Part shown: positions 1 through 64,000 of the stretch, piece by piece
Layout of the letters: each line of letters opens with the position of its first letter
Numbering within the stretch: position 1 is the first letter of the stretch
Assembly (NCBI GenBank): GCA_012729635.1
Contig: JAAYCT010000024.1
Location: 1-64,000 of the forward strand
Reading direction: 5' to 3'
DNA: 64,000 nucleotides
DNA from: Clostridiaceae bacterium
GTDB taxonomy: Bacteria; Bacillota; Clostridia; Saccharofermentanales; Saccharofermentanaceae
Notes under the pieces: generated by a model
What the model saw: only the letters and a program-made list of their open reading frames with translations
Told to the model about the DNA's origin: nothing
The model's database searches: none
Position numbers and translations under genes: made by a program

Positions 1-118
1 CAATAGCCTTTGTATTCAATGAAGCGAATGTATCTAAGGGTTCACTCTGATTCGAGCAAGCTGCTACCTGGAAAACCAAAATGCAAGCTAATACCAGTGC
101 AAGTAAGGATCTTTTCAT
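1..118 (-). CDS. Lipoprotein, N-terminal part only (cut by window edge)
   Basis: Thirty-nine codons are visible before the window ends. They read as a lipoprotein signal peptide: Met-Lys-Arg, a hydrophobic stretch of about 15 residues, then a lipobox ending Val-Ala-Ala-Cys at residues 18-21, followed by a polar Ser/Asn/Gln-rich mature start. The protein is therefore expected to be lipid-anchored outside the membrane. The ATG begins one base after the stop codon of the caspase-like gene. Its ribosome site (GGAGGAG) lies inside the last codons of that gene, so the two are translationally coupled. Nothing can be said about the function of the missing part. Confidence 0.75.
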   Translation of the reverse strand, partial: MKRSLLALVLACILVFQVAACSNQSEPLDTFASLNTKAI

Positions 119-119
119 T

Positions 120-2153
120 TTACACTCCTCCCGTCAACATGGTTGACCTGTCACCGCAAATAACAAAGCTTTTCAGACCTGTCCCGGTGAAATAGGGATC
201 CTCCGCCAAAAAAACGCACGCATCTTCGACAGTAAAACCGTCCTCCATACATTCGGCGAAAAGTTCAGTCCACGTGTTTGCAGCGTTGCATGATACAATA
301 CTGGAAAATCCAACGGCTGTCTGCGCACCTCTGCTTACTGCAACTGTTGGCAAATTATTTCCACCTTCGCCACCAAGACCCGTTGAACATGCGACAAACA
401 GAATGAGTTGCATATTGGTTAGATTAAGGCCGGCTGTATTCATCGAATAACTTCTATACATGACATAGTTGTTCGGATCATCATTCAGTACTAACGCTGT
501 GGCGGTCTGATTGCCATAATTGTCGAATTCTACCCATCCATGGCTTCGACTTATAAACATCGCGCTGGAATCGGTATCCAAATAACTATGAATCGTTGAT
601 ACAGCAAAAGCACCCAAGTTTATGTCTGCACTTGAAAAATCGCAATCCTCAAGGTAATCGCGGGTGGGAATTAACCAGGATAAATGGTCATGTCCAGAAT
701 TAACAACCCCGACCAATCTGGCATTTGGCAAAGAACTCAAGTATTCAATAATCAATTCAGGTTTGTTCGGCGATGGAGCGTCAGAGGAATAGAACTTCGT
801 CTTTTGACTTGAATTCCACTCGGTTGGTTCTTTTATAACAACACCATAATTGTTATATGCTCCTTTCATGCATTGTCTAACAAAAGGAGTTGCATCCAAT
901 TTATACCAGCCGACAGTGTCCGGCTCCGCAGTACGAGATGCATTTATTGATGTGTAATCGGGCTTATTGTTCCATGTTAAATTACTTGAGGTCCAACTGC
1001 CAACTACTCTATAGGCCTTAACATATGGTGTCTGATATTCTTTTTTCTTGATTCGAATATATGCATACGTTACTTTTGCGGGAGAGATAACAGAAGGCAA
1101 ATTAAACTTTATATACGTTCTCATTGCGTTCGTGCCCAGTGCTCCACCGGTCCAAAGATTCTCACTCAAATAGTAGTTGGATGTTGGAAACTGTTGGTCG
1201 ACACAGGTATCATATGTGCTTGATGATCCGGTCACCATAACGGATGGATCAACAATGACAGGGTACACCGTATCCACTGCCTTTAGAAATCCGATGTCCG
1301 CAATTATATATATCTTATATCCGTTCTCCATCGCTTCCATATGATAAGACACTGCGTCTGAGCGTTTGCCGTTGGCATCTACCATATACATAGGGGCAAA
1401 CTCGAACACGGTGTTTCCTTTGCCATCGCAGAGGAAAACATCCCCATCCTTTTCTGCCAGCGAAAGACCTTTTACTCTAAGATCAAAAGTAAATGTGGTC
1501 GGAGCAGATGCGGATTTCAAAATGATGTCTTCCTTGAGCACGTTCGTTTTTACTGTATATGCAATATCGATATCTGGAAGAACATCCTCATAAAGGACAG
1601 CGCGATTGTCTTTCGCAAGGTCCTTATAATAATCGGCATCGGCGGTACTTAACGAATCTGATTTTGCCACACCGCCACTGATGCTTGCTGTTGGCATAGA
1701 AAACGATATCTGACACTCGTCTTTTGTCAGCAAAACCGCCTCAGAAACGCGCAGATTCTCGGCGAAAAATGCTCTCCATGAGTTGGCGGTATTGCAATAC
1801 ATATAGCCGGTTTTAGCGGTATTGCAATACATATAGCCGGTTTTATCGGTAACTTCAGTAACCTCATTATTAATATCCTGAAGCTTACCCTCCGAATTCA
1901 CAAAATGAATGTCTTCCGCGTATCCGACATATCGGTACGTTCCGTCTTCTAACCGATACGTTTTACTGTGAAGTTCTCTCATCGACTCAATTTCTTGGAT
2001 TTGAGAAGAATTATCTGTTGTTACTTCATCAGACATTGTTGCATGAAAATCATTAGTCTCTGCCAGAACAGTGCTCATACCAGATGAGAATAATAAGCAC
2101 AATACCAAGCAACAGAGTCCAACTCTTTTCCATGTGTAGCCTGCTATACCCAC
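120..2153 (-). CDS. Secreted DNRLRE-domain protein with C-terminal caspase-like (clan CD) cysteine peptidase domain
   Basis: 677 residues from a GTG start with GGAGG seven bases upstream. Residues 1-31 form a signal peptide. Residues 50-300 are a beta-rich region ending in a 'YPVIVDPS' segment of the kind that precedes DNRLRE modules in Rhs/wall-associated proteins. Residues 305-471 fit a DNRLRE domain (TYIKFNLP, LTWNNKP, GVVIKEP, LIIEY). Residues 478-677 look caspase-like: hydrophobic strand plus SRSHG (His538) and strand plus VACSTG (Cys589), the expected His-Cys dyad. It probably acts outside the cell as a peptidase, or is a degenerate one. A perfect 30-bp tandem duplication doubles residues 104-113. 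No transmembrane or sorting motif follows the peptidase domain. The next gene encodes a lipoprotein and is coupled to it. Confidence 0.7.
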   Translation of the reverse strand: MGIAGYTWKRVGLCCLVLCLLFSSGMSTVLAETNDFHATMSDEVTTDNSSQIQEIESMRELHSKTYRLEDGTYRYVGYAEDIHFVNSEGKLQDINNEVTEVTDKTGYMYCNTAKTGYMYCNTANSWRAFFAENLRVSEAVLLTKDECQISFSMPTASISGGVAKSDSLSTADADYYKDLAKDNRAVLYEDVLPDIDIAYTVKTNVLKEDIILKSASAPTTFTFDLRVKGLSLAEKDGDVFLCDGKGNTVFEFAPMYMVDANGKRSDAVSYHMEAMENGYKIYIIADIGFLKAVDTVYPVIVDPSVMVTGSSSTYDTCVDQQFPTSNYYLSENLWTGGALGTNAMRTYIKFNLPSVISPAKVTYAYIRIKKKEYQTPYVKAYRVVGSWTSSNLTWNNKPDYTSINASRTAEPDTVGWYKLDATPFVRQCMKGAYNNYGVVIKEPTEWNSSQKTKFYSSDAPSPNKPELIIEYLSSLPNARLVGVVNSGHDHLSWLIPTRDYLEDCDFSSADINLGAFAVSTIHSYLDTDSSAMFISRSHGWVEFDNYGNQTATALVLNDDPNNYVMYRSYSMNTAGLNLTNMQLILFVACSTGLGGEGGNNLPTVAVSRGAQTAVGFSSIVSCNAANTWTELFAECMEDGFTVEDACVFLAEDPYFTGTGLKSFVICGDRSTMLTGGV
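1786..1845. repeat. Perfect 30-bp tandem duplication inside the caspase-like gene
   Basis: Bases 1786-1815 and 1816-1845 are identical. The unit is a multiple of three, so the reading frame is kept and the peptide KTGYMYCNTA occurs twice in a row (residues 104-123). The lack of any divergence between copies suggests a recent slippage event or a contraction/expansion-prone site. Confidence 0.95.
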
Positions 2154-2197
2154 ATCTCTTCCTCCCCAAAATAATCAGTTGTTATCTTCTTTTTGTA

Positions 2198-2225
2198 TTA
2201 TACGCTATATAATTGATTGTGCAAC
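2198..2225 (-). promoter_or_regulatory. Candidate sigma-A promoter for the caspase-like gene
   Basis: On the minus strand a TATAAT hexamer (2198-2203) lies 16 bases downstream of TTGCAC (2220-2225). The -10 is perfect and the -35 is weak. It sits about 45 bases before the GTG start and overlaps the 3' end of the doubtful small ORF at 2205-2390. Confidence 0.5.
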
Positions 2226-2390
2226 ATTAGTATCGACTACGCAAAATGTCGCGGTAAGAGGAGAAATTTCACTCATGATCAGCGAGCTTGAAACAACCTG
2301 ATCAATCGAGGATTCTGCATGCGAAATAAGGAGATGTGCACAAAGCAGCGGGAACAAGGCGAGCATGTACTTCCTGATTTTGAAACGCAC
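2205..2390 (-). CDS. Doubtful small secreted protein or gene remnant
   Basis: Sixty-one codons from a GTG (AGGAGAG close upstream), or from an ATG at 2366. The N-terminus is hydrophobic (MLALFPLLCAHLLISHAES) and looks like a signal peptide. The remainder (SSSLIMSEISPLTATFCVV) vaguely resembles the start of small secreted Clostridia proteins, but the ORF stops after about 35 mature residues. A good -10 hexamer for the downstream gene overlaps its end. It may be a truncated remnant or chance. No function is proposed. Confidence 0.2.
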   Translation of the reverse strand: MRFKIRKYMLALFPLLCAHLLISHAESSIDQVVSSSLIMSEISPLTATFCVVDTNVAQSII

Positions 2391-2460
2391 GCTCTCCTAA
2401 AAATGGAAGAATAAACCCATTTTCTGGTTGAAGTTTACCTCAGACATGAGTCTCTCGTTA

Positions 2461-2512
2461 CATTCCGAGAGGAAAAAGCGTGCACCGCATGCGTATCCGT
2501 CCTCTCGGAATG
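2461..2512. repeat. 13-bp perfect inverted repeat with 26-base loop
   Basis: CATTCCGAGAGGA (2461-2473) is repeated in inverted form at 2500-2512. The loop contains a GCATGC palindrome. No T-run follows on either strand, so a simple terminator is unlikely. It lies in the 350-base non-coding stretch 2391-2738 between a minus-strand and a plus-strand gene, where it could be a regulator site or a structured RNA. The rest of that stretch holds only a short GC hairpin at 2597-2612 and no other recognisable gene. Confidence 0.7.
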
Positions 2513-2738
2513 AAAGTAGGCCCTATATGTTTTCATCCTGCCGGTTCAAGTAAAACATCGCACATGGTTGAAAGCAGGCTACCATAAAAAAAGACAAAGG
2601 GCATAGGCCCTTAAAATTACGATTTCAGAGCAATCATTCCGCGGTTCGCACACTATGTTAAAATGGATAAAATTGTCGAAAAGATTTCCCGGGCGTTATT
2701 CTCAACGCGAAAAGGCGAATATAGAGGTAGTGCGATCA

Positions 2739-3527
2739 ATGAAACTGGAAGTTCTATCCGAAATACCCGCTGAACCCTCCCCAAAGACACCGGTGCTGTT
2801 TGTTCATGGCGCCTATCATGGTGCATGGTGCTGGAATGAATTCTTTCTTCCGTATTTTGCGCAAAACGGATATCCCTCATATGCCGTAAGTCTGCAAGGA
2901 CATGGATCAAGTCAAACGGACAAGCGATTAAACGCTTTACGAATATCGGACTTTGTGAAAGATGTCACACAAGTCGCCGGCGATATGCCGATACCGCCGA
3001 TACTGATCGGGCATTCAATGGGAGGTCTTGTTGTTCAGAAGTATCTGGAAAATAATTCGGCACCGTCTGCCGTGTTGATGGCCTCTCTGCCGGTGGGAGG
3101 TATCTTTCGATCAGCGATTCGTATGGCAAAAAATCATCCGTCGGCATTTTTCAAGTCGGTTTTGACGATGGATCTGCACCATTTCATCGGTTCTACCCGG
3201 CTTGCTCGCGAATCATTTTTCTCCGAGGATATGGATCCCAAAGATGTAGACAAGTATTTTTCTCAATTACAAAATGAATCATTTCCGGCATTTCTGGATA
3301 TGTTGATCCTGAACCTTCCTCATCCCCGAAAAATCAATACGCCGTTATTGGTGCTCGGCGCGGAAAACGACAGCGTTTTTTCTCCGAAGGAAGCCGAGAA
3401 GACAGCGAAAGCATATGATGCTCAAATAAGGATCATGGAGAACATGGCTCATGACATGATGTTGGAACGGGACTGGAGAAAAGTTGCGGATCACATTCTG
3501 GACTGGCTTAAGGATAATGGCCTCTAA
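2739..3527 (+). CDS. Alpha/beta hydrolase
   Basis: 262 residues from the ATG at 2739, chosen because AGAGGTA sits just upstream. The frame stays open 84 bases further, but an earlier ATG at 2655 has no ribosome site. The alpha/beta-hydrolase fold is shown by HGAYHGAWCW (residues 23-32, oxyanion region), the nucleophile elbow GHSMGG with Ser93, the acid in GAENDS (Asp211) and the base in NMAHDM (His238). The complete triad suggests an active esterase or lipase-like enzyme. The substrate cannot be read from the sequence. No signal peptide is seen with this start, so it is probably cytoplasmic. It stands alone, with a weak hairpin after it. Confidence 0.85.
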   Translation: MKLEVLSEIPAEPSPKTPVLFVHGAYHGAWCWNEFFLPYFAQNGYPSYAVSLQGHGSSQTDKRLNALRISDFVKDVTQVAGDMPIPPILIGHSMGGLVVQKYLENNSAPSAVLMASLPVGGIFRSAIRMAKNHPSAFFKSVLTMDLHHFIGSTRLARESFFSEDMDPKDVDKYFSQLQNESFPAFLDMLILNLPHPRKINTPLLVLGAENDSVFSPKEAEKTAKAYDAQIRIMENMAHDMMLERDWRKVADHILDWLKDNGL

Positions 3528-3540
3528 AGGTGCCCGGATG

Positions 3541-3561
3541 AACCCATTTTAACCATGGGTT
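3541..3561 (+). terminator. Weak hairpin after the hydrolase gene
   Basis: AACCCAT and ATGGGTT form a 7-bp stem with a 7-base loop, 14 bases past the hydrolase stop. The following TATTTGT tract is only moderately T-rich, so termination may be inefficient. Confidence 0.35.
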
Positions 3562-3751
3562 ATTTGTATCAAAATCAGAGTGCAGTACCGGTGCATAAAT
3601 CGCGCTTTTCGTGGCTTATGCATTGGTGGAGGGAACCTTTTTCGTAATCCGGAGTGAGTGTTATACTTTTATTAGTAATTCATAGAACCCAAAGGAATTT
3701 TCTGCACACGACGCACACCTCGACAATCAACCGCCAAATACAGGAGCGATC

Positions 3752-4258
3752 ATGATGGTAACAAATCACTCAAATAAATCCCCTTTTAGATCAGCGGTCA
3801 TCGCCTCCTCCGTTGCTTTGTTCGCCGTTTTGCTCATCTTTATCGCGATCCTCTATACTCAAGAGATTTTCGGATCAAAGGAAATCGTTTCCGCAACCGT
3901 CACCTATGACGCGGACCCTTATAACGAGGGAAAGAGTGACCCGCACACATATACCATCACGGATGCCGGGGATATTGCTTTTCTGACCGAAACACTCAAA
4001 GAAATCAAGCGACCTCCGGGTGGCGTGAATTGCGGGTTTCGACACGTCGTTCTTCATGTCGTTTATGAAGACGGGCGTAAAGCAAATTTCTATCTTGCGG
4101 GTGACAGTTGCCCGACGATCGCAAAGAACAACCCCGATAACGGTGAAAACCACTATTTTCTTCCTGAGGAGCGACTCTATGAATTTCGAAAGCGAATCAG
4201 CAGGTACATTCCGGAACTGAATGACGACCATAATTGGTGGCTGGAAGCGGTAGGTTGA
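3752..4258 (+). CDS. Uncharacterised membrane-anchored protein
   Basis: 168 residues, with an AGGAG ribosome site a few bases before tandem ATG codons at 3752 and 3755. One hydrophobic helix at about residues 14-35 follows a short basic N-terminus, so the rest should face outward. The outer part starts with a Tyr/Asp-rich strand (VTYDADPY) and contains a conserved-looking core with two cysteines (VNCGFRH and GDSCPT) that could pair. No family was recognised. It is separated by over 100 bases from both neighbours and is probably monocistronic. Confidence 0.6.
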   Translation: MMVTNHSNKSPFRSAVIASSVALFAVLLIFIAILYTQEIFGSKEIVSATVTYDADPYNEGKSDPHTYTITDAGDIAFLTETLKEIKRPPGGVNCGFRHVVLHVVYEDGRKANFYLAGDSCPTIAKNNPDNGENHYFLPEERLYEFRKRISRYIPELNDDHNWWLEAVG

Positions 4259-4360
4259 GATGGATCGTATTGGGTTTTAATGGATCACTCATATTTGAAA
4301 GGTAAAAGATCGCCCACTTCCCCACTCGATCACTGAATAATTGAGACGGAGGTATCTGGA

Positions 4361-5116
4361 GTGAACGAAGGAAAATTCGACGGCAAAGGCAATATCTACG
4401 CGAAATTCCGCCCGACCTACCCGCGGGAATTCATCGAATACCTTTTCGTGAAAGCGCAGATCAACGAACAAAGCGTCATCGCGGATATCGGCTCCGGCAC
4501 AGGCATACTGACCGGCCAACTCCTCGAAAAAGGCACTCGCGTCTTCGCGGTCGAGCCCAATTCCGACATGCGCCGCGTCGCCGAGGAGAACTTCCGGAAA
4601 AATCTTCTTTTTACCTCCGCGGCGGCGAGCGCCGAGCACACCACCCTGCCCGAAAGGAGCGTCGATCTGATCACCGTCGCGCAGGCTTTTCACTGGTTTG
4701 ACCGTGATGCTTTTCGAGAGGAGTGCCGCCGGATCCTGAAGCAGGGCGCGTACGCGGCACTTGTTTGGAACAGCCGGGACGAAAACAGCGCCCTTGTCGC
4801 AGAGAACGATCGGATCAACCGGAAATACTGCCCGGCATTCAAGGGTTTTTCCGGAGGGACCCGGGGGCCTGCGGCCGACGATGATTTTCACGACTTCTTC
4901 ACGGGCGGACACGAGAAAAAGATTTTCCCGAACAACCTTCTTTTCGATCAGTCGGGCTTTATTGGCAGAAACCTCTCCGCATCCTACTCCCTCAAAGAAG
5001 AGGACGAGCAATATGGCGCGTATGTAACCGATCTCGAGGCGCTTTTCGAAAAGCATGCCGTGAACGGGACCGTTACAATGCCGAATTTCACACAATCGTT
5101 TACCGGACGGGTCTGA
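4361..5116 (+). CDS. Class I SAM-dependent methyltransferase
   Basis: 251 residues from a GTG start preceded by GGAGGT at a spacing of seven. Motif I (ADIGSGTGILTGQLL, about residues 43-57) and the following acidic strand end (VFAVEPN) form the S-adenosylmethionine pocket. A 'DLITVAQAFHWFD' segment fits the post-II motif of the small-molecule methyltransferases related to UbiE. The length is normal for the family. The acceptor substrate is unknown. The gene is visibly richer in G and C at third positions than the small genes around it. Confidence 0.85.
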   Translation: MNEGKFDGKGNIYAKFRPTYPREFIEYLFVKAQINEQSVIADIGSGTGILTGQLLEKGTRVFAVEPNSDMRRVAEENFRKNLLFTSAAASAEHTTLPERSVDLITVAQAFHWFDRDAFREECRRILKQGAYAALVWNSRDENSALVAENDRINRKYCPAFKGFSGGTRGPAADDDFHDFFTGGHEKKIFPNNLLFDQSGFIGRNLSASYSLKEEDEQYGAYVTDLEALFEKHAVNGTVTMPNFTQSFTGRV

Positions 5117-5202
5117 TTTCTCCCGGACTGCTTATATGACGTACGATTACGATCTTGTGTTGTCCGGTTATACGCACAGCTAAAAGTGGCGAATCCACGA
5201 CA

Positions 5203-5781
5203 TTAATCCGGAAGTACAGGGGAGAAATCCGGGGACTGAGCCGGTTGCGGGTTGGCCTTTTTCCGCGCATGGATAAAATAAACGACGGCGATAACAAGGT
5301 CCGCACAATAAATGAAACAACCGATCCCCATAAGTACTGCAGCCCGAGTAGTGAGAATATTCTCTTTCCGCATTCGGATACTGCACCCGATCGAGTTGAT
5401 CCCCGTAAGAAGAATCGTGATCAGATCCACGACGACGGCGAACAGAATAAGCCCGATGCCCCACACGCTCATTACCATACCCATCATTCCAATCACGAAA
5501 TGGAAGATATACGCCGGCACCTGGATCCCTTTGACAAGGAGATTGATCTTGGCGGCTTCATAGGCGGTATACTTCCCCTTCAACGTGATAATCAGGTTGT
5601 AGAATATAGTGAACAGAGTACTGACCAGATACACGATGATAAGAGTTTCCACAGTATAATCATAAGATTTTAAATTCATCCATTGATCGAAAAAACTCGA
5701 CGTCACCCCTATAAAAGCAAGAAGGATCAGATAGGCGTAGGGAAATAGTATAAGCGGGATCATCAGGACGTATTTTTTCAT
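5203..5781 (-). CDS. Uncharacterised multi-pass membrane protein
   Basis: 192 residues with about five predicted transmembrane helices (roughly residues 4-27, 44-68, 85-103, 105-128 and 147-168) and a polar C-terminal tail rich in Pro and Ala. It resembles small Clostridia membrane proteins of unknown function (DUF6652-like, from memory). A GGTGA ribosome site precedes the ATG. It is transcribed from its own promoter (5826-5854) and converges with the methyltransferase gene. Confidence 0.6.
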   Translation of the reverse strand: MKKYVLMIPLILFPYAYLILLAFIGVTSSFFDQWMNLKSYDYTVETLIIVYLVSTLFTIFYNLIITLKGKYTAYEAAKINLLVKGIQVPAYIFHFVIGMMGMVMSVWGIGLILFAVVVDLITILLTGINSIGCSIRMRKENILTTRAAVLMGIGCFIYCADLVIAVVYFIHARKKANPQPAQSPDFSPVLPD

Positions 5782-5825
5782 CTTTAATCACCGGAATTCC
5801 TTACATCTCTCGAAAATCTAAATCA

Positions 5826-5854
5826 ATTATAGTAGGAGTAATGAAACGTTCCAA
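5826..5854 (-). promoter_or_regulatory. Sigma-A promoter for the membrane protein gene
   Basis: Minus strand: TTGGAA (5849-5854), a 17-base spacer and a perfect TATAAT (5826-5831), about 45 bases upstream of the ATG. The remainder of the non-coding stretch 5782-6123 is A/T-rich. No other gene or clear structure was seen there. Confidence 0.65.
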
Positions 5855-6123
5855 GATGAAGCCGCTCGTATAGACAAAAGGTATTTCACTTACCAACAAA
5901 CACCGCTGTATACGAATTGTTTAAATAAAATACTGCATTTATTAATTGATAATATCATAAAATGGACTAAAGAGTTGTTTCATCACTGATTTCGGACTTC
6001 CGACCGGATCACTATACGGATTATGGCAGATGCCATATTCCGTCCAAGTAAAAACTGGGTAAGGTCAATATCAGATCAAGAAATGTGGCATCGCCAAGGC
6101 TTAGCAAATACGGAGGAATGCTT

Positions 6124-7149
6124 ATGGGTATCCGAAAAAAAAGATTCTTTGCCATAATTCTGGCTGTTATGTTGGTAGTTGCTTCTGGTTGTATAAATAT
6201 CCGCAGCATAAAGAGTCCCGAAGACGAAGACGAAGACGAAGATTCAAAAATCAATATCTTCGAAGAAGAGGACGAACCGAACAATCCGACGGAAGAAGTT
6301 TCTCAACAGCAACCGACGGGTTTAACCCTGGTTGAATACGACGGCGGCTACTTTTCGGTGATGCTGCCGGAAGGCTGGCAGATCCAGACTATGGGGCAGT
6401 ACACAACCTTCGGTTTTCGCGCCTGGGATCCGCAGAACCCCGACTACGAGATATTCTACTACGGCAATTTGGGACCGTTAAATAAGAGCGAGAACGCTAA
6501 GAACGGCTGGGCGAGTTATTTAGGCAACATGGGCGTTCCCAACGCGGAGCTGAACTACGATGCCCCGGTCGTGTCAATGGACAGCGCGAGCAGCGTTTTC
6601 TATAAGTTTGACGAACTTCAGGCGATGTCGGACAAATACGGTGCCGGCTTCAGCTTTCCCGCGCTGAGTAACCTCTTGCCCCAAATGAGCATTCCGATTG
6701 AAACGGCCTTCGGAGAGGCAACTACGGGTAATTCGATGATGTTCGCCGGGGTTAGCGGTTCGAATGGCGGCGCCTGCGGCGGTATGTTCATGGCTTCACT
6801 TTGGAATACAATTCCATACTATGTGGGCGGCGTCGATATGACTCCCACCGCCGCATTACACTTGGCGGGAATCATCGCTCCGGTCGAGGATTTCCTGAAC
6901 GTAGAGGCAACGCTGACGCAGTCAGTGTTCAGCCTCCGATTCACCGAAAAGTATATTCAAGACGGGATAGCCTACAGCACAGCCGTCGGAGAAGCGGCAA
7001 TGGCAAGCAATGCGGCACGTCAGGCGGTGTTTGACAAAGCAAACAAAGCCTGGAGCGAACATTTCCGGGGCGGCGGATCCGATATAGACATCGATAAACT
7101 AAATGAATTAAATGACTTGCTGGACACAATCAAAGATGCTCTCAACTAG
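6124..7149 (+). CDS. Uncharacterised lipoprotein with acidic linker
   Basis: 341 residues. The ATG at 6124 is preferred over in-frame ATGs at 6085 and 6118 because it lies seven bases after GGAGG and gives a clean lipoprotein signal: basic start, hydrophobic core and lipobox Val-Ala-Ser-Gly-Cys. The mature N-terminus carries an acidic tract (Glu-Asp repeats encoded by tandem GAAGAC units around 6223-6244), a likely flexible tether. The remaining 270 residues look like a folded extracellular domain starting with 'DGGYFSVMLPEGWQ', as in stress-response or PsbP-like lipoproteins. Its function is unknown. It is monocistronic and ends at a shared terminator. Confidence 0.65.
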   Translation: MGIRKKRFFAIILAVMLVVASGCINIRSIKSPEDEDEDEDSKINIFEEEDEPNNPTEEVSQQQPTGLTLVEYDGGYFSVMLPEGWQIQTMGQYTTFGFRAWDPQNPDYEIFYYGNLGPLNKSENAKNGWASYLGNMGVPNAELNYDAPVVSMDSASSVFYKFDELQAMSDKYGAGFSFPALSNLLPQMSIPIETAFGEATTGNSMMFAGVSGSNGGACGGMFMASLWNTIPYYVGGVDMTPTAALHLAGIIAPVEDFLNVEATLTQSVFSLRFTEKYIQDGIAYSTAVGEAAMASNAARQAVFDKANKAWSEHFRGGGSDIDIDKLNELNDLLDTIKDALN

Positions 7150-7248
7150 AAGATAGGGTACATCCCGAATCAGATGGATACAATTTACGGAATAGCCGAC
7201 AGAAGACCCTGCCGGTCACGGGTGTCATCAAATAAGGCGCAAAAATGA

Positions 7249-7272
7249 AAAAGGCGGGTCGCCCCGCCTTTT
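7249..7272. terminator. Bidirectional intrinsic terminator
   Basis: AAAAGGCGGG and CCCGCCTTTT form a 10-bp stem with a TCGC loop. A-runs and T-runs flank it on both strands, so it can end both the lipoprotein gene (plus) and the arabinose operon (minus). Confidence 0.9.
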
Positions 7273-7298
7273 ACGATATCATCACACAGCGAATAAAC

Positions 7299-7988
7299 TT
7301 ATTTCTGCCCGTAATACGAATCCTTCCCGTGCTTCCGGAGGTAGTGCTTGTCTAATAGCGTTTGCTCCATTTTCGCGTCCGGAGTCAAGGCAAGGCAATA
7401 ATGCGCCATCTCCGCGACGTACTCGAGGACCGCGGCGTTCTCGACCGCTTTTTCCGGCGAATCACCCCAGGAAAAGGGGCCGTGATTGCTGACAAGTACG
7501 GAGGGCACCTCGTTCGGATCGATCCCGCGCGTTTTAAACGTCTCAACGATCACCTCGCCGGTCTCCCTTTCATAATCACCGCCGATTTCCTTGTCGGTCA
7601 GAGACCGGGTCGCCGGGATCTCCCCGTAAAAATGGTCGGCATGCGTGGTCCCCAGAGCCTGGATATCTTTTCCGGCCTGCGCCCAAATTGTCGCCCATTT
7701 CGAATGCGTGTGCACGATCCCGCCCACCCCGAAAGCCTTATACAGCGCCAGATGGGTGGGGGTGTCGGTGGAGGGGGAAAGAGACCCCTCCACCACGTTA
7801 CCGTCAAAATCGACGACCACCATATCGGAAGGCTTCATCTTGTCGTAAGATACGCCGCTGGGCTTAATGACGACGAGCTCTCCGGAGGTATCCAGAGCGC
7901 TCACGTTTCCCCAGGTAAACAAGACGAGGCCGTACTCCACGAGGAGCAGATTTGCCTTAAAAACTCTTTCTTTCAGTTCTTCCAGCAT
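7299..7988 (-). CDS. araD: L-ribulose-5-phosphate 4-epimerase
   Basis: 229 residues, the usual length for the family. It converts L-ribulose 5-phosphate to D-xylulose 5-phosphate, the last step feeding L-arabinose into the pentose phosphate pathway. The zinc ligands of class II aldolase/epimerases are in place: HTHS (His93, His95) and SNHGPF (His169), matching the positions known from E. coli AraD. TWGNVSA near residue 26 and the phosphate-binding KPSG (42-45) also match. It lies 10 bases after araA with its own AGAGGT ribosome site and is the last gene of the operon. Confidence 0.97.
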
Positions 7989-7998
7989 ATAAGGACCT

Positions 7999-9465
7999 CT
8001 ACTTCCACAAAAGATCGGAAAGCATCAAATCGCGTTTTAAGTCTTCGATCCGCGTCTCCGCTCCGATATGCACATATTCGATTCCGACCATCTCCGCGTA
8101 ATCCCGCATCATATCCGCCGTGATCGAATAGCTCATCACTGCGTGGTGCGCACCACCGGCATAGATCCAGGCCTTCGCACCGGTCTCAAAGTCCGGAAGC
8201 GGCGACCACATCACGCGTGCGACGGGAAGCTTCGGCATAGCTTGGATCGGCTTAACCGCCTTGACATCCGCGACGATCAAGCGCATCCGACCGCCCATAT
8301 CGATCAGAGACGCGCAAATCGCGTCGCCCGCTTTTCCGTCGAAAATCATCCGTGCCGGGTCACCCTTCCCGCCGATTCCCAGGGGCTGTACATCGATCTT
8401 GACTTTTCCGTCCGCGATGCTCGGGTCGACCTCGAGCATATGCGCGCCGAGGATCAATTCGTTTCCTTCCGCCAGATGATACGTATAGTCCTCCATAAAG
8501 GACGTACCGCCGGGAAGTCCGGCTTCCATCGACTTCATCACACGAAGAAGCGCGGCCGTTTTCCAGTCGCCCTCGGCGCCGAAACCGTAACCGGCTTCCA
8601 TCAGTCGCTGGATTGCAAGTCCCGGAAGCTGCTCCATGCCGCACAAATTTTCAAAATTCGTCACGACCGCGCCAAATCCGTTCTTTTCGCAAAGCCTTCT
8701 CATCGCGATCTCGATTTTATTCTGGTACTTGACTGCGTCGATATGATCGGTAACGATATCGTATTTCTGCTTGCACTCCTCGAAAAGCGCCTCAACTTCA
8801 CGATCGCCGACCCCTTCCATCTCCGAGACGAGATCGCCCATCGCAAGGGAGTTGATCGCCCACCCGAATTGAATCTGCGCTTCGACTTTGTCGCCTTCGG
8901 TGACGGCGACCTCACGCATGTTATCGGCAAACCGGACCACCTTCAGGGTCTGTCCCGCAACGATTCCGACGGCGCTTCTCATCCAATCCGAAACCTCGCC
9001 CAAGACCTTCGCGTCGTCCCAATATCCGACGACCACCTTGCGCGGCAGGCGCAGGCGGGCACCGATAAATCCGTGCTCCCGGTCTCCGTGCGCGGATTGA
9101 TTGAGGTTCATGAAGTCCATGTCGATCTCACCGAAAGGGATCTCACGGTTGAACTGCGTGTGCAGATGGAGCATCGGCTTATTCAGGATCTTTAGTCCGT
9201 TGATCCACATTTTCGAGGGCGAAAAGGTGTGCATCCAGGTAATGATACCCGCACACTCGTCGCGGTAATTGGCTTCTTTGATGATCGCGGTGATCTCGTC
9301 GGGGGTCTTGACGACGCCCTTATAAACCAAGGTCCCGCTGACGCGTCCGCCCATCGCTTGGACCATCGCCTGCGCATCCTCGGCGACCCTTCTGAGCGTC
9401 TCCTCTCCGTAGAGGTGCTGTGAGCCGGTGATAAACCAGAACTGGTATTGCTTCAAATCTTTCAT
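7999..9465 (-). CDS. araA: L-arabinose isomerase
   Basis: 488 residues, close to the 496 of the Bacillus enzyme. It interconverts L-arabinose and L-ribulose in the cytoplasm. Diagnostic segments are the N-terminal '[14 protein letters not shown]', the active-site region [13 protein letters not shown] carrying the catalytic Glu, and GAHMLEV carrying a metal-binding His. GGAGGA precedes the ATG. It sits between araB (48 bases upstream) and araD (10 bases downstream), so kinase, isomerase and epimerase are made from one transcript. Confidence 0.97.
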
Positions 9466-9513
9466 CTTCGATCTTCCTCCGATTATTTAGATTATTTTCC
9501 TTTGAATCCGCTT

Positions 9514-11175
9514 TTACCCGTTGTTGACGGTTCTGTTTTTAATCGCCTTGAGCCGCTTCATCACGTCATTACTACCCTCGCCGAAATACTTATGCAAGAG
9601 GTCATATTCGGCGTAAAGCTCGTCGTAGATCCGGGCGTTTTCTTCAATCGGCAGATAACACTTTTCGTTGAGTTTGCCCATGTGTTCCGCCGCCTCGAAA
9701 ATCGAATCATAGCCCCCTCCGACCACGGCTCCGAATATCGCGGAGCCCAGAGCCGGTCCCTGAGCGCTTCCCGAGATGCGGATCGGTTTTTTGATGATAT
9801 CGGCGTAGATTTGCATGACGGCGGGGCTTTTTTCGGCGATCCCCCCGGCGGCGTAGAACTCGTCGACCGGCACGCCGTTTTGCTCAAAGGACTCGATAAT
9901 CTTTCGCGTGCCGTAGGCGGTTGCCTCGACCAGCGCGCGGTACATCTCCTCGGGCTTGGTAAGAAGGGTCATACCCACCATCATACCGGTCAGATCGACA
10001 TCAACGAGGACGCTCCGGTTTCCGTTCCACCAGTCCAGGGCCAAAAGGCCGCTTTGGCCCGGCTTCTGCTCCATCATCTTTTCCTGAAGGTAGACGTGGA
10101 TGTCCTTTCCTTCTTTTCGGGCCGCTTCGAGATACTCGGAGCTCACACAATTTTCGCAAAACCAGGCAAAGTGATCCCCGACACAGGACTGGCCTGCCTC
10201 ATAACCGAAATAGCCCGGAAGGATCCCGTCCTCGACACAGCCGCAAATCCCCGGAACGTGGCGCTCTTCGGTGCCCAATAGCATATGACAGGTCGATGTG
10301 CCCATGATCGCGAGCATTTTTCCGGGTCCGGTGATCTTGACGGCCGGCACGCATACGTGTGCATCGACGTTGGCGACGGCGACCGCCGTGCCCTCTTTCA
10401 GCCCGGTCATCGCGGCCATTTCCGCCGTGACCCCGCCCGCCTTTTCACCGAGGGAGGTGATGGGACAATTGAGCTTGGTCGATACGATATTCTTCATCCT
10501 CGGATCCAGCGCCTCGAAAAACGCCTCGCCGGGATAGCCTTTCTTCTTGTTCCAGATCGCCTTATACCCCGCGGTACAGCTGTTCCGGGTCTGCTCGCCC
10601 GTGATCTGCCAGATCACCCAGTCCGTCGCCTCAATAAAATAATCGGCGGCGTCATAGATTTCCGGCGACTCGTCCAAAACCTGCCAAACCTTCGGGAACA
10701 GCCACTCGGAGGAGATTTTCCCTCCGTACAGTTTGAGCCATTCCTCCCCCATCTTTGCCGCCGTCTCATTGAGGCGATTGGCCTTGTCCTGTGCCGCGTG
10801 ATGCTTCCAAAGTTTCACGTACGCGTTCGGCTCGCCCTTGAATTCAGGAAGGAAGCACAGCGGCGTGCCGTCTTTTTTGACGGGCAGGATCGTACAGGCG
10901 GTGAAATCAACTCCCACCCCGATGATGTCTGCGGGATCGACCTCACTTTTCTGTATGACATTACTGATCGTGACCCGAAGAACGTCCAGGTAATCCTGCG
11001 GATGCTGGAGCGCCCAGTCCGCTCCGAGCCGGGTTCCGTCCGGCAGGGTCTCGTCCATCACCGCGTGCGGGTAATTATAGACGCTGGTCTCGATCTCTTC
11101 GCCGTTTTCGATGTTGACGAGCAACGCCCGTCCCGAAAGCGTTCCGTAGTCCACTCCGATTGCGTACTTTGCCAT
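9514..11175 (-). CDS. araB: Ribulokinase
   Basis: 553 residues of an FGGY-family sugar kinase that phosphorylates L-ribulose. The start at 11175 ([20 protein letters not shown]) is chosen because GGGAGGA lies just upstream and the protein begins directly with the phosphate-1 nucleotide motif; the frame remains open another 78 bases without support. Typical ribulokinase segments are [13 protein letters not shown], the central '[10 protein letters not shown]', and the C-terminal '[19 protein letters not shown]'. An AraR-type operator lies between araR and this gene, so it can be regulated separately from araR. Confidence 0.97.
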
Positions 11176-11218
11176 TTTCTTCCTCCCTTTGATGCGACCT
11201 TCGTTTCCGCTTGTGATA

Positions 11219-11236
11219 AACATATACGTACAAGTT
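11219..11236 (-). promoter_or_regulatory. AraR-type operator in front of araB
   Basis: An 18-base near-palindrome around a central TACGTA, reading AACTTGTACGTATATGTT on the minus strand. It differs at one base from the copy in front of araR and matches the B. subtilis AraR operator consensus (TTGTACGTACAA core, from memory). It lies in the 74-base gap between araR and araB. No strong -35/-10 pair was found, but the position implies repression of araBAD initiation or a roadblock for transcripts from araR. Confidence 0.85.
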
Positions 11237-11249
11237 AGGGCAAAATAAT

Positions 11250-12329
11250 TCAAATGTTTCGGCAGGACTTTCTTACGATCAACTCCGGCTCGTGAGTATA
11301 CTGTGGCTTCTCCGCCCGCCCTTCCAGCATGTCCACCATAAACCGCGCCGCCTGGACGCCCATTTCTTGTTTCGGATGGCGGATGGTCGTCAGTTTCACT
11401 TCCGAGTTTAAAGGAGAGATCGAATCGTCGTACCCGACGACCGATATGTCTTCCGGAACGCTTAAGCCCTGGTCATGAATCGCCTGGATCACCATGAGCG
11501 CACACTGGTCGTTATAACAGAAGAACGCCGTGGGACGGTTTTTGCTTCGGAGCAGAGACTGAGCGAACATGTAGGGGTAGTCGTACATATTGGCCGTGTC
11601 ATACTCCCCGATAAGCCTTTGATCTCCGTCAGCCCCGTACGTGCGAAAAGCGTCCGTAAAGCCCTGCATTCGATTCACACCTTGCTTGTCGTCGGTCTTG
11701 AAGATGCCGGCGATTCTCGTATGCCCAAGCTGAAGAAGATATTCGGTGGCGGTATACCCGCCCTTTTTGTCGTTAAGGAGCACGTACGCGCTGTCGAAGT
11801 CATCATAGCAGGCGTTGATAAAAACGGTCTTGATCCCCTTTTCGCGAATCACACTGAACAAACGGCTGTTTACGTTCGGCCCTGAGCTGGCCGTGGGCTC
11901 GATGATCATACCGACCACGTTATGCTCCAGAACACTCTTGAGGTACTGCGCCTCGCGCTCCTTGATGTTATTGGTATTGGAAAGGAGCATCATGTAGCCC
12001 TCGTCGGAGAGCACCTGCTCAATGCCGGAAATGATGCCCGGGAATACAAAGCCCGAAAGATACGTCGTCACCACGGCGACAATCTGACTTCCTTTCGCGC
12101 CCTTTTTGTAATTACTGAATGTTCCCTTGCCCTGCTCCTTATAGATGAGTCCTTCAACCGTCAGTTCACCGAAAGCCTGACGCACGGTTTGCCGGCTGAC
12201 CTGGAATTTCTCCGTCAGATCGTGCTCGGACGGGAGTTTTTCGCCATAGGCGATGATATCGTCCTTCAGCAGATGCCGGACGTATCGCTTGACCATTTCA
12301 CATTTCGGGATATCCGGGGTCTTTTTCAT
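11250..12329 (-). CDS. araR: Arabinose operon repressor, GntR-type DNA-binding domain fused to LacI-type sugar-binding domain
   Basis: 359 residues, close to B. subtilis AraR (362). Residues 1-75 are a GntR winged helix ([41 protein letters not shown]). Residues 80-355 are a periplasmic-binding-protein-like domain ([11 protein letters not shown] near the end) that binds L-arabinose and releases DNA. The protein should repress araBAD and itself. Two nearly identical operators flank the gene, one over its own promoter region and one before araB. AGGCGG precedes the ATG. Confidence 0.95.
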
Positions 12330-12342
12330 TTCATATCCGCCT

Positions 12343-12360
12343 CAACTTGTACGTACATGT
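12343..12360. promoter_or_regulatory. AraR-type operator in front of araR
   Basis: AACTTGTACGTACATGTT, an 18-base palindrome with one mismatched pair, placed immediately downstream of the -10 of the araR promoter. This is the position expected for autorepression. Confidence 0.88.
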
Positions 12361-12389
12361 TATTCTACATCCTCTCTTTATTTTCGGCA
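12361..12389 (-). promoter_or_regulatory. Promoter of araR (and possibly the whole ara operon)
   Basis: Minus strand: TTGCCG (12384-12389), a 17-base spacer and TAGAAT (12361-12366), directly abutting the AraR operator. No terminator was seen between the preceding response regulator gene and this promoter, so some read-through into araR is possible. Confidence 0.65.
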
Positions 12390-12401
12390 ATACGTAACCG
12401 T

Positions 12402-14009
12402 TTAGCCGGACACGGACCTTCGTTGCGATCGGAAATCCTTGGGTGTGATTCCTTCTCTCTTTTTAAAAAGATAACTCAGGTAATTCGGCTCATTATATCC
12501 GACGGCAAACGCGATGTTTACTAATTTTTCATCCGTGGAAACCAGTAATTCCTTTGCCTTTTCTATGCGAACATCGGTCAGATATTCGATAAAGGTTACA
12601 CCCATTTCCTGCGAAAAAATCGTGCTGAAATGAGTTGGGCTCAAAGATACAGCCGATGCAACGGTGTTCAGCGAAATGTCCGGGTTGTTAAAATTCTTAT
12701 GAATATAATCACACGCGCATTGGACCAGCTTCATATGATGACCGCTGCTTCCGCTGTCCCGAAGCTCAATCATCTTTGTGCAGATTTCCGTGGCCAAATC
12801 CGCAAAAATCTCGGGAGACATAGAAGATTGAAACACCTCCCGCATATCTACGAAATATTTCGTTACCGGCCTAAGGTCGGCTTCGGGATTGAACTTCTGA
12901 ATAATACGCATGGCCGTATTGGTCAGATCCATCAGAACATAGTATCGATACAAAAGATTCTGCATCTCGTTTTTGTCTAAATTCCGGGTGATTTCCTCGA
13001 CAATGGAGGGTATGTCCTCCTTCATTGCAAATTTGAGTTTGTTTTCGATATTCATATGACAGAAATTTTCCGAAGAAGAGGAAACGGACCGGTCGATTTG
13101 ACCGATATCCGCGGGGCAAAACACACGACCTCTGCGCACCTGACCGAACGTTTTCATTAAAATGCCTGCTTCGTGATATGCGTCCTTGATGCCGATAATC
13201 CGGTTAACCACACCGCTGATACTGATTGTCAAAGCAGAATTTCCGTCGATCTCCATTTCATGCTTCAGTGTTTGTGCGGTATGATACGCCGTTTCGGTAA
13301 CGTCCAGATCGGTATCTCCCTTGATCAGCAAAACAACATGTTCAATTCCGCTGAAAAAGAACAGTGCTCCGGCATCTTCTCCGAGTGCAAATTTGACGCG
13401 AGACGCGATGAGTTGTCGGTTCGGGCTGTCTTTTTTGAACTCATAGCGGCAAAACAACACTACATAGCGTTTGGCCAGGAGAGCGATGCCCAAATCATCC
13501 GCCCTCTTCAGTGCTTCGTTTGCCGTGAGCTCACCGCTGCATATTCTTTCCAAAAGAGACCCGATCAGGGCGCTTCTTACGATCTGTTCATCCGTGAACT
13601 CCTTAAGAAACGAGTCACTGTTTCGCTTGTGCTCCTCAATTCCTTCACCTGCTTTTCGAAGAGCCGCAAACAGGTCCTTTGACGCGACCGGTTTAAGCAA
13701 ATACTGATCCACTCCGATGGAAATTGCCTCTCTGGCCAGTTCAAATTCGTCGTATCCGCTGATGATGATAATCCTTAGCCACGGAATGATCGCTTTGGCA
13801 TGCCGCGCAAGCTCGAGTCCGTCCATAAACGGCATTTTAATATCGGTAATCAGGATATCCGGCTTCAGATCCTGAATAATCGAAAGAGCCAGTTCTCCGT
13901 CACCGGCTTCTCCGCAGCATTCAAACGGCTCGGATCCCTTCTCGATTGCATTTCGGATGTTCTCCCGTATAAGCGGCTCATCCTCTACCAAAAATACTTT
14001 ATACGACAT
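12402..14009 (-). CDS. YesN-type response regulator, receiver plus AraC-family DNA-binding domain
   Basis: 535 residues from the ATG at 14009, which has AGAGG just upstream; the frame is open 51 bases further without a ribosome site. Residues 3-120 form a CheY-like receiver with acidic residues Glu9/Asp10, phospho-acceptor Asp56 (ILITDIKMP) and a conserved Lys (QYLLKPV). The middle 300 residues are a helical linker. The last 100 residues hold two AraC helix-turn-helices (VASAVSLSPTHFSTIFSQEMG and IAFAVGYNEPNYLSYLFKKREG). Its start overlaps the kinase stop by 11 bases. It likely activates the divergent ABC importer operon. Confidence 0.92.
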   Translation of the reverse strand: MSYKVFLVEDEPLIRENIRNAIEKGSEPFECCGEAGDGELALSIIQDLKPDILITDIKMPFMDGLELARHAKAIIPWLRIIIISGYDEFELAREAISIGVDQYLLKPVASKDLFAALRKAGEGIEEHKRNSDSFLKEFTDEQIVRSALIGSLLERICSGELTANEALKRADDLGIALLAKRYVVLFCRYEFKKDSPNRQLIASRVKFALGEDAGALFFFSGIEHVVLLIKGDTDLDVTETAYHTAQTLKHEMEIDGNSALTISISGVVNRIIGIKDAYHEAGILMKTFGQVRRGRVFCPADIGQIDRSVSSSSENFCHMNIENKLKFAMKEDIPSIVEEITRNLDKNEMQNLLYRYYVLMDLTNTAMRIIQKFNPEADLRPVTKYFVDMREVFQSSMSPEIFADLATEICTKMIELRDSGSSGHHMKLVQCACDYIHKNFNNPDISLNTVASAVSLSPTHFSTIFSQEMGVTFIEYLTDVRIEKAKELLVSTDEKLVNIAFAVGYNEPNYLSYLFKKREGITPKDFRSQRRSVSG

Positions 14010-15471
14010 TTTTTTCCTCTTCGGATGAAGGAATGGCTTTCGGCGAAACCGAATCGGCAATCACGGGCAGCCGAAGCGTCATTTTACTGCCTTTTTGAAA
14101 TTCGCTCTCTACCGAAAGTCCGTCATCGATTTCGTAGTACAATTGAACTCGTTTGTAAACGTTATACATTCCAAAGCCCATATCCGGATTCGAGACATCA
14201 TAATGAATCAGGTTTTCACGGAGCGCCAGAAGCTCTTCCTCCTTCATTCCGAGACCGTTATCCTCAACCGTGAAAACCAAATATTCATCCTGCCTTATAC
14301 CGGAAAGCTTTACACAACCCCTGCGCCTTGTTTTTTTGATTCCGTGATAAATCGCGTTTTCCACTAGAGGTTGCAGCAGGATCTTTAGCATGCACTCCCC
14401 GAGCATATCCTCCGAAATATCAATCTCGTAATCCAAAATAGCGCCGTAACGGATTTTTTGGATGGCCAGATAGCTTTCTACGTGGGATTTCTCTTCCGCC
14501 ACCGTTACCCAATCCCGCCCTTTGTTCAGAGAGAGGCGAAAAAAGTTGGAAAGCGCGAGCGTCGTTTTTACGACCTCCTCATTCTGACCATCCTCGGCAA
14601 GAGATAAAATGGTATCCAACGTGTTGTACATAAAGTGCGGGGCGATTTGCGCCTGAAGCGCTTTCATCTCCGCTTTTTGCAGATTCTGTTGTTTCTGTAC
14701 GTTCGATTCGATTAAGCTCCCGAGTTTTTCGGCCATCGTATTCAGGCTGTCGGTCAACTCATCCAACTCGCTTATTTCCGGCTTTTTGACCCGAATCGAT
14801 AAATCACCCTGGGCGATCTTTGAAGCCATCGTCTTTAATCGGATGACCGGTTTGTTGATGCTGTGATTCAACTGCCAATAGTTTCGGAAAAGAAACATCA
14901 GGATTGCCGCAAATATCGCAATCTGAATAAAGGTCATGATCTCGAGCGAGCGTTGAATCCTGGCATTCTGTAAATGGGCAATCTCCATTTCGGCCGCGAC
15001 AAATTGCTGAATAATATCGTATAGAAGATCGCTCACTGCCAAAATCTCACCGAGCAATTCCTCGTTCTCACTGATTGGTCTGCTTTCGACGATATTTTCA
15101 CCAATCTGATCCACGTAGCTGTCGAGCGTTTCCAACGTATTTCGTGCAACCTCGATCAGGTAACTGTTTTCACCGGAATTGGCGTTACGATCCAATTCGT
15201 CGAGTCGGGATTCAATCCTGTCAATTAACTCATATTGCGTGTTTTCTTCAAATTTCGTTTTTCCCGACACGACCCTCCATATCGTTGGATATATCTCGTC
15301 CTGAACCACGCTAGAAAGGCTGTTTGCCGAGTACACATTTTCAATGATTCCCTCGTATTGATTTAAGGTGATATTGTAGTACAGAGAGCTCATCAAAAAA
15401 GGCACGAGCGTGGCCAAAATAATGACCATGTTCGTTACCTGCAATGTTTTTTTAATGCTTCTGGTTCGCAA
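13999..15471 (-). CDS. YesM/LytS-type sensor histidine kinase
   Basis: 490 residues from a TTG start with AAGGG upstream. One transmembrane helix at about 13-33, an extracellular helical domain to about 175, a second helix at about 178-197, HAMP (200-255), then a His_kinase domain with phospho-acceptor His279 in QAQIAPHFMYNTLD. The ATPase domain follows, with N-box LVENAIYHGIK and G-boxes VEDNGLGM and GFGMYNVYKRV. It should phosphorylate the overlapping response regulator. The external domain probably meets the lipoprotein binding protein encoded just upstream, as in XylFII-LytS. Confidence 0.93.
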   Translation of the reverse strand: MRTRSIKKTLQVTNMVIILATLVPFLMSSLYYNITLNQYEGIIENVYSANSLSSVVQDEIYPTIWRVVSGKTKFEENTQYELIDRIESRLDELDRNANSGENSYLIEVARNTLETLDSYVDQIGENIVESRPISENEELLGEILAVSDLLYDIIQQFVAAEMEIAHLQNARIQRSLEIMTFIQIAIFAAILMFLFRNYWQLNHSINKPVIRLKTMASKIAQGDLSIRVKKPEISELDELTDSLNTMAEKLGSLIESNVQKQQNLQKAEMKALQAQIAPHFMYNTLDTILSLAEDGQNEEVVKTTLALSNFFRLSLNKGRDWVTVAEEKSHVESYLAIQKIRYGAILDYEIDISEDMLGECMLKILLQPLVENAIYHGIKKTRRRGCVKLSGIRQDEYLVFTVEDNGLGMKEEELLALRENLIHYDVSNPDMGFGMYNVYKRVQLYYEIDDGLSVESEFQKGSKMTLRLPVIADSVSPKAIPSSEEEKNVV

Positions 15472-15516
15472 TGGTTTCGCCCTTCCGTCGGAACATATTT
15501 CACATCAACTTTGTAA

Positions 15517-16500
15517 TCAGTAGCCTCGGTCCGCGATCGAGCTAAGATCGGAGTATTCATCAAAAACCTGCTCTTCGATATATATTTGTTTTGCAACTTT
15601 TTCTCCCGCAACAATCCTCTTTGCTATTTCCATAACCTGAGGACCGCTGTTCGGGTTGCATTCGATTACGCAATTCACGGATCCTTCCCTGAGATAGTCG
15701 ATAATCCGTTGAGTCGCGTCGACCGAAATAATTACGATATCCTTTCCGGGGATAATCCCCGCCTCCAACATCACCTCAATCGCACCGAAGGTCATGTCGT
15801 CATTGTGAGAATACAGAACATCGATTTTTTCCGCCTCGTAATGCGTAAGGATCTGTTGCATCAACTCTCTTCCTTTGCTGCGCATGAAATCGCCGCTCGC
15901 GCTGAAAATCACCTCGAATTTCGGATCGGAAGATAGCACACTCCGAAAACCCTCGTACCGGCCGATTGCCGGCGTCGAATCCTCCGTTCCGGACAATTCC
16001 ACGATACGAACCGGACCATCCGTATTTCTGAACTTTTTCATAAGAAATTCCCCGGCACGCCTTCCCTCCAAATCAAAATCGGAACAAAGCGCACAAGTGT
16101 AAAGACTGTCATCCTCGGTATCAATCATTCGGTCCACGATAATGACCGGTATACCGGCCGCTTTGGCCTCGCCGAGTACCGTGTCCCAACCGGTTTCCAC
16201 CAGCGGTGAAAATGCGATTACATCGACCTTGTACGCAATGAAAGATCGGATCGCCTTGATCTGGTTCTCCGGATTCTGCATCGCATCGTCAAACATAATT
16301 TTTATGCCCGCCTCTTGAGCGGCATTAATAATCGAAAGGCTGTTTTGAGAGCGCCACGTGCTCTCGTCTCCGAGCTGAGAAAAGCCCAGAACGATCGGCT
16401 TTTCCGTTGAAGCGTTCGTCTTGGATGGTTCGCACCCGATACAACTAAAAGAAACGGATAGAACGAGAAAGAAAGAAAGCAGTCGTTTTGTAATTCTCAC
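15517..16500 (-). CDS. Sugar-binding lipoprotein, probable sensory partner of the histidine kinase
   Basis: 327 residues from a GTG start (GAGGG upstream). Residues 1-23 are a lipoprotein-type signal ending Cys-Ile-Gly-Cys, a non-canonical lipobox. The rest is a Peripla_BP_4 fold like YtfQ/RbsB (VLGFSQLGDESTWRSQNSLSI, VIAFSPLVETGWDTVL, VIIVDRMID, YSHNDDMTFGAIEVM, GSVNCVIECNPNSGP). It is closely similar in layout to the importer's binding protein at 16790, with nearly the same ligand-contact segments, so both probably bind the same sugar. It leads an operon with kinase and regulator and has no permease genes of its own, which suggests sensing more than transport. Confidence 0.88.
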   Translation of the reverse strand: MRITKRLLSFFLVLSVSFSCIGCEPSKTNASTEKPIVLGFSQLGDESTWRSQNSLSIINAAQEAGIKIMFDDAMQNPENQIKAIRSFIAYKVDVIAFSPLVETGWDTVLGEAKAAGIPVIIVDRMIDTEDDSLYTCALCSDFDLEGRRAGEFLMKKFRNTDGPVRIVELSGTEDSTPAIGRYEGFRSVLSSDPKFEVIFSASGDFMRSKGRELMQQILTHYEAEKIDVLYSHNDDMTFGAIEVMLEAGIIPGKDIVIISVDATQRIIDYLREGSVNCVIECNPNSGPQVMEIAKRIVAGEKVAKQIYIEEQVFDEYSDLSSIADRGY

Positions 16501-16527
16501 TTGTTTTTCCCTCGATGTCTTTATTTC

Positions 16528-16555
16528 ATATTAAACCAAAATCATCCGGAAACAA
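16528..16555 (-). promoter_or_regulatory. Candidate promoter of the sensor operon
   Basis: Minus strand: TTGTTT (16550-16555), a 16-base spacer and TAATAT (16528-16533), about 27 bases before the GTG start. Confidence 0.5.
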
Positions 16556-16607
16556 CTTCACTCTACTATAGCCGTTATGCATCAGTAAACGGTAATGGCT
16601 CGGATTC

Positions 16608-16649
16608 GGAAAAAAATATAGTTTTTGCGGAAAAAATTATAGTTTCTCT
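16608..16649 (+). promoter_or_regulatory. 21-bp phased tandem direct repeat, candidate response-regulator site
   Basis: Two adjacent 21-base units (16608-16628 and 16629-16649) match at 17 positions. Both begin GGAAAAAA and share the core TATAGTTT. The period of two helical turns is what AraC-family regulators recognise. It lies in the 289-base divergent gap between the sensor operon and the importer operon. The rest of that gap is A-rich, with no gene and no convincing -35/-10 for the importer, as expected for an activator-dependent promoter. Confidence 0.7.
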
Positions 16650-16789
16650 TCGACCAAACGGTAAAAAGCATAAAAAAACAAAACATATCCCAAAGGATGA
16701 GCATAGTATGTTCGTCCTCTTATTTCTAGTCTTAACGGTAGAGAACATGGCTTCTCTGAGTCAACCCAACAAATCAGGAGGAAAAAGGT

Positions 16790-17830
16790 ATGAAAAAATT
16801 ACTCAGACTCATCAGCTTCGTGTGCATCTTTGCGTTGCTTGTAATGGCAGGCGCTTGTGCCGAAAAGCCTTCGGAGACGACCGTACCGGTCGGAACCACG
16901 ACGAGCAAGTCCGTCGAGACGACACCCAACGCCGGAGACGAATTGATTGTTGTCGGTTTTGCTCAATGCAAGGCGGACGAATCGGACTGGCGTATGGCCA
17001 ACACCAAATCCATGCAGGAAACCTTAAGCGAAGCAAACGGCTACAAGCTGATTCTTGCCGACTCCAACAATGATGCGGCAAAACAGGTAGCGGACGTTCA
17101 GGGTTTTATTGACCAGGAAGTAGATTACATTGTTATCGCGGCGGTTAATATGGACGGATGGGACACCGTTCTTACGAACGCAAAGAATGCCGGGATCCCC
17201 GTCATCCTGATGGATCGTACGATCAACGCCAGTGCGGATCTTTATACCTGCTGGGTCGGCTCCGACTTTAAAGCGGAAGGTGTAAAAGCGACAGACTGGA
17301 TTTCCACCCGCTTTACCGCCGATCAGGAAGTCAATATCGTCAATCTGCAAGGTCAACTCGGAGCATCCGCTCAGATCGGCCGCACCGAAGCGCTGGAAGA
17401 CGCGGTCGCTGCAAACAGCAACTGGACACTCCTTGCTCAACAGACCGGCGAGTGGAGCACCGATACCGCAAAAGAGATCATGGCTTCCTGGATTCAGCGA
17501 CACGGCGACAAAATCAACGTGGTTTACGCTGAAAACGACAACATGGCGGACGGCGCCATTCAGGCTCTCGAAGAGGCCGGAATGAAGGTCGGTGGTGACG
17601 ACGGCGTAGCGATTATCTCTTTTGACGCGAACAGAGCCTATCTCCAGATGACCCTCGAAGGAAAGATCAACTGTAACGTCGAGTGCAACCCCTTGCACGG
17701 ACCGAAGGTTGCCCAGATCATTCAAACCATCGAGGGCGGCGGCTCACCCGCAAAGGTTGAGGTCGTCGAAGAAGCGGCTTTCTATTATGACACCATTACC
17801 CAGGAGATTGTCGACGCTCGTGCGTACTAA
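16790..17830 (+). CDS. ytfQ: Sugar ABC transporter substrate-binding lipoprotein (YtfQ-like)
   Basis: 346 residues with AGGAGG before the ATG. The signal peptide ends Ala-Gly-Ala-Cys at residue 23, followed by a Thr/Ser-rich tether, then a Peripla_BP_4 domain (VVGFAQCKADESDWRMANTKSMQETL, VIAAVNMDGWDTVL, VILMDRTIN, YAENDNMADGAIQALEEAG, NVECNPLHGP). It captures a sugar outside the cell for the importer. E. coli YtfQ binds galactofuranose. Next to the ara operon, L-arabinose is an equally reasonable ligand. A 17-bp hairpin follows the gene. Confidence 0.9.
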   Translation: MKKLLRLISFVCIFALLVMAGACAEKPSETTVPVGTTTSKSVETTPNAGDELIVVGFAQCKADESDWRMANTKSMQETLSEANGYKLILADSNNDAAKQVADVQGFIDQEVDYIVIAAVNMDGWDTVLTNAKNAGIPVILMDRTINASADLYTCWVGSDFKAEGVKATDWISTRFTADQEVNIVNLQGQLGASAQIGRTEALEDAVAANSNWTLLAQQTGEWSTDTAKEIMASWIQRHGDKINVVYAENDNMADGAIQALEEAGMKVGGDDGVAIISFDANRAYLQMTLEGKINCNVECNPLHGPKVAQIIQTIEGGGSPAKVEVVEEAAFYYDTITQEIVDARAY

Positions 17831-17876
17831 AACCTGTTTCGCCCTGTACAAAGCTTTTCCAGTGTGATGAAGGATA

Positions 17877-17916
17877 TTTGGTTCGGGGAGATCCTCAAAG
17901 ATCTCTCCGAACCAAA
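17877..17916 (+). promoter_or_regulatory. Strong intercistronic stem-loop between ytfQ and ytfR
   Basis: A 17-bp stem (17877-17893 with 17900-17916, one G-U pair) closes a CTCAAA loop in the 109-base gap. It is not followed by a T-run. Such hairpins after binding-protein genes commonly stabilise the upstream message and dampen downstream expression, giving excess binding protein. Confidence 0.85.
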
Positions 17917-17939
17917 ACCAAGTAAAGCGAGCGGACAAA

Positions 17940-19481
17940 ATGAACATGATCAATCAGAATTCACCATCCCCCGCCCTCAACATGATCGGCATCGGGAAAT
18001 CATTCCCGGGCGTTCGGGCACTCCATAATGTTGATTTCAATCTGCGGTCCGGGGAAATTCATGCCCTGATGGGCGAAAACGGCGCCGGAAAATCGACGCT
18101 GATTAAGGTGTTAACCGGTGTATACGCGATGGACGAGGGAACCGTCCTCATCGACAATGCGCCCGTCGTAATCAAATCACCGAAGGATGCCCATAAGCAA
18201 GGCATCAGCACGGTTTATCAGGAAGTCAATCTGTGCCCGAATCTGTCGGTTGCCGAAAATCTTTTTCTGGGTCGTGAACCCCGATCACTGGGTTTGATCG
18301 ACTGGCGAAAAATGAACATGCAATCTGCGGATTTGCTCCGTGAACTCAATATTTCCGCATCGCCGACAGCGCAATTGGACAGCTGTTCGATTGCCATTCA
18401 GCAGATGATTGCGATTGCGCGCGCCGTGAACACAAAGTGCCGCTTTTTAATTCTCGACGAACCGACTTCTTCTCTGGACAGCGATGAGGTCAAGCGAATT
18501 TTTGCGCTGATGAGGCAACTGAAGGAAACCGGTGTCGGAATCATTTTTATCACCCATTTTCTCGAGCAAGTCTATGAGGTATGTGATCGCATCACGGTTC
18601 TTCGGAACGGTGAGCGGGTCGGAGAATATGATATATGTAATTTGTCCCGACTGGAACTCGTAACCAAAATGATGGGAAAGGAAATCGAAACGCTTTCGGA
18701 ACTTCGCTCCGAAAAGGAAAAGGTCAAACCGGAAGATGAGATTCCGTTCGTCGAGGCAAACGGATTATCGAGCGGACCTTCCAAGGTAGCACCGTTTGAT
18801 CTGAAAATGTATAAAGGTGAAATTGTCGGATTTGCGGGCCTTCTGGGCTCCGGGAGAAGCGAATTGGTCCGTTCGATTTACGGAGCGGATAAAGCGGTTC
18901 GCGGTCAACTTTTGATTAAAGGGAAGTCGACCCGGATCAATAATCCCCTGAACGCGATGAAGCACAGCATGGCTTATCTCCCGGAAGACCGGAAGGAGGA
19001 CGGAATTCTTTCCGAACTATCTGTTCGGGAAAATATTATTATCGCTCTTCAGGCGAAGCGAGGACTATTACGTCGTATCTCCCGAGCAGAAGCCGAGAAA
19101 TACGCAGACGAATATATTAAATTGCTCAGCATCAAAACGGCAAACATAGAAACGCCGATAAAAAGCCTTTCCGGCGGCAACCAACAAAAAGTCATTCTGG
19201 CTCGTTGGCTCCTGACCAACCCGGAATTTATGATACTGGACGAACCGACCCGCGGAATTGACGTCGGAACAAAGACGGAAATCCAAAAACTGATTCTCAC
19301 ACTCGCTTCCGAAGGAAAAAGTATCGCATTTATTTCCTCTGAAATGGATGAAATGATTCGGACTTGCTCCAGAATGGTCGTCATGCGCGACCGTCAAAAA
19401 GTCGGAGAACTCGGCGAGGAGAATCTGGATCACAGCACCATCATTCGAACGATCGCGGGGGGTGAAAAATCAAATGAATAA
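17940..19481 (+). CDS. ytfR: Sugar ABC transporter ATP-binding protein (two fused ATPase domains)
   Basis: 513 residues, the standard length for RbsA/XylG/YtfR. The N-terminal ATPase has Walker A GENGAGKS (45-52), a degenerate signature, and Walker B FLILDEPTS. The C-terminal half has the degenerate Walker A GLLGSGRSE, signature LSGGNQQK and Walker B FMILDEPTRG. It powers import through the two permeases encoded next. The ribosome site before the ATG is poor, consistent with lower synthesis than the binding protein. It overlaps the next gene by eight bases. Confidence 0.95.
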   Translation: MNMINQNSPSPALNMIGIGKSFPGVRALHNVDFNLRSGEIHALMGENGAGKSTLIKVLTGVYAMDEGTVLIDNAPVVIKSPKDAHKQGISTVYQEVNLCPNLSVAENLFLGREPRSLGLIDWRKMNMQSADLLRELNISASPTAQLDSCSIAIQQMIAIARAVNTKCRFLILDEPTSSLDSDEVKRIFALMRQLKETGVGIIFITHFLEQVYEVCDRITVLRNGERVGEYDICNLSRLELVTKMMGKEIETLSELRSEKEKVKPEDEIPFVEANGLSSGPSKVAPFDLKMYKGEIVGFAGLLGSGRSELVRSIYGADKAVRGQLLIKGKSTRINNPLNAMKHSMAYLPEDRKEDGILSELSVRENIIIALQAKRGLLRRISRAEAEKYADEYIKLLSIKTANIETPIKSLSGGNQQKVILARWLLTNPEFMILDEPTRGIDVGTKTEIQKLILTLASEGKSIAFISSEMDEMIRTCSRMVVMRDRQKVGELGEENLDHSTIIRTIAGGEKSNE

Positions 19482-20616
19482 AATCAATCGGGGAACAGAA
19501 TTTCCCGGCACGACTCATAAATCGATTCCAAGAAAAATCTTCGGACACAAGCTGGCGATTCCGCTTCTTGTCCTAATGGCCGTCGTCGTTCAGAACATTA
19601 TTACGACACCGAATTTCTTTGATATTTCAATCACAAACGGTCTGTTGTCCGGATACATCCCCAACATTCTGGATGAAGCCGCCGAACTGATCATTATCAC
19701 ACTCGGTATGACCTTAGTTATAGCGGTCTCGGGAGGTGTTGATCTGAGTGTCGGACCGACGATGGCCATTGCGGCAAGCTTCTGCGGACTGCTTTTAAAC
19801 GGTTCGGAATACAGGACCGACGTTTTCCAAAACCCCTATATCCTCGCCATTTTCATCGGTCTTCTCGGCGGTGCGCTGTGCGGTGCCTTCAACGGGATCA
19901 TGGTCTCCTATTTAAAAATTCAGCCGATGATCGCGACCCTGATTCTGTTCACTGCCGGTCGATCCATCGCAAAACAAATCACACACGGTCAGACTATTTA
20001 TATTATGAACCCCGTTTATAAATGGTTAGGGGTTCAGATTCCGGGCGTTCCCGTTCGAACCACCATCATCGTCAGTATGGTTTTTGTTTTGCTCGTTGTA
20101 TTGCTGATCAAATTAACGAGCCTGGGGCTTTTTGTTCAGAGTGTCGGCATAAACAACTCGGCAGCGCGTCTGGTCGGTTTGAATTCACGTGTGGTTAAAT
20201 TCATGGTATTCGTGATTTGCGGAGTGCTTGCCGGAGCGGCCGGCCTGGTGGGCTCAAGCAGTGTCGGAAGCGTAAATTCCGGCGAACTGGGCATGTCCAT
20301 TGAGATGGACGCCATATTAGCCGTCGCTTTGGGCGGCAACAGTTTAAGCGGAGGCAAATTCAGTATCGCCGGCTCCGTGATTGGTGCGTACACCATTCAG
20401 GCAATCACAACCACTCTTTACGCGATGAATGTCCGCGCGGATCAGCTGAATGTTTTTAAAGCCGTTATCATCGTGGTAATTATTGTCGCGAGCAGTGAGA
20501 TTTTCAAGGAAAGAATCAAAAAACTGTTTATTCGACTCAAACAATTACTCCCAAAAATCAGAAGCACACTCGGCAATATCGCGCAAAAAATGCTCAGACG
20601 TCGGGGGGTGCAGTAA
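19474..20616 (+). CDS. ytfT: Sugar ABC transporter permease (YtfT-like)
   Basis: 380 residues from the ATG at 19474, which overlaps the ATPase stop and has a G-rich ribosome site; a GTG at 19462 is a less likely start. BPD_transp_2 family with about nine to ten helices and the hallmark GGVDLSVGPTMAIAASFCGLLL and VALGGNSLSGGKFSIAGSVIGA segments. It forms half of the membrane channel with the next protein. The C-terminus carries a basic tail (KERIKKLFIRLKQLL) of about 40 residues. Confidence 0.93.
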   Translation: MNKINRGTEFPGTTHKSIPRKIFGHKLAIPLLVLMAVVVQNIITTPNFFDISITNGLLSGYIPNILDEAAELIIITLGMTLVIAVSGGVDLSVGPTMAIAASFCGLLLNGSEYRTDVFQNPYILAIFIGLLGGALCGAFNGIMVSYLKIQPMIATLILFTAGRSIAKQITHGQTIYIMNPVYKWLGVQIPGVPVRTTIIVSMVFVLLVVLLIKLTSLGLFVQSVGINNSAARLVGLNSRVVKFMVFVICGVLAGAAGLVGSSSVGSVNSGELGMSIEMDAILAVALGGNSLSGGKFSIAGSVIGAYTIQAITTTLYAMNVRADQLNVFKAVIIVVIIVASSEIFKERIKKLFIRLKQLLPKIRSTLGNIAQKMLRRRGVQ

Positions 20617-21770
20617 TGAATATAAAATTACCTTTCACCAAGAACGCCTTACCGCCGGTAACGCGCAAGCGTATCAGCAATACCGGTATTCTCCTCATCA
20701 TTACCGTCACGCTCTTTTTTACGCTCTACATCGCCTCCACCATCCTTTTTAAAAGCAGCAACTTCGCCAAGTACTCTGTCTTCTTCAATCTGCTCAACAA
20801 TAAGGCTCATATTCTTCTGCTCGCTTTGGGTCTGACCGTGGTTTTGATCACCGGAAGCATTGATATCTCCGTCGGAAGCGTAACAGGCTTAGTCAGCATG
20901 GTGATCGCAACGATGCTCACGCAAAAAGGATTTGACGCGATCTGGACCATCCCCGTGTCGCTCGCGATCGGAATCGCTTTCGGCGTCGTCCAGGGCTTTC
21001 TCGTTGCGTATATGGAGATTCAGCCGTTCATTGTTACTCTGTCGGGACTATTCTTTGCGCGGGGAATGATCAGCGTCATCAATCCCGTCTCGGTACCGAT
21101 TACCGACAAGACCTTTATGAGTTGGTCCGGTGCGAAAGTCTACATTCCTTTCCTCTTTAATGAGCGAAAAAACGGGACGCTGGACATCGCCTATTTGACG
21201 CCTGCGGCGATCGTTGCGATTCTCGTTTTGATCCTTCTGATTATCGCGATGAAAAAAACGAAATTCGGCCGCGCTCTTTATGCGGTCGGCGGAAACCCGC
21301 AAAGTGCTCTTTTAATGGGGGTCAACGTTCGCAGGACGAAATTCCAGGCACATGTCCTTTGTGGGCTTTTGGCCGGGATCGGAGGCTTCCTGTTCACGCT
21401 TTTCGCTCCTTCGGGAAATCCCGGCAACGGAGTAGGATACGAAATCGATGCGATATCTTCAAGCGTAATCGGAGGCGTCATGTTAAGCGGCGGAGTCGGT
21501 CTTCCCGTCGGCACACTGTTCGGGGTGTTGATTAATTCTTTGATTGAACGGGTCGTTCCGCTTCTGGGCATCACCGAGGCATCCTGGCCGCGTATTATCA
21601 CCTCGGCATTCCTTTTTGTTTTCATCGTTCTTCAAAGCATATTCATCGGGGCGGGCAATAAAAAGGGAGTAAGCGCAATCCTGATGCAAAAGATAAAAGC
21701 CCGGATATCGGCATTTCCCAAACGGTTTAAGCGGATTTTCCAGAGAAAAAAAACCTACCCCGACAAATAA
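20616..21770 (+). CDS. yjfF: Sugar ABC transporter permease (YjfF-like)
   Basis: 384 residues. Its ATG shares a base with the preceding TAA (TAATG). BPD_transp_2 family: TGSIDISVGSVTGLVSMV, VGGNPQSALLMGVNVRRTKFQAHVLCGLLAGIGG and GGVMLSGGVGLPVGTLFGVL are diagnostic. It pairs with the upstream permease in the order known for ytfQRT-yjfF. A basic C-terminal tail is present. The operon ends at a terminator about 25 bases downstream. Confidence 0.93.
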   Translation: MNIKLPFTKNALPPVTRKRISNTGILLIITVTLFFTLYIASTILFKSSNFAKYSVFFNLLNNKAHILLLALGLTVVLITGSIDISVGSVTGLVSMVIATMLTQKGFDAIWTIPVSLAIGIAFGVVQGFLVAYMEIQPFIVTLSGLFFARGMISVINPVSVPITDKTFMSWSGAKVYIPFLFNERKNGTLDIAYLTPAAIVAILVLILLIIAMKKTKFGRALYAVGGNPQSALLMGVNVRRTKFQAHVLCGLLAGIGGFLFTLFAPSGNPGNGVGYEIDAISSSVIGGVMLSGGVGLPVGTLFGVLINSLIERVVPLLGITEASWPRIITSAFLFVFIVLQSIFIGAGNKKGVSAILMQKIKARISAFPKRFKRIFQRKKTYPDK

Positions 21771-21793
21771 CTGTCTCACAAATCAGACATCAC

Positions 21794-21830
21794 GAATGCG
21801 GGTCTTTTCAAACGGGACCTGCATTTTTTT
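21794..21830 (+). terminator. Intrinsic terminator of the sugar importer operon
   Basis: A 9-bp stem (ATGCGGGTC with GACCTGCAT, one G-U pair) is followed by seven T residues. Confidence 0.85.
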
Positions 21831-21964
21831 CGAATCGGAAACCTAAACATGATTGCATTCATAATCTCCGTTTTGCCAAGCTTTGGTCGAAACTCGGAAC
21901 CCGTTTCCACGTTCGGTGAAATCCTCGGGCTTTTTCGTAGTATACTTTTGGAGAGGACAGGAAG

Positions 21965-22489
21965 ATGAATGATTATGAATTTGTAACAAATAGAAATCAG
22001 ATCCGACACCTCGCCGACTTGGCGAGCGCAATCTGGAACGAGCATTTTCCGCCGATCATCGGGCAGGATCAGGTCGATTACATGGTCTGCCGCTTCCAGT
22101 CGGAGTCAGCGATTACCCGACAGATTTGCAGTGAGGGATACCGGTATTACTTCATCCCCTATGACGGGAAAAGCGTCGGTTATTTCGCGATTCGCCCCGA
22201 CCCGGACGCCCTGTTTCTGAGTAAAATATACATTCTCCGGGAATTCCGCGGTCGCGGCCTGGCTCGTGCGGCTTTTGCTTATATTGAGAGCCAATGTCGT
22301 TTCATGGATCTGCCGCGAATTCGCCTCACCGTCAATCGCGGAAACACCCATGCCATGGAAATATATCGAAAGATCGGCTTTTCAATAGAGCGAACGCAGG
22401 TCGTCGACATCGGCGGCGGCTTTGTCATGGATGATTTTGTTATGGAAAAACCGGTCGCGGCGAAGACGGAATCGTCGACTAAGCTATAG
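21965..22489 (+). CDS. GNAT-family N-acetyltransferase
   Basis: 174 residues. The acetyl-CoA loop is seen in IYILREFRGRGLARAAFAYIE (R/Q-x-x-G-x-G/A pattern, about residues 87-107), followed by 'RIRLTVNRGNTHAMEIYRKIGF', the classic late GNAT segment. It transfers an acetyl group to an unknown amine. AGGA precedes the ATG. It stands alone and converges with the amidase gene, with no terminator visible in the 17-base gap. Confidence 0.9.
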   Translation: MNDYEFVTNRNQIRHLADLASAIWNEHFPPIIGQDQVDYMVCRFQSESAITRQICSEGYRYYFIPYDGKSVGYFAIRPDPDALFLSKIYILREFRGRGLARAAFAYIESQCRFMDLPRIRLTVNRGNTHAMEIYRKIGFSIERTQVVDIGGGFVMDDFVMEKPVAAKTESSTKL

Positions 22490-22506
22490 AAAATCACTTC
22501 TCTTTC

Positions 22507-23493
22507 TCAATCCAAATTCGTCGGCCGATCCGGATTCAGCGGCATTTGGCTGACAAAATTGGCGATGCCTTCGCAAATCCTCAGTTGATATTCCGGATGG
22601 GATAATAGAATGTCTTCCTCCGGGTTGGTCATAAACCCCATTTCCAGAAGAAAGCTCGGGATATCGGTTGCCCAGTTCAATCCGCTGTACCGACTGCTCG
22701 CGTTATAGCCGCGGTATTTCGCTCCCGTCGCCTCCGAAAGAGCATTGCCGAGAAGATCCGACCAGCCGGGGAGTTTATCCTTGTGCTTGCCCGAGTCCGC
22801 AATAAAAACACCGATTCCTTTACGGTTCGGATCACTGCTTCCGTCACAATGGAGGCGTATATAAGCGTCCGGAGTATAGCTGAGAGCAAACTGTGCTCGT
22901 TCAATATTAGAGATATTTACATCGTTTTCGGTCCTTGTCATATAGACCGTACAACCCAGACTTTCGAGGTAGTCCCGAAGCAATACGCCGATTTCCAGAT
23001 TGACCTCATATTCCGGCCGTCCTGTTGTAACGCCCTGCGTTCCGGCGGACACCTTATCCTTTGATCCGGACATAGTCGGGGAAAGCGGCTCTTGTTCCCG
23101 GTTCGGTTTCAATTGATGACCGGGATCCAATACGACCACATATCCGGTCAGATCCGGTCCGGTTATCCCGGTGGGGATGGTCGGCGGAACTCGTTCCGTC
23201 GTATCCGTTGGTTCCGTCTCTGAGGTTTTTGTGCTCTCCGTCACGTCCGATGATTCGGATGGGGTTGGATCCAAAGTCACAACCGACTCGGTTTGAGGAG
23301 TTGTTAATGAACCGGATGAAATATCGGATGAGGACTCGATCGCAATCGATATGCCCCGCTTTGAAAACAGATCGGCCGCAACAAAAACGCCGATTGCAAC
23401 AGCACAGCAAATAATCGCAATAATCAGGGTAAGTATGACTACACCTTGCCTTCGGTACGATGTTTTGCTTCTGATCGGGGAATGTTTACGCAT
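22507..23493 (-). CDS. N-acetylmuramoyl-L-alanine amidase, membrane anchored (Amidase_3)
   Basis: 328 residues. A basic N-terminus and one helix at about 18-41 anchor the protein, then a Ser/Thr/Glu-rich linker of about 75 residues leads to an Amidase_3 domain (about 120-320). The zinc ligands and catalytic Glu are visible in VLDPGHQ, EYEVNLEIG, RLHCDGS and LLEMGFMTN. It cleaves the amide between muramic acid and the stem peptide at the cell surface. It is monocistronic, divergent from glf. Confidence 0.93.
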   Translation of the reverse strand: MRKHSPIRSKTSYRRQGVVILTLIIAIICCAVAIGVFVAADLFSKRGISIAIESSSDISSGSLTTPQTESVVTLDPTPSESSDVTESTKTSETEPTDTTERVPPTIPTGITGPDLTGYVVVLDPGHQLKPNREQEPLSPTMSGSKDKVSAGTQGVTTGRPEYEVNLEIGVLLRDYLESLGCTVYMTRTENDVNISNIERAQFALSYTPDAYIRLHCDGSSDPNRKGIGVFIADSGKHKDKLPGWSDLLGNALSEATGAKYRGYNASSRYSGLNWATDIPSFLLEMGFMTNPEEDILLSHPEYQLRICEGIANFVSQMPLNPDRPTNLD

Positions 23494-23598
23494 GAGTACT
23501 CCTTACATAAAAAAGTTGACCTTATTACTCGTCAAATCGTATTTTACCACATCATGACATAATTGAAGTTGGCCTCATGTACATTTGATTTTTTGAAA

Positions 23599-23607
23599 TG
23601 ATATAAT
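23599..23607 (+). promoter_or_regulatory. Extended -10 promoter of the glf operon
   Basis: TG-A-TATAAT (23599-23607) with a weak -35 (TGTACA) 18 bases upstream. It lies about 30 bases before the glf ATG. Confidence 0.6.
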
Positions 23608-23637
23608 AAGGTTAAAACTCAGAAGCGGGAGCAAGGC

Positions 23638-24807
23638 ATGGGAAAACATGCAATCGTTGTCGGACTCGGATTTGCCGGAACAGTATTGGCTCGGTTATTG
23701 GCAGATTCCGGATTTACGGTTACCGCTTTCGACCGAAGGCCGAATGTAGCGGGCAACATGTTCGAATACGAGCGTTCAAACGGCGTTCGCGTCCATATGT
23801 ACGGTCCGCATATTTTTCATACGGACCGCAAATATGTTTACGAGTATCTGAGCCGATTTTCTGCTTTCTACCCTTATTCTCACCGCGTGTTGGGCCAAAT
23901 CGACGGTAAGCTCGTTCCGATTCCGTTCAATTTTACCTCCATCGAAAAGCTTTTTCCTCAAAACCAAGCCGAGAAGTTGAAATCGGAACTTCTCGAGCAC
24001 TTCGACCCGGACAGCCGCGTTTTCGTCTCGGATCTGCTTCGCCATCCCGTTGCGGAAATTTCCGCCCTGGGTCAATATATTTTCGAGAAGGTTTTCAGAA
24101 ATTATTCAGCAAAGCAATGGGGCGTTCCCGCGGATTCCCTTGATGCATCCGTCCTGCGTCGTGTCCCGGTCATCATCGGGAAAGACGATCGATATTTTCC
24201 GGATTCAATTCAGATGATGCCTATTTTCGGATATACGGAGCTTTTCGAAAATATGTTGCGTCATCCGTCCATCAGCGTTCATTTAAACTCAGATGCACTC
24301 AAAAGAGTCCGACCGCATGCTCCTTCCGGAAAATTTCTGCTCGACGGGGTACCTTTCGACGGTCCCGTGTGCTTCACCGGATCCATCGATGAGCTGTTTG
24401 ACTATGCGCTCGGTGCCTTGCCTTACCGAAGTCTTGAGCTCTGTTTGGAAGACTATCCGGTGGACTACTACCAGAACGCCACGGTTGTGAATTATCCGAA
24501 CGAAGAAAATTTCACCCGGATTACGGAATTCAAACACATGACGCTTCAAGATATTCCGAATGCAACTACGATTATGAAAGAATATCCGATTGCCTTCCAT
24601 CCGGGCGGAAGAATGGTACCTTTTTACCCGATTCAAACCGATGAGAATCGATCGCTATACTCCGACTATCTCTCGTTGTGCGGAAAGTACGATCGTCTGT
24701 ATCTTTGCGGAAGGCTTGCGGAGTACAGGTATCTGAATATGGACGCAGTCGTAGACAGTGCCCTCCAAGTATTTGAAAAAATCATCCGGGACAGGGACTA
24801 TGAATAG
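23638..24807 (+). CDS. glf: UDP-galactopyranose mutase
   Basis: 389 residues, normal for bacterial Glf. It is a flavoenzyme interconverting UDP-galactopyranose and UDP-galactofuranose. The FAD-binding Rossmann start (IVVGLGFAGTVLARLLADSG, residues 5-24), the DRRPNVAGNM segment, the active-site loop GVRVHMYGPHIFHT and the C-terminal 'YRYLNMDAVVDSAL' are all present. It suggests that galactofuranose is built into a surface glycan. The next gene, a glycosyltransferase, starts nine bases after it, forming a two-gene operon. Confidence 0.95.
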   Translation: MGKHAIVVGLGFAGTVLARLLADSGFTVTAFDRRPNVAGNMFEYERSNGVRVHMYGPHIFHTDRKYVYEYLSRFSAFYPYSHRVLGQIDGKLVPIPFNFTSIEKLFPQNQAEKLKSELLEHFDPDSRVFVSDLLRHPVAEISALGQYIFEKVFRNYSAKQWGVPADSLDASVLRRVPVIIGKDDRYFPDSIQMMPIFGYTELFENMLRHPSISVHLNSDALKRVRPHAPSGKFLLDGVPFDGPVCFTGSIDELFDYALGALPYRSLELCLEDYPVDYYQNATVVNYPNEENFTRITEFKHMTLQDIPNATTIMKEYPIAFHPGGRMVPFYPIQTDENRSLYSDYLSLCGKYDRLYLCGRLAEYRYLNMDAVVDSALQVFEKIIRDRDYE

Positions 24808-24816
24808 GAGATCATC

Positions 24817-25548
24817 ATGGGCGAAATTACAAAGAATACTCTTTTTATCGTGATGCCCGCCTACAATGAGGAGGCCAATATTCGCGCGGTCGCCCGACAA
24901 TGGCACGAAATCGCGTTAAAATACGGAAACCATTCCCGCCTGATTATTTTTAACGATGGGAGTAAGGACAATACGTGGACCATACTTACGGAGCTTGAGG
25001 ATGAATTACCCCGACTCACCGCAATCAATAAAGAAAATTCAGGACACGGTGCCACGCTTCGCACGGCTTACGAGTATGCTTTAGGAAACGGCGCGGATTA
25101 TATTTTTCAAACCGACAGCGACGGTCAAACACTCACCGATGATTTCCCATTTTTTTGGGAGAACCGTGATCATTATTCGGCAATCATCGGGCACAGAAAA
25201 AATCGTCAGGACGGTTTTTCGAGAATCGTGGTGACCAAGGTTCTCAGGGCGGTCCTTCTGTTGATTTTTCATGTAAACATTCCGGACGCCAACACGCCGT
25301 TTCGTATCATGAAGCGAATAACGCTTCAAACATATTTGTCGCGTGTTCCGGACGGCTTTAACCTCACGAATGTTCTCCTCTCGGTTCTGATGGCGAGCGC
25401 TGGAGAAAATGTGCTTTTTGTTCCGATTTCGTTTCGACCCCGTCAGGGCGGAGTGAATTCGATAAATCTGCGTCGAATTATGGGAATCGGACGACAGGCG
25501 GTCCGTGATTTTCTTGCAATTCGAAAAGAGCTGAAAAGGACTAAATAA
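24817..25548 (+). CDS. Family 2 glycosyltransferase
   Basis: 243 residues with AGGAGA before the ATG. GT-A fold: FIVMPAYNEEANI at the N-terminus, NDGSKDNTW for nucleotide binding, and an acidic QTDSDGQT (DXD-like) near residue 100. It resembles soluble dolichyl/undecaprenyl-phosphate-type transferases with no obvious C-terminal membrane helices. Paired with glf it may act on a galactofuranose-containing glycan, which is an inference. The pair ends at a shared terminator. Confidence 0.88.
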   Translation: MGEITKNTLFIVMPAYNEEANIRAVARQWHEIALKYGNHSRLIIFNDGSKDNTWTILTELEDELPRLTAINKENSGHGATLRTAYEYALGNGADYIFQTDSDGQTLTDDFPFFWENRDHYSAIIGHRKNRQDGFSRIVVTKVLRAVLLLIFHVNIPDANTPFRIMKRITLQTYLSRVPDGFNLTNVLLSVLMASAGENVLFVPISFRPRQGGVNSINLRRIMGIGRQAVRDFLAIRKELKRTK

Positions 25549-25579
25549 TCATTCGTGATCGGCGATTGCCGCAAAATCG

Positions 25580-25607
25580 AAAAGCGACCGAAATCGGTCG
25601 CTTTTTT
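25580..25607. terminator. Bidirectional intrinsic terminator
   Basis: An 11-bp perfect stem (AAAAGCGACCG and its complement) with an AAAT-type loop. T-runs on both strands serve the glycosyltransferase (plus) and the DUF47 gene (minus). Confidence 0.92.
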
Positions 25608-25632
25608 ATCCGATCATTTTGAGTATCTCTCG

Positions 25633-26250
25633 TCAGCAGTTCTTTATGATTACACGCTCCATCGCGTCGGCTACGGCTTCACAGGAGTCGAGCACGTTTT
25701 CCATCGACTTGTAGATTTCCTGCCACTTCACGATTTCCAGAACATCCTTTTCCTTACTGAACAGACCCTTCATCGATGACTGAAATAAAGCGTCCCCCTC
25801 TTCTTCGATATTATTAATTTCCACAAGAAGCGGTCCGAGACTCTTCGATTTTTTGAAGTTTTTGAATTCCACCGCCGCGGCAACCAGTGACGAGCAAGAC
25901 TTCGTAATCAGATTGACCATTCCTTTACCGCGCTTCTTGGCGGATTCAATGGACATCATATCCAGCATGATCGCAACATCATCAATCGAATCAATCGTGT
26001 TTTCAATGTACCGGGAAATCTCCATGATGTCTTCCCGCTCAATCGGCGTGATAAATGAGCGGTTCAGATGATAGCACACCTCATGATACAGATGGTCGCC
26101 CTCGTGCTCAATTTCATGGATTGCGTTCGATTTCTCGTGCGAGTCGGACAGGTCGTCCAATAACTCATCCAGCCCCTCCGCCGCACGGTTGCAAATAGAC
26201 GCAGCCTTGATAAACAGATCAAAATAATCCGGTTCTTTACCCTTTCTCAT
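25633..26250 (-). CDS. DUF47/PhoU-like regulator of the PiT phosphate transporter
   Basis: 205 residues, all helical, with the DUF47 pattern: KAASICNRAAEGLDEL at the start, 'HEIEHEGDHLYHEVCYHLNRSFITPIEREDI' with metal-binding acidic/His residues, and 'NNIEEEGDALFQSSMKGLF'. Such proteins accompany PiT transporters and are thought to modulate uptake. The gene follows pit after a gap of 27 bases and is the last of that operon. Confidence 0.92.
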   Translation of the reverse strand: MRKGKEPDYFDLFIKAASICNRAAEGLDELLDDLSDSHEKSNAIHEIEHEGDHLYHEVCYHLNRSFITPIEREDIMEISRYIENTIDSIDDVAIMLDMMSIESAKKRGKGMVNLITKSCSSLVAAAVEFKNFKKSKSLGPLLVEINNIEEEGDALFQSSMKGLFSKEKDVLEIVKWQEIYKSMENVLDSCEAVADAMERVIIKNC

Positions 26251-26277
26251 CCGAACACCTCTCTTTTTTTTTCGCCG

Positions 26278-27321
26278 TTAAAACATCTTAAGAAACAATT
26301 TGGCCATCAAAAAAGCGATCAATCCGCAGCCCGGGAACGTCAAAACCCAGGCGAGAATCATATCTCTGGCGACTAGCCAATTCACCGCGCTGATTCTTTT
26401 CGATGCGCCGACACCCATGATGGCGGTCGTCTTCGTGTGTGTTGTGCTGACAGGAATACCGGTCAGCGTGGACAATAAAAGACAAAAGGATGCCGCCATG
26501 TCCGACGCGAAGCCCTGATACTTTTCAAGCTTGACCATATCCATCCCGACTGCCTTTATTATCCGGTATCCTCCGACGGAGGTTCCGATTCCCATGAAAA
26601 GCGAGCAGATAATAATCAGCAAGGGGGACGTTGCAAACGTTCCGTCCGCCAGCCTCTCGGGCGCGAAAGAAAATTCCGGATTGGTTATGCCGTAATAATA
26701 AAACCCGAGGAGGAAGATTCCGATAAATTTCTGTCCGTCCTGTGCTCCGTGCAGAAAAGCCATCATCGCAGCGGCAAACATTTCCCCGAAATGAAACACT
26801 TTATCGGCGGTCTTTCTTCGAACTCGGCGGAAAGCCTTTTCAATCCCCTTGACACTGAGCCACCCCGAGAAGAAACCCAGAACCGAGGAAATCAGCAGGC
26901 CGACCAAAACCAACATCCATTGCGGCCTGCTGATCGAGTCAAATCCACCCAAAGCGATGGCCGCACCGGTGACGCCCGCAATCAAAGCATGACTCTCGCT
27001 GGTCGGGATTCCGAAATACCATGCTGCGGTCGCCCATATCACGATGGCGAACATGGCCGCCGCAAGGACCACCAGCGCATCCTCTTCCTGTCCCTTTTGA
27101 ATCACGATAATCTTACTTAACGTATCGGCAACCTTCGGACTGATGACCGTCATGATCAGAACGCCGAGAAAGTTCATGACTACCGCCATTTTGACCGCCG
27201 CGGAAGGAGTGATAACCCGGGTTGAAACCGCTGTCGCAATTGCGTTGGGAGCGTCGGTCCAGCCGTTTACAAAAATAACGGCTAACATCAGGATAACAAT
27301 GATTACCAAACTGATTGTCAT
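26278..27321 (-). CDS. pit: Inorganic phosphate transporter, PiT family
   Basis: 347 residues from the ATG at 27321 (GGGGAG upstream). The frame extends further back only through the tRNA gene. About ten helices. PiT signature repeats are FVNGWTDAPNAIATAVSTRVITP near the N-terminus and GIPVSTTHTKTTAIMGVGASKR near the C-terminus. It imports phosphate using a cation gradient. It starts 36 bases downstream of tRNA-Pro with no terminator or new promoter visible between, and it precedes its DUF47 partner. Confidence 0.94.
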   Translation of the reverse strand: MTISLVIIVILMLAVIFVNGWTDAPNAIATAVSTRVITPSAAVKMAVVMNFLGVLIMTVISPKVADTLSKIIVIQKGQEEDALVVLAAAMFAIVIWATAAWYFGIPTSESHALIAGVTGAAIALGGFDSISRPQWMLVLVGLLISSVLGFFSGWLSVKGIEKAFRRVRRKTADKVFHFGEMFAAAMMAFLHGAQDGQKFIGIFLLGFYYYGITNPEFSFAPERLADGTFATSPLLIIICSLFMGIGTSVGGYRIIKAVGMDMVKLEKYQGFASDMAASFCLLLSTLTGIPVSTTHTKTTAIMGVGASKRISAVNWLVARDMILAWVLTFPGCGLIAFLMAKLFLKMF

Positions 27322-27357
27322 AACCACTCCCCGGGCAAAATATGCGACCGTAATTCT

Positions 27358-27433
27358 TGGTCGAGGTGAAGAGACTCGAACTCCCGACATCCTGCTCCCA
27401 AAGCAGGCGCGCTACCAACTGCGCTACACCTCG
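27358..27433 (-). tRNA. tRNA-Pro (anticodon TGG), CCA encoded
   Basis: Cloverleaf on the minus strand: acceptor CGAGGTG/CACCTCG with discriminator A, D-arm with GTTGGTA, anticodon stem CCTGC/GCAGG around loop TTTGGGA (anticodon TGG), T-loop TTCGAGT, and an encoded CCA at 27360-27358. The T-stem contains two G-U pairs. Confidence 0.96.
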
Positions 27434-27459
27434 ATTCGCATCAAACCGCAACAGACGTT

Positions 27460-27488
27460 ATTATACCCAATCAACGAGTTGAATACAA
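27460..27488 (-). promoter_or_regulatory. Promoter of tRNA-Pro (and probably pit)
   Basis: Minus strand: TTGTAT (27483-27488), a 17-base spacer and a perfect TATAAT (27460-27465), about 26 bases before the tRNA 5' end. Confidence 0.75.
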
Positions 27489-27511
27489 TGTAAAACCGCC
27501 GTATCTTAGGG

Positions 27512-27757
27512 TCACTGGAAAAAGAAAAACCACGCCAGGTAGAAAAACCAAAAGGATAAGACAAACGCCGTAATAATAATACCGACATATTTCAGGATTT
27601 TCCTGGTCACTCTCCAAACCGTTCTCCAGTCTCTTTGCCTAAGCTCCTTGTCACTGAGTTTCGGTGCATTTCTTCGATCCGGCCGATAAAGAAACAATCC
27701 GCAATTTTTACATACGGAACGGTTTTCATTTTCCGTTTTGCACTTTGGGCATTTCAT
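27512..27757 (-). CDS. Small zinc-ribbon membrane protein
   Basis: About 81 residues from the ATG at 27757; an ATG at 27799 would add 14 residues and neither start has a well-spaced ribosome site. It begins with a zinc ribbon (CPKCKTENENRSVCKNCG), then a basic linker, then one C-terminal helix of about 22 aromatic/aliphatic residues ending at the C-terminus. This suggests a tail-anchored protein with its ribbon in the cytoplasm. Function unknown. It follows hemZ on the same strand. Confidence 0.6.
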   Translation of the reverse strand: MKCPKCKTENENRSVCKNCGLFLYRPDRRNAPKLSDKELRQRDWRTVWRVTRKILKYVGIIITAFVLSFWFFYLAWFFFFQ

Positions 27758-27817
27758 ACGGCTGCTGACGATCTCCTTTTCGAACCGGACTCTGAACATT
27801 TTCTTCGGTCATAAACA

Positions 27818-29179
27818 TTATACTTCAAAAAATTCAATTTTTTTACGTATCGTCTCTTCCACCCGATCAATATATTCGCGCGGGTGTCTTATGCAATCCA
27901 GCCTCTTGAATTTTCCGTTGATAACCAATCGCTTGCTGATTCCCGCTCCGAAAGCGATTACGGTTCTTTGATCGCTCATCATGGCAACATTATACAAGCA
28001 CTCTTTTCCCTCTTTGGCAAATCCGGTGTTTTCCAGCGCCCCGACTGTATTCTTTTGCTTGTATAAATAATACGGGTGATATCCGCTTTGAATGATTCGA
28101 CTCGATGCATAGGTAACCATTCCATCCGCCGGTTCATCTCCGAATCGCGACAGAATTTGTTCGGTATCAAGATTCGATCCTCTTTTCTTACAAAGCGCAT
28201 GAACCGTGATGCTTTCGGGCATCCGAGTCAGAATATGTTCCATCGAATAAATAAAATCCTGCTCGGTCTCTCCGGGAAGCCCCGCGATCAAGTCCGTATT
28301 TATGGAAGAAAAACCGACTTTTCGTGCCCATTCATAGGCTTTATAAAACTGATCGGATGTATGTTTTCGACCGATGGTCCGAAGTGTTCGATCGATAAGT
28401 GTCTGCGGATTGATGCATATTCGACCGATACCCGCACGACGAATCGATAAAAGCTTCTGTTCGCTCATCGTGTCGGGCCTCCCGGCTTCAAGGGTAATCT
28501 CCGCTCCCTCATCCGGCCGAATCAGACCCAGACAATCGTTTAAAAATCTCGACAGTAACGGATCTTCCATTACCGTCGGTGTACCGCCTCCGATATAGAC
28601 GGCTCGCACCCGTTTCAACGCGCCGCTCATCGCTCGAATTTCCCGGATGACGGCATCGCAATAATCCGGAAGAAGTCCGGAGTTTCGAAAATTATCTTGG
28701 GTGATAAACGAGCAATAGGTGCATCTGCCGGGACAAAAGGGAATTCCGATATATACAAACACATCCCGCTCGTCGGTTTTTTCGAGGATTCGTGCTTCCT
28801 CGCGAGCGGTTCGAATCGCAAGTTGCGCCTTATCCGGACGGACATCGTACATGGATGTCATCGCCTCGACACTTTCTATTTCCGATGCCACAAGGGTCGG
28901 TCGAATCCCGGTCAGCGACCCCCAGGGAAAGCAAATCCCCGTGATTTCGGATAAAACCCGATACAGTTGCCGTTTGATTTCTCGGTTCGCGGGTATTTGG
29001 GCGACGGACTTGATGGTGTTGCGCCCGGCAAGTCCCGCCGCTTGGGTTGACACAATTCCGTCCACGTCGACACGACTCGTTATCTGATACTCATACGGAC
29101 AATCGATTTCAATACGATTCTTTTCGATTCGAATCGATGAACCAAAAAATAACCGACAAACGTCCGATGCGGGAAACAT
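27818..29179 (-). CDS. hemZ: HemZ-type radical SAM coproporphyrinogen III dehydrogenase-like protein
   Basis: 453 residues from the ATG at 29179 (AAGGA upstream); an overlapping TTG at 29212 is possible. The radical SAM cluster motif CPGRCTYC (Cys149, Cys153, Cys156) follows VYIGIPF as in HemN/HemZ. The N-terminal 140-residue domain, with 'ICFPWGSLTGIRPTLVASE', and the 'YLYKQKNTVGALENTGFAK' segment are typical of the Clostridia HemZ branch. The true substrate in this branch is uncertain. It follows the DUF3810 gene closely and probably shares its promoter. Confidence 0.9.
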   Translation of the reverse strand: MFPASDVCRLFFGSSIRIEKNRIEIDCPYEYQITSRVDVDGIVSTQAAGLAGRNTIKSVAQIPANREIKRQLYRVLSEITGICFPWGSLTGIRPTLVASEIESVEAMTSMYDVRPDKAQLAIRTAREEARILEKTDERDVFVYIGIPFCPGRCTYCSFITQDNFRNSGLLPDYCDAVIREIRAMSGALKRVRAVYIGGGTPTVMEDPLLSRFLNDCLGLIRPDEGAEITLEAGRPDTMSEQKLLSIRRAGIGRICINPQTLIDRTLRTIGRKHTSDQFYKAYEWARKVGFSSINTDLIAGLPGETEQDFIYSMEHILTRMPESITVHALCKKRGSNLDTEQILSRFGDEPADGMVTYASSRIIQSGYHPYYLYKQKNTVGALENTGFAKEGKECLYNVAMMSDQRTVIAFGAGISKRLVINGKFKRLDCIRHPREYIDRVEETIRKKIEFFEV

Positions 29180-29208
29180 GCTCTTGTGTCCTTGTGTAAT
29201 TACGGATA

Positions 29209-30339
29209 TCAATCCGCTGCTCCCTTGATGTAATTGAAATAATACTCAATGATCAGTTGGCTGACAAGCGAGTAACTGTGCACCCCTTCTTCCTGAAGAT
29301 TGACCTTAAGATATGCATCATTCAACTCCGTCGAAATCACTTCCACCGGGCCTTCGAAACTTTTCCAGTACGCGGATGCTATCTCGGAATCACGAATGAC
29401 CCCGGAAGGGATTTTTTGAGCAATTCGGTAATATTCATCGGGATTCGTAGCATACAGATCTTCGGAAATATAGATAAGTGCAAAGCGATAACCGCTGTAC
29501 TTAAAATCCGCACGATCGCTGTACATACAAGCGAGAAACCCGGCGAGGTTCGCATCCTGCTCACGTGCGATTCCCCGGACATGGGCAATCTCATGGCATA
29601 CGGTCAACGGGATCGAACTGGCGGGAACGTCAATATTGACGTTCGCTTCTCCGAGAAACGGGCAATACATTCCGACAATGCCCGTATACGACCAGTAATG
29701 AGACAGCGCGACCGGCTTAGCCTTCACGGCATTTCCCGAAAGCTCCGGGAAAACTTCTGCGGCTTGATCCATCGCGTGACTGGCCTCGGTTAATAGCTCC
29801 GGGATCCCTCCGATCGGAAGCATTCCGCCTGATTCGTTCTCCGGAAGCACGGGCCGATAGGTCGATACGCCCTCGACCAGCCAAGTCATCACTTCCGCAA
29901 GATCATCGGCGCTTCTCTCGCGGGGTATCAACCTCAGGGTCGATTCCAGCGGTTTTCGAGAATAATTCATTCCGTGCATAATCGTAAAAGAGGCGGAGAA
30001 GAGAAATACGACAACGGAAAGAACGACGGCCGAACGATAAAAAAATCGACTTTTTTCACGGGCCCGAAAAGCACGAACCATATGAACAATATACCATGTA
30101 ATCAAAGCAGGGGAAGCGAGCACCGATGAAACGGCTACGATTTCCGTGATGGAGACAGGAACAAGGGAAGAAAGAAAAACGATCGGCAAAGAAAGATATG
30201 GGAAAATATTCTTTGCGTAATACTCCGAGCAATGAGAATCGCCCGAAAGCCATCCCGGAAGCATCAGAAAAAGTACGGCAATCCCCCAAAAAAGAAGGAT
30301 TGGAAGAAATCGCTTTGTAAACTTCGGTATTTTGCTCAA
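29209..30339 (-). CDS. DUF3810 membrane protein with metalloprotease-like HEIAH motif
   Basis: 376 residues from a TTG start (GAGGTAG upstream). Three N-terminal helices (about 12-29, 47-83 region, 103-122) precede an outer domain with VCHEIAHVRGIAREQDANLAGFLAC, an HExxH zinc-protease-like motif with a downstream Glu. This is the DUF3810 pattern. Whether it is a peptidase is not established. It is the first gene of a unit with hemZ and the small zinc-ribbon gene. Confidence 0.8.
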   Translation of the reverse strand: MSKIPKFTKRFLPILLFWGIAVLFLMLPGWLSGDSHCSEYYAKNIFPYLSLPIVFLSSLVPVSITEIVAVSSVLASPALITWYIVHMVRAFRAREKSRFFYRSAVVLSVVVFLFSASFTIMHGMNYSRKPLESTLRLIPRERSADDLAEVMTWLVEGVSTYRPVLPENESGGMLPIGGIPELLTEASHAMDQAAEVFPELSGNAVKAKPVALSHYWSYTGIVGMYCPFLGEANVNIDVPASSIPLTVCHEIAHVRGIAREQDANLAGFLACMYSDRADFKYSGYRFALIYISEDLYATNPDEYYRIAQKIPSGVIRDSEIASAYWKSFEGPVEVISTELNDAYLKVNLQEEGVHSYSLVSQLIIEYYFNYIKGAAD

Positions 30340-30369
30340 TCCGGCTACCTCTTTGTTTATTATGAAAAT

Positions 30370-30397
30370 ATTATCTCGGAAAAACGAAAAGCGTCAA
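30370..30397 (-). promoter_or_regulatory. Candidate promoter of the DUF3810-hemZ unit
   Basis: Minus strand: TTGACG (30392-30397), a 16-base spacer and GATAAT (30370-30375), about 30 bases before the TTG start. Both hexamers match consensus at five of six positions. Confidence 0.65.
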
Positions 30398-30412
30398 GCA
30401 TAAACGTTTCAA

Positions 30413-31243
30413 TTAAAATAGACCCAAATGACGTCCGGCAATGAGAATCGCCTTAATAACCGGCCAATGGATCAGATAAAACCAGATCGCGTTTCGGCCG
30501 ACGAATTCGAAAGGAACGGATATTTTTCGCAATGCCGCGGGTGCATCGGGGAAGGCACTTTTCTTTTCGGCATACATCGTTCGGCCGACGGAAATACCAA
30601 TCAAAAAAACACCGAGCCAGGGGACCATCGGCAAGTAGTCGCCCATGGAGATGATATTATCCGGCAGAATTCCGATCGGAAGAAATATCCAGATATTGTT
30701 ACGGTAACTTAATTTCTCCACAAGCGGAACAAACAACATGATCAGCGCCCCCGCGACAATCAGTCCGCCCGTCACTAACTCCGAAAAATATTTTCTTGCG
30801 TATTCTTCGGTATGTCGCTTCAACAAAACTTTATGTTCAATCATCTGAACAATCCAGCAAATAAAAGTTCCGACGGTTAAAAGATGAATAACATTAAAAA
30901 AAACAAACAGTCCATCCCGGGAAAGACTTGATATTTCTCCCGTTTTCAGCATGATCAGAGACGCGATTGCCGTGACAACGGATACAACAATCGCCGCAAC
31001 AAAAAGACGCAAGGCTCTTACAAGATTATTTCGTGATAACACGCAGCAGATTCCGGAAATCATAACAAAGACGCATACAAAAAACGGCTGAAGGAAATAA
31101 TTGAAAAAATCTCCCTCCTGAAAGGAAAAAAGATCCAATTTCAGAACATATCGAACATCCCACATGAAATGATGACAAATCATGAGAATAACGGCAATTC
31201 CCCGAAGTGCATCCAGTTCAAAAATACGTTTGTTCTTACCCAT
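30413..31243 (-). CDS. Membrane acyltransferase, DUF1624 / heparan-glucosaminide acetyltransferase-like
   Basis: 276 residues from the ATG at 31243 (GGAG five bases upstream); a GTG at 31249 overlaps the pantothenate kinase stop. About seven to eight helices. It opens with 'RIFELDALRGIAVILMICHHFMWD', the DUF1624/HGSNAT_cat hallmark with a helix-embedded His pair, and ends 'GRNAIWFYLIHWPVI', shared by this acyltransferase superfamily. It may transfer an acyl group across the membrane to a glycan. The substrate is unknown. It is translationally coupled to the upstream kinase gene. Confidence 0.82.
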   Translation of the reverse strand: MGKNKRIFELDALRGIAVILMICHHFMWDVRYVLKLDLFSFQEGDFFNYFLQPFFVCVFVMISGICCVLSRNNLVRALRLFVAAIVVSVVTAIASLIMLKTGEISSLSRDGLFVFFNVIHLLTVGTFICWIVQMIEHKVLLKRHTEEYARKYFSELVTGGLIVAGALIMLFVPLVEKLSYRNNIWIFLPIGILPDNIISMGDYLPMVPWLGVFLIGISVGRTMYAEKKSAFPDAPAALRKISVPFEFVGRNAIWFYLIHWPVIKAILIAGRHLGLF

Positions 31244-31245
31244 CC

Positions 31246-32061
31246 TCACTCCGTGAAAAGAGCGGCACCGATTGCGGTAGCAAACTCGGAATAATCAGGA
31301 ACGATGAAATTCACCCGATACAGATCGGAGAAAATGGCAAAAAGATCCTTGCATCGGGAAACTCTCGTCATTTGGCCGGTAAATACCGCATCCGCCAGTC
31401 CGACATTTCGCGCCGCCAGAACGGTCATCGTTCCGATGGATTGAAAAACCAAATTAAAGATTCCGAGCGCGAGATCCGAGCGGGTCACGTCATCCGACAT
31501 TTTACCGAAATTCGATGCGGTGGTAGACATCGGAAGACCGGGAATTTCGATCTTGGATATGTCTGCAATCGTGAGATCGACTTTTCCCAAATTGCCTTCG
31601 GAAGCGAGCTCTGTCAACACATCAAAATCGCGAACATTCAGCAAGCTGCTGGACAATCCTAGGACCGTACCGCCCCCGACGCCTGAACCGATGATATGCC
31701 GAACCTTATCTTTATTTGCCTCAACAAATGCCGTTCCGGTTCCCATGCTGACCACTACGGCATGATCCAACCCGGAAAGTCGAAGTCCGCCCAGTCCGGT
31801 CGCGAGAAACTCCTGGACCCGCACCGTCCTTATACCTAAAAGATCACCGGTGGGAAAGGAAGCCCCGACACCGGTGATCATCAGTTTTGAAATATCCGAT
31901 ATATGAAGATGGTGATTATCAATAAATTTACCGAGAGCACCGAATGCAGAGGTCACGGGATCCGTTGCCTTTACAATCTCATGACCGATTATTGCGCCTT
32001 CCTGAATTCCGACAATCTTGGTTGTACTTCCGCCAACATCAAGACCGATCACAATTCCCAT
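31246..32061 (-). CDS. coaW: Type II pantothenate kinase
   Basis: 271 residues of an ASKHA-fold kinase: phosphate-1 motif GLDVGGSTTKIVGI, ITGVGAS and the adenosine-side segment MGTGTAFVEA...GSGVGGGTVLGL, which is diagnostic for type II pantothenate kinases of Firmicutes. It catalyses the first step of coenzyme A synthesis. It lies 47 bases after sepF and immediately before the acyltransferase gene. Confidence 0.9.
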   Translation of the reverse strand: MGIVIGLDVGGSTTKIVGIQEGAIIGHEIVKATDPVTSAFGALGKFIDNHHLHISDISKLMITGVGASFPTGDLLGIRTVRVQEFLATGLGGLRLSGLDHAVVVSMGTGTAFVEANKDKVRHIIGSGVGGGTVLGLSSSLLNVRDFDVLTELASEGNLGKVDLTIADISKIEIPGLPMSTTASNFGKMSDDVTRSDLALGIFNLVFQSIGTMTVLAARNVGLADAVFTGQMTRVSRCKDLFAIFSDLYRVNFIVPDYSEFATAIGAALFTE

Positions 32062-32108
32062 AATTCAAGAAAGCTCCCTTCCGGGCATAATTTGTAGTTC
32101 CCTCGGCT

Positions 32109-32651
32109 TTAGCGAGCCATTCTGTACTGTTCCGGATACTCAACCGCTTGCTGAGGAGCGAGCTCCTTATCAATCAGCGAAACAGTTCTCGGAACCGCAA
32201 CAAAACTGTGAGCACGAGCATCGATGGGTTTTACGTTACCGTCCATAGCATACGTGGAACCCGAGATAAAGTCAATTACGCGCTGCGCAATCTTCGCGTC
32301 CACATTCTCAATGTTGCATATCACCATATGGCCGGCTCTCAGATGATCACAAACCCGCTGAGCAGACTGAATATTATTCGGTTGCATGATTACTAACTGC
32401 TGCTCCCCGGATGATTTCAGCGGGACGACCTTCTGAGGCGCGCTCCTCTGAACGGAGGAATATTGCATCGTCGGCTCCGCGCCGATCGGAGCTTTATATC
32501 TCTCCTGTTGGGAAAAAGAAGGATACCCGGGTTCGGTATCGTACTCCTCGGCTGGCTGTTCCTCGTAATCATACTCATTATCATAATCAAACTCGGCATC
32601 ATCCGGATATCCGGACAACCTGTCTACAAGCTTCTTGAAAAAACCGGCCAT
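32109..32651 (-). CDS. sepF: Cell division protein SepF
   Basis: 180 residues from the ATG at 32651 with GGAGG eight bases upstream; earlier codons are unsupported. An N-terminal amphipathic segment (MAGFFKKLVDRLSG) for membrane binding, an acidic Tyr/Glu/Asp-rich linker, then the SepF core domain (VIMQPNNIQSAQRVCDHLRAGHMVICNIENVD...RVIDFISGSTYAMDG). It tethers FtsZ rings to the membrane. The neighbour ylmE is also part of the classical Gram-positive division cluster, although about 250 bases separate them here. Confidence 0.95.
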   Translation of the reverse strand: MAGFFKKLVDRLSGYPDDAEFDYDNEYDYEEQPAEEYDTEPGYPSFSQQERYKAPIGAEPTMQYSSVQRSAPQKVVPLKSSGEQQLVIMQPNNIQSAQRVCDHLRAGHMVICNIENVDAKIAQRVIDFISGSTYAMDGNVKPIDARAHSFVAVPRTVSLIDKELAPQQAVEYPEQYRMAR

Positions 32652-32901
32652 CTTCACTACCTCCAAATATCATCTTATGCACTATCGACTCAGATGAATA
32701 CAAAAGTGAGCTAACAAGTGATAAGAATTACTAGGGTCAGTATAGAAGTCTTCGGAAATTGAATCAATAGAATATGAGAACAAGTAAAACGACTGTAATT
32801 ACAGGGAAATATAAACCGTCTATTCTAACAGGCATCTTACAGAAATTGCCCCGATCCGGGAATTCCGACGGTTCCCGCAAGGTTTTCCGGAAAGATCGGT
32901 T
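32652..32901. other. 250-base gap between ylmE and sepF
   Basis: No ORF or RNA gene recognised. GCCCCGAT and ATCGGGGC recur in inverted order across the ylmE stop codon, and short nested complementary segments lie between them, so the message may fold here. A 12-base CTGTAATTACAG palindrome is also present. No clear promoter was found for sepF. Confidence 0.4.
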
Positions 32902-33630
32902 TTAAGAGTATCGGGGCCCGAATATCGATGTTCCGACCCGAATATGGGTGGCTCCGCAGGCAATCGCCTCTTCATAATCCGAACTCATTCCCATGGAAAG
33001 AACCTTCCACTCATCGGCATCGGACACGTCCGATTTCATTTTTTCAAACAATGCACGGAGACCTTCAAAGACTTTTCGTGGTGCAAAAAAACTCGGTTCG
33101 GCCGGCGCCATGGTCATCAGTCCGCAAAGTCGAATGTAGGGACATTCATTGGCCGACCATATCGCTTTGGAAATCTCATGCTCGGAAAACCCGTGCTTCG
33201 TCTCCTCTTTCGAAATATTTACCTGAAGCAGTACCGAACTATGTATTTCCGCTGCTTCGGAGCGGACGGATATCTCCTTGAGCAAATGCATCGAGTCCAC
33301 GGAATGAATGAGCTCGGCGTTCCCGATCAGTTTCTTCACCTTATTGGTTTGAAGCGTTCCGATGAAATGCCATTTCGGCCGAATCCCTTCTTCTTCGAGG
33401 GTTTCCTTTTTTTCGAGCAATTCCGACACACGGTTTTCTCCCAAATCCGTCAGGCCGAGCTCATATGCAGCCCGGGCATATTCCGCGGGGAAAAATTTTG
33501 AAACGCCGATAACGACCAAATCGTTCGCCCCTCTTCCGGATTTTTTCAAACATGTATTCACGTTCTCGCGAAAAGCATCCAGGCGTTCTTTCATCTCTTT
33601 TTTTACGGAATCAACCTTCTTTGTATCCAA
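32902..33630 (-). CDS. ylmE: PLP-binding protein YlmE/YggS (pyridoxal phosphate homeostasis)
   Basis: 242 residues from a TTG start with GGAGG seven bases upstream. The PLP lysine motif is VVIGVSKFFPAE, and FGENRV-like 'DLGENRVSELLEK', 'WHFIGTLQTNK' and 'LSMGMSSDYEEAI' are family hallmarks. It binds PLP and buffers vitamin B6 and amino acid pools without a known catalytic activity. It lies in the division-gene neighbourhood, 11 bases after the HlyD-like gene. Confidence 0.95.
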   Translation of the reverse strand: MDTKKVDSVKKEMKERLDAFRENVNTCLKKSGRGANDLVVIGVSKFFPAEYARAAYELGLTDLGENRVSELLEKKETLEEEGIRPKWHFIGTLQTNKVKKLIGNAELIHSVDSMHLLKEISVRSEAAEIHSSVLLQVNISKEETKHGFSEHEISKAIWSANECPYIRLCGLMTMAPAEPSFFAPRKVFEGLRALFEKMKSDVSDADEWKVLSMGMSSDYEEAIACGATHIRVGTSIFGPRYS

Positions 33631-33641
33631 AACCGTTCCTC

Positions 33642-35015
33642 CTACTCGACCTTTTCTCCTTCGGACAAGGTGTTTGGATTCGTAATTACAATCGTACTCG
33701 TGTCCGGTTTGTCGAACCCATCAATCGGGCTGATGATTGCGTATTCCCGATCATAGTCGAGAAGAACGACACTCAGTGACCAGGCGTATCCGCTTGAGTT
33801 GATAAGAATCTTCGCAGACCCGGCATCATAATCCGGGTCAACCAAAGCGGTTCTCGGAATACGTAACCCGGTTGTCGATGAGCGAACGATCTCCACTTCG
33901 GCCGTCCTTCTGTCCAAAAGACGTTCGATTTGGTTCTGGGTAACGAACACGATAAAAACACCGTTGGAATGCTGTGAAGACCGGATGACCCGACAGTCAT
34001 CGATTACAATCCCCTCCGAAGGAACTCGGATGGTATGTGATGATTCCAAAGGAAAATCCGAAGTGCTCATTTCAGGAATGACACATGCAAAATATTGAGA
34101 TTCATTTTGACAGATCCGAAGAACAGACTGCCCCTTTTCGATTTCCAAGCCCCCGAGAATAATCCGGTTCGCCTCGTCAATATATCGCTCGCACTCAAGC
34201 GAAACCATCGTCATCAGGGTGTCGGGAGTAAGCTCACCTTCCAGCCCGTCCAGTTTGAAGGATACAATCCCGGGCTCCGGCGCTTTTATAATCGAAGAAT
34301 TTTCCGATAATTCCTGCTCGAGACTGGTTTTATTCTTTCGAAGTACGGTCAATCGCTCGTCATCAAAATCTATGTTTTGAAGTCGCGTGTCCCGCTTGTC
34401 CATCAACACCTGAATTGAGGAGGAATACGATGTCAGGTTTGAAAGATCACCTTTAAAGCTATCGGCCCGAACCATATTGATCAGAGGAAGAATATCGGCT
34501 GATGTTTCGTTATATACCGCAACAGCACCCAATCCCTTTCCGAGACGAACCAGTTCTCGCTCGATTTCCACAATTTGCCGTTGAATATTGTTCAGCTCGG
34601 ATACGGTGTCATCCACACCGGGAGGAATCACCATGGCAAGTTTTTGCGTTTTGGATATACGGCTCCCTTCGGTCGAAAGCGTAACCAACAATCCGGCTGT
34701 ATCGGATACAACGGTCGACTCCTTTCGTACAATCAGCATCTCCGCGCCGATCGAATGCTCGACACTGCCCACCGAAACAAAAGCAAATTGAGGCTTTGCG
34801 GCAACGAAATCATTCACGTAAAGTATCGCCGATGCAGTCACGACTCCGAGCAACAGAACAACGACAGTCATGAACAGAGCGCTTGTAATCGCTCGTTTCC
34901 GCCGCACCTTTTGAAGATGACCCAAATGCTCTCTGGACACTTTTCGCTCGGCTGTTCCGCGTTGGGTCGATTTTTTACTCGGATTCTTATTGCCCTGCTT
35001 CTTCGAATCACTCAT
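33642..35015 (-). CDS. HlyD-like membrane-anchored protein
   Basis: 457 residues. A basic N-terminal tail of about 40 residues, one helix at about 43-65, then an external part with a long coiled-coil region ('SELNNIQRQIVEIERELVRLGKG', 'DDERLTVLRKNKTSLEQELSEN') flanked by lipoyl/beta-barrel-like strands (SIIKAPEPGIVSFKLDG). This resembles membrane-fusion proteins but has no transporter partner nearby. Similar genes sit beside ylmE/sepF in other Clostridia (recollection). It overlaps the ynbB stop by four bases (ATGA) and precedes ylmE. Confidence 0.75.
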   Translation of the reverse strand: MSDSKKQGNKNPSKKSTQRGTAERKVSREHLGHLQKVRRKRAITSALFMTVVVLLLGVVTASAILYVNDFVAAKPQFAFVSVGSVEHSIGAEMLIVRKESTVVSDTAGLLVTLSTEGSRISKTQKLAMVIPPGVDDTVSELNNIQRQIVEIERELVRLGKGLGAVAVYNETSADILPLINMVRADSFKGDLSNLTSYSSSIQVLMDKRDTRLQNIDFDDERLTVLRKNKTSLEQELSENSSIIKAPEPGIVSFKLDGLEGELTPDTLMTMVSLECERYIDEANRIILGGLEIEKGQSVLRICQNESQYFACVIPEMSTSDFPLESSHTIRVPSEGIVIDDCRVIRSSQHSNGVFIVFVTQNQIERLLDRRTAEVEIVRSSTTGLRIPRTALVDPDYDAGSAKILINSSGYAWSLSVVLLDYDREYAIISPIDGFDKPDTSTIVITNPNTLSEGEKVE

Positions 35016-36292
35016 CCGGAATATTCCTCCATTTGATCGACTGCCATCATCGCGGCAAGATATATCTGTTCGGAAACCAGTCCGCCTTGCATATATACAT
35101 TATACGGCGGTTTGATCGGACCGTCCGCAGAAAATTCTATGGATGAACCCTGAACAAATGTACCGGCAGCCATGATTACCGGCACATCATAACCGGGCAT
35201 ATCCCAAGGCTCCGGTGTAACAAAAGAATCAACCGGAGAGCAGGTCTGAACGATTCTGCAAAAGGACAGCACCTGTTCCGGCAATCGGAAGCGGATGCTT
35301 TGAATGATATCGCCACGTTGATCGAAAGGTCCCGGAAAGGTCCGGAAACCGGCTTTTCGAAAAAGTTCGGCGGCAAATATCGAGCCCTTAAGACTCTCTG
35401 CAACGATATGAGGCGCCATAAATAATCCCTGGGCAATCGTACGGTTGAATCCCAGTGAAGGACCGACATGATGTCCCAATCCCGGAGCAGTGAGCCGGTA
35501 TGCCGCCGCCTCCACCCATTCCTTTTTTCCGACGATATAGCCTCCGGTCGGACATAAACCGCCGCCCGGATTCTTAATCAGGGAGCCCGCGCACAGATCC
35601 GCTCCGTAATGACACGGCTCTTCTTCTTCTACAAACTCGCCGTAACAGTTGTCCACCAGTATAACGGCGCTTGATCCGGTCCCACGGACCGTTTCGATGA
35701 TTGAGCGAATCTCGGAGCCGAGAAGACATCTTCGATCCGCATACCCTTTGGATTTTTGAATGAATACAAGCCGCGTCTCTTTGTCCACCGCTCTTTCAAT
35801 GGCGACCAAATCCGGTGAATCATCCTCCCGAAGAGCTACCTCCTTGTATAGAATCCCAAATTCCCTCAGTGATCCTTCCGCCGGCTTCCGGTCCTGTTTT
35901 GATATTCCGATCGCGGTTGCCAACGTATCGTACGGCGTCCCGGTCAGGGATATCATCGTATCCCCGGGCCTTAAAATACCGAAGAGACACGCCGCGATCG
36001 CCTGTGTACCGCTACTGATCTGGATGCGAACATACGCCGACTCCGCTCCGAAAACCTGCGCGTACATCCGTTCGATCTTTTCTCTTCCGATATCGTCGTA
36101 ACCGTAACCGGTCGACGATCCGAAGTGAGCTTCCGAAATACGAGCATCCCGAAAAGCGTTCAGAACACGCAACTGATTATTTCGCCGGATTTCCTCAATA
36201 CGGGATATGGCGGGCGCAATCTCCTGATGAACCGACGCGGCCGTTTTAACGACCGCGTCGGAAATTCCAAAGATCTGAAAAGGATTTTCCAT
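35012..36292 (-). CDS. ynbB: YnbB-type PLP-dependent enzyme (methionine gamma-lyase family, 'aluminium resistance')
   Basis: About 426 residues from the ATG at 36292 or the TTG at 36295; GGAGGT is better spaced for the latter. Fold type I aminotransferase-like protein with DNCYGEF...EPCHYGADLCAGSLIKNPGGGLCPTGGYIVG, where the Lys in SLIKNPGG is the PLP anchor. The family is annotated as methionine gamma-lyase-like, but its substrate is not firmly known. It is translationally coupled to the ACT-domain gene before it and to the HlyD-like gene after it. Confidence 0.9.
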   Translation of the reverse strand: MENPFQIFGISDAVVKTAASVHQEIAPAISRIEEIRRNNQLRVLNAFRDARISEAHFGSSTGYGYDDIGREKIERMYAQVFGAESAYVRIQISSGTQAIAACLFGILRPGDTMISLTGTPYDTLATAIGISKQDRKPAEGSLREFGILYKEVALREDDSPDLVAIERAVDKETRLVFIQKSKGYADRRCLLGSEIRSIIETVRGTGSSAVILVDNCYGEFVEEEEPCHYGADLCAGSLIKNPGGGLCPTGGYIVGKKEWVEAAAYRLTAPGLGHHVGPSLGFNRTIAQGLFMAPHIVAESLKGSIFAAELFRKAGFRTFPGPFDQRGDIIQSIRFRLPEQVLSFCRIVQTCSPVDSFVTPEPWDMPGYDVPVIMAAGTFVQGSSIEFSADGPIKPPYNVYMQGGLVSEQIYLAAMMAVDQMEEYSG

Positions 36293-36723
36293 CAAATGCC
36301 GTAGACCTCCTCGGAGGTCAGCACACGAATGCCCGCTTCCTGAAGCTTGCTCAGCGCAAGCTCCGGATCACGAACGCGAATGACGACGACAGCGTCATCG
36401 GAGGCTCTTCCGACATAAGCGTAGAGATATTCAAGCGATAGTGACCCATCCGATAAAATCGATAACGCGTGATCCAACGTTCCCGGTCGGTCCGCAATCG
36501 CAATCGCGATCACCGGCGTACTGCTCACTGTAAAACCGGCCTTAGTAAGAATATCGACCGCCTGATCCGGCTTGTCCAAAATCATTCTAAGAATCCCGTA
36601 CTCCGTCGTATCCGCGATATATAGCGCGCGTATGTCGACATTATTCTGTCCGAGCGTCCGGGTTACTTCCGCAAGTCTCCCGGATTGATTTTCGAGAAAT
36701 ACATTGATCTGTCTCACCAACAT
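36292..36723 (-). CDS. Tandem ACT-domain protein
   Basis: 143 residues made of two ACT folds (QINVFLENQSGRLAEVTRTLGQNNVDIRALYIAD and AIAIADRPGTLDHALSILSDGSLSLEYLYAYV). ACT pairs bind amino acids and regulate enzymes. In Clostridia this stand-alone form is often found beside indolepyruvate oxidoreductase and phenylacetate-CoA ligase genes, so an aromatic or branched-chain amino acid sensor is a fair inference. GAGGAGG precedes the ATG. The stop overlaps ynbB. Confidence 0.9.
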   Translation of the reverse strand: MLVRQINVFLENQSGRLAEVTRTLGQNNVDIRALYIADTTEYGILRMILDKPDQAVDILTKAGFTVSSTPVIAIAIADRPGTLDHALSILSDGSLSLEYLYAYVGRASDDAVVVIRVRDPELALSKLQEAGIRVLTSEEVYGI

Positions 36724-36781
36724 GGCAGTATACCTCCTCGAGTCAGGTTCGTATCCGTTCTCTGTCTCAATTATATCGTAT

Positions 36782-37408
36782 TTATCTTACCAAGTCGCGG
36801 CCGGCTTGAAATGCATCCAAATTCATCGATATCAAATGGGGTTTTTCGGAAAAACTTTCCTCTATCGATTCCTTCCAAACGCTCTCGGGGATATCCGTAA
36901 AGATCGATAATGCTCCGATCATTACAATATTCGCCGCTTTGGCACTACCGAAGGAAACGGCCGTCTGTTTTGCGTCGATCTCAATCACGCGCGCGTTGCC
37001 CTCGCCAGCTTCTTTTATTCTTTCGGAAATCCGATCCGGATATTTCTCATTCCCCAGAAGAACGGGAAGAGGTTTCACCGGCGCGCTGTTTATGATCATC
37101 GTCCCACCTTTTTTGAGAAGCGAAACCCAGCGGATTGCCTCCAAGGGCTCGAAAAACAGGCAAAAGTCCGCCATTCCTTCATCGATAATCGGCGAATATA
37201 CCTTGCAGCCCATGCGAACATAAGTAATTACGGACCCGCCTCGCTGACTCATCCCGTGCACCTCGGAAACCTTTACATCCAGACCCGTCTTCATTGCCAC
37301 TTTCCCGAGGAGCTTTCCCGCGACCAGCGTTCCTTGTCCTCCGACTCCCGACAAAACCACGGAGATACACTTGGATGAAGTCGATGTTTTTAGCGCTTGC
37401 CCGCTCAT
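36782..37408 (-). CDS. iorB: Indolepyruvate ferredoxin oxidoreductase, beta subunit
   Basis: 208 residues of the gamma-type pyruvate oxidoreductase domain: 'VVLSGVGGQGTLVAGKLLGKVAMKTGLDVKVSEVHGMSQRGGSVITYVRMG' is the hallmark. It forms the complex with IorA that oxidatively decarboxylates aryl-pyruvates to aryl-acetyl-CoA with ferredoxin reduction. It overlaps the iorA stop by one base (TAATG). Confidence 0.95.
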   Translation of the reverse strand: MSGQALKTSTSSKCISVVLSGVGGQGTLVAGKLLGKVAMKTGLDVKVSEVHGMSQRGGSVITYVRMGCKVYSPIIDEGMADFCLFFEPLEAIRWVSLLKKGGTMIINSAPVKPLPVLLGNEKYPDRISERIKEAGEGNARVIEIDAKQTAVSFGSAKAANIVMIGALSIFTDIPESVWKESIEESFSEKPHLISMNLDAFQAGRDLVR

Positions 37409-39177
37409 TATAAATCACCCCCGACACTCAATGCACCAACCGGACATACATTGACGCAAAGTCCGCAACAGTTGCATGTTTCCCGATCGATGACCGGTTT
37501 GTTGTCCGGTCCTGCCGTCAGTGCGGGGCACATGATACGGATACATTGTCCGCAGGCCGTACATATATCCTTATCAACCCGGGCATATTTTCCTTTCGGT
37601 CCCTTTCCCGTCGGAATCAAAGCGCAGGGTCTTCTGGCGATGATGACCGATACGCCAGGCTTCTCCAATTCTTCCTTGACTTTTTTTCTGCACAGATCCG
37701 TATCCACCGGATCAACCACTTGAATGGATCGTACACCGATGCTTTCGCACAATAACTCCAGTGAAATCGCCGGAGCGGGACTCAGTCGAATGTCCATACC
37801 GGTTGATGCGTTTTGTTGATGACCGGTCATACCGGTAATCGAATTATCAAGAATGATTACCGTAACCGAGCTTTGGTTATACACCGCGTTGATCAGATTG
37901 GTTACTCCGGAATGAAGAAAAGTCGAATCCCCGATGACCGCAACGGTTTTTCGGGAATCTCGGGCATCGGATGCCTTGTCAAATCCGTGTGCCATTCCCA
38001 CTGACGCGCCCATGCAGACGCAGGTATCCATGGCGGAGGTTGGGGGCAACGCACCGAGAGTATAGCATCCGATATCGCCCATAACCTGAACTTTCAGGCG
38101 TGACAGAGCCATGAAAAGGCCTTTATGCGGGCAACCGGCACACATGACCGGCGGACGGCCGGGCGCAACGGGGAGACCGGATCCGGAAATCGCTTGTTCC
38201 GGAGTCGAAGTCGGGTTCAAGGTTTTTCGAAGAACGGAGGTGGAATACTCTCCGGTAATCGGAAGCAGTGACTTGCCTTCACAAGGTATCCCCATCGCGA
38301 GGATTTCTTTTTCGAAGAAAGGATCCAACTCCTCGACAATCACAAGGCGTTTGACCTTTTTCGCGAATGATCGAATCCGCTTTTCCGGAAGAGGCCAAAT
38401 CATACCGAGTTTCAAGACGCTGGCTTCAGGAAGAGCCTCTTTGACGTACTGATAAGCCGCACCGGAGGTGATGATGCCGAGTTCGGAAGAACCGATGTGC
38501 TCCTCATGCATCCCGACCGCTTCGGTCTGTTCCGATGAATCGGCCATAATCTCTTCCATTCTCTTCTCGACGATTTTGTGGCGCTTAACGGCCATCGCCG
38601 GCATCATTACGTATTTGGACACATCCTTGGAATAATCCTTCACCTCGATTTCGTTCGGTTCTCCGAATTCAACGATGGATCTTGAATGTGAAACCCGTGT
38701 TTGAAGCCGGATAAGTACCGGCGTATCATATTTCTCCGATAATTCAAACGCTTTCACAACAAAGTCCTTGCATTCCTGAGCATCCGACGGTTCCAGCATC
38801 GGGATTTTCGCCGCTCTCGCGTAGTGTCTGCTGTCCTGCTCATTCTGAGAACTGTGCATGCCCGGGTCATCGGCGACGACATATACCAAACCGCCGTTGA
38901 CTCCCGTATAGGAGGAGGTGAAAAGCGGGTCGGCCGCAACATTTAATCCGACATGCTTCATGCAGGTCATCGCGCGTGCACCGCGAATCGATGCACCGAT
39001 TGCAACCTCGGCCCCCACCTTCTCGTTTGTCGACCATTCACAGAAAATCCGGTCGTACCCGGCTACAGCCTCGGTTATTTCCGTACTCGGCGTTCCGGGG
39101 TAAGAGGATACCACCTTAACGCCGGCCTCATAAGCGCCGCGCGCAATGGCTTCATTTCCCAAAAGGATTTGCTTCAA
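37408..39177 (-). CDS. iorA: Indolepyruvate ferredoxin oxidoreductase, alpha subunit
   Basis: 589 residues from a TTG start (GGTGGG upstream). It joins the pyruvate-flavodoxin oxidoreductase N-domain (GNEAIARGAYEAGVKVVSSYPGTPSTEI), a thiamine-diphosphate domain (CAGCPHKGLF, GDIGCYTLG, GDSTFLHSG...NSITGMTGHQ) and a C-terminal two-cluster ferredoxin module (CTACGQCIRIMCP and CNCCGLCVNVCP). It acts in the cytoplasm on indole-, phenyl- and hydroxyphenyl-pyruvate from aromatic amino acids. paaK, iorA and iorB follow one another in a probable operon. Confidence 0.97.
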   Translation of the reverse strand: MKQILLGNEAIARGAYEAGVKVVSSYPGTPSTEITEAVAGYDRIFCEWSTNEKVGAEVAIGASIRGARAMTCMKHVGLNVAADPLFTSSYTGVNGGLVYVVADDPGMHSSQNEQDSRHYARAAKIPMLEPSDAQECKDFVVKAFELSEKYDTPVLIRLQTRVSHSRSIVEFGEPNEIEVKDYSKDVSKYVMMPAMAVKRHKIVEKRMEEIMADSSEQTEAVGMHEEHIGSSELGIITSGAAYQYVKEALPEASVLKLGMIWPLPEKRIRSFAKKVKRLVIVEELDPFFEKEILAMGIPCEGKSLLPITGEYSTSVLRKTLNPTSTPEQAISGSGLPVAPGRPPVMCAGCPHKGLFMALSRLKVQVMGDIGCYTLGALPPTSAMDTCVCMGASVGMAHGFDKASDARDSRKTVAVIGDSTFLHSGVTNLINAVYNQSSVTVIILDNSITGMTGHQQNASTGMDIRLSPAPAISLELLCESIGVRSIQVVDPVDTDLCRKKVKEELEKPGVSVIIARRPCALIPTGKGPKGKYARVDKDICTACGQCIRIMCPALTAGPDNKPVIDRETCNCCGLCVNVCPVGALSVGGDL

Positions 39178-39250
39178 TCTAATCCCACCTCTTCAGCGAA
39201 AAATACTTTCCAGTAAGTATAACACACCGATACCGCGTTCCGAAAGCGTA

Positions 39251-40552
39251 TTAAAACGCCTTGGATCTCATGTCGATGACTCTTTTTGACTTACCGGCGG
39301 TTCGCTCCAATGTCTTGGGATTCAGAAGCGTCACCTTTACGTCAATTTGGAGAACGGTTTTGATTTTGTGTCGAATCTCTTGCGTCAGTTGTTCAAGTTT
39401 TGAGTAACTGTCAAGCATGCTTCCATCCAGCAATTCAACCTGAACCTCCATCTTATCCATGAATTTTTCGGTGGTAACAATCAGTTGATAGTGCTGGCCG
39501 ATTCCTTCCATTCCCATGAGCACCGCTTCAACCTGAGACGGAAAGACATTGACGCCCCGAATGACCATCATATCGTCGGAACGACCGCGGACCAAATCCA
39601 TTCTCGCGCTTGTACGACCACATTTGCAAGGCTCGTAAGTAATGGAGGTGATGTCCTTCGTCCGGTAGCGAAGCATCGGAATTCCTTCCTTGGTAATGGT
39701 TGAGATAACCATTTCGCCCTCGCTGCCTTCCGGGAGCACCTCTCCCGTTTCGGGATCGATAATTTCCGCAATGAAGAAATCCTCGTTGATATGCATGCCC
39801 GAGTGCTCGAGACATTCATAGGACAATCCCGGACCGCAAAGTTCGGTGAGACCGTAATTCTGTGTGTCATTGATTCCGAGTCTCTGTTCAATCTGTTCAC
39901 GCATCTCGGGCGTATGCCCTTCTCCTCCGAACATGCCCGTCTTCAGGTATATCTCATCTCTTCCCACGCCGAGTTCGTGCATAATTTCCGATAAGTGAAG
40001 CACATAAGAAGGCGTTGCGATGAGGACCGTGGACTTTAAGTCCTTCATAAACATAATCTGACGCTCGGAGTTACCGGACGATATCGGCAGAACGGAAGCC
40101 CCGACTTTCTCAAGTCCGTAATGCAGTCCGAAGCCGCCGGTAAAAAGGCCGTAACCGAAGGCGACCTGCGCGATGTCCTCGTCGGTCACTCCGGCGGCCG
40201 TGCACATCCGCGCACAACATTCGGTCCAGTTATCCATGTCATTTCGGGTATATCCGACGACGATCGGTTTTCCGGTCGTTCCGGAAGAACTGTGAAAGCG
40301 AACGATGTCTTTGTTGGGGACGGCAAACATTTCGGTGGGATAATTGTCCCTGAGATCGGTCTTCACCGTAAACGGAAGCTTCTCGAGGTCCTCAAGTGTC
40401 CGGATGTGTTCCGGCTTAAGGCCGATCTCATCCATGCGTTTCTTATAGAAGGGTACCCGCTCAAACGCGTAGTTCACCTGCCACCGCAGCCGCTCCAACT
40501 GAAGCGCTTGGATCTCACTTCTTTTCATTGTTTCCGCTTTGTTCCAAATCAT
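39251..40552 (-). CDS. paaK: Phenylacetate-CoA ligase
   Basis: 433 residues of an adenylate-forming enzyme: P-loop RFHSSSGTTGKPIVVGYT, 'MFGGEGHTPEMREQIEQRLGI', 'YGLTELCGPGLSYEC' and the C-terminal 'RTAGKSKRVIDMR'. It interconverts aryl-acetates and their CoA esters. In fermenting Clostridia beside iorAB it probably runs toward ATP formation from aryl-acetyl-CoA, an inference from context. GGGGAC precedes the ATG. Confidence 0.95.
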   Translation of the reverse strand: MIWNKAETMKRSEIQALQLERLRWQVNYAFERVPFYKKRMDEIGLKPEHIRTLEDLEKLPFTVKTDLRDNYPTEMFAVPNKDIVRFHSSSGTTGKPIVVGYTRNDMDNWTECCARMCTAAGVTDEDIAQVAFGYGLFTGGFGLHYGLEKVGASVLPISSGNSERQIMFMKDLKSTVLIATPSYVLHLSEIMHELGVGRDEIYLKTGMFGGEGHTPEMREQIEQRLGINDTQNYGLTELCGPGLSYECLEHSGMHINEDFFIAEIIDPETGEVLPEGSEGEMVISTITKEGIPMLRYRTKDITSITYEPCKCGRTSARMDLVRGRSDDMMVIRGVNVFPSQVEAVLMGMEGIGQHYQLIVTTEKFMDKMEVQVELLDGSMLDSYSKLEQLTQEIRHKIKTVLQIDVKVTLLNPKTLERTAGKSKRVIDMRSKAF

Positions 40553-40582
40553 CTGTCCGTCCCCTATCTGTTTATTTATCTT

Positions 40583-42205
40583 CTAAACCACTTCATCCTT
40601 CGGTAAAACCTTTTTCTGCTCGGAAGTGACCGGAATATCATAGCCGGCAAAGGCATTCTCAACGACTTCCTTGCTGATTTTCGGTGTAAACCATGAAACG
40701 ACCGGTACAAGCATCAATCCGAACAGCATCGCAAATGCACCCGCATTAATCGGGGAAGCCAAATTGATCGGCAGTCCCGTCGGAAAAGTAAAGGAATGAC
40801 CGAAAAGCGGTCCGTTCGAAAGAATCAAATGCGTGACCGTGATACCGACGCCGCTTACGAAGGATGCCCATACGGCGGCTTTGGTCACTCCCTTCCAGAA
40901 AAGCCCGTAAAGGAACGGGGCGATAAATGAGCCGGACAGAGCACCCCATGAAATCGACATCAGTTTCGCGATGTACATATCGTTCGTACGATAGGAATAC
41001 AAGGCCAAAAGCATCGATATGATGATGAATATTCCGAGAAAAATTCGGATCCACGTGACTTTGCCGGTCTCGGACATCTCCTTTTTTCGGTTCGGAGCAA
41101 TCAGGTCAAGCGTGATCGTCGAGCTGGAACTCAAAACCAAAGAAGAAAGAGTAGAAATCGATGCGGATAGAACCAGGATGATAATCAAGGAAATAGTTAG
41201 CGGGGATACCGCCTTCTCCAACATAATCGGCATAATCATATCGGTGCTGAATTTGCCGGTAACCGCGTTGGTTGCTTCCTCCGGGCTGACAAAAATGCGA
41301 CCGAACGCACCGAGAAAATAGGATCCTCCGGCGACAAACAAGGCAAAAATCGTCGATATGACGGTAGCCGCTTTTACGGATTTCTCATCTTTGATTGAGT
41401 AGAATTTCACGACCATCTGCGGAAGCCCCCATGCGCCGAGAGAAGTCAGAATTACGACGCCCAATAGGTTTAACGGCTCCGGACCTAAAAACGATGTGAA
41501 TACTCCGTTGATTTCGCTCGTAGGAGAGCTGAACTTCGACAGTTCGACGATACTTCCCATCAACCCGCCGTGATCATTGAGCACTCCTCCGATTACGATC
41601 ACAATACCGATGAGCATGACGAATCCCTGGATCGTATCGTTGATGACGTTGGACATATATCCGCCCAAGACAACATAAAGAGCGGTAAGAAGACTCATCG
41701 CGACGATACAGATCTCGTATCCGAGCTCGATGCGATTCAGACCGAGCGCCGATGTGAACAAATACGAAAGTCCGTTGAAAACAGAGGCCGAATAGGGAAT
41801 CAGAAATATGAAAACGATCACGGCCGCAACGGTTCTCAACGCTTTACAATCATAGCGGCTCGCAAAAAAGTCCGGCATCGTATTGGACGAAAGATGTTTG
41901 GTCATGATACGGGCTCTGCGTCCCAATAATTTCCAGGCGACGAGACTGCCGATAAACACATTGCCCAAGCCGATCCATACGGCCGATAAGCCGTAACCCC
42001 ATCCGAACATTCCGGCATAACCGATGAATACCACTGCGGAAAAATAGGTCGCTCCGTAGGAAAAAGCGGTAAGCCAAGGCCCTACGTTTCTGCCGCCCAA
42101 AACAAAAGACCCGACGTCCTTTGCATGTTTCTTGGCATAGAAACCGACCGCTACGGTAATACAGAAAAAAACAAAAATGAGTACTGCATGAATAAGATCC
42201 CACAT
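40583..42205 (-). CDS. Sodium:solute symporter (SSS family)
   Basis: 540 residues with about 13 helices. SSS hallmarks are 'SFVLGGRNVGPWLTAFSYGATYFSAVVFIGYAGMFGWGYGLSAVWIGLGN' and 'GGYMSNVINDTIQGFVMLIGIVIV'. It uses the sodium gradient to move an organic solute. First in line with paaK and iorAB, it may carry an aryl-acetate or related acid. Proline, pantothenate and acetate carriers share the fold, so specificity is open. AAGGA precedes the ATG. Confidence 0.9.
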   Translation of the reverse strand: MWDLIHAVLIFVFFCITVAVGFYAKKHAKDVGSFVLGGRNVGPWLTAFSYGATYFSAVVFIGYAGMFGWGYGLSAVWIGLGNVFIGSLVAWKLLGRRARIMTKHLSSNTMPDFFASRYDCKALRTVAAVIVFIFLIPYSASVFNGLSYLFTSALGLNRIELGYEICIVAMSLLTALYVVLGGYMSNVINDTIQGFVMLIGIVIVIGGVLNDHGGLMGSIVELSKFSSPTSEINGVFTSFLGPEPLNLLGVVILTSLGAWGLPQMVVKFYSIKDEKSVKAATVISTIFALFVAGGSYFLGAFGRIFVSPEEATNAVTGKFSTDMIMPIMLEKAVSPLTISLIIILVLSASISTLSSLVLSSSSTITLDLIAPNRKKEMSETGKVTWIRIFLGIFIIISMLLALYSYRTNDMYIAKLMSISWGALSGSFIAPFLYGLFWKGVTKAAVWASFVSGVGITVTHLILSNGPLFGHSFTFPTGLPINLASPINAGAFAMLFGLMLVPVVSWFTPKISKEVVENAFAGYDIPVTSEQKKVLPKDEVV

Positions 42206-42271
42206 AAACTACCATCCTTCTGCCCGAAAAGGGCGCTTCAAAAATATTGTCGGGGAAAATACTGCCTTAAT

Positions 42272-42299
42272 ATAATAGCAGAATCAAAAAAAGACGCAA
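42272..42299 (-). promoter_or_regulatory. Candidate promoter of the symporter-paaK-ior operon
   Basis: Minus strand: TTGCGT (42294-42299), a 16-base spacer and TATTAT (42272-42277), about 65 bases upstream of the symporter ATG. Confidence 0.45.
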
Positions 42300-42363
42300 C
42301 CGAAGAGGACATTTTCCGCCGGAGTTCCGCAGCAGATCCCGTGCCGCTCCGCTTCAGGTCTCG

Positions 42364-42381
42364 CTCTTATTATAATAAGAG
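42364..42381. repeat. 18-bp perfect palindrome
   Basis: CTCTTATTATAATAAGAG has no loop and overlaps the left arm of the tRNA-Leu trailer hairpin by three bases. It could be an operator or the tail of the structured element. Confidence 0.8.
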
Positions 42382-42465
42382 AGAAGCCCTTTCTTCAACT
42401 GAGTTCCGCAAGATTGCCGAAGGCAATCTGAGGACCTGTTTGAAGTCGAAGAAAGGGCTTCTCTC
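42379..42465 (-). terminator. Large structured trailer behind tRNA-Leu (18-bp stem with nested hairpin)
   Basis: GAGAGAAGCCCTTTCTTC (42379-42396) pairs perfectly with 42448-42465. Inside, AGATTGCC (42411-42418) pairs with 42422-42429 around a 3-base loop. On the minus strand the element starts two bases after the encoded CCA and is followed by a moderately T-rich tract (CTTATTATAAT). It may be an oversized terminator, a processing signal or a separate RNA. Confidence 0.75.
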
Positions 42466-42467
42466 GT

Positions 42468-42550
42468 TGGTGCGGTCGACGGGACTTGAACCCGTATGGT
42501 CTCCCACACGCCCCTCAAACGTGCGCGTCTGCCAGTTCCGCCACGACCGC
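42468..42550 (-). tRNA. tRNA-Leu (anticodon GAG), CCA encoded
   Basis: Class II tRNA on the minus strand: acceptor GCGGTCG/CGACCGC with discriminator A, anticodon stem CACGT/GCGTG around loop TTGAGGG (anticodon GAG), a long variable arm (TGGGAGACCATA), T-loop TTCAAGT and encoded CCA. Confidence 0.95.
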
Positions 42551-42556
42551 TTATCG

Positions 42557-42582
42557 CTGTCGAAAGTCTCGGCTTTCGACAG
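42557..42582 (-). other. 10-bp hairpin in the 5' leader of pre-tRNA-Leu
   Basis: CTGTCGAAAG (42557-42566) pairs perfectly with 42573-42582 around a 6-base loop, between the promoter -10 and the tRNA 5' end. It may shape RNase P access or stabilise the primary transcript. Confidence 0.8.
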
Positions 42583-42590
42583 CAAGAATG

Positions 42591-42619
42591 ATTATAACCA
42601 GTCCATTCACCCGTGTCAA
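42591..42619 (-). promoter_or_regulatory. Full-consensus sigma-A promoter of tRNA-Leu
   Basis: Minus strand: TTGACA (42614-42619), exactly 17 bases, TATAAT (42591-42596). Both hexamers are perfect. Confidence 0.92.
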
Positions 42620-42673
42620 CAAACGCAGATTAACAGATTGTCCGTGCTTTTCCCGTATACACTTTTCTCCGAT

Positions 42674-43795
42674 TCACATACTTGCAAGAAAACCAATCAA
42701 TGCAATGATAGCGATGACAATCAAAATTGCGATCACGACGCGGATCGGTGAGACGGGTGCTTTTCCGCCGACTTTTCCGGTTTGACCGTTAACCACGAAT
42801 TGGAATACCTTTCCTTTGTATGAGAATGTCGAAAGCCATACCGGAAGAAGGATATACTTATAGGTGATCCGTCCGAACTCCGTCGAAAATGAACTGACCC
42901 GACCCTCGTCCGCGTGCCATGTTTTCCGAATATGAGTAACGATATTCCCGCGGAGAATACTGCGGATTCCCTCCTGAGCCTTCGTCCACGCATCTTTGAG
43001 TCCGACCGAGTATCGTTCCGCCCCGAAGCCGGCCAGAAGCTCCGGTCGATAGGGTACCAATTGTTTGAAATCAAAGGGTTCCGCCCTCCGCACCATGGAA
43101 TTTTCGTCGCGATCGGTCGCGACTACGCTGTAGTCATTAATAAACTCCTGATAAATACCCGATACATTTTTCCAATCGGTTTCGGTGATATATGTATCTC
43201 CTTTTTTTACCATGCGATTGTATCCGGCGGAGCCGTTAAAGGTGGATGTGGTATATGTGTCGAATGTCCAATAGGGCAGATAGACCCCGCGAAAAGCCTC
43301 AGGCCGGGCACTTCTTTTCGCCTCTCGGGGCGTGAATATCTTTCCCTTCAGCCATTTGGAAAAGAGACCTCCCGCCTTGTCTCCGGAAACAATGAACGGA
43401 CAAACGCCACCGGGGGCAATGGAGTTGGCTCCGGCAGCAGGCATCACGTTTGTGGATGCGCAAAAAGAGCAGACGGCCGCCGTTTCCAGCGCGTCGTATA
43501 TCTCTTCTCCGCCACAATTTTTACAGATGACCACCTTTTTTTCGGCACCCCAGTTGAAGCTCTCGGTACGGTCCGCCTGAGAAAAATCAATTTCGGAGAC
43601 GGATTGTTCACTCTCGGGTGCAGGAAGCGTTTTCTTATAGCCGCAAAACGCGCAAAGCATCCCTCGGGTCGCCGGGTCATATTCTACGGTTGCAGAGCAG
43701 TTCGGGCACTTCTTGTCCGTTACCTCTTCGGTTTTCTCGATTCTCAGCTCGGTAACGTTTACGTCAGATGTCGTTTGTTTCTTTTCCTCGGACAT
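42674..43795 (-). CDS. Zinc-ribbon (TFIIB-type) membrane protein of unknown function
   Basis: 373 residues. Two zinc ribbons (CPNCSATVEYDPATRGMLCAFCG at about 34-56 and CKNCGGEEIYDALETAAVCSFC at about 90-111) precede a 200-residue domain with 'CPFIVSGDKA', 'YLPYWTFDTYTTSTFNG' and 'ILLPVWLSTFSYKGKVFQFVVNGQTGKVGGKAP', then one C-terminal helix (about 350-371). This family occurs in many Clostridia, often annotated as TFIIB-type zinc-ribbon protein. The ribbons and main domain should face the cytoplasm. It lies 29 bases after the GH13 gene and may belong to the glycogen operon. Confidence 0.82.
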   Translation of the reverse strand: MSEEKKQTTSDVNVTELRIEKTEEVTDKKCPNCSATVEYDPATRGMLCAFCGYKKTLPAPESEQSVSEIDFSQADRTESFNWGAEKKVVICKNCGGEEIYDALETAAVCSFCASTNVMPAAGANSIAPGGVCPFIVSGDKAGGLFSKWLKGKIFTPREAKRSARPEAFRGVYLPYWTFDTYTTSTFNGSAGYNRMVKKGDTYITETDWKNVSGIYQEFINDYSVVATDRDENSMVRRAEPFDFKQLVPYRPELLAGFGAERYSVGLKDAWTKAQEGIRSILRGNIVTHIRKTWHADEGRVSSFSTEFGRITYKYILLPVWLSTFSYKGKVFQFVVNGQTGKVGGKAPVSPIRVVIAILIVIAIIALIGFLASM

Positions 43796-43824
43796 GCTAA
43801 ATACCCTCCTTATCCGATTTATTC

Positions 43825-45918
43825 TCAGCCGATGAAACCGGCATCGAAAACAAAAACACGAAAGTCCATCGCAGGAACAAATATCTTCTCGTCCGAAAAC
43901 AGTTTTTCGGATGATTCCAGATATTTTACGATCGGCTCTTTACACCCCGCATCGCATTTTTCATCACCCGCCGCATCCGTATCCGATATCGGGATATCCA
44001 CGGTGTGCGACTGATTGCGATTCCGGTTCAGCGCGAAAATTATCCGACGCGGACCCAATTGCCTGATTCCGAAAAAGTCTTTCCCGTTCTCGTCCAACGT
44101 CCGGTCAAAAATGAAAACATCCCCATTCGCCAGAATAGTCCGGTAATAACCGGTCCGAAGTACAGGATACCTCTTCCTAAGGGTCGACATTTCCCTGAAA
44201 AACTCCAGCATCGAATGTTTTTCCTCACTCATTTTGTCCCACGGATAGGTACGACGGTTAAATGGATCCCGATACCCCTCCATACCGATTTCGTCCCCGT
44301 AATAAACGGACGGACAACCGATATAGCCGATCTGAAAGACAAAGCCCAGTCGCATCAGCTTCATTCCGATTTCCCGCTGATTATCGTCGAGACGAATGTC
44401 TCTTTGTTTTCGGCGATCTCCCGGATCCCTGGCCCCGGAAAGAGCGGTAATGGCTCTGGGCACGTCATGGCTGGATAACAGATTCATTACGCAATAATAG
44501 ATCGAAGCGGGATAGTTTTCGCGACAGGTCTCCAGTAAATGATCCGTCTCTTCGGCGGATATTTTTCCGCTTACGTATCCGAGAACCGCCTCCCTGAACG
44601 GGTACCCCATCACCGAATCGTGGGTTCGTCCGAGAACAAAGTCCCGATACGCGCCGTAGCTGACCTTGTTGCTCGCGTCTTCCCATACCTCGCCCATCAC
44701 GACCCCTTCATCTCCGGTGTGTTCGCGAACGCAGGTATGAATTTCGCGGATGAAGGAATCGGGCAGTTCGTCCGAAACATCGAGCCGAAAACCGGAAGCA
44801 CCCTTCCTGAGCCAGTGGGCAATCACGCCGTCCTCACCGAGAATATAGTCACGATAGGTCAGGTCGTTTTCGTTCACATTCGGCAACTCCGGGAAGCCCC
44901 ACCACGAGTCGTAGTGAATTTGTCCGCTCTTGCTTTTCGAAAAGGAGTACCACGAAAAATACCGGCTCTCCCCGCCCTCGGTCAAAGCTTGGTACGCACC
45001 TTTTTCGGGATATCTTCCGTACTTGTTGAAGTAGATGCTGTCCGCACCGGTATGACTGAATACCCCGTCCAATATGTACCGGATCTTTCTTGCGCGCATC
45101 TCCTCGTCAAATCGGGAAAAACCCTCTTCTCCGCCGAGAAGGGAGTCTGCTTCCATATAATTTCCGGTGTCATAACGATGGTTGGATTTTGCGGAGAATA
45201 TCGGATTGAGATAAATTAACTCCACATTCAATCGTTCCAAGTAATCCGCTTTTTCCGCGATGCCCGAAAGGCTTCCTCCGAAAAAATCACAGGCGATGTA
45301 ACCGGTTTCCGGCTTTCCGTCGATATCGACATCCTCATCCCAGTTTTGATGAATGATTCGCTCGGGGCGGTTGTTTTTTCGGATCGTTTCCTCATATGAA
45401 AAGCTCGAGTCTCTTGAAAAGCGATCCGGAAAAATCTGATAAATTAACGCACCCTTCATCCAATCCGGCGTGCTGAGGTTTTTCGAGTAAACCGTTATTT
45501 GAAAAGCGTGGGGCGTACGATGCTCATCGGCACCGACACGGGCGGGTATCGGACTGATGCGGCCGGCACCGGTGAAGTCCTTCGAAGACCGAACATAAAA
45601 GAAGGCTTCGTCGCCCGCATCCGTGTTCGACGCGATGGGAATCAAACGAAACCAATAGAAGAAAAGACAAGGCTCCGACGGCATCCGAATCTTTATGGAA
45701 TAACGATTTTCCTTTTCTTTTTTCATCGTTTTTTCATGATAAGACAGGACAGAAAGGCCATAGGAATAGCAAAGAGTCGGCGGTGCCAAATCGGCAGACA
45801 CGTCAACGGAAAGATAAACGTACGAGCCGCATTCCGCCGCCCCAAACGGATTGCGGTATTGAAGATTCCGGCTTATGTGAATGATCGGAGAAACACCTTT
45901 ATCTCCGGAAAGTATCAT
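43825..45918 (-). CDS. GH13 alpha-amylase family enzyme, neopullulanase/cyclomaltodextrinase-like
   Basis: 697 residues. An N-terminal beta-sandwich (about 1-150, CBM34-like) is followed by the GH13 barrel: YQIFPDRF (160s), DGVFSHTG (284-291), GFRLDVSDE with nucleophile Asp380, GEVWED with acid Glu410, and LSSHDVPR with Asp485. No signal peptide, so it acts in the cytoplasm on alpha-glucans. It shares an ATGA overlap with glgA, linking it to glycogen turnover. A maltogenic or debranching activity is an inference. Confidence 0.92.
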   Translation of the reverse strand: MILSGDKGVSPIIHISRNLQYRNPFGAAECGSYVYLSVDVSADLAPPTLCYSYGLSVLSYHEKTMKKEKENRYSIKIRMPSEPCLFFYWFRLIPIASNTDAGDEAFFYVRSSKDFTGAGRISPIPARVGADEHRTPHAFQITVYSKNLSTPDWMKGALIYQIFPDRFSRDSSFSYEETIRKNNRPERIIHQNWDEDVDIDGKPETGYIACDFFGGSLSGIAEKADYLERLNVELIYLNPIFSAKSNHRYDTGNYMEADSLLGGEEGFSRFDEEMRARKIRYILDGVFSHTGADSIYFNKYGRYPEKGAYQALTEGGESRYFSWYSFSKSKSGQIHYDSWWGFPELPNVNENDLTYRDYILGEDGVIAHWLRKGASGFRLDVSDELPDSFIREIHTCVREHTGDEGVVMGEVWEDASNKVSYGAYRDFVLGRTHDSVMGYPFREAVLGYVSGKISAEETDHLLETCRENYPASIYYCVMNLLSSHDVPRAITALSGARDPGDRRKQRDIRLDDNQREIGMKLMRLGFVFQIGYIGCPSVYYGDEIGMEGYRDPFNRRTYPWDKMSEEKHSMLEFFREMSTLRKRYPVLRTGYYRTILANGDVFIFDRTLDENGKDFFGIRQLGPRRIIFALNRNRNQSHTVDIPISDTDAAGDEKCDAGCKEPIVKYLESSEKLFSDEKIFVPAMDFRVFVFDAGFIG

Positions 45919-47555
45919 TTTCGAGTCCCTCCGCCTTTCCCGGGCTTCGCCTTCTTATTGGTCCCGGAGGAAGCTTTGGGTCTGGTCGAGGGATTTGCCG
46001 TCAAAACCGGTTCCGTTTTTCCCTCTTGATTTTGCCCTCTGGACGGATCGGGCGTTTTCGGAGCAGGAATCTCCTCCATCGCTTTCGCCTTTTGGCTTAA
46101 ATCGATTCCGGTAATCAATGAATATAGACCCATATACTCCGACGCGGACCGTTTCCAGGAGTAGTCTCCTCTCATGCCTTCGGCAATCAGGCCTTTCCAT
46201 ATATTCTTGTGTTGCCGATAAAGATCACAAGCATATTTGGTGACGAAAAGGAATTCGTGCGCATTGATGTTCGCGAAAGAAAAACCGTTTCCTTCACCCG
46301 TGTATTCGTTATATGGCTTTACCGTATCCTTTAATCCCCCCGTTTCTCTGACGACCGGCACCGTCCCGTATCTCATCGAAATCATCTGAGATAACCCGCA
46401 AGGTTCGAATATCGACGGCATGAGAAACAAATCCGATCCGGCATAAAGCAGATGAGCAAGTTCATTGTTGAAATATAGGCACGCCGCCATTTTCCCGGGA
46501 TGTTGACGTGCGAGATCCGATACGGCTCTTTCATAGAAGCTGTTCCCCGTTCCGAGAACAACCAGTTGCATTCCGTCATATAGCATCTCACCCGCAACGC
46601 GAAGGAGCAAATCCATTCCCTTCTGATCAACGAGTCTCGAAATCATGACACATAAGGGAGCGCCGGGATTTTTCTGCAGCTTCAGTTGCTTTTGAATTGC
46701 TTCCTTACACGCCGCTTTTCCCTCGGCATAGTCATCTGTTCCGAATTTTTTCGGAATGTATCGGTCCGTTTGCGGATTATACTCTTCCTCGTCAATGCCG
46801 TTGAGTATTCCGGACACCTTATACGCATATTTTTGAAGCGTGCGATTCAACCCTTCCCCGTAATAATCGGTCATGATTTCGTATGCGTATGTCGGGGAAA
46901 CGGTCGTTACGGAATTTGAATACACGATACCGGCCTTCAGAAAATTGACCGCCCCGTCCTTAAGGGAAAGCTCCTCCGTAAGATAATGATCCGGAAGATC
47001 CATCATGTCCTTAATCGGTTCGATTCCGTGAATCCCCTGATACTTCAAGTTGTGAACCGTAAAAACGGTCTTGATATCAATAAACTTTCCCTTGGCCCGA
47101 TAGTGCGCGTCCATCAACAGAGGAATCATACCGCATTGCCAGTCATTGAGGTGCATCACGTCGGGATGAAAGTCCATGAGATCGTCAATCAGCTCAAGTA
47201 CGGCGCGTTGAAAAAAGCAAAACCGCTCAATATCAAAAACATACTCAACATACGGTGTGTCAAAATGGAAATAGTACTCATTGTCGATGAAATAATGAAT
47301 CACTCCTTCTCTTTCGGTCGAGTACAGACCGGCATAAAGTGAGCGCCAACCCATTTTGACCATCTTCCATCCGATAAATTTCATTTCCTTGGAGTATTTA
47401 TCCTTTATCGGCTGATACAGGGGCATAATCACCCTGGCTTCACAGTTTTGTTTTGGCAGCGAAGACGGGAGTGATCCGATTACATCGGCCAAGCCGCCCA
47501 CTTTTGCGTACGGAGCCACCTCGGATGAAACGAACAGAATCTTGATTTTCTTCAT
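45915..47555 (-). CDS. glgA: Glycogen synthase (ADP-glucose type) with basic C-terminal tail
   Basis: 546 residues of a GT5 glycosyltransferase. The N-terminal SEVAPYAKVGGLADVIGSLP contains the ADP-glucose-binding KVGGL motif. 'HLNDWQCGMIPLL', 'SRLVDQKGMDLLLR' and the catalytic-site 'LMPSIFEPCGLSQM' follow. It elongates alpha-1,4-glucan. The family core ends near residue 490; the last 55-60 residues are a Pro/Lys/Gly/Ser-rich, probably disordered, basic extension. It overlaps glgD and the GH13 gene by four bases on each side. Confidence 0.96.
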   Translation of the reverse strand: MKKIKILFVSSEVAPYAKVGGLADVIGSLPSSLPKQNCEARVIMPLYQPIKDKYSKEMKFIGWKMVKMGWRSLYAGLYSTEREGVIHYFIDNEYYFHFDTPYVEYVFDIERFCFFQRAVLELIDDLMDFHPDVMHLNDWQCGMIPLLMDAHYRAKGKFIDIKTVFTVHNLKYQGIHGIEPIKDMMDLPDHYLTEELSLKDGAVNFLKAGIVYSNSVTTVSPTYAYEIMTDYYGEGLNRTLQKYAYKVSGILNGIDEEEYNPQTDRYIPKKFGTDDYAEGKAACKEAIQKQLKLQKNPGAPLCVMISRLVDQKGMDLLLRVAGEMLYDGMQLVVLGTGNSFYERAVSDLARQHPGKMAACLYFNNELAHLLYAGSDLFLMPSIFEPCGLSQMISMRYGTVPVVRETGGLKDTVKPYNEYTGEGNGFSFANINAHEFLFVTKYACDLYRQHKNIWKGLIAEGMRGDYSWKRSASEYMGLYSLITGIDLSQKAKAMEEIPAPKTPDPSRGQNQEGKTEPVLTANPSTRPKASSGTNKKAKPGKGGGTRK

Positions 47556-48661
47556 ACGATTGCCCCCTTGTCAATAACAACCGGGTAATCATTATGCCCG
47601 ACCAACTGAGTACCCGGACGGATTACGGCATTCTTGTCCAGGATCACATGATCCAGAACGCAATTATCTGAAATATGAACATCCTGCATGATCACAGAGT
47701 TGCGAACGGTGCTATTTTTGGATACGGTCACACCGCGAAAAAGGATTGAGTTTTCGACCTGCCCCATAATGCGACATCCGTCGGAAACCAAAGCGTTCTT
47801 AACGTCACAAGCATCGTAGTATAGGGTCGGAGCCTCATCTTTTACCTTGGTGAAAACCGGTGTTCCTTTCCAGAACAAATCCGCCCGCACCCGATCGTCA
47901 AGCAATTGCATGGATGCATTGAAATACGTCTGAATATTGTTAATCCGCAGGACCAGTCCCTTATATTCGTATGCTCGGATTTTCATGGTGTCAAATTTTT
48001 TCAGCAATGAATAAATTCCGAAATTCCGGTCTCCGTGTGACATCATCTCGGAAATCAAATCGATCAGCAACGTTCTTTTTAAAGCGATAACGCCGATGCA
48101 ACAACGGTTGGACTTCGTCTTTTCGGGATTGAAGAGCACGTCGGTAATCATTCTCTTCTTATCGGTTTCGAAAATGAAGTTGGGGGAACCGTGTTTGGTT
48201 CCGTCCCGGTTATACATGACCGTCATATCCGCTCCGCTGCTCTTTAGCACTTCGATGAAATCATTGAATGTGGTGTTAATTACAATATTGCTGTTTGCAA
48301 GAATAATATACTCCGACCGGTTGGAACGGATAAAATCCAGAAGACCCGCCATTTCTTCGCCGTCCTCCGTTGAAGTCGATTCCGAATTGACGTACGGCGG
48401 AAGAATATGAAGGCCGAAGTTTTTTCGGTCCAGATCCCAGGACGCACCCGTTCCCAAGTGATCCATCAAAGATTTATACTTATTCAAAGTTAAAATACCG
48501 ACGCTTTTTATTCCGGAGTTGACCATGCAAGACAGCATGTAATCGATAATTCGATATCTCCCGCCGAATGGAATCGCCGCTAAAGCCCTCGGTTTGGAAA
48601 GCTCTCCCAGTGAAATTTTATGGTTATCGGCAAGAATCAGACCCATCGCATCCAAAAACAT
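47552..48661 (-). CDS. glgD: GlgD, glucose-1-phosphate adenylyltransferase regulatory subunit
   Basis: 369 residues, homologous to GlgC, but the nucleotide loop GGxGxRL is replaced (GLILADNHKISLGELSKPRALAAIPFGGRYRIIDY). This is the pattern of the non-catalytic or weakly catalytic GlgD that tunes GlgC in Firmicutes. The C-terminal left-handed beta-helix repeats (SILFRGVTVSKNSTVRNSVIMQDVHISDNCVLDHV) are intact. AGGAGG precedes the ATG. Confidence 0.95.
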   Translation of the reverse strand: MFLDAMGLILADNHKISLGELSKPRALAAIPFGGRYRIIDYMLSCMVNSGIKSVGILTLNKYKSLMDHLGTGASWDLDRKNFGLHILPPYVNSESTSTEDGEEMAGLLDFIRSNRSEYIILANSNIVINTTFNDFIEVLKSSGADMTVMYNRDGTKHGSPNFIFETDKKRMITDVLFNPEKTKSNRCCIGVIALKRTLLIDLISEMMSHGDRNFGIYSLLKKFDTMKIRAYEYKGLVLRINNIQTYFNASMQLLDDRVRADLFWKGTPVFTKVKDEAPTLYYDACDVKNALVSDGCRIMGQVENSILFRGVTVSKNSTVRNSVIMQDVHISDNCVLDHVILDKNAVIRPGTQLVGHNDYPVVIDKGAIV

Positions 48662-48684
48662 TTATGTTTCCTCCTTATCTCGCC

Positions 48685-49944
48685 TTATACACGAAACGTC
48701 TCTTCGATAACGTTTTCCGATTCATTGGTCTTTATATCGCAATCCACCTGACTGTTCGCGGGAATGATTGCGTTTTCCTTAATCTTCAGTCCCTTTTCGA
48801 TTACGACAATACCCTCCGAACATATCCGGGTATTGATGTACGGGCTTTCTCCGGAAACGGAGGCGCCGGCCTTTACGTTCGGTCCGATGATGGTTCCGAA
48901 TCCCACGATACACTTATCGAGATAGGCCCCCGACTGAACGGTGACACCGGGCAATAAAACGGAGTCGATTACGACCGCACCTTTTTCGACCGTAACCGAG
49001 TCGGAAAGAACACTGTGTTGAACGGTTCCGTATACTTGACATCCGTCCGTCATCGCCGACATTGAGACCGTCGCGTCTTCAGAAATGAAGTTGGACGGTT
49101 TGATCGGGTTTCTGCTGTAGATTCTCCAATTCCGATCGATCAGATTCAACTCCTCCGGACGATCCAATAGATCCATATTGCACTCCCAAAGGCTTGCAAT
49201 CGTTCCGACATCCTTCCAGTACCCCGAGAAGCGGTACGCGATAAGATGCATTGACTTCGAAAGCATCAGGGGTACGATATCCTTTCCAAAATCGTTGTCG
49301 GAGTTCGGATTCTCTTCATCCTCAACGAGGATCTCCCGTAGAACGGGCCAGCTGAATACATACACGCCCATGGAAGCAAGGTTGCTCTTGGCCTTTTTGG
49401 GTTTCTCAATGAAGGCGGTGATCTCATCGCCGGGACCCGTGTCTAAAATTCCGAAACGCGATGTCTCCTCCCAAGGCACCTCGATTACAGCGAGCGTTGC
49501 GTCCGCACCGCGATCGACGTGTTCACGAATCATCTTTGCATAATTCATCTTGTAGATATGATCCCCGGATAAAACGATAATAAGTTTCGCGCCGCAATCA
49601 TCCAGAAAATCGCGATTTTGAAAAATTGCGTTTGCCGTTCCTTTATACCAGTCGCTTTTCCCCGATCGCAAATACGGAGGAAGAATAAACGCACCGCCGT
49701 TATTGCGGTCAAGATCCCAGGGATGTCCGTTCCCGACGTACGTATTCAGGGCAAGAGGCTGATATTGAGAAAGGACCCCCACCGTTTCGATTCCGGAATT
49801 CGAGCAATTCGATAACGGAAAATCAATAATGCGGTACCTGCTGCCGAACGGGACGGCAGGCTTGGCGATATTCTTGGTCAGCACGCCGAGTCTGGAACCC
49901 TGCCCTCCGGCGAGAATCATCGCGACTATCTCCGCTTTTGCCAT
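48685..49944 (-). CDS. glgC: Glucose-1-phosphate adenylyltransferase
   Basis: 419 residues. Nucleotide-binding loop [25 protein letters not shown] at the N-terminus, '[15 protein letters not shown]', catalytic '[12 protein letters not shown]', substrate-binding 'AFIEKPKK', and a C-terminal beta-helix. It makes ADP-glucose, the donor for GlgA. GGAGGTG precedes the ATG. It is the second gene of the glycogen operon, 61 bases after glgB and 23 before glgD. Confidence 0.97.
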
Positions 49945-50005
49945 TTTTTCACCTCCGAAATATTCTTTTTTCTTTTATACCGGTTGAGTGGTCCGTTAAT
50001 TGTCT

Positions 50006-51898
50006 TCACGTTTCCGTGCGGTCAGCGGATACCCTTTTGAGATAAACACCCGATAAAGGAGGAAGATTCATCTCGAAAAAACACGGCTTCCCCTTCCATT
50101 CCTCATCGATTGTCTGAAAAACACCTTGGGGGTCTTCGCCCGTCGAATATCCGCTTCCCCCGAAAGAAGCATCGTCAGAATTGATGATTATCCGGTATCG
50201 ACCCGGTCCGGCAACCGGGATTTTATACGCGTTAATCGGAACCGGGATCATATTCAAAACGACGTAAACATCTTCACTTTGCGACTCTCCCTTTCTCCGA
50301 ATAATAAAAACGCTGTTATCCCGGTCGGTGTTGTCCATCCATTCAAAACCGTCCCAGGAGCGATCATAAATCCATAATGATTTTTCCGATCGATACAAAC
50401 GGTTCAGTTCGGCCGTGAAATCCTTCATTTGGCGGTGTGCGTCGTATTTGAGCATAAACCACTCGAGCTCTTCGTAGAACCGCCACTCGATATACGGAGC
50501 AAATTCCGACCCCATGAATACGAGTTTGGCACCGGGATGAGCCGTCATATATGTGAGCAACGTCCGAAGAGACGCAAATTTACGCCATACGTCTCCGGGC
50601 ATTTTATCCAGAAGACTTCTTTTACCGTGAACCACTTCGTCATGAGAAAGGCAAAGAATGAAGTTTTCGGAAAATGCGTAGACCATCGAAAAGCAAAACT
50701 GATCATGGTGCCAGATTCTCGCGTAGGAATCGGTTTGAAAATAGTCAAGCGTATCATGCATCCATCCCATATTCCATTTGTGTGTAAATCCCAATCCGCC
50801 CTCGGCGACCGGATGTGTCACCTTCGGCCATGCGGTGGATTCCTCTGCAATCATCATGACGTGCGGATAATGCTCGCGTATGACGGAATTCAACTGTCGA
50901 ATAAAATCCACGGCTTCGTAATGATCGGTTCCGCCGTGAACATTCGGTAAGTATTCAGAGCGACCGTAATTTCTGTAAAGCATACTGGAGACCGCATCGA
51001 CACGAAGTCCGTCGACATGAAATTCCTCAATCCAAAACGTCGCGTTTGAGATCAGGAACGAGCGAACCTCAGATTTTGAAAAATCGAAAACGAAGGTGCC
51101 CCACTCGCGATGCTCACCGATTCTGGGATCCTCGTATTCATAGCAAGGAGATCCGTCAAAACGAATCAGCCCTTCAAGGTTTCTCGGAAAATGCGCCGGA
51201 ACCCAGTCCAGGATGACACAGATACCGTTTTGGTGCAGATGATCAACGAAAAACTTGAAGTCTGCGGGCGTCCCGAACCGACTCGTCACAGCAAAAAAAC
51301 CGGTAATCTGATACCCCCAGGAGTCATCCAGGGGATGCTCCATCACCGGCATCAGTTCCACATGGGTATAGCCCATTTCGATACAGTACTTCGCAAGATC
51401 GCAAGCAATCTGGCGATAATTCATAAAGTTACCGTCCGGATGGCGACGCCAGGATCCGAGGTGCATCTCATAAATCAGAATCGGCCGAGCTTCAAAAGCA
51501 TGGGTACGCGCTGCGCAGAATTCCTCGTCTTTCCAGATATAATCATCGGGATCGTACAGAATGGAAGCGTCACTCGGTCGAGTTTCAAAATGGCGCGCAA
51601 ACGGATCTCCCTTATAATACTCGCGGCCATCCGTCCCGATAATCCGGTATTTATAACGATCCCATTGCTTCGCCTTTGCAATCGAGAGCGTCCAGATGCC
51701 TGTATTTTCGTTTCGGGTCATCGGATGGGAAACGGACCAATGATTAAAATCTCCGACGACGTGAACGGCCCGAGCATTCGGGGCCCACACCGAAAAACGG
51801 AAGCCCTCCTCCGTGCCGTCCTTTGAAATCGGAAAGGATCCCAAAGAGAGATAACTTTTTCGGTTATTACCGGTATTGAACAGGTATCCCGGATCCAT
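50006..51898 (-). CDS. glgB: 1,4-alpha-glucan branching enzyme
   Basis: 630 residues. An N-terminal CBM48 (FSVWAPNARAVHVVGDFNHW, about 35-54), a GH13_9 barrel with DGLRVDAVSSML (nucleophile Asp301), MIAEEST (Glu352) and LSHDEVVHG, and a C-terminal beta domain. It introduces alpha-1,6 branches into glycogen. The nearest ribosome-site-like GAGGTGA is about 24 bases before the ATG, separated from it by a small hairpin. No in-frame alternative start exists because a TGA lies upstream. First gene of the operon. Confidence 0.96.
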   Translation of the reverse strand: MDPGYLFNTGNNRKSYLSLGSFPISKDGTEEGFRFSVWAPNARAVHVVGDFNHWSVSHPMTRNENTGIWTLSIAKAKQWDRYKYRIIGTDGREYYKGDPFARHFETRPSDASILYDPDDYIWKDEEFCAARTHAFEARPILIYEMHLGSWRRHPDGNFMNYRQIACDLAKYCIEMGYTHVELMPVMEHPLDDSWGYQITGFFAVTSRFGTPADFKFFVDHLHQNGICVILDWVPAHFPRNLEGLIRFDGSPCYEYEDPRIGEHREWGTFVFDFSKSEVRSFLISNATFWIEEFHVDGLRVDAVSSMLYRNYGRSEYLPNVHGGTDHYEAVDFIRQLNSVIREHYPHVMMIAEESTAWPKVTHPVAEGGLGFTHKWNMGWMHDTLDYFQTDSYARIWHHDQFCFSMVYAFSENFILCLSHDEVVHGKRSLLDKMPGDVWRKFASLRTLLTYMTAHPGAKLVFMGSEFAPYIEWRFYEELEWFMLKYDAHRQMKDFTAELNRLYRSEKSLWIYDRSWDGFEWMDNTDRDNSVFIIRRKGESQSEDVYVVLNMIPVPINAYKIPVAGPGRYRIIINSDDASFGGSGYSTGEDPQGVFQTIDEEWKGKPCFFEMNLPPLSGVYLKRVSADRTET

Positions 51899-51908
51899 AT
51901 TGTAAAAC

Positions 51909-51922
51909 GCGGCAAATGCCGC
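51909..51922 (-). promoter_or_regulatory. Small hairpin between ribosome site and glgB start
   Basis: GCGGC and GCCGC pair around a 4-base loop. The hairpin separates GAGGTGA from the AUG; folding would bring them within about 10 bases. It could couple glgB translation to RNA structure. Confidence 0.5.
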
Positions 51923-51959
51923 TCACCTCTCCGGCCGATCGCATCGCCCGTATGTAATA

Positions 51960-51987
51960 ATTATACCCGATTCAGGATTCATAACAA
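51960..51987 (-). promoter_or_regulatory. Promoter of the glycogen operon
   Basis: Minus strand: TTGTTA (51982-51987), a 16-base spacer and a perfect TATAAT (51960-51965), about 60 bases before the glgB ATG. Confidence 0.75.
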
Positions 51988-51997
51988 GAACAGTCAT

Positions 51998-52024
51998 AAG
52001 AAAAGAGACCCGTTTCCGGATCTC
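51998..52024 (-). terminator. Intrinsic terminator of the 2-oxoacid oxidoreductase operon
   Basis: Minus strand: GAGATCCG pairs with CGGGTCTC (one G-U pair) around a GAAA loop, followed by TTTTCTTAT. It ends transcription 35 bases after the last gene. Confidence 0.8.
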
Positions 52025-52057
52025 CCGCGCGAACAATTCACACTGTTCAAGAAAACG

Positions 52058-52615
52058 TTACAAAAGTGCTTGTCTGGATTTCGCAAAGGCTTCTCCCTTT
52101 TCAAAAGCACGGATGTTGTCGGGAATCATATGATGTCTTCGCTCCGGCAGAACGTCGCGCAGAGCCTGCTCGAAGGATTCTTTTTGAAAAGAGCCGGACG
52201 CGGCCGAAAGGCACCCGAGTAAAACAACGGTAGCATACGCCATATTTCCGAGCTCACTGGCGACCGTCGAAGCCTCAATCGGGAAAAAACGAATCCCATC
52301 CGGTGCCTCGACAGACTTTACCAGCGCCGAGTCAATAATGATGATCCCGCCCGGCTTCACGATCTTCTTAAACTTCTCGAAGGAGGGCAGATTCAAAGCG
52401 ATCAGGACATCCGCGTCGTTGATGACCGGCGAACCGATCGCTTCGTCGGAGATGACAACCGAACAATTGGCGGTTCCGCCCCTCATCTCGGGACCGTAGG
52501 ACGGAAACCATGAAACCTCTCTGCCTTCGATCAGAGCCGCCTCGGCGGCCATTTTCCCCGCGGACAAAATTCCCTGACCGCCGAACCCGGCCAGAATGAT
52601 GGAATAATCGATCAT
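52058..52615 (-). CDS. 2-oxoacid:ferredoxin oxidoreductase, gamma subunit
   Basis: 185 residues: 'SIILAGFGGQGILSAGKMAAEAALIEGREVSWFPSYGPEMRGGTANCSVVISD' is the gamma-domain hallmark (KorC/VorC). It couples the thiamine subunits to coenzyme A chemistry in the complex. Substrate may be 2-oxoglutarate or branched-chain 2-oxoacids; sequence alone does not decide. It follows the beta subunit after three bases and is last in the operon. Confidence 0.93.
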   Translation of the reverse strand: MIDYSIILAGFGGQGILSAGKMAAEAALIEGREVSWFPSYGPEMRGGTANCSVVISDEAIGSPVINDADVLIALNLPSFEKFKKIVKPGGIIIIDSALVKSVEAPDGIRFFPIEASTVASELGNMAYATVVLLGCLSAASGSFQKESFEQALRDVLPERRHHMIPDNIRAFEKGEAFAKSRQALL

Positions 52616-52618
52616 ATG

Positions 52619-53365
52619 CTAAACCTCCAGATCCTTTCCCTTAAAAACGCCGAGCGGATACTGCGGGATCATATTCTCCCTGATCCACTGAAGCGAGTCG
52701 ACCGGATCCTTCCCCCAGTTCGTCGGACAAGTCGACAGGAATTCCACAAACGCGAAGCCCAGCCTTTTCTGTTGAACGCGGAAAGCCTTGGCAATGGCCT
52801 TCTTGGCCTGTTGAATGCTCTTAAAATCAACGACGGTCACGCGCTCGATATAGACGGCGCCCTGAAGTGTCGCGAGCATCTCGCTCATATTGATCGGGTA
52901 ACCCTGAAGGTTCGCGTCCCGCCCGAACGGCGACGTGGTCGTCACCTGCCCCAGAAGCGTCGTCGGCGCCATCTGACCGCTGGTCATTCCGTACACCGCG
53001 TTATTCACAAAGAACGCGCATATCTTCTCTCCCCTGGCCGCGGCGTGAACGATCTCCGCCGTTCCGATCGAGGCTAAGTCGCCGTCGCCCTGATACGTGA
53101 AAACCATGTTCCCCGGGTGAACCCGCTTAATGCCCGTCGCGACCGCCGGAGCTCTCCCGTGCGCCGCCTGGACCATATCGCAGGCAAAATATTCGTAGTT
53201 ATTATACGTGCATCCGACACTCGAAACGCCGATCGCGTCATCGAGAATATTCATCTCGCACATCACCTCGGCAATGATCCGGTGGATAATGCCGTGCGTG
53301 CATCCGGGGCAGTAATGAAACGGCTTGTCCGTAAGCCCTTTGGTCTTTTCAAATACGATTGCCAT
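52619..53365 (-). CDS. 2-oxoacid:ferredoxin oxidoreductase, beta (thiamine diphosphate) subunit
   Basis: 248 residues. It carries the TPP-binding half: FHYCPGCTHGIIH, GCTYNNYEYF, GDGDLASIGTAEIVHAAARGE and NNAVYGMTSGQMAPTT, where GDGD...N binds Mg-TPP. With the alpha subunit it decarboxylates a 2-oxoacid and reduces ferredoxin. The start lies directly against the alpha stop, so the four subunit genes form a tightly packed operon. Confidence 0.95.
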   Translation of the reverse strand: MAIVFEKTKGLTDKPFHYCPGCTHGIIHRIIAEVMCEMNILDDAIGVSSVGCTYNNYEYFACDMVQAAHGRAPAVATGIKRVHPGNMVFTYQGDGDLASIGTAEIVHAAARGEKICAFFVNNAVYGMTSGQMAPTTLLGQVTTTSPFGRDANLQGYPINMSEMLATLQGAVYIERVTVVDFKSIQQAKKAIAKAFRVQQKRLGFAFVEFLSTCPTNWGKDPVDSLQWIRENMIPQYPLGVFKGKDLEV

Positions 53366-54436
53366 CTATTTACCTTCCTCGTGAATCTTAATGATCCGGT
53401 CCAATATCTCCTGTTGTCCGGGCAGATTTCCGCCCATCCTTCCGTAGAAATGCACCGGCTTTTTCCCGTTCACCGCCAGGCGAACATCCTCAACCATCTG
53501 CCCGGCATTGAGCTCGACATCGAGAAATGCCCGGGTCTCCGGTTTTGCCGCCGCGGCCGCGATCACCTCGGTCGGGAACGGCCACAGTGTGATCGGACGG
53601 ATCATACCGACCTTGATGCCGATCCCGGAAGCCTGTCGGATGACGTTTCTGCAGATCCGACTGCAGGTCCCGAACGCGACGATAATGATCTCCGCGCCTT
53701 CGGTATTCAATTCCTCATAGCGCACTTCGTCCCTGCTGACGACCTTGTACTTATCCTGAAGTTCGATATTCTTAGCCTCCAGGTCGTCCGGGTTAATGTA
53801 GATCGACTGAATCGTGTTATGTTCTTCTCTGTCCTTCCTGCCGGTCAGCGCCCAAGGCTTTTCGGGTATCACGATCGGTTCCTTTTCGCGAAAAGAAACC
53901 GGCTCCATCATCTGCCCAAGCGTTCCATCGCCCAGGATCATGACAAGCATCCGGTATTTATCCGCCAGATTGAATGCCTCGACGGTCATCTCGTAGAGTT
54001 CCTGGATCGATGCCGGTGCGATAACGATGTTCCGGTAGTCTCCGTGTCCCCCGCCCTTGGTCGCCTGAAAATAATCTCCCTGCGCGGGAAGGATGCCGCC
54101 GAGCCCCGGCCCGCCGCGAACGATATTAACGACGACCGCGGGCAATTCCGCTCCGGCGATATACGAGAATCCCTCCTGCTTCAGGCTGATGCCCGGAGAG
54201 GACGAGGACGTAAGGACCCGGCCTCCGGCCGCGGAAGCGCCGTAGACCATATTGATCGCGGCGACTTCGCTCTCGGCCTGAACGAACGTACCTCCGGCCT
54301 TATTCATCGTCAGCGCCATATAGTGCATGATCTCGGTCTGAGGAGTGATCGGATACCCGAAATAGTACCGGCATCCGGCCCGGATCGCCGCCTCGGCGAT
54401 GACTTCGTTTCCCTTCATTAAGACACGTTTACTCAT
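53366..54436 (-). CDS. 2-oxoacid:ferredoxin oxidoreductase, alpha subunit (VorB/KorA-like)
   Basis: 356 residues: KGNEVIAEAAIRAGCRYYFGYPITPQTEI, 'AESEVAAINMVYGASAAGGRVLTSSSSPGISLKQEG' and 'NIVRGGPGLGGILPAQGDYFQATKGGGHGDYR' are typical of the alpha subunit annotated VorB (3-methyl-2-oxobutanoate) in Clostridia. It pairs with the beta subunit encoded next. The operon may make branched-chain acyl-CoA from Val/Leu/Ile or succinyl-CoA for biosynthesis. G+C at third positions is visibly higher than in neighbouring genes. Confidence 0.94.
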   Translation of the reverse strand: MSKRVLMKGNEVIAEAAIRAGCRYYFGYPITPQTEIMHYMALTMNKAGGTFVQAESEVAAINMVYGASAAGGRVLTSSSSPGISLKQEGFSYIAGAELPAVVVNIVRGGPGLGGILPAQGDYFQATKGGGHGDYRNIVIAPASIQELYEMTVEAFNLADKYRMLVMILGDGTLGQMMEPVSFREKEPIVIPEKPWALTGRKDREEHNTIQSIYINPDDLEAKNIELQDKYKVVSRDEVRYEELNTEGAEIIIVAFGTCSRICRNVIRQASGIGIKVGMIRPITLWPFPTEVIAAAAAKPETRAFLDVELNAGQMVEDVRLAVNGKKPVHFYGRMGGNLPGQQEILDRIIKIHEEGK

Positions 54437-54445
54437 ATCGCTTCC

Positions 54446-54652
54446 TCACTTTTCAACGGTAATGACCGAATCGGGGCATTGGACCGCACAAAACGCACAG
54501 CCGATGCACTTGGACTGGTCGATGCAGGAAGCGGGATGATAACCTCTTGAATTCAGACGATCCTGATCCAGTTGAAGGATCTTCTTGGGGCATACCGCGA
54601 CACAGAGGCCGCAGCCCTTACACAGATCGTCATCGAATGTTACTTTTGCCAT
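54446..54652 (-). CDS. 2-oxoacid:ferredoxin oxidoreductase, delta (ferredoxin) subunit
   Basis: 68 residues with two [4Fe-4S] motifs: CKGCGLCVAVCP and CIGCAFCAVQCP. The second of two tandem ATGs (54652) is better spaced from GGAGG than the first (54655). It passes electrons from the thiamine site to external ferredoxin. It is the first gene of the operon, nine bases before the alpha subunit. Confidence 0.95.
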   Translation of the reverse strand: MAKVTFDDDLCKGCGLCVAVCPKKILQLDQDRLNSRGYHPASCIDQSKCIGCAFCAVQCPDSVITVEK

Positions 54653-54685
54653 CATTGACCTCCATGGTGATTTTCACATAGAACG

Positions 54686-54714
54686 ATTATAGCCATGTGA
54701 TTTTTAGATTGCAA
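54686..54714 (-). promoter_or_regulatory. Promoter of the 2-oxoacid oxidoreductase operon
   Basis: Minus strand: TTGCAA (54709-54714), 17-base spacer, perfect TATAAT (54686-54691). Just downstream lies GTGATTTTCAC, an 11-base palindrome that could be an operator. Confidence 0.8.
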
Positions 54715-54783
54715 ATTTTTATGCCGTGCGTTTTCTCTATCTGCGAGTCGTCCTTCCTTTTCGAAAAGCGCCTCTGATTCTTC

Positions 54784-55419
54784 CTATCGGGCGAGCGCCC
54801 GGAGCTTTCGCATCCGGCCGGCGATCAGGGCGACCGGCAGCATCATGAGAAGATCCTTCCAGATAAAAGGCAGTACCGAGATCACCAAAACTTCGCTTAG
54901 CGACAGCTTTTCCATGACTCCCGCGCCGAACAGATGTGAGAACAGGAAGAGATACCCTCCGCCGAAAATATAACAGACGAGGATCGACGCGACGGATGAT
55001 AGAGCAATTCCAGCATAGTTTATAAGCGTGGAGCTCTTGGCACTGTCCAAAAGACCGGAGAACATCCCTGCACAGAATGCGCAGACCGGAAAGCCGAGGA
55101 GAAATCCGAAGGTCGGCTGGAAAATATAGGATATCCCTCCGCCCGAAGAAAAAACCGGCAAACCGATCAGCCCCATCAGGAGATAAAGGCCTTGTGCCGC
55201 CGCACCTTTCCACGGTCCGAGAAGAAGTCCGGTCAGGATGACCATCGGAAGTTGAAGCGTGATCGGGATCGGAGCGCCGGCTACGGCGATCCTGGCGCTG
55301 ATGATCATCAAGACGGTAAAAACCGGTACCAGAGTCATGGTCCGGAGGAATTCTTTTCTCTTTGCGGACGCCGAAGCTCCGGTCTTGATCGTCGTCGGGT
55401 CGGCGGGTTCGCGAATCAT
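54784..55419 (-). CDS. bioY: Biotin transporter BioY (ECF S component)
   Basis: 211 residues with six helices. BioY hallmarks are 'ISARIAVAGAPIPITLQLPMVILTGLLLGPWKGAAAQGLYLLMGLIGLPVFSSGGGISYIFQPTFGFLLGFP' and 'LSEVLVISVLPFIWKDLLMMLPVAL'. It captures biotin and normally works with a shared ECF energising module, which is not in this window. AGGTAGGG precedes the ATG. A promoter with BirA-like half-sites lies just upstream, pointing to repression by biotin-loaded BirA. Confidence 0.95.
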   Translation of the reverse strand: MIREPADPTTIKTGASASAKRKEFLRTMTLVPVFTVLMIISARIAVAGAPIPITLQLPMVILTGLLLGPWKGAAAQGLYLLMGLIGLPVFSSGGGISYIFQPTFGFLLGFPVCAFCAGMFSGLLDSAKSSTLINYAGIALSSVASILVCYIFGGGYLFLFSHLFGAGVMEKLSLSEVLVISVLPFIWKDLLMMLPVALIAGRMRKLRALAR

Positions 55420-55464
55420 CTGTCCCTACCTGTCCTTCAGATAAAAATTAGTCCAATCCGGTTA

Positions 55465-55494
55465 ATTGTAAACCATACACCTCGATTGTCAACC
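55465..55494 (-). promoter_or_regulatory. bioY promoter overlapped by two BirA-like half-sites
   Basis: Minus strand: perfect TTGACA (55487-55492), 16-base spacer, TACAAT (55465-55470). The nonamers GGTTGACAA (55486-55494) and GGTTTACAA (55466-55474) lie 20 bases apart as direct repeats over -35 and -10. The second equals the E. coli bioO half-site (from memory), though that operator is inverted. Confidence 0.7.
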
Positions 55495-55501
55495 TTTGTG
55501 A

Positions 55502-55528
55502 CAAAAATCGGGGCTCCGAAGAGCCCCG
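55502..55528 (-). terminator. Intrinsic terminator of the SPFH gene unit
   Basis: Minus strand: CGGGGCTC-TTCG-GAGCCCCG, an 8-bp GC-rich stem with a stable TTCG loop, followed by ATTTTTG. Confidence 0.93.
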
Positions 55529-55553
55529 AAAATCATTCATTGATCGGCTGTGA

Positions 55554-56825
55554 TTACTCGATCGGCTTACCGCATTCCGGGCAGAATTTCGGCTTCTTGG
55601 CTCCGGCCTCGCCCTTCCAGCCGCATTCCTTGCATTCTGCGGGGGCGGGTTTCGGCTTTCCGCACTCGGTACAAAAATTCTTATGGTTGCCCTGAGCACC
55701 GCATTCACAGGTCCAAGGAGCCTGAGACGCCCGGGACTTTCCGCACTCCGCGCAGAATTTACTGGTGTTACCGGTCGCGCCGCATACGCAAGTCCAACCT
55801 TCAGGTTGTCCGCCTCGGTCCGAAGTCTCCTCATCCTCATTTAGTGACTTGAAGGCTTCTTTTCCGATCTCATCGCCCGCCATTTTGCCCATAAACATGC
55901 CACCAAATCCGCCTCCGGATTGATTGGAACCTGCGGCTTCCATACCTTTACCCATTTTATTCGTATAGTTGATCGCAGCACGTCTTTTGTCCTTCTCGAG
56001 GAATATGATGTCATCGTAATCTCTGATCTTCACTTTGGCTTCATCAGTCGGGGATATTCCGCCGAACGCAGCGGAAATAACGACCATACCGCGACCTTCA
56101 AGCCACTCATCGTCCAAGGCTTGATTCATATAATCCCGTAAGCGTGTTTGCTCGGCTAAAAGGTGGCTGTATACGATTTTATCGACGCTGCCGAGTTTAT
56201 TGAGCGCTTCGGAAATCTTCTGCATGAACTCAGTCTTGATCTGATCCGCAAGCTCACTGCGTTTATAATCGTCCGCGACATTTCCAACGACGGACTTAAA
56301 GAAGGTCACCGGATTCTCGATCCGGAACGAAAAAGTTCCGTTAAGGCGGAGGTCAATCATGCCGAAATGCGGGTCGGGATACATGATCGGCGCGGCCGAT
56401 CCGAATTTGTTGTCGAGTATCTCGAGCATGTTGACAAAATACACGCGCTGTTGCATCGGGATCTCTCCGCCCGCTTTGATACGGTTCCAAAGATCCGCGA
56501 TCGACTGCTTGGCGCCGTCCAGAAAACCGCTCGAGCCGAAGCACGAAGGAGCCGACGAAGCGTCCCATGTATACATGCCCGCTTCGGTCGTGAAGTCGGT
56601 GACTTCTCCGGCATCCACCAGTAGAAGTGCCGTTCCCTCGGGAACCGCGATATGCGATCCGCTTGAGATCACCTCCGCGTCGCCCTTATTACCGCCGCGG
56701 GACATTTTCTTCGCGCCCTTCTTGACAAGGACTTCCTTGCCGAGCGAATCACACGTGAAAAATTCCAGATACTGATCGGAAAGAGTCGATCCGATCGATT
56801 GAATTGCTGCCTTAATCAATCCCAT
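55554..56825 (-). CDS. SPFH-domain protein with three C-terminal zinc ribbons
   Basis: 423 residues. The N-terminal 300 residues fit the YdjI-like SPFH group ('LEFFTCDSLGKEVLVKKGAKKMSRGGNKGDAEVISSGSHIAVPEGTALLLVDAG', 'VYFVNMLEILDNKFGSAAPIMYPDP'). A Gly-rich hinge (GSNQSGGGFGGMFMG) leads to three consecutive zinc ribbons at about 346-423 (WTCVCG..FCAECG, WTCECG..FCTECG, CKECG..FCPECG). No membrane helix, so membrane contact would be peripheral. It lies 18 bases after the next-listed zinc-ribbon gene and was presumably acquired as a pair. Confidence 0.88.
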   Translation of the reverse strand: MGLIKAAIQSIGSTLSDQYLEFFTCDSLGKEVLVKKGAKKMSRGGNKGDAEVISSGSHIAVPEGTALLLVDAGEVTDFTTEAGMYTWDASSAPSCFGSSGFLDGAKQSIADLWNRIKAGGEIPMQQRVYFVNMLEILDNKFGSAAPIMYPDPHFGMIDLRLNGTFSFRIENPVTFFKSVVGNVADDYKRSELADQIKTEFMQKISEALNKLGSVDKIVYSHLLAEQTRLRDYMNQALDDEWLEGRGMVVISAAFGGISPTDEAKVKIRDYDDIIFLEKDKRRAAINYTNKMGKGMEAAGSNQSGGGFGGMFMGKMAGDEIGKEAFKSLNEDEETSDRGGQPEGWTCVCGATGNTSKFCAECGKSRASQAPWTCECGAQGNHKNFCTECGKPKPAPAECKECGWKGEAGAKKPKFCPECGKPIE

Positions 56826-56843
56826 TTTGCTTCCTCCTGTGAA

Positions 56844-57683
56844 CTATTTCTCTGTAAGTTTGTCCGCGCGCCATACGCGGATATCAACGGGTGTAAGTCC
56901 TACCCCGCAATACAGGCATTGCCTGCTTTCCAGCGTACGTACAGGCGCCCCGCAGTTCGGGCAAACAACCCCGATCGCATTCACTTCCGTGCTCGTCAAC
57001 TTGCTTTCGTCAATGATATCGACAACGGACATGTTGTAGCGCGTCTGTTCCAGTTGATCCGGTTCTCCCGGTACCACCTCTCCATTTTGCTTGATTACAT
57101 GAAAATATTCAATAGCGAATTCGAAAGTAATCACCCGGGTCCCTGCCGTTTTATCGTACGAGCGGATACCGGTACGGTGAATTTTGATGTGTGAAAAAGT
57201 TTCAGCCTTCCCTTCCCGCTTCAAATCATCGATTCTTTGGCGAATTTTTTCGCGAAATGCGTCGGTCACGCGGATCGGAATCGCGTTGTTGCCGCTTCCG
57301 TAATGCAGTAATGGTTTGTCAGAGGTCTCCATACCCCCGGTGCGTTCGGATATTTCACGAAGGGTCATGATCAACAGTTGCTCGCATGAGGATTTTAACT
57401 GTTCGATATTGAGTTCCGGAAAATCTCTGGAAATCAAGGGAACCAGTGCGGAAGACATGTCCGAGACAGATTTGGCTCCCGCTTTCGGTATGAAATCGAC
57501 GTCCGTTATGGACATGTTCTTTTCGGAAAGATCGCGGTTAATTCCGTTATAGATCTGACCGAGCAGAGAACTTTGTATTTTGCGCTTTACATTTCGAATG
57601 CCGGCACGAACAAAATAACCGGCGGTCAAAGCTCCTCCGAAAACGATAACAGTAACAATGATCGTAACGAGTATAGGGTCCAT
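56844..57683 (-). CDS. Membrane-anchored zinc-ribbon protein (TIM44-like middle domain)
   Basis: 279 residues. One N-terminal helix (about 5-27), a cytoplasmic alpha/beta region resembling Tim44-like domains ('LVPLISRDFPELNIEQLKSSCEQLLIMTLREI', 'FEFAIEYFHVIKQNG'), and a zinc ribbon near the C-terminus (CPNCGAPVRTLESRQCLYCG). Family assignment is tentative. GGAG precedes the ATG. It is directly upstream of the SPFH gene and both carry ribbons of the same style, suggesting one complex at the membrane. Confidence 0.7.
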   Translation of the reverse strand: MDPILVTIIVTVIVFGGALTAGYFVRAGIRNVKRKIQSSLLGQIYNGINRDLSEKNMSITDVDFIPKAGAKSVSDMSSALVPLISRDFPELNIEQLKSSCEQLLIMTLREISERTGGMETSDKPLLHYGSGNNAIPIRVTDAFREKIRQRIDDLKREGKAETFSHIKIHRTGIRSYDKTAGTRVITFEFAIEYFHVIKQNGEVVPGEPDQLEQTRYNMSVVDIIDESKLTSTEVNAIGVVCPNCGAPVRTLESRQCLYCGVGLTPVDIRVWRADKLTEK

Positions 57684-57745
57684 TGGTCACTCCTTCATGG
57701 CAACTTGAACCGTTTCGAAAACCGCGTTCAATATTTTCAAAAGTC

Positions 57746-58465
57746 TCAGTAATTGTAAAAGATGCTCCGTTTCATTCGGATGAGCGGCAGTTGGTCACTG
57801 GTTTGCCCGACCCATTCCTTCGGTAAATGTTCGTCGAGCCCGCTCGCGAACCTCAAAGGAATACCGGTGATCTCGGAGGCCTCCTTAAGAATAGGGTAGG
57901 ATATCTCCAATTCCTCTCCGGTCGTCTCATTCAGGAGATTGGAATTATCAATCAGACCGTATATCGGAAGATTGGATGCGGCCGAAAGCTTCATGGCCGT
58001 TTCCGCGATGCCCTTGGCATCGATCGTGAAGGGCCGGAATGTGTTGACGACCATAAACACTCGAAAATCGGTACCCTCGATGCGTTTTTTGAGACCGGCA
58101 AGCACCTTGGCACCCATATCCTCACCGCCGACATCAATCACACCGATGCTGTCCGGATGATCGAAAATCGCGTTGACCTCTGCGGGTATCGCCGGCACAT
58201 CGACATTTGTGTTCGCAAAAATCGGCGCAATGACCCGAATGCCTTCTCCCTGCAAGAGTGACTTGGCGTCCGCGGAGCGATAAAAAGGATTGACGGTGTC
58301 CAAATCCACGAGGATAACATTGCGTTCCGGATATGCCTCAGAAAGCATCCGGGCAAAATGTACGGATACCTCCGATTTTCCGCTCCCGTATGCCCCGATA
58401 AAGATGTAAAGCTTCGGCCGGTTTACCTCCGGGGCCCGCTCATCACCTTTTATAATCTTTTTCAC
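57746..58465 (-). CDS. P-loop ATPase of the MinD/CobB type
   Basis: 239 residues from a GTG start (GGAGG eight bases upstream). Walker A GAYGSGKS (24-31), switch-like VDLDTVNPFYRS (53-64), and Walker B-like IGVIDVGGED. It lacks the deviant Lys of ParA proteins. The family is a stand-alone ATPase of unknown role in Clostridia. It precedes the zinc-ribbon/SPFH genes by 62 bases on the same strand, so a common transcript is possible. Confidence 0.75.
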   Translation of the reverse strand: MKKIIKGDERAPEVNRPKLYIFIGAYGSGKSEVSVHFARMLSEAYPERNVILVDLDTVNPFYRSADAKSLLQGEGIRVIAPIFANTNVDVPAIPAEVNAIFDHPDSIGVIDVGGEDMGAKVLAGLKKRIEGTDFRVFMVVNTFRPFTIDAKGIAETAMKLSAASNLPIYGLIDNSNLLNETTGEELEISYPILKEASEITGIPLRFASGLDEHLPKEWVGQTSDQLPLIRMKRSIFYNY

Positions 58466-58625
58466 GTCTGATGCCTCCGGTATTTTTCAAAGACGATTGG
58501 TTGACGGAATCTCATTCCTGTAATTTAATGGGTAGGAGAGCGCATTCTTCTATTAGTAGATTACCACACGCGTCGCTTGGATAAAATATGATTGCACAAC
58601 GGATCTAAACCTTCAGGGGGTCAGT

Positions 58626-58823
58626 ATGTTTTCAATTTTTCGTCGCAACCGCAAGTCTTCCGAATCAAAACCGGAGTCCGGATCCGAGATCATCGATCCG
58701 ACCGCGGTGCGGGATACGGCTTTGATTGCCGTGATTGCAGCCGCCATCGCCCGTTATCGGGAACAGGATTCCTCCGTCTCGCCCGCAGTCGGATTCATCG
58801 TACGTCGTGTACGCCGCGTTTGA
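58626..58823 (+). CDS. Small protein resembling the C-terminal tail of OadG-type subunits
   Basis: 65 residues with AGGGGG five bases before the ATG. A polar, basic N-terminal half is followed by 'DTALIAVIAAAIARYREQDS...GFIVRRVRRV', which resembles the C-terminal end of OadG/sodium-pump decarboxylase gamma subunits, where it binds partner subunits. The membrane helix that starts real OadG proteins is absent. It lies 78 bases before apgM on the same strand. No decarboxylase genes are near. Confidence 0.6.
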   Translation: MFSIFRRNRKSSESKPESGSEIIDPTAVRDTALIAVIAAAIARYREQDSSVSPAVGFIVRRVRRV

Positions 58824-58901
58824 CAGTGTCGGAATCGTTTTGATCGGATTAATGCGTAAAGGACGGATGCCCGCGATTCGAAGCGGGCACACAAGGCGAG
58901 A

Positions 58902-60128
58902 ATGAAATATTTCGTATTACTCGGGGACGGCATGGCAGATCTGCCCGTACCGGAACTTCACGACAAAACCCCTTTGCAGGCGGCATCAATCCCGAACGCC
59001 GACCGTTTGGCCGCACGATCGTTATGTGGGATGGTTCAAACCATTCCGGCCGGCATGGAGCCGGGCAGCGGACCTGCAAATATGGCGGTCATGGGCTATG
59101 ATCCGGCACGATATTATACCGGCCGTTCTCCGATTGAGGCGGTGAGCCTCGGGATCGATATGCAACCCGAGGATATTATTTTTCGATGCAATTTAGTCAC
59201 ATTAACCCGGGACGGTAACAGCGATTACAAAGATTGCCGAATGACGGATTATTCGGCCGGTGAAATCACCACCGGGGAGGCCGCCGAGTTAATCGCGACA
59301 TTGGAAGCCGGTCTCTCGTCCGAAACCGTTCATTTCTATGCCGGCCGCAGTTACCGCCATTGTTTGGTCTGGAAAAACGGGTCGACCGATTTGATCCTGA
59401 CCCCGCCCCACGATATCAGCGGGAAAAGCATCGCTGAACACCTGCCGCAGGGCGAAGGCTCGGCATTTCTTCTCGATTTAATGAAGCGGTCCGAGACTTT
59501 GCTCCGCAAACACCCGGTAAATCTTCGGCGGGCGGAACTCGGGAAAAATACCGCGGATTCCATCTGGCTTTGGGGTCAAGGCACTCGTCCTCAACTCCCC
59601 TCGTTCGAGTCGGTCTACGGAAAAACCGGAGCGGTTATTTCCGCCGTTGATCTGATTTTCGGTATCGGTCGCCTGATCGGGTTGGATCGGATTGAGGTTC
59701 CCGGTGCGACCGGCACCCTCAACACAAATTACTCGGGGAAGGGCGAAGCCGCAATCCGGGCGTTTGAATCCGGAAAGGACTATGTCTATCTGCATGTCGA
59801 GGCGCCGGACGAGTGCGGTCACCAGGGAGACTGTAAAGGAAAAATCCAGGCAATCGAGCGGATTGACGAAGAGATCCTACGCCCGGTTTTCGCCTGGCTT
59901 TCAAAAAGAAAAGAGCAAACAGGCGAGGATTTCCGGATCCTTTTTCTTCCGGACCACCCGACGCCGATCGCATTACGTACGCATACGGACGATCCGGTTC
60001 CGTTTATGCTGTTCGACAGTGCGAATCCGCTAAAGAGAAGTACAAAATCCTTTCATGAAAAGGACGCCTCGGAAACCGGAATTTATTTTTCTTCCGGTCC
60101 GGAGCTTTTCCGGCGATTCATTTTATAG
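58902..60128 (+). CDS. apgM: 2,3-bisphosphoglycerate-independent phosphoglycerate mutase, archaeal type
   Basis: 408 residues of the alkaline phosphatase superfamily: 'FVLLGDGMADLPVPELHDKTPLQAASIPNADRLA' with metal-binding Asp, 'PGSGPANMAVMGYDP' with the phospho-Ser/Asn region, 'VEAPDECGHQGD' and 'FLPDHPTPIALRTHTDDPVPF' with metal-binding Asp/His. It interconverts 3- and 2-phosphoglycerate in glycolysis. The archaeal-type ApgM is common in Clostridia. It ends at a bidirectional terminator. Confidence 0.95.
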   Translation: MKYFVLLGDGMADLPVPELHDKTPLQAASIPNADRLAARSLCGMVQTIPAGMEPGSGPANMAVMGYDPARYYTGRSPIEAVSLGIDMQPEDIIFRCNLVTLTRDGNSDYKDCRMTDYSAGEITTGEAAELIATLEAGLSSETVHFYAGRSYRHCLVWKNGSTDLILTPPHDISGKSIAEHLPQGEGSAFLLDLMKRSETLLRKHPVNLRRAELGKNTADSIWLWGQGTRPQLPSFESVYGKTGAVISAVDLIFGIGRLIGLDRIEVPGATGTLNTNYSGKGEAAIRAFESGKDYVYLHVEAPDECGHQGDCKGKIQAIERIDEEILRPVFAWLSKRKEQTGEDFRILFLPDHPTPIALRTHTDDPVPFMLFDSANPLKRSTKSFHEKDASETGIYFSSGPELFRRFIL

Positions 60129-60150
60129 TAGTGACGGTACAGGCAAAAAC

Positions 60151-60174
60151 CGACCGTTTCCCGGTCGATTTTTT
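60151..60174. terminator. Bidirectional intrinsic terminator between apgM and mutS2
   Basis: CGACCG and CGGTCG form a 6-bp stem with a TTTCC loop. T-runs follow on both strands (ATTTTTT on plus, GTTTTTG on minus). Confidence 0.85.
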
Positions 60175-60192
60175 CCCGAATCAATCGTTTTT

Positions 60193-62634
60193 CTATAATT
60201 CGGCGACGGTGACACCGTCTCCGCCCTCTCCGACCCCACCTAAACGATAAGAGCTTACTCTCGGATCTCTCTTAAGTATTGACGAAACCGTCGATCGCAA
60301 AACTCCGGCGCCTTTCCCGTGAACGATGCGAACCGATTTGATTCCGGAAAGAACACAGTTATCCAAATACCGGTCCAATTCGACGGAGGCTTCCTCGGAT
60401 GTCTTGCCGATGAGCATCAGCTCCGGCATCGTAGTTTGCGTCTTATTCATTCGGATGCGATCCGTTGATGACGGGGATTGCACATTCCCCGATCGCTTCC
60501 TTTTTTTCGGTTTGCCGGTCTCGTTCGTTCCATCGGGTTGCGGAACGCGAAGCGTATCTTTCGATACCGTCACGCGAACGCCTCCCGATTCGATCACACA
60601 GCCTCCGCGACTGTCCGGAAGCTTAACCAGCAAGCCTGTCCCGCCGATAACGGATGAAAAATAGGTCTGTCCGAGCACAATCTCTTTCGGCCGTTCCCCG
60701 GGAATATCGCCCGGGGATAAGTCACGGGTCTCCGCCTCAAGATCGTGAAGACCGGCTCTTAGATTCCCGCGAATTTTTCGAAGCATTTCCTCCGCTTCGC
60801 GGTGGCTCGATTCTTTAATCCCGGTTCGGATATCCGATAACATCCGATCACACTCTACAAGCGTCTCCTCGATAATCGCCCTCTTTTCTTCTCGGGCTTC
60901 ATCGAGAATCTTCTTTTTTCCATCCTCAATCCATCGTTTCTGTGTGACCAGATCGTCGCTTTGCTTTTTTACAAGCTCACGCATCTCTCGAATTTCCTTT
61001 CGAAGCTTTTCACTTTCCCGGTTTTTCTGCTCTGCGGACGAAAGCAGCTCCTCAAACCGAACGCTTTCCTCGGATAAAAAAGATCGGGCCGACCGGATAA
61101 TTTCTTCGGATAAGCCTAATTTTCGTGAAATGACAAATGCGTTACTCACGCCCGGAAGACCGATGAGCAATCGGTATGTCGGTGAAAGGGTATCCGTATC
61201 AAATTCGCAGCAGGCATTTTCAACGCCTTCGGTGTTGATGGCATATCCCTTGAGCTCCTTATAATGCGTCGTCGCGACCGTTACGGCACCTCGTTTATAG
61301 AATTCGTCCAATATCGACGTTGCAAGGGCGGCGCCTTCCGACGGATCCGTGCCGGATCCGAGTTCATCGACCAGTACCAACGTCGATTCATCCACTTCGC
61401 CGAGGATCGATACAAGGTTTTTCATATGCGAAGAAAAGGTCGAAAGACTCTGCTCGATACTCTGCTCGTCCCCGATATCCGCCAGCACTTTCCCGAAAAC
61501 CGATACTTCCGAATGATCAAGACACGGAATCATGAGCCCGGCCATCGCCATGAGAGTCAGAAGGCCGCATGTTTTCAGCGAGACCGTTTTACCGCCGGTG
61601 TTCGGACCGGTTACGACAAGCGTCCGATAGGAAACACCCACCTCAAAATCGATGGGAACGACTGTCTTTTCGTCAATCAGCGGATGTCTGGCCTTGCGCA
61701 GTAAGATTTTGCCTTCCCGGTTGAGAATCGGTGCGGTGGCCTTCATCGCAATGGCCAGCTGTGCCTTCGCCGACATAAAGTCGATTTCTCCGACAAGAGC
61801 GATATCGGCAATCAGGACATCGGATACGGTTGCAACCTGAGCGGACAGCATAGCCAGGATTCTTTGGATTTCTTCTCTTTCGGCCGCAAGGTACTCACGA
61901 ATCCGGTTATTCGCCTCTACGACGGCCATCGGCTCAATGAAAACCGTCTGGCCCGATGCGGAGGTATCGTGAACGATGCCCGGAATGTCACCGCGCTTTT
62001 CTGCTCGGACCGGCACAACATACCGATCATTTCTTAAGGTAACGAGTTGCTCCTGTAAAGAAGACGAGTGATTTCGGATCAGTTTGTCCAGCGTTTCACG
62101 AATTCCGGATTGCGCGTCCCTGATTTTTCTGCGGATTGAATAGAGCTCGTCGCTCGCCCGATCATTCATCTCCTCCTCGGAAAGGATGCAAAACGATATT
62201 TCTGTTTCCAATTCGTTATCGGGAACGAGCATGCGGATTCGCTCGCAAAATGCATTATTGTCGATATCCGCTTTTTGGAGCGCTTTTGATATTCGAAAAA
62301 CCGACCGGAGAAAAGCGGCCGTATCAAGTAGGTCCTTCATCGACAGAGTACCGCCGGAGCAAGCATAATCCAAAGCATCGCGGATATCGTTGATCCCGGA
62401 TACCGTAACCTGACCCTCCCGATCGAAATATTCGACGGTATCCCTCGTTTCCTTTAAAAACTCCGAAACCGAATCGAAGTCACTGCTCGGAAATAACTTT
62501 TCACAGACCGTTCTCCCGAAAGGGCTTCCGGCCATCGATGTTAAGCGGGACTTGATTTTATTGAACTCAAGCGTTTCCAGGACCTTTCCCGTAATTCGGG
62601 CATCCTGTGCCGCCTTTTCAAAGCTTGTATACAT
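60193..62634 (-). CDS. mutS2: MutS2 family protein with C-terminal Smr domain
   Basis: 813 residues. N-terminal helical core, a MutS ATPase (Walker A TGPNTGGKTVSLKTCG, Walker B LVLVDELGSGTDPSEGAAL), a coiled-coil region rich in Arg/Glu, and a Smr domain (about 736-813). The Smr HGKG motif (772-775) is intact, but the LDLR motif of known Smr nucleases reads LMLI (739-742), lacking its Asp and Arg. MutS2 is linked to collided-ribosome splitting and suppression of recombination. Its start directly follows the pgsA stop. Confidence 0.96.
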   Translation of the reverse strand: MYTSFEKAAQDARITGKVLETLEFNKIKSRLTSMAGSPFGRTVCEKLFPSSDFDSVSEFLKETRDTVEYFDREGQVTVSGINDIRDALDYACSGGTLSMKDLLDTAAFLRSVFRISKALQKADIDNNAFCERIRMLVPDNELETEISFCILSEEEMNDRASDELYSIRRKIRDAQSGIRETLDKLIRNHSSSLQEQLVTLRNDRYVVPVRAEKRGDIPGIVHDTSASGQTVFIEPMAVVEANNRIREYLAAEREEIQRILAMLSAQVATVSDVLIADIALVGEIDFMSAKAQLAIAMKATAPILNREGKILLRKARHPLIDEKTVVPIDFEVGVSYRTLVVTGPNTGGKTVSLKTCGLLTLMAMAGLMIPCLDHSEVSVFGKVLADIGDEQSIEQSLSTFSSHMKNLVSILGEVDESTLVLVDELGSGTDPSEGAALATSILDEFYKRGAVTVATTHYKELKGYAINTEGVENACCEFDTDTLSPTYRLLIGLPGVSNAFVISRKLGLSEEIIRSARSFLSEESVRFEELLSSAEQKNRESEKLRKEIREMRELVKKQSDDLVTQKRWIEDGKKKILDEAREEKRAIIEETLVECDRMLSDIRTGIKESSHREAEEMLRKIRGNLRAGLHDLEAETRDLSPGDIPGERPKEIVLGQTYFSSVIGGTGLLVKLPDSRGGCVIESGGVRVTVSKDTLRVPQPDGTNETGKPKKRKRSGNVQSPSSTDRIRMNKTQTTMPELMLIGKTSEEASVELDRYLDNCVLSGIKSVRIVHGKGAGVLRSTVSSILKRDPRVSSYRLGGVGEGGDGVTVAEL

Positions 62635-63282
62635 TTATGCTTCCTTTTTATCGTCCGATTTCGTTTCTGTGCTATTCGGGGAATCCTCCTTGATATCAGA
62701 CGGGTCATTCCCTAATTCTTCAAAATTACGAACTGCGGTGACCGCATAACAAACGGTCGAGAATGTTGCCATCAATACGGGTGCGATGAAAATATAATTC
62801 GCCAGGTATTTTGTATCCTCCCGCAAAAAGAAAAGTACCGCCAAAGCAATGACAAATAATACCGTGGACACCTTCCCATACCACTTTGAGTGAACGACAA
62901 GCATCCTTTGCTGTAGGAAATACGCTCCCCCCAGGATCATGATAATTTCTTTAACCAGAATATAAATAACGACCCAAAGCGGCATTTTGCCGATTAAAAG
63001 CATGATGAACGCGGTTGTAAACTGAAAAAGCTTATCCACGAACGGATCGTAGATTTTGCCGAAGTCCGAAATCATGTCATACTTTCGGGCGATATATCCG
63101 TCCGCCGCGTCCGTCAACCAAATACCGACGAAAAATGCCAAGGCAAGGATATTGTAGAACTCACCCTTTTCGCCCTCCGCTTGCCCCGCAAAAATAAAGA
63201 ACCCCATAAAAGGAATGGCAATCAGCCGAACCGTCGTAAGAATATTCGGTAACGTCCATTCCATTCGAAGCTTGCTCAGCAT
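62635..63282 (-). CDS. pgsA: CDP-alcohol phosphatidyltransferase (PgsA-like)
   Basis: 215 residues with about five helices. The CDP-alcohol motif is complete: DAADGYIARKYDMISDFGKIYDPFVDK (D-G-x2-A-R-x8-G-x3-D-x3-D), and 'WTLPNILTTVRLIAIPF' opens the protein as in phosphatidylglycerophosphate synthase. It makes phosphatidylglycerol phosphate from CDP-diacylglycerol in the membrane. A polar Ser/Asp/Lys-rich tail of about 30 residues follows. AGGGG precedes the ATG. It sits between pfkA and mutS2. Confidence 0.92.
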   Translation of the reverse strand: MLSKLRMEWTLPNILTTVRLIAIPFMGFFIFAGQAEGEKGEFYNILALAFFVGIWLTDAADGYIARKYDMISDFGKIYDPFVDKLFQFTTAFIMLLIGKMPLWVVIYILVKEIIMILGGAYFLQQRMLVVHSKWYGKVSTVLFVIALAVLFFLREDTKYLANYIFIAPVLMATFSTVCYAVTAVRNFEELGNDPSDIKEDSPNSTETKSDDKKEA

Positions 63283-63293
63283 ACCGTTTTCCC

Positions 63294-64000
63294 CTATGCC
63301 AAATATTTGGACCGATTCAATTCCTCGAGTGAGATCGTTTTTTTCATTCGCAAACCCTTTTCAATATCCACATCGGAAATCGAACCTTTATGGTAGACAA
63401 CCAATCGGTTTAGCATTCCCTTCTGAATACACTCGATCGCATGGATTCCCATCAGGCTTGCCATCAAACGATCACGAAGCGTGGGGCGCCCTCCGCGCTG
63501 AAGATGTCCGAGGATTGTAGGTCTGGATTCGATTCCCGTAGACTCCTCAATCTTTGCGGCGATTTCGGTTGCGTCTCCGGCACCCTCCGCGACGATTACA
63601 ATATAGTGCCGCTTCCCCATGTTTCTGCAGTCCAGGATCGTTCGAACGACATCGCGCTCAATATTAAACGGCTGCTCGGGTATCAAGACGACCTCCGCCC
63701 CGTTGGCGATGCCGACGTTAAGAGCAATGTACCCGGCCCTTCTGCCCATCACTTCAATCACACTGCATCGCTCATGTGAGGAGGCCGTGTCCCGGAGCTT
63801 GTCAATTGCCTCCATTGCAGTATTCATGGCGGTGTCATATCCGATTGTATATTCGGTGCAGGCGATATCGTTATCGATGGTTCCCGGAAGCCCGATGACC
63901 GGAACTCCGATACGTGCCAAGTCGCGCGCGCCCTTATAGGATCCGTCCCCTCCGATAACCACCAAAGCTTCCACCCCGAAAACCTTGCACATTTGAGCTC
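63294..64000 (-). CDS. pfkA: 6-phosphofructokinase, C-terminal two thirds (cut by window edge)
   Basis: 235 codons are visible; the N-terminal third lies outside the window. ATP-dependent PfkA features are VVIGGDGSYKGA (Mg-ATP), PGTIDNDI with the catalytic Asp, EVMGRRAGYIAL and 'ILGHLQRGGRPTLRDRLMASLMG'. It phosphorylates fructose 6-phosphate. Reading continues in frame through the last base. It is 11 bases before pgsA, suggesting a pfkA-pgsA-mutS2 transcript. Confidence 0.95.
   Translation of the reverse strand, partial: AQMCKVFGVEALVVIGGDGSYKGARDLARIGVPVIGLPGTIDNDIACTEYTIGYDTAMNTAMEAIDKLRDTASSHERCSVIEVMGRRAGYIALNVGIANGAEVVLIPEQPFNIERDVVRTILDCRNMGKRHYIVIVAEGAGDATEIAAKIEESTGIESRPTILGHLQRGGRPTLRDRLMASLMGIHAIECIQKGMLNRLVVYHKGSISDVDIEKGLRMKKTISLEELNRSKYLA

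What the first reader, a model, noticed from the sequence alone, without database searches (positions are those of the whole stretch)
120..2153. Secreted DNRLRE module fused to a caspase-like peptidase, coupled to a lipoprotein
Seen: signal peptide, DNRLRE-like region (305-471), then a terminal domain with SRSHG (His538) and VACSTG (Cys589), and a lipoprotein gene starting one base after the stop. Known: clan CD peptidases use this His/Cys arrangement; DNRLRE modules occur in wall and Rhs-type proteins. Inference: an exported protease-lipoprotein module at the surface, possibly activated proteolytically. Most known bacterial caspase-like proteins are intracellular, so an exported one with this architecture is unusual.
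Basis: partly seen in the sequence, partly recalled or inferred. Interest (0 to 1): 0.6.

Follow-up and report, generated by a model that had tools for sequence, protein, structure and literature searches.

The report
Secreted caspase-like protease with lipoprotein partner
A gut-type Clostridia genome carries a secreted, surface-binding protein that ends in a caspase-like protease domain, and in other genomes that domain is nearly always followed by a gene for one family of secreted, mostly membrane-anchored proteins, which looks like a protein weapon or enzyme paired with the antidote that protects its maker.

Summary
The ORF at 120-2153(-) has a signal peptide, a DNRLRE/CBM96 module and a C-terminal domain with H538 and C589, and a lipoprotein ORF starts one base after its stop. 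The contig ends at window base 1, so only 39 residues of the lipoprotein are readable.
The C-terminal domain is CHAT/caspase-related: 12 of 19 relatives weakly match Pfam CHAT, the family profile hits two solved CHAT proteins (E 0.002 and 0.009), and the dyad is conserved (His 19/20, Cys 18/20). No usable structure model was obtained.
The new part is the pairing. In 19 of 19 other loci where it could be tested, in several families of Clostridia, the caspase-like ORF is followed by one homologous family of secreted proteins, mostly lipoproteins, some matching DUF4901 (YcdB/YcdC). Seven of these loci have a broken or truncated protease; all 19 partners are full length. Partner genes also occur alone and in tandem. 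The N-terminal part is shared with RHS proteins and with zincin-tipped proteins.
Best reading: a polymorphic-toxin-like secreted protease with a membrane-tethered cognate inhibitor or immunity protein. Inhibition and target are inferred, not shown.

The parts
120..2153 (-). secreted multidomain protein, 677 aa, GTG start: signal peptide, DUF7948-like region, DNRLRE/CBM96, caspase-like domain
2061..2153 (-). signal peptide, residues 1-31, cleavage after VLA (by eye)
   Evidence: sequence
1245..2015 (-). N-terminal delivery region, residues about 47-303, shared with zincin-tipped and RHS proteins; residues 180-303 match DUF7948 just below its cutoff (26.3 against 27 bits)
744..1223 (-). DNRLRE / CBM96 carbohydrate-binding-type module, residues 311-470
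123..722 (-). CHAT/caspase-like domain, residues about 478-677
540..542 (-). His538 of SRSHG, predicted catalytic
   Evidence: conserved in 19 of 20 relatives aligned
387..389 (-). Cys589 of VACSTG, predicted catalytic
   Evidence: conserved in 18 of 20 relatives aligned
1..118 (-). start of the partner lipoprotein gene (39 aa read, lipobox VAAC, Cys21), cut by the contig end
1786..1851 (-). 30-bp tandem duplication inside the gene (TGYMYCNTAK repeated)

Best explanation
The gene encodes a Sec-exported protein of modular, polymorphic-toxin-like build. A surface-binding N-terminal part (signal peptide, DUF7948-like region, DNRLRE/CBM96) carries an exchangeable C-terminal cysteine-protease domain of the CHAT/caspase type with a His538-Cys589 dyad. 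The gene starting one base downstream encodes the matching lipoprotein, tethered to the outer face of the producer's own membrane, where it binds and blocks the protease and so protects producer and kin. Shown: the architecture, homology to CHAT proteins, conservation of the dyad, exchange of the C-terminal domain, and conserved adjacency of the partner family in relatives. Inferred: proteolytic activity, that the partner is an inhibitor, that the window's truncated lipoprotein belongs to the same family, and that the target lies outside the cell on competing bacteria or host matter.
For: Exchange of the C-terminal domain: the window protein matches L002/L003/L005 only over residues up to 473-476 (30-46% identity) and L004 only over 468-673 (40%); L002 and L005 end in zincins (HEFGHALGWIGH, HELGHALGLAHH), and the same N-terminus leads into RHS repeats in Clostridium pascui. 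Caspase-like: 12 of 19 relatives match Pfam CHAT (best 1.2e-4) and one matches C25; the profile hits solved CHAT proteins 8tl0 (E 0.002) and 8rot (E 0.0088), with the Cys motifs aligned in both and the His motif in 8rot. Pairing: 19 of 19 testable loci, 18 with a gap of 1-64 nt. Antidote-like behaviour: 7 loci have a broken or truncated protease while all 19 partners are full length, with two more such loci found from the partner side; partner pairs beside dead proteases have dN/dS 0.24-0.48; tandem and solitary partners exist, for example 9 partner hits against 2 protease hits in G435 and 3-4 partner hits in G955, G956 and G958, where no protease was found. Precedents: C10 protease-inhibitor operons with lipoprotein inhibitors (PMC2873492), and the membrane-anchored immunity protein TipC with paralogue arrays (PMC6193138).
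Against: No activity, binding or toxicity data. The only structure model (single sequence) has pLDDT 34 and says nothing. The window's own partner is cut after 39 aa, so its family is inferred from position and lipobox. Solitary partner genes could also mean a broad housekeeping lipoprotein family rather than orphan immunity genes. In family f55 the partners are secreted without a lipobox. The two zincin-linked lipoproteins are not detectably related to each other, and the one tested is not related to this partner family, so 'inhibitor' cannot be carried over from one to the other.
Confidence: 0.52

Rival explanations
1. A secreted nutritional or host-directed protease: the lectin-type modules bind mucus, plant or cell-wall glycans, the protease degrades nearby proteins, and the lipoprotein protects the producer from stray proteolysis, as with SpeB-Spi and staphopain-staphostatin. 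Same inhibitor logic, no bacterial target.
For: CBM96, Big_2 and ricin-type lectin modules precede the domain in several relatives; in family f55 the protease is a small stand-alone secreted protein; protease-inhibitor operons of this kind are documented (PMC2873492).
Against: Broken proteases beside intact partners and genomes with partners only fit antagonism better; the delivery module is shared with RHS proteins.
Confidence: 0.25
2. The partner is not an inhibitor but an accessory needed to make the protease: a secretion chaperone, folding helper, activator or membrane anchor.
For: Strict adjacency, close spacing and shared gene order would also follow from a protein needed for folding or anchoring.
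Against: An accessory should decay with its protease; here seven broken or truncated proteases sit beside full-length partners, and many partners have no protease near them.
Confidence: 0.13
3. The domain is a catalytically dead or autoprocessing caspase-like module that releases another part or senses ligands, not a protease acting on other proteins.
For: Two relatives have lost active-site residues (L021 Cys to Glu; L113 both); internal caspase-like domains are autoprocessing in many toxins (PMC3482391).
Against: In the window protein and in nearly all relatives the domain is C-terminal with nothing behind it to release (L054 is the exception), and the Cys is kept in 18 of 20.
Confidence: 0.08

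Closest known systems
Tox-Caspase domains of polymorphic toxins (Zhang et al. 2012, PMC3482391)
   Same: caspase-like domain with His/Cys dyad as the last domain of a Sec-exported, modular protein, with an adjacent gene in the position of an immunity gene
   Different: the immunity families listed there for Tox-Caspase are Imm36 and Imm57; the only lipoprotein immunity family in that collection was Imm65, tied to Tox-JAB-1. The partner here is a secreted, mostly lipoprotein family related to DUF4901
WapA / RHS wall-associated toxins of Gram-positives (e.g. Streptococcus suis WapA, PMC12704120)
   Same: signal peptide plus DNRLRE N-terminal part, variable C-terminal domain, adjacent partner gene; the window's N-terminus aligns with such an RHS protein of Clostridium pascui
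   Different: no RHS repeats and no LysM; 677 aa instead of over 2000
Bacteroides fragilis C10 proteases with Bfi inhibitors; SpeB-Spi; staphopain-staphostatin (PMC2873492)
   Same: secreted cysteine protease gene directly followed by a gene for a small exported or lipoprotein inhibitor that is thought to protect the producer
   Different: C10 and C47 proteases are a different class from the caspase-like fold; Bfi inhibitors of 116-138 aa with staphostatin-like features, not DUF4901-like proteins of about 300 aa
TelC-TipC (PMC6193138)
   Same: membrane-tethered immunity protein facing outward against a toxin that acts outside the cytoplasm; several paralogous immunity genes per locus
   Different: type VII secretion, lipid II phosphatase, transmembrane anchor rather than lipid anchor
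Gingipains (C25) and clostripain (C11), exported clan CD peptidases
   Same: exported, His/Cys dyad, caspase-like
   Different: no comparable lipoprotein partner family known to me; sequence match only to CHAT, with one weak C25 hit

Membership tests
CHAT domain family (Pfam PF12770, clan CD-like) | profile score above the family's gathering cutoff | tested here: not met
   window domain 18.1 bits against 24; 12 of 19 relatives match at E up to 0.1, best 1.2e-4. Filed as CHAT-related, not as a PF12770 member
CHAT domain family (Pfam PF12770, clan CD-like) | His and Cys dyad in H-G and A-C-x-T type motifs after hydrophobic strands | tested here: met
   H538 in 19 of 20, C589 in 18 of 20
CHAT domain family (Pfam PF12770, clan CD-like) | sequence-profile relation to solved CHAT proteins | tested here: met
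   8tl0 E 0.002, 8rot E 0.0088; Cys aligned in both, His in 8rot
CHAT domain family (Pfam PF12770, clan CD-like) | caspase-hemoglobinase fold | tested here: inconclusive
   single-sequence AlphaFold model pLDDT 34, not usable
CHAT domain family (Pfam PF12770, clan CD-like) | peptidase activity | not testable with these tools
   no bench data
DNRLRE / CBM96 | profile match above cutoff | tested here: met
   104.5 bits against 34; 81.4 against 26
Polymorphic toxin system | homologues alike over the N-terminal part with unrelated C-terminal domains | tested here: met
   caspase-like, zincin or RHS after the same N-terminal part
Polymorphic toxin system | stand-alone cassettes of the C-terminal domain | tested here: met
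   L004/L030 in G100, and small secreted forms in family f55
Polymorphic toxin system | immunity gene directly downstream | tested here: inconclusive
   conserved adjacency shown; immunity function not tested
Polymorphic toxin system | toxicity to cells lacking the partner | not testable with these tools
   needs experiment
WapA/RHS proteins | RHS/YD repeats | tested here: not met
   none in the window protein
DUF4901 (YcdB/YcdC repeated domain) for the partner family | profile match | tested here: inconclusive
   6 of 20 relatives match at E up to 0.1, L048 partner above cutoff (35.2 against 27); the window's own partner is cut at 39 aa

The most novel reading that the evidence does not exclude
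A previously undescribed class of extracellular toxin-immunity or protease-inhibitor pair in Clostridia: a secreted CHAT/caspase-type protease neutralised at the producer's membrane by a DUF4901-related lipoprotein, the first inhibitor family dedicated to this branch of caspase-like proteases, with the domain interchangeable with zincins that carry other lipoprotein antidotes.
Probability: 0.4. Interest if true: 0.7.

Novelty: new variant of a known kind. Interest (0 to 1): 0.52.

Why it matters
If the partner is a true inhibitor, it would be a bacterial protein inhibitor for CHAT/caspase-type proteases and an extracellular, lipid-anchored form of immunity, which the 2012 survey of polymorphic toxins recorded for one family only. 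It would also assign a role to a family of lipoproteins otherwise known only as DUF4901-related, present in several copies in some Clostridia, and make secreted proteolysis among them testable with a two-gene system.

Tried and rejected
Single-sequence structure prediction of the C-terminal domain: pLDDT 34, discarded. Plasmid and phage collections hold no relative by tblastn. Phage-defence reading: no PADLOC match. TIMP/NTR-like reading of the zincin-linked lipoprotein: only a weak DUF705 hit, dropped. PepSY naming of the partner: the layout looks similar to me, but no PepSY model matched, only DUF4901, so it is not claimed. A partner-like C-terminal tail in L054 as a fusion: not significant, dropped. 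The solved-structure hit of the partner profile to a viral protein (2h36, E 0.0026) covers 60 residues at an uninformative spot and was not used. The low GC of the gene (0.43 against 0.49 for the window) could mean recent acquisition but was not pursued.

Full report
What is there. The ORF 120-2153(-) encodes 677 aa from a GTG with a strong ribosome-binding-like sequence. It has a signal peptide, an N-terminal region whose second half matches DUF7948 just below cutoff, a DNRLRE/CBM96 module (104.5 bits against a cutoff of 34), and a C-terminal domain with SRSHG (His538) and VACSTG (Cys589), 51 residues apart. One base after the stop begins a lipoprotein gene (lipobox VAAC) of which only 39 residues are present, because the window starts at the end of contig C21. 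A later profile search found no remainder elsewhere in the draft genome.

The terminal domain is caspase-like. On its own it matches Pfam CHAT below cutoff (E 0.002, 18 bits against 24). Twelve of 19 relatives match CHAT and one matches peptidase family C25 weakly. A profile of the 19 matches two solved CHAT proteins, 8tl0 (E 0.002) and 8rot (E 0.0088), with the Cys motif aligned in both and the His motif in 8rot. In the alignment of 20 relatives His is kept in 19 and Cys in 18. The exceptions are L021 (Cys to Glu) and L113 (both lost). A single-sequence structure model was useless (pLDDT 34), so the fold itself is not shown. I call the domain CHAT-related rather than a CHAT member.

The protein is modular. 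In its own family, L002, L003 and L005 align with the window protein only up to residues 473-476, while L004 aligns only from 468 on. L002 and L005 continue into zincins (HEFGHALGWIGH and HELGHALGLAHH). L004 is a stand-alone secreted caspase-like protein. The same N-terminal 470 residues lead into RHS repeats in Clostridium pascui. So one delivery part carries alternative C-terminal domains, which is the mark of polymorphic toxins in PMC3482391. DNRLRE also sits at the N-terminus of the toxin WapA of Streptococcus suis (PMC12704120). In other relatives the domain follows CBM96, Big_2 and ricin-type lectin modules.

The lipoprotein coupling is conserved. Searching 1,166 genomes of Clostridia and other members of the phylum with protein and profile queries gave loci in several families. 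Of the loci, leaving aside the window, L021 (partner cut by the contig end), L064 (disrupted, insertion sequence) and L066 (contig end), 19 could be tested. All 19 have a homologous partner gene downstream on the same strand, 18 of them 1-64 nt after the protease stop; the 19th (L063) has a premature stop in the protease. As a rough expectation, one search lists 57 partner hits in 31 genomes of 1.4-2.8 Mb, so chance adjacency within 100 nt is of the order of 1 in 10,000 or less per locus (my estimate). Partners are about 260-390 aa, lipoproteins in families f1, f17, f18 and f54, and secreted without a lipobox in f55. Six of 20 match DUF4901, the YcdB/YcdC repeated domain (best 1.7e-8), one above the family cutoff.

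Why an antidote. Seven of the 19 loci have a broken or truncated protease (L024a, which lacks a signal peptide and is less certain, L024b, L047, L050, L051, L055, L063), yet all 19 partners are full length. If either gene were equally likely to decay first, seven out of seven has probability 0.008, and the loci were found with the protease profile, which works against finding broken proteases. Some of these loci share a genome or genus, so they are not fully independent. Two further cases, L100 (broken protease) and L113 (active site lost), were found from the partner side. Partner pairs beside dead proteases remain under purifying selection: dN/dS 0.48 for L050/L100, 0.24 for L024b/L055 and 0.27 for L062/L063, where only the L063 protease is broken. 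Partners also stand alone or in tandem: G435 has nine hits against two protease hits, and G955, G956 and G958 have three or four each with no protease found. Solitary immunity genes are usual in polymorphic toxin systems, but a broader lipoprotein family with other roles would look the same, which is why confidence in the inhibitor role is moderate. L021, with the protease Cys lost, also has Tyr where the partner's lipobox Cys should be; this is one case only.

Relation to what is known. PMC3482391 describes C-terminal caspase-like toxin domains, with Imm36 and Imm57 as partners, and only one lipoprotein immunity family (Imm65). Protease-inhibitor operons with lipoprotein inhibitors are known for unrelated C10 proteases (PMC2873492), and an outward-facing membrane-tethered immunity protein with paralogue arrays is TipC (PMC6193138). 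No paper in the library mentions DUF4901. I found no description of this pair, within an open-access library only.

What remains open. No activity, no structure, no target, and the window's own partner is unread beyond its N-terminus. Whether the target is rival bacteria or host and dietary protein is not decided by any evidence here.

Noticed in passing
window 1786-1851: A 30-bp tandem duplication (2.2 copies, 97% match) inside the gene repeats TGYMYCNTAK in frame; relative L002 has a single copy. It is the only tandem array in the window; recent slippage or an assembly artefact.
   Followed up: partly
window 2655-3527: An alpha/beta hydrolase gene (Abhydrolase_6, E 2e-24) is divergently transcribed next to the protease gene.
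   Followed up: no
window 1-4000: GC of the first 4 kb is 0.43-0.44 against 0.49 for the window, so the protease locus may be recently acquired.
   Followed up: no
L027 6784-9659, L028 8067-10777: Zincin-tipped homologues of the window protein are each followed 11 nt later by a lipoprotein gene; the two lipoproteins are not detectably related to each other, and the L027 one not to the caspase partners.
   Followed up: partly
L024 4866-14311: Tandem array in one genome: two caspase-like remnants, each with an intact partner lipoprotein, then further partner lipoproteins and duplicated XRE-type regulator genes.
   Followed up: partly
L063 and L064 (G505:C2): Two caspase-like copies about 23 kb apart carry the same premature TGA; beside the second copy sit a transposase gene and a large RHS/RCC1-repeat protein whose upstream leader resembles that of the partner gene.
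   Followed up: partly
L023 8086-9285: Directly downstream of the caspase-partner pair starts another secreted protein with the same type of DUF7948/DNRLRE-like N-terminus, cut by the contig end.
   Followed up: no
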